Source: a virus
Direction: 5' to 3' (one strand)
IMG/VR virus record: IMGVR_UViG_3300027139_000021
Span: 1 to 26,268 of that record
DNA length: 26,268 bases
Shown: in pieces, positions 1 to 26,268 of the stretch
How positions within the stretch are numbered: position 1 is the stretch's first letter
How the letters are laid out: every line of letters starts with the position of its first letter
Made by a program: the position numbers and the translations under genes
Notes under the pieces: generated by a model
The model's database searches: none
What the model was told of the DNA's origin: nothing
The model's input: only the letters and a program-made list of their open reading frames with translations

Positions 1-207
1 AAACTTTTCTATGAGTAAGATATCATTATTAGTAAGATCTTCATATACATACTGATTATTAAAATTTAAAACAACCTTTCTGTATAGATTTACTTCTGGT
101 TCATAATTAAGATATGAATAACTAAAACCTAAGAATGGTATACTCTTAAGGTTATAGGTAGTGCCGTTAAGTTTTATTTTTATTTCGTTTTGGGATATAA
201 CAATCAT
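1..207 (-). CDS. Hypothetical protein, truncated at the window edge
   Basis: An open frame begins with ATG at 207 (reading leftward) and stays open for 69 codons to base 1, so the N-terminus is present and the C-terminus lies outside the window. It starts MIVISQNEIKIKLNGTTYNL and is rich in Asn, Tyr and Ile, with alternating hydrophobic residues that suggest beta structure. It follows the 220-567 gene by 12 nt in the same direction, so it probably belongs to the same late tail-fibre/virion cluster. I do not recognise the family and no function can be given. Confidence 0.6.
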   Translation of the reverse strand, partial: MIVISQNEIKIKLNGTTYNLKSIPFLGFSYSYLNYEPEVNLYRKVVLNFNNQYVYEDLTNNDILLIEKF

Positions 208-219
208 TATTAAGTCCTA

Positions 220-567
220 TTAAACGTATTTGTACCAAATGTCACCATCATTACCACCAGTAGGATTTCCAGTTGATACTGTTCTTACACCAAAGCCATT
301 ACTTGTTGTAACCAATGTTACATAAGATGAATTGACAGAAATAACACCACCAGCTACAGTAATACTTGTATTGTCTGGTCTGACAGTACCAGTTGCACTT
401 GGAGTAGCTGTTGTAACAGGAACAACACTAATTGTTCCAGATGAATTAATTAGAATGGTTGTGCCATCTGGACGAACGGTACCAAGGAAGCTCGATGTAG
501 CTTGATTGAATTCGCCACCTCTTACTCCCTTTCTAAGGTTTGAATTACTTAAGAAATTTGTACTCAT
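220..567 (-). CDS. Virion surface/tail-fibre-like protein with two GxVRPDxT repeats
   Basis: This 115-aa protein carries two copies of a roughly 20-residue motif, GTVRPDGTTI..ISV (about residues 29-48) and GTVRPDNTSI..ISV (about 60-78). The same motif occurs several times in the product of 1408-2181. Such GxVxPDGTTI repeats are familiar to me from phage fibre and appendage proteins, where they form small beta units. The C-terminus (GGNDGDIWYKYV) resembles the closing strand often seen at the end of phage fibres. The start at 567 overlaps the stop of the upstream gene in a TAATG, implying translational coupling. The role as a structural protein is inferred; the exact location in the virion is unknown. 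Confidence 0.7.
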   Translation of the reverse strand: MSTNFLSNSNLRKGVRGGEFNQATSSFLGTVRPDGTTILINSSGTISVVPVTTATPSATGTVRPDNTSITVAGGVISVNSSYVTLVTTSNGFGVRTVSTGNPTGGNDGDIWYKYV

Positions 568-893
568 TATACTGTGCTTCCAAATAAACTAAAGCTAACA
601 CTTGTTGTGCTTGCTTGAACATTGACTTCATCGGCTTCATCTAAGGCAATCCCTATTGTTAAAAATAGGCTATCGTTTGCTTGAATAGTATGGTCATAAA
701 CAATGTAGTGTTTATTATCTATAGATTCACCGTTAGGTTGAACTGAGACTCTAACAAGCGTAGCTATAGCTCCCTGATTACATACGCTCAGTGTGCTACA
801 AAATGCTTGTGTAGCAGCAGGGACGGTGTAAAGGGATGTTATAACTCCTGTCGTGACAGGATTTGCTTGTCCTAATACTTTATAGAGTGCCAT
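567..893 (-). CDS. Stand-alone beta-rich virion protein (YKVLGQANP family)
   Basis: The 108-aa product starts MALYKVLGQANP and is strongly similar along its whole length to the first ~110 residues of the 1408-2181 product: shared YKVLGQANP, LYTVP, VCN, FIVYD/YIVYD, DSLFLTIG/DSLLLTIG, and a closing S.S.F.....GS.V. It appears to be a free-standing copy of a domain that is fused to GxVRPDxT repeats two genes upstream. Alternating polar and hydrophobic residues suggest a beta sandwich. A GATAAATA octamer lies only 6 nt before the ATG and no clear Shine-Dalgarno is seen. I recognise the domain from marine T4-like phages as a conserved virion-associated protein, but its function is not established. 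Confidence 0.75.
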   Translation of the reverse strand: MALYKVLGQANPVTTGVITSLYTVPAATQAFCSTLSVCNQGAIATLVRVSVQPNGESIDNKHYIVYDHTIQANDSLFLTIGIALDEADEVNVQASTTSVSFSLFGSTV

Positions 894-899
894 AAGTTA

Positions 900-907
900 T
901 ATTTATC
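900..907 (-). promoter_or_regulatory. Late-promoter-like octamer GATAAATA
   Basis: On the minus strand the sequence reads GATAAATA, one mismatch from the T4 late consensus TATAAATA. It ends 6 nt before the ATG of the gene at 893. With T4 geometry (octamer at -13 to -6), transcription would start 1 nt before the ATG. It lies in a 29-nt intergenic gap, which supports a regulatory role, but AT-rich sequence makes chance matches common. Confidence 0.5.
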
Positions 908-922
908 TTTTTAATAATTTTT

Positions 923-1405
923 TTAGTTACCTACATATTTGACTGTAAAATTAGTTGAACCATTACCAAATGTACTTGGAGATAGTGGATAAGTTATTCC
1001 AATAATTCCAGTAAACGTGTTATAAGCACCAAGTTGCCATGTGCCTCCAGTATTTCCAGCACCAGCACCATCGCTGTCAGTTCCTCTTTCACTATTCTGG
1101 GAACGCGATACTTGAAATCCTGATGATAACGTAAATCGCAAATCAGAATCAGGAGATCCACCACCTTTAGTGTAGAATGGTGCTGATGCAAAAGCTAATG
1201 GATACGTGGCATATATTGATGTAATAAAATTATTAATATTATTTCCAGCATTCCAACTATAAGTGAATACATCAGTTCCTATAGGATATGGATATCTCGT
1301 CCATATTCTAACACCATTAACATTAACTTCTTGCATAGCAACCCCATTAACATTTACTCCTGGAGAGTAATCTACAATAGTTGTGCCGTTTATAATTAGT
1401 GGCAT
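923..1405 (-). CDS. Glycine/asparagine-rich putative tail-fibre tip or adhesin protein
   Basis: This 160-aa protein starts MPLIINGTTIVDYSPGVNVNG and has an N-terminal region with repeated VNGV.. units (about residues 17-33) leading to RIWTR. That looks like the short N-terminal strand domain found in many phage appendage proteins (NGVRIWT-type). The rest is rich in Gly, Asn, Ser and Thr, including GGGSPDSD and GAGAGNTGGTW, as in receptor-binding tips. No enzyme motif is visible. It sits between the two genes carrying the YKVLGQANP domain. I do not recognise a characterised homologue; adhesin or virion surface is inferred from composition and context. Confidence 0.65.
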   Translation of the reverse strand: MPLIINGTTIVDYSPGVNVNGVAMQEVNVNGVRIWTRYPYPIGTDVFTYSWNAGNNINNFITSIYATYPLAFASAPFYTKGGGSPDSDLRFTLSSGFQVSRSQNSERGTDSDGAGAGNTGGTWQLGAYNTFTGIIGITYPLSPSTFGNGSTNFTVKYVGN

Positions 1406-1407
1406 AA

Positions 1408-2181
1408 TTAGTCAGAAGTAAAAATACTAACAGTAGTCCCAGTTACAACAATTCTTACTACACCTCTCGTGGATGGAGTAGCATAAGGAGCTACATTGAA
1501 GTTGACCGAAACCACTCCAGATGTTACGAGTATACTTGTACCGTTTGGTCTAACAATACCAGCAGCGCTGGCATTTGCTATGTTGGCACTGATAAGTCCC
1601 GATGTTACCAATACGCTAGTTCCATCTACACTGACGTTAGCACTAATAACACCTGAAGTAATTAAAATACTTGTACCATCAGGTCTTACAGCACCAAAGT
1701 TACTTGTTGTAGCTAATGTAAAGCTACCACCAGGAATAAGACTTAAGACTCCATTTTGTACTGAAATACTAGTGTTATCAGGTCTAATCATACCAACAGA
1801 ACTTGTCGTTGCTATGTTATAGACGCTAGCAACATTAGTTGTATCTATAACTACTTCAGATCCTGATATCGTAAATGCAAAGCTAGATGTACTTGCAAAG
1901 ACACCAATGATGTCAGTGGGAGCTAAACTTAAACCGATAGTAAGTAATAAACTATCATATGGTTGAATTGAAGCATCATAAACAATAAATGTTTTTGTGG
2001 TAGAAGTAATGCCAGCTGGCCGTACAGCTATACGACAGGTACCGGTAGTTGCACCAGTATTACAAACATTAAGAATGCTAGCAAAAGCCATAAAACCACT
2101 AGGAACAGTATACAAAATTGCTTCTGTATTACTTGTTAGTGGATTTGCTTGTCCTAAGACTTTATACGAATTGGCTGCCAT
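1408..2181 (-). CDS. Fibre-like virion protein: YKVLGQANP domain fused to VRPDxTSI repeats
   Basis: The 257-aa product has two parts. Residues 1-110 duplicate the stand-alone protein at 567-893. Residues ~125-245 are a string of repeats: GMIRPDNTSI, GAVRPDGTSI, a shortened copy beginning VDGTSV that lacks the VRP part, and GIVRPNGTSI, each followed by ..SGVIS-type closing strands, with a degenerate last copy (GVVRIVVTGTTVSI). The start ATG at 2181 overlaps the stop of the long fibre gene and has AAGGA a few bases upstream. The arrangement suggests a modular appendage protein in which head domain and shaft repeats are exchanged between neighbours. Virion role inferred; no catalytic motif. Confidence 0.75.
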   Translation of the reverse strand: MAANSYKVLGQANPLTSNTEAILYTVPSGFMAFASILNVCNTGATTGTCRIAVRPAGITSTTKTFIVYDASIQPYDSLLLTIGLSLAPTDIIGVFASTSSFAFTISGSEVVIDTTNVASVYNIATTSSVGMIRPDNTSISVQNGVLSLIPGGSFTLATTSNFGAVRPDGTSILITSGVISANVSVDGTSVLVTSGLISANIANASAAGIVRPNGTSILVTSGVVSVNFNVAPYATPSTRGVVRIVVTGTTVSIFTSD

Positions 2182-4631
2182 TATATTCCTTTATACAATC
2201 CTGTTCCGTATACAACAATACTTGTTGTTGCAGGAGGGACTGGACCTATAGTTGTGTTTACAGCTGTAAATCTAAAAATATCTGTTAGTCCAGAAACATT
2301 GCTATTACTGTTTGGTGTTATAGAAATAGTAACACCACTTGAAGGACCAGCTGATACATTGAATGTATTTCCAGTTGTAGTTTGTCTAATAAAGACTTCC
2401 GTACTTATACTTTTACCAGGAGGTGGTAAGCTCAAGAATGTAAGATTGGTTACGTTTTCATCTTGATATATGTAATTAGTTGGAAAATTAAAATCTATAA
2501 CAAGTGTGCTGCCTGTTGCTGTAGATTGTCTGATATTACCAAATTTTTTAAGTTCTGAATCTTCTACTGTTTGTCCTGAAACGACAGTAATAGAAGTAGC
2601 TCCTGTAATATATTGTACAGATTGGTATCCTATTGTAAATGACGTTACGTTATAATTTACAGAGTTTTGAGCTACAACAAACCCTGGGCTACCAAATTTA
2701 CCATCTTTACCTACGCTAATAGTTATAGAGGTTCCAGAAGTCACACTTTGTAGTAAGTACCAATCTCCATTACTAACATCAAACGATACTGTAGCTCCTG
2801 CATTTCCTGATTGTATAGCTGAGCCATTTTTAATTAATCTATAATTAGAAGACGGATACAGGATACGAGTTTCTGTTGAGGTAACACCACTTACGACCTG
2901 AGAAACAACATTGTTATATCTAACATCTGGACCTATTATGACTAAGCTAGTTTGCCCTAAATTTAGTTCATCAGCTACCCATGCATTGATATGAGCTATT
3001 TCAGTAAATCCAGTAGTACGTGTGTCATCTAAAGAATAAAAGAAGGTGTATCCATTTATGTCACAAGATATAAGAGAAGTTGATGCTAAGCTACTAAGAG
3101 TATTAATTAATGTTGGAGATTGATATCCAGCAACAAATACTGAAAACTCATCAAAACCAATTGTAGCATCATAATACAATCCACCACTAGTTGTACTAGC
3201 ATTGTATGTTGCTGAAGAGGTTGCATTGTAAAGATAAAACCCATCACCGAATACAATGTTTTCAGTTGTAAAAGGATAGGTTGCAAGAGTACTGGAGACT
3301 GTATTATTTACATCGTTAATAGTAATACCAATTGTGTTACCAGTGTTGTCTAATACTTGACCACCAGCTGGTAAAACAATGGTGCCACTACTATTAAACA
3401 CAAGATTGTTGGGATATTCTATTCTTCCATCACTAAAATACTGAACACCGTTAGGATTTGTATAAACTAAAAATCCAGGATCGCTACCATTATAAGTTGT
3501 AGAGGAAGTATCGTATCCAATACTCAATTCAGAAAAAGTAAAGTTGTTGTTAATTGTATTAGATGAATAATTTATATCTAATGCGCTAGTGTTTGTTTCT
3601 GTAACATTGATACCAACGGCGTTTGTTACTGCTATATTAATTGTTAAGGTCGTACCAGTTACAGTAAAATCAGAACCTTCTGTTAAATATATAATTTGTG
3701 GAATTCCAGCTCTAGTAATACTAGCATTGTGTGTTAAACCATTTGTTGCGGAAGAAGATAAAGCAAAAGTAGTTCCTGGTGAAATAGTTATCGTACTAAA
3801 GAAAACTTGTAAAAGAGATTCTTGAGTAGGAAAAACAGGTGTATTTAATACTTCAGCTACATGAGTAATGCTTGAATAATTAACTAAAAGAGTACTTCCA
3901 ATAGATAGATTAGTAACACTTGTAATAGTGGAACCTACTGGATTTGTAATTCTAATAATTGAATCTGATATAACAGAGACACTGCTAAATGCAGTTCCTG
4001 TTGTTAAACTTGTTGATGATGTTCCACTGTAAAAAACAAATCCTGGTGCTAAAGTTAGAGGTTCGATAACGTCAGTTTGATTATTTAAATTATTAACAAA
4101 AGCTAAAGTGGCGTAGCTTGTAAGCTGACTACTTAACGAATTGTTTGTAACATAGCTTGATAACGTACTTGTTAAGTTTACATTAGTTACATAACTAGTA
4201 AGAAAGCTTGATGTTAGATAATTTGATAGTGTACTTGTTAAGTTAGCATTAGTTACATAACTAGTAAGTGTAGAGGTTAAGTTAGCATTGGTTGTATAGT
4301 TTGATAAAGTGCTTGTAAGATTAGCATTAGTTGTATAGTTAGATAAAGTACTAGTTAAACTGACATTAAGAGTATAACTTGCTAACGTGCTTGTAAGATT
4401 ACTATTTGTTGTATAGCTTACTAAAACTGTTGTTAGATATTCTATAGTAGAATAGCTTGTTAGCCTACTTGTTAGAGAAGCTTCTGTAACAAGAGGACTA
4501 CCCCCTGGAGTTACACCATCCATAACAACTACAGTAGCTTTACTAGTATCTATATAAAGTTCACGAGCTGATCCTGTAAGACCAGAAAGACTCGTAGTAC
4601 TATAAGCTATAAACTGTAGGGTGGTTGCCAT
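2181..4631 (-). CDS. Large tail-fibre-like protein (816 aa) with 13-residue repeat shaft
   Basis: The N-terminal ~45 residues (GLTGSARELYIDTSKATV then MDGVTPGG) resemble the small N-terminal domain seen in many phage fibres and tropism determinants (pattern: GELxVDTxxxTLxVxDGxTPGG). Residues ~60-190 are a tandem 13-aa repeat of type Y-T/V-T-N-A-N-L-T-S-T-L-S-N, with hydrophobic Tyr and Leu recurring at fixed spacing, compatible with a trimeric shaft. The remaining ~600 residues are Ser/Thr/Asn/Gly-rich beta-type sequence with no visible enzyme motif, as expected for a receptor-binding fibre. It begins with ATG at 4631, abutting the coiled-coil gene, and is followed by other fibre-like genes. 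Probable host-recognition fibre; no specific T4 gene equivalence is claimed. Confidence 0.8.
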   Translation of the reverse strand: MATTLQFIAYSTTSLSGLTGSARELYIDTSKATVVVMDGVTPGGSPLVTEASLTSRLTSYSTIEYLTTVLVSYTTNSNLTSTLASYTLNVSLTSTLSNYTTNANLTSTLSNYTTNANLTSTLTSYVTNANLTSTLSNYLTSSFLTSYVTNVNLTSTLSSYVTNNSLSSQLTSYATLAFVNNLNNQTDVIEPLTLAPGFVFYSGTSSTSLTTGTAFSSVSVISDSIIRITNPVGSTITSVTNLSIGSTLLVNYSSITHVAEVLNTPVFPTQESLLQVFFSTITISPGTTFALSSSATNGLTHNASITRAGIPQIIYLTEGSDFTVTGTTLTINIAVTNAVGINVTETNTSALDINYSSNTINNNFTFSELSIGYDTSSTTYNGSDPGFLVYTNPNGVQYFSDGRIEYPNNLVFNSSGTIVLPAGGQVLDNTGNTIGITINDVNNTVSSTLATYPFTTENIVFGDGFYLYNATSSATYNASTTSGGLYYDATIGFDEFSVFVAGYQSPTLINTLSSLASTSLISCDINGYTFFYSLDDTRTTGFTEIAHINAWVADELNLGQTSLVIIGPDVRYNNVVSQVVSGVTSTETRILYPSSNYRLIKNGSAIQSGNAGATVSFDVSNGDWYLLQSVTSGTSITISVGKDGKFGSPGFVVAQNSVNYNVTSFTIGYQSVQYITGATSITVVSGQTVEDSELKKFGNIRQSTATGSTLVIDFNFPTNYIYQDENVTNLTFLSLPPPGKSISTEVFIRQTTTGNTFNVSAGPSSGVTISITPNSNSNVSGLTDIFRFTAVNTTIGPVPPATTSIVVYGTGLYKGI
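4065..4460 (-). repeat. Tandem 39-bp repeat encoding a 13-aa fibre-shaft unit
   Basis: About nine to ten consecutive units of 13 codons within the large fibre gene (unit type YTTNANLTSTLSN). Two units are identical in protein sequence, and one unit is shortened to nine residues (NYLTSSFLT), which looks like an in-frame 12-bp loss. DNA copies are similar but not identical. Such repeats can expand and contract by slippage or recombination and change fibre length. Confidence 0.85.
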
Positions 4632-5053
4632 TATTTCACCACTATTTCAAACATATTACCAAATTTTGTTAAGAGCCAACCTCCAGCAATTCCAGCACCT
4701 AACAAAATATAACGCCACTTTTCAAGATCAACTATTCGATCCTCTAAAGTCTTTTGCTTTGAATTATGAAACTCTTGATCTACTTTCAATTCATTTTTAA
4801 GATCATTAATACCTGATACGATACGAGTTTCTGTGGCACTGATTTCAGTACTTAATTCTCTTTGTACTGTTGTGATACGACTATGTAATTCCTTGATATC
4901 GTCAGCCATTTCGTTTCGTCTCTGCTCTAGTAATTGAAATAGATCTTCTTGTTTTCGTTCTGTTTGATTAATTTTTTCATCATGAACAGCTAAAATCTGA
5001 CGAACGTCAGCTGCAACGTTAATAAGTTTATCTAATTGTTCTTGAGGTTTCAT
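4631..5053 (-). CDS. Coiled-coil protein with C-terminal membrane anchor (XhlA-like topology)
   Basis: The 140-aa product has a long charged helical region (about residues 5-112, many Glu, Lys, Gln and Arg with heptad-like Leu/Ile/Val spacing) followed by one hydrophobic segment near residues 115-130 (YILLGAGIAGGWLLTKF) and a short tail. This layout resembles XhlA-type and other small phage accessory membrane proteins thought to assist holins, but it would also fit a fibre-assembly or i-spanin-like role. No signal peptide is seen. A GATAAATA late-promoter-like octamer overlapping the previous stop codon ends 5 nt before the ATG. Function is a topology-based inference only. Confidence 0.65.
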   Translation of the reverse strand: MKPQEQLDKLINVAADVRQILAVHDEKINQTERKQEDLFQLLEQRRNEMADDIKELHSRITTVQRELSTEISATETRIVSGINDLKNELKVDQEFHNSKQKTLEDRIVDLEKWRYILLGAGIAGGWLLTKFGNMFEIVVK

Positions 5054-5058
5054 GCTAG

Positions 5059-5066
5059 TATTTATC
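5059..5066 (-). promoter_or_regulatory. Late-promoter-like octamer GATAAATA overlapping a stop codon
   Basis: Minus-strand GATAAATA contains the TAA stop of the upstream gene (stop at 5062-5064) and ends 5 nt before the ATG at 5053. With T4 late geometry the start site would be the A of the ATG itself. No Shine-Dalgarno is present between the octamer and the ATG. Confidence 0.5.
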
Positions 5067-6276
5067 TCTGTTCAATCCAGGTAATAGCAGCTAGTGCATC
5101 TTTACCAGTATTGGGGCTAGATATGGCTAGTGTTAGAGTGTCGCTTGTTGTACCCATGTTGCCACGGCCAATCTGATATACGGTATTTGCATCTAATCTA
5201 ATACTTGTGCCGCCTCCACCAATAACGAATCCTGAGTCAAGATCTACGCCGTTAGTATACGTAGTGGCACTAGTATCAAACTGTGTAAATGCATTGCTAT
5301 CCGGCATGTTTACAAAGTTGGCGCCAGACAATGTGGCATTACGAATTAGTTTGTAAAATACATTAGTGTTATCTACAGTAGCAGCCTGGAAGAATGTGGG
5401 TAACACAATACCTTTTAATGCGTTTGGTTTTAACCTAATACTGAGTATTGGATAAAAAGTGTTGGCCGCAGCCATTCTAGTTCCTCCAATAGGGTTAGTA
5501 ATGTTTTGTGCAATGCCCAATTTGGTGGCTTCACCTTCCGATACAAGACTGTTGGATCCTTGATATAAGTAGTGCGTGCCTGCTACTCCTGTCAAATTTT
5601 CTATCTCTAACCTAATTGGCAAGAACGGTGTTGAACTCCAGGGAAGTGATGTAACATTACCGTGATTAAACGTGTGGATGATCTGGGTTGATCCGTTGAT
5701 CACATACCCAATAATGATCTGTCCAGCACCATACCACTCATATTCAAAACTTACCATCTGTGCTTTGGTTGGATCAGCAATAATGCCACTGCGACCTGTT
5801 CCGTCCAACTTATCGCCGTTCCATTGACTGCGAGGTATACGATTTTCAACCACCATACCCGATGTGCTGGTACGCACTACTACATTGTATTGAGGTAAGC
5901 CATCGGAACCTAAGACTCCAGCATCTTCAAAGTAAAACCCGTTGTTTTCATCAAATAGTCCTATGCGTCTTCGTATCCCTGTTACAGGAGTTTGAAATCT
6001 TACAGCATAGGTCAACTTAGAACTGCGACCTGGAATGTATCGCATCACATTACGAGTTTGTCTTACGACTTTAGATCCAAGTTGCCCATCGACTGCCATA
6101 TCTATCCAGTCGGTATTAGTGTTCCAAGTGGCTGTGCCGCCAGACGTGGTGCTTTCATCCCAGACATCTGTTTCTTTACCGTATTGAAATGTGTTAAAGA
6201 AATCAGTTTGATAATTTGATACTTTAAGACGATTCTTGCTGGTATATTCGTTTTTATCTTTGAAAAGATATGTCAT
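5062..6276 (-). CDS. Conserved virion structural protein (~404 aa) of higher GC than neighbours
   Basis: The product begins MTYLFKDKNEYTSKNRLKVS and continues with beta-rich sequence containing many aromatic and Gly residues; I recall similar proteins among marine T4-like phages as virion proteins. No enzyme motif is visible. I place the start at 6276 because that ATG forms an ATGA overlap with the preceding stop (6273-6275) and has GGAG about 7 nt upstream; an in-frame ATG at 6288 would add four residues (MENS) with a weaker site. Base composition stands out: 5821-5880 has 30 G+C of 60, against 16 of 60 at 4201-4260 in the neighbouring fibre gene, suggesting different ancestry or codon selection. 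Exact virion role unknown. Confidence 0.75.
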   Translation of the reverse strand: MTYLFKDKNEYTSKNRLKVSNYQTDFFNTFQYGKETDVWDESTTSGGTATWNTNTDWIDMAVDGQLGSKVVRQTRNVMRYIPGRSSKLTYAVRFQTPVTGIRRRIGLFDENNGFYFEDAGVLGSDGLPQYNVVVRTSTSGMVVENRIPRSQWNGDKLDGTGRSGIIADPTKAQMVSFEYEWYGAGQIIIGYVINGSTQIIHTFNHGNVTSLPWSSTPFLPIRLEIENLTGVAGTHYLYQGSNSLVSEGEATKLGIAQNITNPIGGTRMAAANTFYPILSIRLKPNALKGIVLPTFFQAATVDNTNVFYKLIRNATLSGANFVNMPDSNAFTQFDTSATTYTNGVDLDSGFVIGGGGTSIRLDANTVYQIGRGNMGTTSDTLTLAISSPNTGKDALAAITWIEQR

Positions 6277-7031
6277 ACTATTCTCCATCCATCACGGTAT
6301 ATTAAATGAATTGCACCGTTGTTAATTTCTAATCTAAAACCATCAGGATCATTGTCAACATTGCCAATCACTGTAATTGGAAATGCTTCACATCTACCCG
6401 ATTCATCTTTAATAATAACATCTCGGCCAGAGGATAAATTCTGTGTTGGTAACGTAATATAACTTAGGCCAGCGTAGTTGACACCAATATAGTAATCTTT
6501 ACGACCGATTGTATAAGATGATGTTGTGACTAGTTTTGTAGGCATGTCGAGGTTATAAACCTGAGCAGCACCACCGCCAGGGCCAGTAGCTGCAATTCGA
6601 CTAACCCAGTTTTCAAGATATTTTAACTTTTGTTCTAGTGCCGCAGTCTCTGCTGGCATTTGTGGGTCTGGTTTAACTAATGTTGCCTCTTGGTGTACTT
6701 GTCTTGTAATAGAGCTCGCTACTTTGTCTACCACTGTTTCTTTCTTTTGAAAGAGTTCTTCAACAATTGTAATCGGTTCTTCAATCTCTTCTTTTGCTAC
6801 TTCTTCAATCTTTTCTACTTGTTCGGTTGTTAAAGGTCCATCATCAAGCTCATACTTTGGAGCTTCAAATATTGGAGCTAAATCTTTAGCTACACTTTCT
6901 TTAATTCGTTTTCTTAGTTTTTCTTGACGGGATGATAGGTCTTCAATTTCTTCTAACAAAGCGCTATCAGGCTCTTGATTAAGAGCTTTACTTAGATTGA
7001 GTAGGGATTGGAGTTCTTTAAGTCTGTCCAT
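6273..7031 (-). CDS. Virion protein: N-terminal coiled coil plus C-terminal beta domain
   Basis: The 252-aa product has an acidic, helical N-terminal half (residues ~1-150, many Glu/Lys/Leu, long coiled-coil-like stretches), then a Gly-rich hinge (ATGPGGGAAQ, ~153-160), then a ~90-residue C-terminal domain (SYTIGRKDYYIGVNY .. ITLP .. GRDVIIKDESG .. HLIYRDGWRIV). The C-terminal type (ITLP..GR..IIKDESG..) recurs in phage tail-fibre and appendage proteins as a folding or tip domain. It overlaps both neighbours by a few bases, as is usual in co-translated virion genes. A trimeric appendage or neck-associated component is plausible; function not established. Confidence 0.75.
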   Translation of the reverse strand: MDRLKELQSLLNLSKALNQEPDSALLEEIEDLSSRQEKLRKRIKESVAKDLAPIFEAPKYELDDGPLTTEQVEKIEEVAKEEIEEPITIVEELFQKKETVVDKVASSITRQVHQEATLVKPDPQMPAETAALEQKLKYLENWVSRIAATGPGGGAAQVYNLDMPTKLVTTSSYTIGRKDYYIGVNYAGLSYITLPTQNLSSGRDVIIKDESGRCEAFPITVIGNVDNDPDGFRLEINNGAIHLIYRDGWRIV

Positions 7032-7554
7032 TAGTTGGTCTTCTTCGTCTTATCTTTTTACCCAACATAATGTCTCGACCAGCTAAATTAGGATTTGGAT
7101 TTGGTGTTGCTTGTCCTGAAAAGCCACCACCAACAGCATTAGCTATTTCTTCACTGTGCATTCTAAATGTAAGCATACTAGATCCATTTAGATAATTTGT
7201 TACTTCATTGATTTGTTCTTGATTTGCCGATCTTTTAATAAACTCAGATTCTAAGAATACAGGTTCATCTTTATCTTCTGCATGTTCTCTTACTAAAGAA
7301 AGAGCTGCAGCATAGCTTGCAATTTTTCTATTCTCTACAGGAACTTTTTGGATAATGCGCTTTAATCTAAAGATCATTCGATCTAAGATTGTGTAGGCAT
7401 CTTTTTCTGCAACAGTATTGAGGTCGTTCCATTTCTTTAAGACTGTACCATTGGCATCAATAATACCTAAACGGTAAGCGTCGGTCTCGTCGAATGGAGT
7501 TGTGAGCTTTCTAAGAATTCGATAAGTAATAACAGCATCTACAAATCTGGACAT
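7018..7554 (-). CDS. Conserved T4-like phage protein (YRILRKLTTPFDETDAYRLGI family)
   Basis: About 178 aa. The N-terminal ~75 residues follow a pattern I recognise across T4-like phages: a short lead, ..LTTPF..TDAYRLGIID..G.VLKK.., then ..KDAYTILDRMIFRLKRI. The tail is basic (GKKIRRRR). I set the start at ATG 7554, in a TGATG overlap with the stop of the upstream gene and preceded by AAGGA at good spacing; a longer reading from a TTG at 7557 adds one residue and is less likely. It lies in the virion-gene block. The family is usually annotated as a structural or hypothetical protein; no biochemical role is known to me. Confidence 0.75.
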   Translation of the reverse strand: MSRFVDAVITYRILRKLTTPFDETDAYRLGIIDANGTVLKKWNDLNTVAEKDAYTILDRMIFRLKRIIQKVPVENRKIASYAAALSLVREHAEDKDEPVFLESEFIKRSANQEQINEVTNYLNGSSMLTFRMHSEEIANAVGGGFSGQATPNPNPNLAGRDIMLGKKIRRRRPTNGQT

Positions 7555-7937
7555 CAAATCTTCCTTAATAATTCTACAATATGTTGATCAAGCGTTATAT
7601 CAGAGGATTTGACATTCTGACCTCTCACTCGAACAATATCAGGCATATAATTTAAAAAAACCAGGAAGGTTTTTAGCTCTGGCCAAAACTTTTCCTGGAT
7701 CTTAAAAAATAACATATGGGTGGCAGAATCTGCCCCAAACACATTGTATAAAACTACCAAGTGATTAATTATTAATCGTTCTTTAATATCACCAGTAAGT
7801 TTGTAACGTCCAAGAAGTCTTTTGACATATCTTAGTCGTTTTAGGTCGTCTTCAAATTCTCTTAAACCACTACAGCTAGGATTATCATAGCTTTTAATGG
7901 CAAACATGATGAAGTTTTCATTTGTCAAATCAATCAT
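7554..7937 (-). CDS. Conserved T4-like phage hypothetical protein (127 aa)
   Basis: The product (MIDLTNENFIMFAIKSYDNP ..) matches a small family I recall from T4-like phages: an N-terminal ..FAIKSYDNPSC.. motif, then ..DLKRLRYVKRLLGRY.. and ..ERLIINHLVVLYNVFG..A..MLFFKI... It is mostly alpha-helical with no transmembrane or enzyme motif. An ACTAAATA octamer sits 8 nt before the ATG and no Shine-Dalgarno is obvious. It is coupled to the downstream gene by a TGATG overlap. Function unknown; its constant company with virion genes suggests an assembly or structural role. Confidence 0.75.
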   Translation of the reverse strand: MIDLTNENFIMFAIKSYDNPSCSGLREFEDDLKRLRYVKRLLGRYKLTGDIKERLIINHLVVLYNVFGADSATHMLFFKIQEKFWPELKTFLVFLNYMPDIVRVRGQNVKSSDITLDQHIVELLRKI

Positions 7938-7945
7938 TATAAATG

Positions 7946-7953
7946 TATTTAGT
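7946..7953 (-). promoter_or_regulatory. Late-promoter-like octamer ACTAAATA
   Basis: Minus-strand ACTAAATA (containing CTAAATA, a variant seen in marine T4-like phages) ends 8 nt before the ATG at 7937. By T4 geometry it would give a 2-3 nt leader. Weaker than the exact TATAAATA sites. Confidence 0.4.
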
Positions 7954-8220
7954 CTAAGTTATCGTGACCCAACTTGTCCCGTTATACCACTGAAAAGCAT
8001 TCAAAGTAGTATTGATAATAGTTGAACCAGTCACTGCAACAGCAACAGTTGATGTAGTGTAAACAGGCAAAACTAATACTGTAGTAAAAGCTGTACTTAA
8101 ACTACGAGTTAGGCTGCTAACAGAAATTTTCTTGCTTGTATTACCCTGAACCACGTAGAGCAGGTCTGACGACACTGCTCCCGTAGCAAAGGTTAGTTCG
8201 CTGAGCTTTTGATCAGCCAT
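7954..8220 (-). CDS. Small fibre/appendage-type virion protein
   Basis: The 88-aa product starts MADQKLSELTFATGAVSSDL, followed by LLYVVQGNTSKKISVSSL, a pattern (KLSELT....DLLYVVQG..SKKISV..L) common at the N-termini of phage fibre and adaptor proteins, where it forms the virion-attachment piece. Here the gene ends soon after (..FQWYNGTSWVTIT), with the typical ..WYNGTSW.. closing element, so attachment and closing elements are joined with almost no shaft between them. AGGA precedes the ATG. It is probably a short appendage subunit; partner unknown. Confidence 0.7.
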   Translation of the reverse strand: MADQKLSELTFATGAVSSDLLYVVQGNTSKKISVSSLTRSLSTAFTTVLVLPVYTTSTVAVAVTGSTIINTTLNAFQWYNGTSWVTIT

Positions 8221-8229
8221 GATTTATCC

Positions 8230-8793
8230 TTAAGCTGTTACAGTTACGCCTGTACTACCACTTGCAGCTGCAGTAGCTCTAACAATCGCACTAGTTACAA
8301 CTACAGTTTGTGATGTAATTGCTGTTTGACCAAAGTCATTCACACCTTGTGTAATAGTTTGAGCTGGGATTCTGTATGTTATAGCAGTTGAACTGCCTAC
8401 AGAGAATGTATAGTCAATGAAGTTGCTTGTAGTATTACCTGCTCTTGTAGCTGTAATGTTTACAATACTTGTAGCTGTATTATATTGCTGAACAATTAAT
8501 GTACCAGTTGTAGTTGGTGTGATTCTTTCGTTCCATACAACACGAACTCTACCAGTAGCACCAGTTGAGTAACTTGTGCTTAAGAAGTATACAGCAGAAA
8601 TTGTTGCTGTAGCCAATTTGCTACTTGCAGCATCGCCACCACTTAGGTTACGAATTGCTACCAACACTTCTGTTGTTCCATCAGCTCTTGTTATTTCCCA
8701 ACCCTTTGTTGTAGCAAAGACTCGGCTTTTTTCCTCTTCAGTCAAATTTTTTGGTTTTGACTCTTCGGTTGTATTAGCGCCCCATTGTGGCAT
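8230..8793 (-). CDS. Virion structural protein (MPQWGAN family)
   Basis: The 187-aa product begins MPQWGANTTEESKPKNLTEE and then VFATTKGWEI, an opening I recognise from structural proteins of marine T4-like phages. The rest is Thr/Ala/Val-rich beta sequence with an Ig-like feel (VRVVWNERITPTTTG .. LIVQQYN .. TYRIPAQTITQGVNDF). An exact TATAAATA late promoter lies at 8825-8832, and AAGGAGA is placed just before the ATG, so this gene looks like the first of a late transcript. Assignment as virion protein is from family resemblance and context; no T4 gene name is claimed. Confidence 0.75.
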   Translation of the reverse strand: MPQWGANTTEESKPKNLTEEEKSRVFATTKGWEITRADGTTEVLVAIRNLSGGDAASSKLATATISAVYFLSTSYSTGATGRVRVVWNERITPTTTGTLIVQQYNTATSIVNITATRAGNTTSNFIDYTFSVGSSTAITYRIPAQTITQGVNDFGQTAITSQTVVVTSAIVRATAAASGSTGVTVTA

Positions 8794-8824
8794 AATTTCT
8801 TCTCCTTAAATTACTTATTTGCTA

Positions 8825-8832
8825 TATTTATA
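8825..8832 (-). promoter_or_regulatory. T4-type late promoter TATAAATA
   Basis: An exact minus-strand TATAAATA lies in the 39-nt gap between two genes, 31 nt upstream of the ATG at 8793, with a conventional AAGGAG ribosome-binding site between. T4-like phages use this octamer with the gp55-type late sigma factor. It is one of the best-supported late promoters here. Confidence 0.75.
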
Positions 8833-9843
8833 TTAACTAGCAGCTTGCATTGACTGAACTTTAGTAGAACTTCCGTGATAAACGTGTCTTGATTTCTTAC
8901 CATCTGGGCGAGTTACTACAAAACTGTATTCCATATCACCATTTTTCATTTTTGATTGCTTATCAGAAACCTTGTTACCACCCTTTTCGTGAGCAGCAAT
9001 TTTATCAGTGATTTCCTTAGACATCATGGCTTCTAAGAATACTTCTTCGTTTTTAGCTTTGAAGCCAGCATCTACTTTATTGAAGAATGCTTTCTTTTCT
9101 TCTGGAGTTTTAAAGTCGGCTACAGAAGAAATACCGTGTTTCTTCATGTAAGCTCTGAAGTATGAATCGTAACCTTTCTCAGCTTCTTGGATTTCAAAAG
9201 ACAGTGGAGCATAAGTGATAGTTTCATCAACTGCTTCTAACACTTCTTCTACTTCTTCCTTAGCCATTTTCTTCTTTTGATATTTCTTCATTTGAAGATA
9301 TGCTTTTGAAAGTTCGTTTACTTCTTCTACTTCTTCTTTAACACCGGACTTAACAATTTCTTTTTCACCACCAACTTTAGCTCCAGCAACCATTCCTGGT
9401 GTAGCTTCATTTGGTATAGTGTTATTAGTAGCAGCCTTAGCAGCTTCTAATGCTTTTTCTTTCTCTTTGTCATTCTCAGTGTTACGACTATTGTCACCTT
9501 CTAAAGCTTCAGCTACTTTTTTTTTTGCTTTTGAATGCATGTGCATTTCTGATTGAAGAACCTTAAGCTCTGAAACAGGAACACCTTTTTCTACACCATG
9601 TGGGAATTCAATATCGTACCAAGCAATATTGCCATAACGATCTGGATCTGCATGCTCTTCTGAGATGCAATTACCTTGACCCCATTCAGCGTGTTCAACG
9701 TGTTTAGCACAATTGTGAACAACTTTACCGTCGTCCTTCATCATGCTCGCTTCTTTAACTTCTGCTGTTTCTTCTTGAATTTGTGCAGGCTTATACATTG
9801 CCTTCACTGTTTCAATAACTGTTTTTAAGTTCTTTGTATCCAT
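8833..9843 (-). CDS. Mosaic charged virion/capsid-associated protein with KOW/SH3-like domain
   Basis: The 336-aa product is a string of small modules. Residues ~42-98 form a compact domain (HVEHAEWGQG .. ADPDRYGNIAWYDIEFPHG .. VPVSELKVL) like a KOW/SH3-type unit I recall in several marine T4-like phage proteins. Then follow acidic/basic linkers (EEVEEVNELSKAYLQ; KEEVEEVLEAVDE), a helical unit around KGYDSYFRAYMKKHGI..DFKTPEEKKAFFNKVD, and a basic C-terminus. The segment FEIQEAEKG contains an I-x-E then Ala, which fits the known cleavage preference of T4-type prohead protease. A role inside the capsid is plausible but inferred. GGAG precedes the ATG at 9843. Confidence 0.7.
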   Translation of the reverse strand: MDTKNLKTVIETVKAMYKPAQIQEETAEVKEASMMKDDGKVVHNCAKHVEHAEWGQGNCISEEHADPDRYGNIAWYDIEFPHGVEKGVPVSELKVLQSEMHMHSKAKKKVAEALEGDNSRNTENDKEKEKALEAAKAATNNTIPNEATPGMVAGAKVGGEKEIVKSGVKEEVEEVNELSKAYLQMKKYQKKKMAKEEVEEVLEAVDETITYAPLSFEIQEAEKGYDSYFRAYMKKHGISSVADFKTPEEKKAFFNKVDAGFKAKNEEVFLEAMMSKEITDKIAAHEKGGNKVSDKQSKMKNGDMEYSFVVTRPDGKKSRHVYHGSSTKVQSMQAAS

Positions 9844-9859
9844 TGCCTTCGTTCTCCTG

Positions 9860-10066
9860 TTAATTTTTACTTTTATTCTTTCCCTGAACCATATTTATTC
9901 TCCAATGAGCGAGTTGTTTTGCTCTTGGACTAGCGGTTTCACTACTACGAATCTTCTTCAATTGTGCTATTGTTTTGCCTCTTAATCCTAAACGACCCAT
10001 ATCTCCCTTGTCTTCTGGATTACGGCCATCTTGAAAATTTTCAACAAAGCTCTTAAATCTTTTCAC
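9860..10066 (-). CDS. Small conserved basic phage protein (NPEDKGD..KKIRSS..PRAKQLAHWRINM)
   Basis: A 68-aa basic protein with a pattern I recognise from marine T4-like phages: F..GRNPEDKGD, G.RGKTIAQLKKIRSS, PRAKQLAHWRINM. It most likely starts at the GTG at 10066-10064, which overlaps the upstream stop as TAGTG and has AAGG 7 nt before it; a TTG at 10072 would leave the ribosome-binding site too close. The family is often appended to larger charged proteins, so a virion-associated or nucleic-acid-facing role is possible. Function unknown. Confidence 0.75.
   Translation of the reverse strand: MKRFKSFVENFQDGRNPEDKGDMGRLGLRGKTIAQLKKIRSSETASPRAKQLAHWRINMVQGKNKSKN
9892..9899 (-). promoter_or_regulatory. 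Possible late promoter AATAAATA
   Basis: Minus-strand AATAAATA lies inside the 3' end of the 68-aa gene, 48 nt before the ATG at 9843 and upstream of its GGAG site. One mismatch to TATAAATA. Its position fits a late promoter for the mosaic virion gene, but it also lies in coding sequence and could be chance. Confidence 0.35.
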
Positions 10067-10836
10067 TACCAAGCCTTACAGGACCAATATCTTGCTTTTG
10101 TTTTAGATCCTGGAGTATCACAATTGTGTCTTGCTCTAAAACTCTTACGTCTTGCAGGTATGTTTTTCTTAATTGTCATATTTGGATCACCAAAATTGAC
10201 TTTCTTTACATTACCTGTTGATGGATCCTTCACATATACAGATCTCTTTTTAGGTCCATCTGGCGTCAGAAACGGTTTATTTAAGTTTTTTTTTTCTTCT
10301 TCTTTTAAAGCTTCTTTAGCAGCATCAAGTGTTGTATAAAAAGTCTTTTTCATACCTTTTTTATATGCTGCAAATGAGTTATCGGAGTATTTTTCAATGT
10401 GATCTTCTCCGCTCTTATAAACAACTGGTCCACCACTTTCTTTAACTACTTGTCCAGGAGTTAGCTTTAATAACTTTTTTGTTAATGCAGGTGTTCCTAT
10501 ATCATTTTCAGGACCAAGCTCTTCATTAACATTGGCTTCCATATAGTTTGCAGCAGAGCTAATATAGTCTTCTGCTTTTGTAATCTTAGATTGTACCCAT
10601 TCAGGAAGATTAGTATTCTCTTCCATCATGTCATGAAGACGTTTGGCATTGTACATAATACTTCTAAGATCAGACATTGCCATGTCACCTTCGTAATCAT
10701 ACTCTCTTGGATCTTGAGCTTCTTTTACAGGTACGCAGTTAGGAACTGTGCGACCATTCTTTTCTTTTGTCCCAACTGGCTTATAGCCTTTCCAACATGG
10801 ATTATTAGTTCTTAAAGATTTAAATGTCTTTTTCAT
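10066..10836 (-). CDS. Mosaic phage protein with three recognisable small domains
   Basis: The 256-aa product joins: (i) a Cys-containing N-terminal unit (NNPCWKGYKPVGTKEKNGRT, then VPNCVPV, residues ~11-38); (ii) a helical unit (YDYEGDMAMSDLRSIMYNAK .. EWVQSKITKAEDYISSAANYM, ~47-98) widespread in T4-like marine phages; (iii) a C-terminal basic unit (KRSVYVKDP..VKKVNFGDPNM .. ARRKSFRARHNCDTPG .. ARYWSCKAW) with conserved Cys and Arg that suggests metal or nucleic-acid binding. The ATG at 10836 overlaps the upstream stop (TAATG), and its ribosome-binding site GGAGGAGGAG (10841-10850) is made of the glycine codons ending the upstream gene. Probably virion-associated; function not known. Confidence 0.75.
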   Translation of the reverse strand: MKKTFKSLRTNNPCWKGYKPVGTKEKNGRTVPNCVPVKEAQDPREYDYEGDMAMSDLRSIMYNAKRLHDMMEENTNLPEWVQSKITKAEDYISSAANYMEANVNEELGPENDIGTPALTKKLLKLTPGQVVKESGGPVVYKSGEDHIEKYSDNSFAAYKKGMKKTFYTTLDAAKEALKEEEKKNLNKPFLTPDGPKKRSVYVKDPSTGNVKKVNFGDPNMTIKKNIPARRKSFRARHNCDTPGSKTKARYWSCKAW

Positions 10837-12338
10837 TATACTCCTCCTCCGCCTCCGCCGTCGCCACCACCGCCCCCGCCGTTGCCATCTGAAGCGTCGG
10901 CTGAAGAGTCAGAAGCTGGTCCTCCTCTACTTGAACTGCTTTTACCTTTGCTACCACAGAAATGTAACTTACGACCTTTGTAGTAACTTGTATACACGGG
11001 AGTACGGCATGCTGCTTCTCTAATAGATCTAAATGTTTTTGATTCGTTTGCTTTTCTAATAGGAGCCCAATAACTTGCATCACCAGTTTGAGTTGAACCA
11101 TCGGCATATGCAACAGTGTATTTGTTGTTCTCAGCACCAGTTACAGTAGCTAATCTATCAGTCTTAGTACATCTAACTTGGTCACCAATACTATGAGCCA
11201 TAGCTTCTTCGTAGATATGGTTAATGTGTGACTTAACTGCATCATCTTCTTTTTTAGTAGTGATGGTTGTTGAATGGCCACCTGGATACTCTATGTTAGT
11301 CTTTACATTAGATACTCTAATTACTTTTCCACTATTCTTTTTAGCAATAGCTTCTGCCTTACTGTGAATCATGTTATGAGCTGATAGGACATCTTCGCTA
11401 TCATGAACATGAACAAAGTGAGCATTCTTTGCTTCATCTATAACTTCTTCTTTAACTACTGGCATAACTTTATTTGATGTAAATTCTATATTACTTACTT
11501 TAATACCTTTATTGGCATAGTGTGAAGTAATATGTTTATGAGCATTTCTCTCACCACCAGTTCCTTTCATAGAAACATTCTTACTTGATCCATCATTAAA
11601 TGTTACTGTAGCTCTATACATTGTATGTGGAACACTTGCTATAGCTTTCACAGCAGGATGAATAGGCATTACTGCTTCTTTCTTCATAAGTTTGGAGATA
11701 GCTGTTTCCATACCTTTTGCCCTTGCTTTAAGTTTGAATAAAGGTGGATTTGGTTGTCCATCTTTTTCTACAGTCTTCTTAAGATTAGACTTTAAGTAGC
11801 TTTTCAAGGTAGAAGACTTAAGCTCATTTACCGTTTCTTCTTTTTGTAAACTTTTTTGATGTTCCATTGCATCGTCGGCATAGGAAGATGCCTTATAAAC
11901 ATGGTAGTCACGTTTATCCATAGATGGCGCTCTTAAAGCTTGTGTAAAGTGGTGAGCTGCCATGTTATGCATGCCTTCTAACTTATTAGGTCCACTTTTA
12001 CCAGCCTTCAAAGCTTGACCAGCGTGATATTCAGCTCTATTTTTTAGATACCCATCAGATTGTTCTAAAATTTCAAAAGCTTCTTTTGTTGCCAGTCTTG
12101 CAAAGTCCATAGAATGATGAGGTCCACCTTTCTCACGATTAGTCCATACACCTACTCGTCGTTTATCTTTACCCCATGGAATATGCGCTTCGTGTGATTC
12201 ATGATTTTTACCTGACACGTTTGTAAATTCAACATCAGGGTGATGTTGTTTAAGTTTTGATTTCCATTCATCTTTACCTAGCCCCGTATCTTGTGGCCCG
12301 TATGATTTTTCGTTTAGATGTGTCTTTAGTGATTTCAT
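10836..12338 (-). CDS. Large mosaic virion-associated protein with poly-glycine C-terminus
   Basis: The 500-aa product is a chain of at least five modules separated by Glu-rich linkers: an N-terminal unit (GKDEWKSKLKQHHPD..), a helical His/Ala-rich unit (~95-160), a motif (VNELKSSTLKSYLKS .. KARAKGMETAISKL) that I recall in many marine T4-like phages, a beta unit (MYRATVTFNDGSSKNVSMKG ..), an HVHDSEDVLSAHN unit, a KOW/SH3-like unit (SIGDQVRCTKTDRLATVTGA), and a Cys-pair unit (ACRTPVY..KGRKLHFCGSKG). It ends in a Ser/Asp-rich, then nearly pure glycine tail (~482-500). Such unrelated domains on one chain suggest a polyprotein-like capsid-internal component, possibly cut by prohead protease. Start ATG 12338; no strong ribosome-binding site. 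Confidence 0.7.
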   Translation of the reverse strand: MKSLKTHLNEKSYGPQDTGLGKDEWKSKLKQHHPDVEFTNVSGKNHESHEAHIPWGKDKRRVGVWTNREKGGPHHSMDFARLATKEAFEILEQSDGYLKNRAEYHAGQALKAGKSGPNKLEGMHNMAAHHFTQALRAPSMDKRDYHVYKASSYADDAMEHQKSLQKEETVNELKSSTLKSYLKSNLKKTVEKDGQPNPPLFKLKARAKGMETAISKLMKKEAVMPIHPAVKAIASVPHTMYRATVTFNDGSSKNVSMKGTGGERNAHKHITSHYANKGIKVSNIEFTSNKVMPVVKEEVIDEAKNAHFVHVHDSEDVLSAHNMIHSKAEAIAKKNSGKVIRVSNVKTNIEYPGGHSTTITTKKEDDAVKSHINHIYEEAMAHSIGDQVRCTKTDRLATVTGAENNKYTVAYADGSTQTGDASYWAPIRKANESKTFRSIREAACRTPVYTSYYKGRKLHFCGSKGKSSSSRGGPASDSSADASDGNGGGGGGDGGGGGGV

Positions 12339-12562
12339 ACGATACTTAAAAGCGTTCCTGTGATGGATACTGCAAATCTAGCTACAACTTCCTTATCAGC
12401 AGAGTCGTGAGCTACATAAATTTTAATAACCTCTTCTACTAATTCGTTTTTCTCTTCCAAACTAATTTTGTTAGCTTTGTAGTCATCTAAGATAGCAATG
12501 AGTTCATGAGCAAGGTAACCAATTGGTCCTGGTTCATCTTTACGTTTTAATAATTCATCCAT
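12335..12562 (-). CDS. Small conserved phage protein (75 aa), helical, unknown function
   Basis: The product starts MDELLKRKDEPGPIGYLAHE and is predicted helical and acidic, with no membrane segment or motif. It overlaps the downstream gene's ATG by 4 nt and begins right after the lipoprotein stop, so it is probably co-translated with its neighbours. I recognise similar small proteins near the Dps-like gene in marine phages but no function is known. Confidence 0.65.
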   Translation of the reverse strand: MDELLKRKDEPGPIGYLAHELIAILDDYKANKISLEEKNELVEEVIKIYVAHDSADKEVVARFAVSITGTLLSIV

Positions 12563-12940
12563 TTATCTACCGCTCCAGGCTTTGTTAAGTACGACAAGTC
12601 TTTGTTTAACTAAGTTTAACCAAATCTCGCAAGCACGTTCTGATGAGGTTGTCTTAGCTTTGTTTAAATTTTCCACTATGCTAGCTGTTGATTCTTGTTG
12701 TGGATCACCTCTAAATTTAGCATACTCATCTAACCATTCTGCTTTGAAAATAACTGCATCATAGGTTTCAAAGTTTTTCTTATCACCGCATCCTAGTTTA
12801 TCACTACTTAATTTTGTAGTGACGTAGGCACTAGCTAAAGCTGGATCATGCTCTCTTGGCCAATACTTTTGTACGACTGATACTGCAGCACAACCACTCA
12901 ACATCGTTGACAACAACATAATATTTATGAAATTTCTCAT
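12563..12940 (-). CDS. Phage lipoprotein
   Basis: The 125-aa product has a typical lipoprotein signal peptide: short N-region with Arg2, hydrophobic core, and the lipobox LSGC with Cys at residue 17. Mature residues include KYWPREHDPALASAYV, KAEWLDEYAKFRGDPQ and a C-terminal NKAWSGR, a pattern I recall from small lipoproteins in T4-like marine phages. It would be anchored in the inner or outer membrane of a Gram-negative host. An o-spanin or a superinfection-exclusion role is possible; no partner i-spanin is adjacent. It starts in an ATGA overlap with the Dps-like gene stop. Confidence 0.75.
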   Translation of the reverse strand: MRNFINIMLLSTMLSGCAAVSVVQKYWPREHDPALASAYVTTKLSSDKLGCGDKKNFETYDAVIFKAEWLDEYAKFRGDPQQESTASIVENLNKAKTTSSERACEIWLNLVKQRLVVLNKAWSGR

Positions 12941-13365
12941 TTAGTTAAGCTCATTAACATCCATCTATGTTTTTTATGAGCATCTAATCTGTCTTGTAGG
13001 AAGTTAGCAAGACCAAGTTCGCCTTGTGCATCTGCTGACATATAGGCTTGTACTAAGCCTTCCATGACGGTATCGTTATCTTGTATAAGGCGTCTAAACA
13101 TTTCTAAAGCCGCTGGGACAGTGTTATCGTCTTGGATCTTTGTTAGTTCCATAAGCATACGATGAGCAGCTGGCGCATATGCATCTAGCTGTCTTACATG
13201 CTCTGCAATAGGATCAACTGCATTAAATAACTCTTCGTAAAGTTCACCTAAGAAATCGTGATACTGTACAAAATCTGGTCCTTCTACATTCCAATGGTAG
13301 GAGTGAGACTTAGCATACATTGCAAAAGTATCAGCTTGGACTCGTTTCAAATCATCAACTAACAT
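12937..13365 (-). CDS. Dps/ferritin-like protein
   Basis: The 142-aa product is a four-helix protein with the Dps signature SYHWNVEGPDF (residues 22-32). By spacing against E. coli Dps, the ferroxidase ligands align as His24 (H51), His36 (H63), Asp51 (D78) and Glu55 (E82), whereas the D67 position is Gly40 with Glu41 next to it. Dps proteins store iron and protect DNA as dodecamers; phage versions may be virion components. It lacks a long Lys-rich DNA-binding N-tail. A strong GGAGG lies 6 nt before the ATG. Fold assignment is confident; iron oxidation is not certain given the altered ligand. Confidence 0.85.
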   Translation of the reverse strand: MLVDDLKRVQADTFAMYAKSHSYHWNVEGPDFVQYHDFLGELYEELFNAVDPIAEHVRQLDAYAPAAHRMLMELTKIQDDNTVPAALEMFRRLIQDNDTVMEGLVQAYMSADAQGELGLANFLQDRLDAHKKHRWMLMSLTK

Positions 13366-14940
13366 CTATACCTCCATCTTTCTGTATTGTTTTCTTTTTT
13401 GTGTATTCTTGGCATAATTAAAATCTGGAGCTTCTGGATTACCAATGGTTGTTGTGTCACCTGATAGATGAGCTTTTGTCCATGCTAATTGATCTTCAGC
13501 ATTTGAAGTTGGTCTAACTGCTGTACGTTCTTGAGTAGCAACATCAATTATTTGTTGTTCTTTTACATGCTTAAGACGTTTTAATTCGAGTTGTCTTAGT
13601 TTAGGTAAGAGTCTATTACTGATTCTCATGACAGCTGGTTTAGCTTTCCTTACAATCTCTTCAATCCTATTCTTTTCTGCTGCTGAAAGTCTTGACTTAT
13701 CGCGGCCACGTAAGATACGTTTCATAATAAGCTGACGTGCATGAAGGATAGCTCTCTTCTTTAATCTACCTTGACTACCAACTCGTTTCATTGCAATTTT
13801 CTTAGCAATTTCACGTTTAGCTCTAGTCTTTAAGAATTCCATTTTCTTCTTCATACGTTGAGCTGCTGTTAGATCTTCATCAAGATCAATGGATTCTTCC
13901 ATCTCTTGAGGTTCTTGTTTGTCGTAGATATGTTTAATATCTTCCCATTCTAATTGATCAATATGCTTCTCAATTTCTTTTAGGTCATCATCATTAAGAT
14001 GCAATTCGTTTGGTGTTAGTACTTTGTTTGTTGTTTGTTCAAATTGGTATGATTCTTCTTTAGGATCTTCACTATCGCCATGGATAGCATTCATCATAGC
14101 ATGTGCGTGTTTTTCCATGTATGCTTCGTGATTTTCAAGATCATCTAACTCCTCTAATGCCTGAGCAGCATCTCTCATATGAGAAACAAATGAAGAAACC
14201 ATGTGATCATCAATCTCATCTGGATTGTCTAATGCATATTCTTCGATGTCTAGGTAGTGAGCTGTTTTATCTAAAGCTACTAAAACTAATTGTTGGTCTT
14301 TTGATTCGTCATCTAAAAGGCGATCAAATTCTTTTTGTGCCATGACACAGAAGTGCAATCTATCCATGTGAGCCTTTTTAACGTCAGCTGGATATGCTTC
14401 TGTAACATAATTTGCAAATGTAGGAATGCGTCTTGCTTCCATTTTAGGTTCTTCCTTAATAATTGTTTCTACGTCTGATATCCATCGTTTAAAACTCAAG
14501 TCTTCATTAATCTCTAATGTAACATAAGTTGGACCTCTGTATACAATCTTACCAATAAGGCCTGTGTGAAGATCTTTTACATCTTCTTTCAAGTTTAAAA
14601 TGTTTCCAGCTTTGTATTCTTCTCGTAACTCTTCTGGAATTTCTTTATCTGCTTGATCGAGCTCAATCTTGTCTATTGTTTTAAAAATGCCTAATTTACT
14701 ATTAAAGTATTCAACAAGTTTATAGATATTTTTAGCTTTGTCTGCTTCTGCAGCAATTACAATAGAATCAAAATTCTGTTTATGGACTTCATCCAAAACA
14801 AAAATTAGCTCTTCGTCTTTTATATTTTTAATGGAAACGTCTGGAGGATTAGCGATAGTCTCTTCGCTAAAGTTTAAGATGACGGTTTTAAGTTGTGGTA
14901 CTTCTTTCAGTACCGATCTAAAGCTCTTCATAACATCCAT
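13366..14940 (-). CDS. Large mosaic virion-associated protein with basic C-terminal domain
   Basis: The 524-aa product contains an alpha/beta N-terminal region (~1-110), a KOW/SH3-like unit (DVKDLHTGLIGKIVYRGPTY .. FKRWISDVE, ~120-160), an acidic helical unit (~185-290, many Asp/Glu/His), acidic linkers, and a very basic helical domain (~355-470, e.g. RAKREIAKKIAMKRVGSQGR) of a type I recall across marine T4-like phages. The acidic-then-basic layout suggests scaffold-like or DNA-proximal capsid function. An exact TATAAATA late promoter lies 21 nt before the ATG at 14940, so this gene heads the leftward late transcript. No protease, terminase or portal motif is seen. Confidence 0.7.
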   Translation of the reverse strand: MDVMKSFRSVLKEVPQLKTVILNFSEETIANPPDVSIKNIKDEELIFVLDEVHKQNFDSIVIAAEADKAKNIYKLVEYFNSKLGIFKTIDKIELDQADKEIPEELREEYKAGNILNLKEDVKDLHTGLIGKIVYRGPTYVTLEINEDLSFKRWISDVETIIKEEPKMEARRIPTFANYVTEAYPADVKKAHMDRLHFCVMAQKEFDRLLDDESKDQQLVLVALDKTAHYLDIEEYALDNPDEIDDHMVSSFVSHMRDAAQALEELDDLENHEAYMEKHAHAMMNAIHGDSEDPKEESYQFEQTTNKVLTPNELHLNDDDLKEIEKHIDQLEWEDIKHIYDKQEPQEMEESIDLDEDLTAAQRMKKKMEFLKTRAKREIAKKIAMKRVGSQGRLKKRAILHARQLIMKRILRGRDKSRLSAAEKNRIEEIVRKAKPAVMRISNRLLPKLRQLELKRLKHVKEQQIIDVATQERTAVRPTSNAEDQLAWTKAHLSGDTTTIGNPEAPDFNYAKNTQKRKQYRKMEV

Positions 14941-14961
14941 TAAAATAAAAGTGATATGATG

Positions 14962-14969
14962 TATTTATA
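14962..14969 (-). promoter_or_regulatory. T4-type late promoter TATAAATA heading the leftward virion block
   Basis: An exact minus-strand TATAAATA in a true intergenic region, 21 nt upstream of the ATG at 14940 and just downstream of the 17-bp hairpin. Its position, between a probable terminator and the first structural gene, is what a late promoter should have. Confidence 0.8.
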
Positions 14970-14992
14970 TAAGTTTAATGCTATGAAAAGGG

Positions 14993-15041
14993 AAACACCT
15001 TGGGAATACCGACAATTTAATCAGTATTCCCAAGGTGTTTT
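14993..15041 (-). terminator. 17-bp perfect hairpin at the early/late boundary, probable terminator
   Basis: Left arm 14993-15009 (AAACACCTTGGGAATAC) is perfectly complementary to 15024-15040, with a 14-nt loop; T at 15041 extends the right-hand run to TTTT. Read leftward, the stem is followed by TTTCCCTTTT, a broken U-tract, so a factor-assisted or weak intrinsic terminator is likely; an RNA-processing or regulator-binding site is also possible. It separates the winged-helix gene block from the late promoter. Confidence 0.65.
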
Positions 15042-15051
15042 AGGTCTTGGG

Positions 15052-15078
15052 GAGTTAGAAAAAAGGATTAACTAACTC
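15052..15078. other. Small inverted repeat GAGTTAG/CTAACTC
   Basis: Arms 15052-15058 and 15072-15078 are perfect 7-bp complements with a 13-nt A-rich loop. It lies between the winged-helix gene stop and the large hairpin. It could be a second hairpin of a terminator region or a protein-binding site; nothing further supports it. Confidence 0.4.
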
Positions 15079-15113
15079 TTGGTCTATTCCGTGGATCTAC
15101 ATCCTGGGATAGA

Positions 15114-15464
15114 TTAGCTTGCAAAGAATGCTGGGGCACCCTTTTGTCTATACATTGACATAGTACGTTTTGAGCGTGAATTTGACTCTAACATATAAAT
15201 GTTTTTGTTGTCAGAACCACGGCGTGCTAAAATAGCATAGCCTTCATCACGCATTTCAGCAATACGTGCTGAAACTGTTGCTCGTGTTGTTTTAGCAATC
15301 TTAGCTAGTTTAACGCTAGAAATGCCATTGTCGTTTGTACGTAACGCATTCAAAATGATATCATATTTTGACATAACTACTCCTTCGAAGTGCTGCTTAC
15401 TAGGTGCCTTTTTTGTCGCAGCGTTTCCAAAAAAAGCATTTAAAAATGAACTTTTAATAACCAT
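15114..15464 (-). CDS. Winged-helix DNA-binding protein
   Basis: Residues ~31-95 form a winged-helix-type HTH: MSKYDIILNALRTNDNGISS, then VKLAKIAKTTRATVSARIAE as helix-turn-helix, then DEGYAILARRGSDNKNIYML as wing. It is probably a phage transcription regulator for early/middle genes. Two starts are possible: ATG 15464, with AGGGG upstream and 11 nt overlap with the previous gene, and ATG 15374 (residue 31), with a stronger AAGGAG; the latter removes a 30-residue lead of unclear structure and may be the true start. The gene is last before the 14993-15041 hairpin. DNA target unknown. Confidence 0.75.
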   Translation of the reverse strand: MVIKSSFLNAFFGNAATKKAPSKQHFEGVVMSKYDIILNALRTNDNGISSVKLAKIAKTTRATVSARIAEMRDEGYAILARRGSDNKNIYMLESNSRSKRTMSMYRQKGAPAFFAS

Positions 15465-15606
15465 AATTTTCCCCTAAAATAATATACAAAACAACCACTA
15501 ATCCTATGATAGAAGTAATAAAAACTAAAGTATCACCTAAATGAGATTTTCTTTTAGGACCAAATACTTCTTGATATTGCTCATCATCCCACTTGTAATC
15601 ATACAT
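15454..15606 (-). CDS. 50-aa single-pass membrane peptide
   Basis: ATG at 15606 is preceded by GGGAG and opens a 50-codon frame ending TAA at 15454-15456. The N-terminal ~22 residues are charged (MYDYKWDDEQYQEVFGPKRK) and the rest is one hydrophobic segment (LVFITSIIGLVVVLYIIL) with a short tail. It overlaps the winged-helix start by 11 nt. The strong ribosome-binding site and tight packing support it as a real gene. Possibly an early host-membrane-targeting peptide; function unknown. Confidence 0.65.
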   Translation of the reverse strand: MYDYKWDDEQYQEVFGPKRKSHLGDTLVFITSIIGLVVVLYIILGENYGY

Positions 15607-15621
15607 AATAAAGCTCCCTTT

Positions 15622-15873
15622 TTAGTCAAATAAACCAGGTCGATTCAACATTCGATCAGCAGCATGATACTTAACCATGTACTCTTTAAACCTTGTTTCA
15701 ACCCACTCTCTTGCATCACCCTCTTTACCACTTGCAACATCATATGGAATTAAGTGCATTGCACAGTAATATCCAAATAGCATGACATAAAGTAGATATG
15801 ACATATTCCCCTTACTGACAAACTTGTCAACGTCTTCTTTATATCGATCTACAATCCTAACTAATTCACTCAT
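15622..15873 (-). CDS. Small hypothetical protein (83 aa)
   Basis: The product starts MSELVRIVDRYKEDVDKFVS and has a mid-protein hydrophobic stretch (MSYLLYVMLFGYYCAMHLIP, ~24-43), which may be a weak membrane segment or a buried helix, followed by a charged helical C-terminus. Its ATG overlaps the stop of the zinc-finger gene (ATGA). I do not recognise the family. Position in the sigma70-driven micro-gene block suggests early expression. Confidence 0.65.
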   Translation of the reverse strand: MSELVRIVDRYKEDVDKFVSKGNMSYLLYVMLFGYYCAMHLIPYDVASGKEGDAREWVETRFKEYMVKYHAADRMLNRPGLFD

Positions 15874-16121
15874 TTTTTCTTTTCAAAATAAGTTTGACAT
15901 TCGACACACATAGTAACTCCAGGAACAGCAGCTCTTCGCTTCTTAGGTATTTCAACGCCACATTCTTCACAGTGGCTTAGTCCTGGACCTGTTTTAATTT
16001 TGGATCTGATGTCTGCTACAGCATTCATGTGTAGATGAATAGCATGAAGCTGACCCATTTCAGACTCTTCTAGGTTTTCGTTCTGGAAGCTTTCAACTTC
16101 CAGATTTTTGTTGTTGTTCAT
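15870..16121 (-). CDS. DksA/TraR-like C4 zinc-finger protein
   Basis: The 83-aa product has the TraR/DksA finger at residues 51-75: CEECG..IP..RR.A.PG...CVECQ, with Cys51, Cys54, Cys72 and Cys75 as a C4 zinc site, and a helical N-terminal ~45 residues. Its length is close to plasmid and phage TraR (about 70-75 aa) rather than full DksA (about 150). TraR-type proteins bind in the RNA polymerase secondary channel and mimic DksA with ppGpp, so this may retune host transcription early in infection. Context (early promoter, micro-genes) fits. The DksA acidic tip cannot be confirmed in the short N-terminal helix. Confidence 0.85.
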   Translation of the reverse strand: MNNNKNLEVESFQNENLEESEMGQLHAIHLHMNAVADIRSKIKTGPGLSHCEECGVEIPKKRRAAVPGVTMCVECQTYFEKKK

Positions 16122-16209
16122 TGATGGCCTTTTTTTGTTGTTCTTCTAACCACTCTTGGTGTTCTAATTCTTGTTGGTGAGCCCAACCCTGCATATCATT
16201 ATCATCCAT
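16093..16209 (-). CDS. 38-aa Gln/Glu-rich micro-protein
   Basis: ATG at 16209 preceded by GAGGA opens 38 codons to TGA at 16093-16095. The product (MDDNDMQGWAHQQELEHQEW ..) is Gln/Glu/His-rich and probably helical. It overlaps both the upstream 58-aa gene (8 nt) and the start of the zinc-finger gene (29 nt), as in densely packed phage early operons. Coding status is plausible but rests only on the ribosome-binding site and gap filling. Confidence 0.5.
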   Translation of the reverse strand: MDDNDMQGWAHQQELEHQEWLEEQQKKAINEQQQKSGS

Positions 16210-16378
16210 GATATTCCTCAACTAGCCTACCGATGAGGTTAAGGTTGTTTGAAGCCCATTGATTGATTTGTTCGATTGGAATTTCTGAGATAAAATCTGC
16301 GTCTGCTTGATCCATAATGTATTCCCTAACTGCGCTAGGGATATGATCATGATCTTTGAATAACATCACTGTGTTCAT
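16202..16378 (-). CDS. 58-aa hypothetical early protein
   Basis: ATG at 16378 has a strong AAGGAG and sits just downstream of the sigma70 promoter at 16408-16436. It encodes 58 residues (MNTVMLFKDHDHIPSAVREY ..) ending TGA at 16202-16204, acidic and helical, with no motif I recognise. As the first gene of this transcript it is likely made early at a high level, typical of phage host-takeover genes. Function unknown. Confidence 0.7.
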   Translation of the reverse strand: MNTVMLFKDHDHIPSAVREYIMDQADADFISEIPIEQINQWASNNLNLIGRLVEEYHG

Positions 16379-16407
16379 AATAAGCTCCTTTTTTAACTTA
16401 CAAGGAC

Positions 16408-16436
16408 ATTGTAGAGGAATTGTGACAAAAAGTCAA
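16408..16436 (-). promoter_or_regulatory. Sigma70-type early promoter, TTGACT-17-TACAAT
   Basis: On the minus strand, TTGACT (16431-16436) and TACAAT (16408-16413) are separated by 17 nt. Each hexamer has one mismatch to consensus and the spacing is optimal. The predicted start near 16401 gives a ~23-nt leader with AAGGAG before the ATG at 16378. It lies in an 89-nt gene-free stretch. Host RNA polymerase should recognise it. Confidence 0.8.
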
Positions 16437-16442
16437 CTATCT

Positions 16443-16466
16443 AAAAAAGTCCTTACAAATCAAGGA
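16443..16466 (-). terminator. Short hairpin plus T6, likely terminator of the gp41-side operon
   Basis: Read leftward, TCCTT (16462-16466 side) and AAGGA (16450-16454 side) form a 5-bp stem with a 7-nt loop, followed by C and six T. It begins 2 nt after the stop of the 77-aa membrane gene and precedes the early promoter. The stem is short, so termination may be partial. Confidence 0.55.
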
Positions 16467-16467
16467 G

Positions 16468-16701
16468 TTAATCTTCTTCGTGATTTATAACATTATCTGC
16501 CATGTTAGCACTGAGGCTCGGGACTGATTTCTTAAATTTTCCAGGTTTAATCTCGTCATTCTTGCGATCAACAAAAATAATGCCAGCTTTTTCAAGTTCT
16601 TGAATAGTAACCTTTGCGCCCAATCCTAAGCCTATTCTCCAGCCTAGTTCATAAAGTAACCAAGCGAAAATAAGCCAACCTAAACTCATTGCTATCCACA
16701 T
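16468..16701 (-). CDS. Small membrane protein (77 aa)
   Basis: The product has an N-terminal hydrophobic segment (MWIAMSLGWLIFAWLLYELG, residues 1-20, and on to ~28) followed by a soluble, charged tail. AGGAG precedes the ATG at 16701. It is the last gene before a short terminator-like hairpin. It probably resides in the inner membrane with the C-terminus outside the bilayer; I recognise no family. Confidence 0.65.
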   Translation of the reverse strand: MWIAMSLGWLIFAWLLYELGWRIGLGLGAKVTIQELEKAGIIFVDRKNDEIKPGKFKKSVPSLSANMADNVINHEED

Positions 16702-16710
16702 ACAGTTCTC

Positions 16711-17409
16711 CTAGTTCTTTTCCATGACGGTCACATATGGTAACCATTTGTGGACGTTTTTCAATACTCTATCGTGTACAGGCTTCCATTTTAAACCCTT
16801 GAACGCCTTTCTATAATACCCGTAGCTCGTTAAAAGTCTTCGCTTTTCAATTGTTCGTAATACTTCATAGGGATCCAAGTTTGAATAATGATACTTTATT
16901 TCCATGGCAATGTCATGTCCAAAAGTATCCATTTCATCAAACATACTTAAATATTCTAAGTGCTCTTTTGCAGCACCAGTTTTTCTGTGATTGATTGGTT
17001 GATAATAGTCGAATTTGTAGTTATCAGCATCGCGTCTACTAAATTGACTTTTGTGAATGAGTTCGTGTTGTATTGCTTGAGATATCACAAAAAGAGTGTG
17101 GCGGACATTAGTGCGACTCCAGTTGAAATACTGACCACCCTTTTCACTAAATTCTAAGATCATTTCAATTGGAAGATTTCTACGGTTCCAATAATAGAAG
17201 GCCTTAATCCAATAATCTTCTGCTTTGAGTTTTGGGTTTTTCTCCCAAAGAACTATAACACCAAATGGTTTTAACACCTCTTGCAATTGACGGACAATAG
17301 TCGACTTTCGCATGTGGCCTTTCCATCGATCCTCAAGCGCAAGTAACTTTTTATCTATTTTCTTAGCAAGATACAAAGTCCCTCCCTTGTGAATGTTATT
17401 TGAGGCCAT
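16711..17409 (-). CDS. Putative HExxH zinc metalloprotease
   Basis: The 232-aa product contains HELIH (His115-Glu116-..-His119) in a helix (VISQAIQHELIHKS), the hallmark of zincins; a third ligand could be Glu152 or Glu159 in HLEYLSMFDEMD or the nearby His165. No signal peptide or membrane segment is seen, so it would act in the cytoplasm. The remainder is rich in Lys, Tyr and Trp. Gene position beside gp41 helicase is shared with some marine T4-like phages, as far as I recall. A TATAAATA overlaps the upstream stop and ends 6 nt before the ATG. Proteolysis is inferred from the motif; a substrate is unknown. Confidence 0.65.
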   Translation of the reverse strand: MASNNIHKGGTLYLAKKIDKKLLALEDRWKGHMRKSTIVRQLQEVLKPFGVIVLWEKNPKLKAEDYWIKAFYYWNRRNLPIEMILEFSEKGGQYFNWSRTNVRHTLFVISQAIQHELIHKSQFSRRDADNYKFDYYQPINHRKTGAAKEHLEYLSMFDEMDTFGHDIAMEIKYHYSNLDPYEVLRTIEKRRLLTSYGYYRKAFKGLKWKPVHDRVLKNVHKWLPYVTVMEKN

Positions 17410-17415
17410 CTGTTT

Positions 17416-17423
17416 TATTTATA
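17416..17423 (-). promoter_or_regulatory. Late-type octamer TATAAATA overlapping the helicase stop codon
   Basis: An exact minus-strand TATAAATA includes the TAA stop of the helicase gene and ends 6 nt before the ATG of the metalloprotease gene. No Shine-Dalgarno lies between. It could give late, nearly leaderless expression of the protease gene inside an otherwise early block; chance occurrence is possible. Confidence 0.5.
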
Positions 17424-18801
17424 GTTTAAATGAGCTGAAGTCCTTCTTTAATTTATCGCTACCAAAACTTTTATCTTTGTCACTTATTGTAACTTGACCG
17501 CTTTGGCTGATGTTAGTTTGAGCATGATCTTCTACGTCATAGAGCTTCATTTTTGCTCTATCGACTCCGATCACAAATTTACGATTAGTCGTAGGATCAT
17601 TATATCTATTCTTTAACTGTTTAACCATAAACTGATTAAGCTTTTCTAATTCATCATCAGTCATAATAGCAAACATAAAATCTACTGTTGCAGGAAGACC
17701 AAATGATTCAGATGTATCAGTTAGATCAACATCTGAGTTTGCATAGCCACCTCTTGTTGTTTGTGTAGCACTTAAGATAGGTACATTAGATTCAACAGCC
17801 AATCCTCTTAGTTCTTCTGCTATCGATTTAATGTAGGTGTATGAATTAACTCCAGCTCCTTGCTTCATTCTTGAGCTAGTACAAATGTTTAAGTAATCAA
17901 TAATAATAACATCAGGATGGAAGCTTTGTTTTAAAGATAACTCATTTAAAAGAGCTTTAAAGTGACCAACATGAGCACCTGCAGTTGGATATTCTTTAAT
18001 GATCAAACGACCTTGAGTCTTAGCTTTGATCTTTTCCATTCTATTTTCATATAGGTTCTTAGGTAGATCTTTCAATTGATCCATCTCTAAGTTCATAAGA
18101 TTAGCATCAATACGTTCTGCTATTCTTTCTTCTGCCATCTCCATTGTAATGTATAGAACATTTTTATTCTGAGCAAGAGTTGATGCTGCAAAGTGGCACA
18201 TGAACAATGACTTACCAACACCAGTCCCTGCTAGGACTACGTTAAGAGTCTTGTTAGGTAATCCACCATTTGTGATTTTATTAAAGTAATCCAAATCAAA
18301 GGGTACTCGAGTTTCAACCTTATGGTAGAAATCATATCTACTATTGGCATCATTAATATAATCGTGGCCGACATGATTATCAAAGCTGACGGCAAGAGCT
18401 TCTTGCAAGATACTTGGAAGGGCTTCAGTATTATGTTTTTTGTCACGACCGTCAATGATCTCAATCGACTTAAGTATGGCATTATAAACCGCCTTATCTT
18501 TACAAAATTTTTCTGTTTCTGCATTCAACCATTCTTTATTAGAGTCTGATTTCTCTAACTCAGATAGTAATTGATTCACATCTTTAAATGCTTCTTCATT
18601 AAGATTACTATTTTGTAATGAGATCGTGAGAGCTTCTTTGGTTGGACATGCATTATATTTGTCTATGAATGTCTTAATTGTTTTATATAAGACTTGATCT
18701 GTTCCATTAAAGTATTCGTCTTTAAGGAATGGAGTTACTTGACGCATGAAGCCTTCATCGAAGACTAAATTTTGTAGTATGGTTTTTTCTATTCTATCCA
18801 T
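17419..18801 (-). CDS. 41: Replicative DNA helicase, T4 gp41/DnaB type
   Basis: The 460-aa product (T4 gp41 is about 475) has an N-terminal helical domain (~1-140) and a RecA-type motor: Walker A AGTGVGKS at 191-198, ITMEM following strand 2, Walker B VIIIDYLN with Asp302, and SATQTTRGG as the sensor region near 343-351. gp41-type enzymes are hexameric 5'-3' helicases that unwind the fork for gp43 polymerase and recruit primase. It follows UvsX and a small gene, in T4-like order. No primase (gp61) or loader (gp59) is in the window. The start at 18801 overlaps the preceding gene; the ribosome-binding site is weak, so translation is probably coupled. Confidence 0.93.
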   Translation of the reverse strand: MDRIEKTILQNLVFDEGFMRQVTPFLKDEYFNGTDQVLYKTIKTFIDKYNACPTKEALTISLQNSNLNEEAFKDVNQLLSELEKSDSNKEWLNAETEKFCKDKAVYNAILKSIEIIDGRDKKHNTEALPSILQEALAVSFDNHVGHDYINDANSRYDFYHKVETRVPFDLDYFNKITNGGLPNKTLNVVLAGTGVGKSLFMCHFAASTLAQNKNVLYITMEMAEERIAERIDANLMNLEMDQLKDLPKNLYENRMEKIKAKTQGRLIIKEYPTAGAHVGHFKALLNELSLKQSFHPDVIIIDYLNICTSSRMKQGAGVNSYTYIKSIAEELRGLAVESNVPILSATQTTRGGYANSDVDLTDTSESFGLPATVDFMFAIMTDDELEKLNQFMVKQLKNRYNDPTTNRKFVIGVDRAKMKLYDVEDHAQTNISQSGQVTISDKDKSFGSDKLKKDFSSFKL

Positions 18802-19069
18802 TGTTTTCTTTTAGGATTTCGTCAAGTATAACTGACATTATAGGTCTTAATTCAATGTCGGTCAAATCTGTTGGATTGTGAACAATCTGATAGTTATATT
18901 TGACTCTAAGTTGTGATGCTTCTTCAACAAACCCAACATTTGTATATCGATAAACAAGACCAGAAGCGTCGCCATCTAAGATAGCGACGTTCCAAATATC
19001 ATCTAGTGGATCTTCAATCAGTTTGTATGTTGGTATCTGCGTCGGCGTAGTCAGACTTGATATCGTCAT
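18794..19069 (-). CDS. Small protein between uvsX and gene 41 (91 aa)
   Basis: The frame is open further upstream, but I choose ATG 19069 because AGGA lies 8 nt before it; this leaves a 56-nt overlap with the 3' end of uvsX. The product (MTISSLTTPTQIPTYKLIED ..) has PLDDIWNVAILDGDASGLVYR in the middle and an acidic helical C-terminus. It occupies the position of T4 gene 40, between uvsX and 41, but I see no membrane segment and claim no equivalence. It ends by overlapping the helicase start. A role in replication or recombination is only suggested by neighbours. Confidence 0.65.
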   Translation of the reverse strand: MTISSLTTPTQIPTYKLIEDPLDDIWNVAILDGDASGLVYRYTNVGFVEEASQLRVKYNYQIVHNPTDLTDIELRPIMSVILDEILKENNG

Positions 19070-20084
19070 CTTGGATATCCTGTGCCAAGCTTCCGTGACT
19101 GATTTTGTAAGTTGTCTCAACATACTCTCTAAACTCCTTTTTGCTCAAGATTGGTAACCAAAAGTCTTTTGTATAGGTATCTTTAACTCTATACTTCTGA
19201 TCAGACCCTTTATGTTGATACCAACCGTTAGATGGCTTCTCAACAAATCCTCCATTAAGAGCTACTTCAAGAAGACCTGACCACTTACTGATACCACCTT
19301 CATAAGTAACTTCAATTGGTATCTTAGATTTCTCTCTAACATACCGACTCTTCTCAACATTAATAATAAAGTTATAACCAACAACCTCTGTACCTTCTTT
19401 TTCTTGTTGACGACCGATAATAAAAATATTATCAGCTGAATAGTATGATCCAGTTCCACCACCAACAATATCTTTAGGATACATTCCAATTTCTTTATAT
19501 GTATGATTAACAACCACCATTGGAATATCTTTCAATGTTAAGTGTGGTGTTACCATTCTGAATAATGACTTAAGTTGTTTAGCACGACTCATATCAGCAA
19601 CAGACTTTTGTTCTAATGAGTCTTCAACTTCTTTCTTAGAAGCTAGGTTACCAATAGAATCAACGATGATCATAACGTGATCGCCTCGTTCAATGTTAGT
19701 CAATTGAGCCATAGCGTCATGCTTAAGTTGCTCTACATCTGTGATCGGTGTATGTAATACCTTTGTTGGATCTATACCAAAACTCGTGAAATAACTTTGT
19801 GGTGTACCAAATTCCGAATCATAGAAAAGAACGACAGCATCTTGATACTTGTCCAAATAGGTTTTAGCTAACATTAATGCGAACGCTGTCTTAAAATGTT
19901 TAGATGGACCCGCGAACATAGTAAGGCCTGGAGTTAGGCCACCATCTAAAGAGCCAGACAGCGCCACATTGATCATTGGAATGTTAGTTTGAATAACATC
20001 CTTTTTAGTAAACAATCTACTGTCTGATAGAATATCAGTTTCTCTAATTGTGCTATTCTTTTGAAGCTTTGCTAAAAGACTCAT
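19014..20084 (-). CDS. uvsX: UvsX recombinase (T4 RecA homologue)
   Basis: The 356-aa product (T4 UvsX 391) shows Walker A GPSKHFKT at 59-66, the T4-type GPSxxFKT variant, a FYDSEFG segment (87-93) with the catalytic Glu region, Walker B VMIIVDS at 137-143, and VVNHTYKEIG as the sensor/L2-entry region. It forms filaments on ssDNA, pairs homologous strands and drives recombination-dependent replication and repair. The start ATG overlaps the stop of a 46-aa gene (ATGA) and has GGAG upstream. The acidic C-terminus (DIQDDDIKSDYADAD) is typical of RecA-type tails. UvsY is not visible here. Confidence 0.95.
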   Translation of the reverse strand: MSLLAKLQKNSTIRETDILSDSRLFTKKDVIQTNIPMINVALSGSLDGGLTPGLTMFAGPSKHFKTAFALMLAKTYLDKYQDAVVLFYDSEFGTPQSYFTSFGIDPTKVLHTPITDVEQLKHDAMAQLTNIERGDHVMIIVDSIGNLASKKEVEDSLEQKSVADMSRAKQLKSLFRMVTPHLTLKDIPMVVVNHTYKEIGMYPKDIVGGGTGSYYSADNIFIIGRQQEKEGTEVVGYNFIINVEKSRYVREKSKIPIEVTYEGGISKWSGLLEVALNGGFVEKPSNGWYQHKGSDQKYRVKDTYTKDFWLPILSKKEFREYVETTYKISHGSLAQDIQDDDIKSDYADADTNIQTD

Positions 20085-20221
20085 ACGATCTCCTCAACAA
20101 CACCAAGAATTTCTGCTGCTATTAATAATCCACCAGCAACAAAAAATTCAGAATTCATAAGCGCTACTGCAGCAGCTATTCTCAACATACTCTTTACTAA
20201 ACTAACATTAAAATGGTTCAT
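20081..20221 (-). CDS. 46-aa small hydrophobic protein upstream of uvsX
   Basis: ATG at 20221 opens 46 codons and stops with TGA at 20081-20083, overlapping the uvsX ATG. The product (MNHFNVSLVKSMLRIAAAVA ..) has two hydrophobic stretches (~12-22 and ~26-42, including FFVAGGLLIAAEILGVV) and may be membrane-associated. The last codons supply the GGAG site for uvsX. The ORF fills an otherwise empty gap and is translationally coupled, which supports it; no family recognised. Confidence 0.55.
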   Translation of the reverse strand: MNHFNVSLVKSMLRIAAAVALMNSEFFVAGGLLIAAEILGVVEEIV

Positions 20222-20222
20222 A

Positions 20223-20402
20223 TTATTTCAACCCGTCAATAATTTTAATTTGATTAATTAAATCTTCTAAAGATGTTAAAACCATGTTTCGGTTTTGATA
20301 GGCATCATTTTCATCGTAACCTGAGTACTGTAATGTATATCCATTGTCTAACAGACTTACAGAAAAACTTTCAACATTCTTCACAATTTCTTTCTTAGCC
20401 AT
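20223..20402 (-). CDS. 59-aa hypothetical protein downstream of DNA polymerase
   Basis: ATG at 20402 is preceded by AGGAG that overlaps the polymerase stop codon, and the frame runs 59 codons to TAA at 20223-20225. The product (MAKKEIVKNVESFSVSLLDN ..) has a short beta-like start (FSVSLLDNGYTLQYSGYDEN) and a helical end (LEDLINQIKIIDGLK). Strong ribosome-binding site and operon position support it. Unknown function. Confidence 0.7.
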   Translation of the reverse strand: MAKKEIVKNVESFSVSLLDNGYTLQYSGYDENDAYQNRNMVLTSLEDLINQIKIIDGLK

Positions 20403-20411
20403 TTTTTTCTC

Positions 20412-22955
20412 CTATATGAATAATCCTGCTAATGATGCTTCTGGTTTTGTCTTCCAACCCATACCTTCGATAATACCATTGAGTGGCTCAATGAAGCTTT
20501 TATCCCACATTGTATCATAATCAACATACTCTTTCAAGTTAAATTCTGTCGGTAGTTTACCGATAAAACCTATACAGTTTTCTTTGATTGGATTTGGGAC
20601 TTTGAGATAGAGATACTTAATTTTGTCACCTTCTTTAATCGTCTCATACTTACTTGTAAGTTTGTATTGATTAATGTAATGATTATATAGTAGAGCTGCT
20701 CTAACATGGAGAGGTGTTCCCTTACCATAGATCTCTACTGATTGATACTTGTTAAGATTACTAACTCCTCTTGGGAATGCAATCTCTTCTGATGGTAGCT
20801 TGTCATACTTAATTCTAGCTTCTTTAATATATTCTTGCAATTCCAATTCATCTTTAGTAATAGCTACCCTTACAGCTTCACGAAGTGAATCTCTAATCGC
20901 TTCTGGTGTTGATGATCTTACAATCTCAAGACCCATCACTTTCAATTCAGGTTCTTTTAGTCTCACACCTTCATTATCAAATACATTTAAGGCATATCGT
21001 TTCTTAGCAACCCAGATCCCACGATCAGCTATAATCTCTCGCTTGAATGTAATCTTAGGTTCATAAGCATTCATATAAGTTGCAAGACCATTACATGCTT
21101 TGTTAATCTCTTCTTCAATTTTATCGTTACATATCTTAACTAATACTTCTAAGATTTGCTCTTTAGTCTTACCTTTGTAGAACTTATCTACTAAAGGTTT
21201 AAATGTAATGTAACAGGAGTCTGTATCTGAGTAGAAGCTATATTGATAATCTTTTGTTTGACATACTTCATTGAGATACTTATTAAGAGCCTTGCCAACT
21301 GTTCTAATAATAGTTTGACCAGTCATCGTAATACCTTCTGCAATACGATCATCAAAGTATCTAAAGTAGAAGTTTGCCATAGCACCAAATAGTGAATTAA
21401 GTTGAATCTTACGTGCCATCTGGAAATTGTAATATCGACTGATGTCGTTTAAGTATTGAGGCTTCTTAGTTTCTTGATATAGTCTTTTAGCTTCTAATTG
21501 TTTCTTCTTATAGATCTGACGATCATCAAATAGCTTTTGTACTAAGACTGGGAATGCACCTTTCCTATCTCGTCTAAAGTGATATCCATTAGCAGTCATA
21601 GCCATGTCTTGATCTTTTAAGTGACTAAGGTCATAAGATCTATCTACTAATTCATCTACAGTAACAGGAGCTCTATAATCTCCTCTCAGATCCACAATCG
21701 TTTCAGGACTCATGTTATATTGCATAATGATAGATGGATATAGAGATGTGGCATCAAAGGATACTACCCAATCATACTGACCAGGCTTAGGATCTTGAAC
21801 GAATGCACCTTCGATCGTTCTATCAATACGAGACATATAAGGTGTTGTCACTTTCAATACACCACCCTTATTAGGTCTTTGTGTTGGATGAACGATAATG
21901 TTTTGATCCCACAACTGGTTACAAAGATTACAATCCCAAAGTCTAACACTACTAAAGACATCAACGAAGCAAGCCTTAGCATCATAAGCAAGAGTGTAGA
22001 CTAATTCTAAGAGCTTCATCTTATCATCAAGCTGAACAACTCTTTCAGCGTCAATGACGTTATAGTCTACAAACATCTGCCAGTCTTTTGTATACCATTC
22101 TTTAAATGTGTCGTATGGATTTTCTAACTTACCAACACCAAGCTCTTGCTTACAAATGTAATCTAGCTTGTAGCTTTCTTGAGCCGAGTATGTAAACTTC
22201 TTATAAAGATCAAGATAGTCTAATGTAGTAACCCCAACAATCTCGTAGGTTGGAAGAATTCGTTTATTAATCTCAACCTGACGATCTTTTAGAAGTCTCC
22301 ACGGACTTAAAACCTTAGCTGAGTTCTCACCTAAGATTCTTTGTGTTCGATGAATGATGTATGGGATATCGAAGAAGTTGACATTCCAGCCTGTTACAAT
22401 ATCTGGTTTAATTCTATCCCAATCTTTTAGGAATGCGTTGAGTAGTTCTATCTCGTCTTTCGCATGAACGTAAGTATGGTTTTCTCGTGTGACGTTATAT
22501 GGCTTCAATCCGTATGTGTAGATGTGTCTTGTTGACATATCCATTACAGTAATAAGTTGGATTGCTTCCATTGGATTATCAATATTAGGAAATCCGTATT
22601 CCGTCGATGTTTCAATGTCGATAGAACATGTTACTATTTCATTAACATTAAAGAGGATTTCACCAGAATAGTTTTCTGTGATGTATTGATACTGGAAGTT
22701 AGAATTACCGTAGATCGGTTTATTCTCGGCGTCGCTATATTTCTTAATGTGTTCTCTTGCATCGGACATGCTATCAAAGAAGATAGGCTGCAATGCTGTT
22801 CCAAATAATGATCTATAAACAGTGTGACCACTATCAGTTTTGCGTTCAAATAGGGTTGGTTTGTAGCTTACTTTCTCAATAAACCGTTGACCATTATGCA
22901 CCCCACGAACAAGGATATTATCGTATTGACCATAGATGTTTGTGTAGAACTTCAT
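20412..22955 (-). CDS. 43: Family B DNA polymerase, T4 gp43 type
   Basis: The 847-aa product (T4 gp43 898) has a 3'-5' exonuclease domain with ExoI DIETS (Asp113, Glu115), ExoII VTGWNVNFFDIPYI (~188-201) and ExoIII YNVIDAERV (~299-307), followed by the polymerase domain with motif A SFDATSLYPSIIMQYN (~400-415), motif B KIQLNSLFGAM (~515) and motif C YSDTDSCY (~580), then KKRYAL. All catalytic aspartates are present, so both activities should be intact. The C-terminus (KTKPEASLAGLFI) ends in a hydrophobic tail compatible with clamp binding. It is the first gene after the divergent promoter region and is driven by TTGATA-16-TATAAT; no Shine-Dalgarno is clear before the ATG. Confidence 0.97.
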   Translation of the reverse strand: MKFYTNIYGQYDNILVRGVHNGQRFIEKVSYKPTLFERKTDSGHTVYRSLFGTALQPIFFDSMSDAREHIKKYSDAENKPIYGNSNFQYQYITENYSGEILFNVNEIVTCSIDIETSTEYGFPNIDNPMEAIQLITVMDMSTRHIYTYGLKPYNVTRENHTYVHAKDEIELLNAFLKDWDRIKPDIVTGWNVNFFDIPYIIHRTQRILGENSAKVLSPWRLLKDRQVEINKRILPTYEIVGVTTLDYLDLYKKFTYSAQESYKLDYICKQELGVGKLENPYDTFKEWYTKDWQMFVDYNVIDAERVVQLDDKMKLLELVYTLAYDAKACFVDVFSSVRLWDCNLCNQLWDQNIIVHPTQRPNKGGVLKVTTPYMSRIDRTIEGAFVQDPKPGQYDWVVSFDATSLYPSIIMQYNMSPETIVDLRGDYRAPVTVDELVDRSYDLSHLKDQDMAMTANGYHFRRDRKGAFPVLVQKLFDDRQIYKKKQLEAKRLYQETKKPQYLNDISRYYNFQMARKIQLNSLFGAMANFYFRYFDDRIAEGITMTGQTIIRTVGKALNKYLNEVCQTKDYQYSFYSDTDSCYITFKPLVDKFYKGKTKEQILEVLVKICNDKIEEEINKACNGLATYMNAYEPKITFKREIIADRGIWVAKKRYALNVFDNEGVRLKEPELKVMGLEIVRSSTPEAIRDSLREAVRVAITKDELELQEYIKEARIKYDKLPSEEIAFPRGVSNLNKYQSVEIYGKGTPLHVRAALLYNHYINQYKLTSKYETIKEGDKIKYLYLKVPNPIKENCIGFIGKLPTEFNLKEYVDYDTMWDKSFIEPLNGIIEGMGWKTKPEASLAGLFI

Positions 22956-22974
22956 GAATAAAGGGTACTTTTTA

Positions 22975-22982
22975 GATAAATA
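22975..22982 (+). promoter_or_regulatory. Late-promoter-like GATAAATA for the rightward lipase-curli cassette
   Basis: Plus-strand GATAAATA lies in the 91-nt divergent region, 64 nt before the ATG at 23047. One mismatch from TATAAATA. If real, the rightward cassette is expressed late, while the polymerase on the other strand is early. Confidence 0.5.
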
Positions 22983-23002
22983 ATGATGTTGAGTACCTCT
23001 AT

Positions 23003-23030
23003 ATTATAGCTTGTTTTTACAAACTATCAA
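23003..23030 (-). promoter_or_regulatory. Sigma70-type promoter for DNA polymerase, TTGATA-16-TATAAT
   Basis: On the minus strand, TTGATA (23025-23030) and a perfect TATAAT (23003-23008) are spaced by 16 nt. The predicted start near 22996 gives a leader of about 40 nt before the polymerase ATG at 22955. It lies in a true intergenic region and should be used by host RNA polymerase early. Confidence 0.75.
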
Positions 23031-23046
23031 GTCTTAAAGAATAAAA

Positions 23047-23325
23047 ATGGATATTTTTCAACTAATTGCAGAAGTCGGTTTTCCTATAGCAGCAGCTTGT
23101 GCTGGTGGCTATTTTGTATTTTTAACATTGAAATTCATTTTAGCTGGAGTTATGAGTTCGATCAAGGGATTAACAGGCATTATTAGTGCCTTGGATAATC
23201 GTGTTAAAACTATGAACCACGAAATCATTCGAATCGATATGTTGGTTAGTAACGCCTTAGGAGTAAGACCAGACGTTGATCGTATTGCAAGAGCAGATGG
23301 AAAAAACGACGCAAGAAAGGATTAA
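23047..23325 (+). CDS. Small membrane protein, holin-like or YvrJ-like (copy 1)
   Basis: The 92-aa product starts MDIFQLIAEVGFPIAAACAG and has one hydrophobic segment (GFPIAAACAGGYFVFLTLKFILAGV, ~11-35) followed by a helical, partly charged tail. The opening MDI..LI...GFPI...GGYFV is repeated in the 24226-24501 product, and the tails also align (..L..D..RM..M/L..I.R.D), so the two are paralogues. The GFPI..-type segment resembles the short YvrJ family seen near phage lysis genes. It precedes a lipase. A holin or lipase-associated membrane role is an inference from topology and context. Confidence 0.7.
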   Translation: MDIFQLIAEVGFPIAAACAGGYFVFLTLKFILAGVMSSIKGLTGIISALDNRVKTMNHEIIRIDMLVSNALGVRPDVDRIARADGKNDARKD

Positions 23326-23326
23326 C

Positions 23327-24124
23327 ATGGATCACCTACCATTAGAAGAAAGACCATTCACGCAACAAGCAGCTTTAATGGCAAAACTAAGTGAATTGGC
23401 TTATAAAGATATAAGAGATGTAGAAGAGAGTTTTGCACAACTTGGATTCAATGCACATTTCTTTGACGTAAATGGATCACAAGCATACTTACTTACAAAT
23501 GCTCATGACTTAGTAGTTGTTTGTCGTGGAACAGAACCAACAGAATTTAAAGATATCAAGGCCGATCTTGATGCAAGAATGGTTCCTAGCTCAACAGGAA
23601 TTGGTCATGTTCATAAAGGATTTAAAAGCTCTGTTGATAACATTTGGCCAGGCTTGAAAGAACAATTAAATGATTATGGTAAAACAAGACAAGTTTGGTG
23701 TACAGGACATAGCTTAGGTGCTGCAATGGCAACACTGTTAGCTTACAGATTACAAAGATCAGTAGATTGTCCAAACCCTAAGGCACTATTTACATTTGGT
23801 AGTCCTAGAGTTGGAAATAAGAAATACGTAAAAGAAATTGAAAGTATTGGACTCCTACACTATAGATTTGTGAATAACGCAGACATAGTAGCAAGAGTGC
23901 CACCCTGGCCATACAGACACTTTGGTGGAATGTATTATATGAACCACTGGGGTAACCTAAGAACGATTTCGTTTTTACAAGTAACTCAAGATGTATGGCG
24001 TGGTTTCATTAAAGGTGTAAAGAAAAGAGAAATTAACTTCTTTAGTAATCACAACATAACTAGATATTGGCATAACTTAAACAACTGGGCTAATGGTGTT
24101 GAAAGACAGCAAGATGACATTTAA
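23327..24124 (+). CDS. Class 3 (alpha/beta-hydrolase) lipase
   Basis: I place the start at ATG 23327 (265 aa), right after the previous stop and preceded by AAGGATTAAC; a longer upstream reading lacks such a site. The fold markers of the fungal-type lipase_3 family are all present: oxyanion-side motif CRGTE (66-70), nucleophile elbow GHSLG with Ser129, LFTFGSPRVGN (154-164), acid NNADIV with Asp186, and a C-terminal His candidate at 198 or 207 (YRHFGG..YYMNH). No signal peptide is visible, so it probably acts in the cytoplasm or is released at lysis. It may attack host phospholipids or storage lipids. It is flanked by related membrane proteins. Confidence 0.9.
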   Translation: MDHLPLEERPFTQQAALMAKLSELAYKDIRDVEESFAQLGFNAHFFDVNGSQAYLLTNAHDLVVVCRGTEPTEFKDIKADLDARMVPSSTGIGHVHKGFKSSVDNIWPGLKEQLNDYGKTRQVWCTGHSLGAAMATLLAYRLQRSVDCPNPKALFTFGSPRVGNKKYVKEIESIGLLHYRFVNNADIVARVPPWPYRHFGGMYYMNHWGNLRTISFLQVTQDVWRGFIKGVKKREINFFSNHNITRYWHNLNNWANGVERQQDDI

Positions 24125-24248
24125 AGAATGGCTTTTTGCTGGTGTGTGTTTTGCTTTGTTTTACTTAGCAGTAAATGAAATTAATTATAAACCTGTAACA
24201 ATAGAATTGAAAGAAATAGAAGTGCATGGACATAGTAGAAATAATTAA
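24114..24248 (+). CDS. 44-aa single-pass membrane peptide
   Basis: ATG at 24114 opens 44 codons to TAA at 24246-24248, overlapping the lipase end by 11 nt and the next gene by 23 nt. The product (MTFKEWLFAGVCFALFYLAV ..) has one N-terminal hydrophobic segment (residues ~6-20) then a charged tail with NEINYKPVTIELKEIEVHGH. No clear ribosome-binding site; coupling to lipase translation is possible. It could be a small i-spanin-like or holin-accessory peptide, but this is speculative. Confidence 0.5.
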   Translation: MTFKEWLFAGVCFALFYLAVNEINYKPVTIELKEIEVHGHSRNN

Positions 24249-24501
24249 TAAATATGGTTTTCCCATAATAGCAGCTATTGGTGGTGGCTATTTTGTTTAT
24301 TACGTATGGGTTTGGGCTACCAATGAAGTAGATCCAGTCTTAAGTGAAGCACATACAACATTGATTGCACTGATTGACCGTATACGAATGCTAGATAATG
24401 ATTTAATACGACTCAACCAAAAGATTAACATTGTAACAATGCTCAAGGATTTGGAAAATGAAAAACTTCACAAGCCTACTAATCATCCTGATAGGGATTA
24501 A
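24226..24501 (+). CDS. Small membrane protein, holin-like or YvrJ-like (copy 2)
   Basis: The 91-aa product (MDIVEIINKYGFPIIAAIGG, then GYFVYYVWVWATN) is a paralogue of the 23047-23325 product: same GFPI and GGYFV elements in the single hydrophobic segment (~11-31), similar tail with LIALIDRIRMLDNDLIRLNQK. The tail is a candidate coiled coil. It overlaps the csgF-like start by 44 nt, tying it to the curli genes. It may help anchor or energise the neighbouring secretion or lysis functions; function unproven. Confidence 0.7.
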   Translation: MDIVEIINKYGFPIIAAIGGGYFVYYVWVWATNEVDPVLSEAHTTLIALIDRIRMLDNDLIRLNQKINIVTMLKDLENEKLHKPTNHPDRD

Positions 24502-24904
24502 TCAGGCTCATTCCGCTCCTCTTCAAGATTATACATTTAAAAGTCCGTCATTCAACGGCAATGGCTACTCTAGTCATGTTCTTACTTTAGAGAACCAAGA
24601 ACGTACTCGTAAAGAAAACATCAAAAAAGAAATTCAAGCTGGGTTAGATAAAGCTAAGAATGATCAGAACAATACTAACGTAGCTAAGTTTCTTAACAAT
24701 TTAGAAAGTCGTATCTATGCTCAGATCAGTCAAAACTTAGCAACAGAGATGTTTGCTGATGGTGGAGCTACAAGTGGTACATTAAATTTTGAAGGTAATG
24801 TAATTAATTGGACAAGAAGTGGTACTGAAATCACTTTGAATGTCACTGACTATGTTGGGTCAACAACAACGGTTTCGATACCTTTAGGTCAATGGCAATT
24901 CTAA
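24458..24904 (+). CDS. csgF: CsgF-like curli assembly protein
   Basis: The 148-aa product has a Sec signal peptide (MKNFTSLLIILIGINQAHS, cut after Ser19) and a mature start APLQDYTFKSPSFNGNGY that matches the CsgF N-terminal pattern F.F..P.FGGN, the segment known to insert in the CsgG pore. The C-terminal part (INWTRSGTEITLNVTD, then TTTVSIPL) matches the CsgF pattern ..I..R.GQLQLNVTD..TG.TSTI... The middle is a longer charged helix than in E. coli CsgF (138 aa precursor). CsgF caps the CsgG channel and couples secretion to fibre nucleation. AAGGA lies 10 nt before the ATG; the stop overlaps the csgG start. Confidence 0.88.
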   Translation: MKNFTSLLIILIGINQAHSAPLQDYTFKSPSFNGNGYSSHVLTLENQERTRKENIKKEIQAGLDKAKNDQNNTNVAKFLNNLESRIYAQISQNLATEMFADGGATSGTLNFEGNVINWTRSGTEITLNVTDYVGSTTTVSIPLGQWQF

Positions 24905-25704
24905 TGTACAGATTACTAATTTTATTAGTACTAATACTACTGACTGGCTGTGCTACAACACGAGTAGTTACAGGACCAGATAAGCCTATAGAAGTGAGAA
25001 GTATCATGCAAAAAGAGTTTGATACTTTACCTCCTCCTACAGGAAAACCTATTACGGTTGCTGTCTATACCTTTGCTGATAAAACAGGTCAGCGTCGTCC
25101 AGCACCAAATTATGCTAACTTGAGCTCAGCTGTGACTCAAGGCAGTGAAGCTTTTTTAATTAAGGCTCTACAAGATGTTGGTAAGAGTAAATGGTTTGAA
25201 GTTGTTGAACGAGTTGGTATTGATTCTTTAACAAAAGAAAGACAACTGATTCGTCAAATGAGAGAAGCATATGAAGGCGCTAATGCTAAACCTCTAGGAC
25301 CAATGGCATTTGCAGGCATCATTCTTGAAGGCGGCATTACTGGATATGATACTAGTACAAAAAGTGGTGGTAGTGCATGGCGTATGTTAGGAATTGGGCC
25401 ACAAACTCAGTATAGCGAAGATATAGTAACAGTAAGTTTGAGAGCTGTAAGTGTTAATTCAGGAAAAGTTTTAGCAGCTGTTAATATACAAAAAACAATA
25501 TACAGCGCAAGTGATAGTATGGCTGTATTAAAGTTTGTGAAAGATGGCACACAAGCCTTTGAAATAGAAAGTGGACTTACCATCAATGAACCAGGCACTC
25601 AAGCAGTGAAGGCTGCAATAGAAAGTGCCGTAGTGGAGTTAATTAAAGAAGGAAGCAAAAAAGGTATCTGGGACTTCTCCTACGAACCATTGCAACCACA
25701 ATAA
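24892..25704 (+). CDS. csgG: CsgG-like outer-membrane curli secretion pore (lipoprotein)
   Basis: The 270-aa product (E. coli CsgG 277) has a lipoprotein signal with lipobox LTGC (Cys20 from this start) and follows CsgG closely: LPPPTGKPITVAVYTFADKT, the constriction-loop region APNYANLSSAV (71-81), ALQDV..SKWFEVVERVG, KERQLIRQMRE, ILEGGITGYD..TKSGG, GIGPQTQYSEDIVTVSLRAV, a final GIWDF. CsgG forms a nonameric outer-membrane channel for unfolded curlin. In E. coli the eyelet is Tyr51/Asn55/Phe56 of the mature form; here Asn76 is kept, Phe is Leu77, and a Tyr is at 74. A second ATG at 24904 forms TAATG with the csgF stop and gives a shorter signal peptide (Cys16). Confidence 0.93.
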   Translation: MAILMYRLLILLVLILLTGCATTRVVTGPDKPIEVRSIMQKEFDTLPPPTGKPITVAVYTFADKTGQRRPAPNYANLSSAVTQGSEAFLIKALQDVGKSKWFEVVERVGIDSLTKERQLIRQMREAYEGANAKPLGPMAFAGIILEGGITGYDTSTKSGGSAWRMLGIGPQTQYSEDIVTVSLRAVSVNSGKVLAAVNIQKTIYSASDSMAVLKFVKDGTQAFEIESGLTINEPGTQAVKAAIESAVVELIKEGSKKGIWDFSYEPLQPQ

Positions 25705-25713
25705 GGAGTAAAA

Positions 25714-26268
25714 ATGTTTAACGCATTTAAACTTTTTGTAATGGTTTTATTATTCAGCATTAGTGCATTTGCTGCTGATAATAGCATTTATATCGATCAG
25801 AGTGGAGATAACAGTACCATTGATGTAACCCAAACTGGTGCTGGTAACGTCATTAGAGGCATACAAGGAGTTGGTACAGGAAATACAACACCAGCTAAAA
25901 TGTATGGTAACAATAGTACTATTGACATCCAACAAATAGGTTCAACAAATACATTGAATCTAGGTGTTAATGTTAGTACAGCTACTGGCCGTGCATATGG
26001 TATTGACTTAACTTACTATGTTACTGGTAATAACGCTACTGCTACTATCAATAGTAATAACGACGGTGCAGGAACATCTGCTTCTAACTTTATCGATGTT
26101 CGTCAAACTGGTAACAGTGCTAGCATTAACTTAAACATGCTTGGTAGCAAAAATAACTTTACTGCTGTAACTTCAGGTGGTGCAAGCAATGCTATTACAG
26201 CAACTATTAATGCTGATGAAACAGTATCTAATATCAGTATAACAGGTGGCGGTGGTAATACTTTGACA
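25714..26268 (+). CDS. Secreted curlin-repeat (CsgA/CsgB-like) protein, open at window edge
   Basis: ATG at 25714, with AAGGAG 5 nt before it and 9 nt after the csgG stop, opens a frame that reaches the last base without a stop (185 codons). Residues 1-20 (MFNAFKLFVMVLLFSISAFA) are a Sec signal peptide cut before ADNS. The mature part has curlin-type repeats with the Q-x-G-x-N pattern: IDQSGDNSTIDVTQTGAGN (27-45), IDIQQIGSTNTLNL (70-83), IDVRQTGNSASINL (127-140), plus more degenerate Asn/Gly/Thr-rich strands. Curlins stack such repeats into amyloid beta-solenoids. The C-terminal part is missing, so length and full repeat number are unknown. It is the probable substrate of the CsgG-CsgF pore. 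Confidence 0.85.
   Translation, partial: MFNAFKLFVMVLLFSISAFAADNSIYIDQSGDNSTIDVTQTGAGNVIRGIQGVGTGNTTPAKMYGNNSTIDIQQIGSTNTLNLGVNVSTATGRAYGIDLTYYVTGNNATATINSNNDGAGTSASNFIDVRQTGNSASINLNMLGSKNNFTAVTSGGASNAITATINADETVSNISITGGGGNTLT

Follow-up and report, generated by a model that had tools for sequence, protein, structure and literature searches.

The window analysed here, the whole 26,268-bp stretch of the virus record IMGVR_UViG_3300027139_000021, almost certainly carries part of the known phage type VIII secretion (curli) module, and appears to hold the left half of this module, which is common to many T4-like and other aquatic phages. Three genes, csgF (24458–24904), csgG (24904–25704) and a curlin gene (25714 to the contig end), formed a single run in this fragment of a T4-like virus, with csgF first and directly adjacent to csgG, the arrangement by which the published phage module is recognized. 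The run is unbroken up to the contig end and is a new, divergent member of a module already published by 2022, and in relatives the module continues beyond the point corresponding to the contig end of the window. We propose that such a module would display exported, adhesive curlin-type fibres on the infected cell, a mechanism read from sequence to which we assign a probability of about 0.6. The features of the window were as follows.

23047–23325 (+): TM1, 92 aa, one apparent N-terminal membrane segment followed by a coiled region; phrog_18771
23276–24124 (+): class 3 lipase with a GHSLG motif, between TM1 and TM2; Pfam PF01764, E = 2.8e-28
24226–24501 (+): TM2, a 91-aa paralog of TM1; phrog_18771; overlaps the start of csgF by 44 nt
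24458–24904 (+): csgF, 148 aa with a signal peptide; Pfam PF10614, E = 1.4e-15
24904–25704 (+): csgG, a predicted 266-aa lipoprotein and outer-membrane channel subunit; Pfam PF03783, E = 3.1e-47
25703–25708 (+): AAGGAG in the sequence, the likely ribosome-binding site of the curlin gene
25714–26268 (+): curlin-like gene 1, CsgA/B-like, with a signal peptide and curlin-type repeats; open at the contig end

UvsX, a helicase and a gp43-type polymerase, all T4-like, were encoded on the minus strand, and the polymerase was closest to those of cyanomyophages (~47% identity). After gp43, the plus strand carried small to medium genes and then csgF, csgG and the curlin-repeat gene at its end. The T4-like setting next to gp43, proposed in the first-pass annotation of this DNA, was therefore supported by both the domain matches and the polymerase comparison. 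The csg module probably begins at 23047, upstream of the three genes. The lipase ORF opened with TTG at 23276 and its domain could be read from 23306; the gene, which is accessory, occurred in only a handful of relatives besides the nearest ones. Distant relatives of this lipase occurred in cyanophages such as P-SSM2. Between positions 1 and 15000, most tested proteins had no Pfam match, and the DNA resembled cyanophage virion genes only in patches. Promoter and terminator scans of the window gave chance-level results, and tRNA and Rfam searches returned no match.

CsgF scored 58 bits against PF10614 (cut-off 25.8). CsgG carried a putative lipobox (LTGC, cysteine codon 24949–24951) and its sequence aligned over nearly the full length with solved structures of E. 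coli CsgG (3x2r/4uv3; best E = 6e-48). Both gene identities assigned in the first-pass annotation were thus upheld by the Pfam matches and, for CsgG, by the match to solved structures. Its csgG start at 24892 was not: the gene probably starts at 24904, because this ATG overlaps the csgF stop codon (TAATG) and is the start used in close relatives (266 aa). Export signals were judged by eye to be present at the N-termini of CsgF, CsgG and the curlin protein. The N-terminal YTFKSPSFNGNG segment of CsgF resembles the plug that E. coli CsgF places inside the CsgG barrel. Four module genes are under purifying selection; dN was far below dS in csgF, csgG, TM2 and curlin 1, with several dS values saturated, and csgG compared with its counterpart in the near relative L004 gave dN 0.058 and dS 0.86.

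In the curlin ORF, one PF07012 repeat passed the curated cut-off (24.2 bits, threshold 20.7), and CsgA was matched weakly. The strict QxGxxN motif occurred twice, a count attained in 10 of 5000 shuffles. The frame could be followed to the right in another contig (L002), whose CsgG was a 100% match to that of the window and whose first 184 curlin residues were identical; it lengthened the frame to about 230 aa. Curlin 1 was complete at 261 aa in the near relative L064, and at 256–262 aa in most close relatives. Because of this extension and the complete frames of the relatives, the ORF continues as a curlin-like protein, so that the curlin-repeat substrate claimed earlier, together with its above-threshold repeat, was borne out. 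A family profile of curlin 1 also found solved curlin structures (8c50, 1.5e-7; 8enq, 3.4e-4). For a complete relative with 92% identity, AlphaFold gave an all-beta repeat of strands and loops in which two strands take up ~23 residues (pLDDT 82, pTM 0.80), and a Foldseek search of the PDB with this model gave no significant match. The curlin-like status of gene 1 is well supported. Amyloid formation by the predicted protein is not certain, since its repeats are degenerate, with two strict motifs, and the PDB search gave no confident fold match.

The anatomy of the module was counted in 87 viral loci with a complete csgG, the later genes being counted where the contig was long enough. csgF lay upstream of csgG in 85 of 86 loci, and a curlin gene directly followed csgG in all 78 loci with room downstream. 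FecR came after csgG in 65/65 loci, and a CHASE2 adenylate cyclase was present in 36/36; the FecR, CHASE2 and cyclase domains of the relatives were confirmed with Pfam. Gene identity and gene order are thereby established, and the occurrence of curlin after csgG in every such locus makes the paired substrate a constant feature. Among the nearest relatives, L064 and L004 had FecR and a second curlin, and L064 also had the cyclase. By analogy with these relatives, the phage of the window would carry a second curlin, FecR and the cyclase beyond the contig end. The module had been described as a minimal version of the curli operon. The constancy of the downstream FecR and cyclase means that it is not, and relatives add FecR, often a second curlin, the CHASE2 cyclase and two small membrane proteins. 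In two loci (L012:12188–13920 and L014:12037–13939), a metallophosphoesterase and a group 1 glycosyltransferase stood between the second curlin and the cyclase; the two may form a module-linked pair that modifies the surface.

The pairing of pore and substrate had been regarded as the new part of this locus. It is not new: HTVC008M has an annotated CsgB, Melnitz has two curlin genes, and CsgA/B is universal in phage modules (PMC9599517). That study (Wittmers et al., 2022) described the phage module as CsgF-CsgG-CsgA/B-FecR-CsgA/B-adenylate cyclase in podo- and myo-pelagiphages, and detected it in metatranscriptomes and at each of the 65 GOV2.0 stations that it covered. A pelagimyophage cluster and the idea of "sibling capture" have also been described (PMC7029224), and the purposes proposed in the first-pass annotation (superinfection block, aggregation, open pore) were largely already in print.

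The noted absence of CsgC, CsgD and CsgE held. For CsgE, the periplasmic cap, neither the module genes of the window nor the annotated regions of Melnitz and HTVC008M gave a match, and CsgE is not essential (PMC7029224). An open pore with no CsgE cap could serve as a channel through which the infected cell takes up cofactors or nutrients, as suggested in both PMC7029224 and PMC9599517. The lack of a CsgE homolog agrees with such a role, which nevertheless leaves CsgF, the invariable curlin genes and the head exchange described below unexplained, and we consider it very improbable.

The second curlin gene, which lies outside the window, often encoded an N-terminal domain (head) of 200–300 aa ahead of the curlin tail, and some relatives had no such headed gene. 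In two pairs of loci, L036/L039 and L030/L057, csgG, curlin 1 and the second-curlin tail were 97–99% identical and FecR was 89–97% identical. The second-curlin tails of these pairs agreed at 97–98%, the heads at 42%. Such heads on nearly identical modules are as expected from recombination of whole heads, and head exchange is thus observed in the relatives. The second curlins compared were L036:4961–6271 with L039:4038–5423, and L030:5008–6225 with L057:2351–3619, in each case a PA14 head against another head. A PA14 head exceeded the curated Pfam cut-off in five phages (L064, L010, L030, L036 and HTVC008M). Its model, of moderate confidence (pLDDT 71), resembled, at Foldseek E values of 4e-7 to 8e-5, the sugar-binding PA14 domain of Marinomonas and yeast flocculins. 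Neither head exchange nor PA14 on the second curlin was found in the literature searched or in the main text of PMC9599517. The exchangeable heads favour fibres with specific binding over a bare pore. The same anatomy would also suit a fibre coat directed mainly against superinfection by other phages rather than at the capture of cells or particles, as suggested in PMC9599517. Lectin-like heads that are exchanged fit specific binding better, although a coat is still compatible with them, and we regard protection as an unlikely main purpose.

TM1 and TM2 adjoined the module in one orientation or the other. Used as the only queries, these proteins recovered 79 further viral loci; TM1 was also present in 78 of them, and another module gene in 72, the remaining seven being contig pieces of 5–7 kb. 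This disfavours the view that they are ordinary phage genes unrelated to curli. Conversely, TM1 or TM2 occurred in 20 of the 25 viral csgG loci with wide flanks, and in a minority they are located elsewhere or missing. In the phage collection, TM2 was restricted to isolates that have csgG, and neither gene was present in any of the 72 bacterial csgG loci. TM1 and TM2 are thus near-constant phage partners of the csg module, a relationship not found in the literature searched. According to PMC9599517, one or two histidine kinases invariably lie ahead of the module, and we infer that these are the TM1/TM2 genes. At ~92 aa and with no kinase domain in Pfam, they were ruled out as histidine kinases. 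The simplest guess is a membrane-level regulator or a secretion helper.

A different role for these small proteins would follow if the CsgG-CsgF pore had been repurposed as a gated channel that times lysis or depolarises the envelope, with holin-like TM1/TM2 and the curlins secondary. A lysis role was proposed for Melnitz (PMC9004378), and the small size of TM1/TM2, their one apparent membrane segment and their linkage to the module in 72/79 loci would be in line with it. Their weak match to a holin PHROG (E about 0.03), however, lies within the chance range, and a pore alone would not account for the curlin kept after csgG in 78/78 loci, the purifying selection on curlin 1 or the diversification of the second-curlin heads. 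Moreover, holin-type lysis is not under the control of the outer membrane, where CsgG is located. We therefore doubt this explanation.

Adhesive fibre display is the best-supported of these readings, ahead of lysis timing, uptake and superinfection exclusion. In it, the infected cell would make a CsgG channel in the outer membrane with its CsgF adaptor, and the phage's own curlin-type protein would be exported through CsgG to form fibres on the cell surface. In relatives, a second, headed curlin would come from the same gene row, the head acting as an exchangeable binding domain that is PA14 lectin-like in the nearest complete relative. Because of this head, the fibres would most likely attach the infected cell to sugars carried by nearby cells or particles. 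The downstream FecR and CHASE2 adenylate cyclase and the upstream small membrane proteins would probably have a sensing or regulatory part in this. The predicted steps are assembly, secretion, amyloid formation, sugar binding and the benefit to the phage. Curli are not known to have been demonstrated on any phage-infected cell, and no clumping was observed in the Melnitz study (PMC9004378). Other points against this reading are the absence of CsgE, the degenerate curlin repeats, the relatives that have no headed second curlin, and the position of the second curlin, FecR and cyclase beyond the contig end. More tentatively, exchangeable glycan-binding heads on the fibres might turn the infected cell into a selective trap for certain neighbouring cells or particles, with the two phage-specific membrane proteins operating the system; it is also only a tentative suggestion that the head is swapped by recombination like a tail-fibre tip while the fibre and secretion parts stay constant.

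If the module works in this way, a lytic virus would allow streamlined plankton cells lacking curli genes of their own to adhere to neighbours or particles during infection, with consequences in dilute water for aggregation, superinfection and encounter rates. The pattern of head exchange makes the "sibling capture" idea testable, since the binding of given surface sugars would then be expected to depend on the head. The pore and its substrate were already known; the TM1/TM2 partners, the recombining heads of the second curlin and a chromosomal module in Hyphomonas are new relative to the literature searched.

In the CsgG tree, the window fell within one viral clade, split from bacteria with an SH-aLRT of 100. 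The search for the csgF-csgG-curlin trio, suggested like the tree in the first-pass annotation, showed that the trio recurs in viral loci. The only chromosomal bacterial CsgG within the viral clade belonged to Hyphomonas sp. TMED17 (705-kb contig), where a csgF-csgG-curlin-FecR-CHASE2 cyclase row (L083:7459–13482, NHBW01000006.1) lay between ordinary host genes. Among the 72 bacterial csgG loci, this was the one with phage-type FecR and cyclase nearby. According to a published statement, these two genes do not occur within bacterial csg operons; the Hyphomonas row is therefore at least one exception, and such a module was not found in the literature searched. Since its CsgG branch is long (1.24), this strain may be related to the donor or may have received the module from a phage. 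The source of the module was probably alphaproteobacterium-like. A CHASE2 search in the group of this strain returned no second bacterial curlin-FecR-cyclase row among short loci, and a viral search seeded with the Hyphomonas curlin found nothing.

Some records were set aside. The "Salmonella phage" CsgG of OR851715.1 (L080), a 1.5-kb unverified contig, groups with bacterial CsgG and is most likely host DNA. Eight contigs labelled as Flavobacteriaceae, Pirellulales, Pelagibacter, Synechococcus and others (L081, L082, L084, L086, L089, L137, L142 and L151) were rejected as bacterial curli and treated as misbinned phage DNA; they carried the phage-type module, in most cases together with TM1/TM2, and most of them were short.

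Among known systems, E. coli csgBAC-csgDEFG shares CsgG and CsgF homologs and a curlin-type substrate with the window, whereas CsgC, CsgD and CsgE were not seen in the window module. At the channel constriction, Y51 and F56 of E. coli CsgG are replaced by A and L, changes that are also common in bacterial CsgG, and a Salmonella-type CsgG was 40% identical to that of the window. Alphaproteobacterial csg operons have the same csgF-csgG-curlin order, but TM1/TM2 are a difference (0/72 bacterial csgG loci). The relatives of the window resemble the pelagiphage module in FecR, the second curlin and the CHASE2 adenylate cyclase. HTVC008M (KC465899) has annotated CsgF, CsgG and "curlin minor subunit CsgB" in the same order as the window and, like it, two small genes directly upstream of csgF. 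In contrast to HTVC008M, whose CsgG is 44% identical, the window module adjoins gp43 on the opposite strand and has a lipase between the two small upstream genes. Melnitz (MZ577097, a Methylophilales phage) has CsgF, CsgG, two curlin-repeat proteins, FecR and the cyclase in the same order; its CsgG is 45% identical to that of the window, and it has no lipase at that place. Its paper stated that csgA/csgB are lacking (PMC9004378), contrary to the annotation of the GenBank record (L078, MZ577097.1), which has two "curlin associated repeat" genes at 7812–8531 and 9590–10606.
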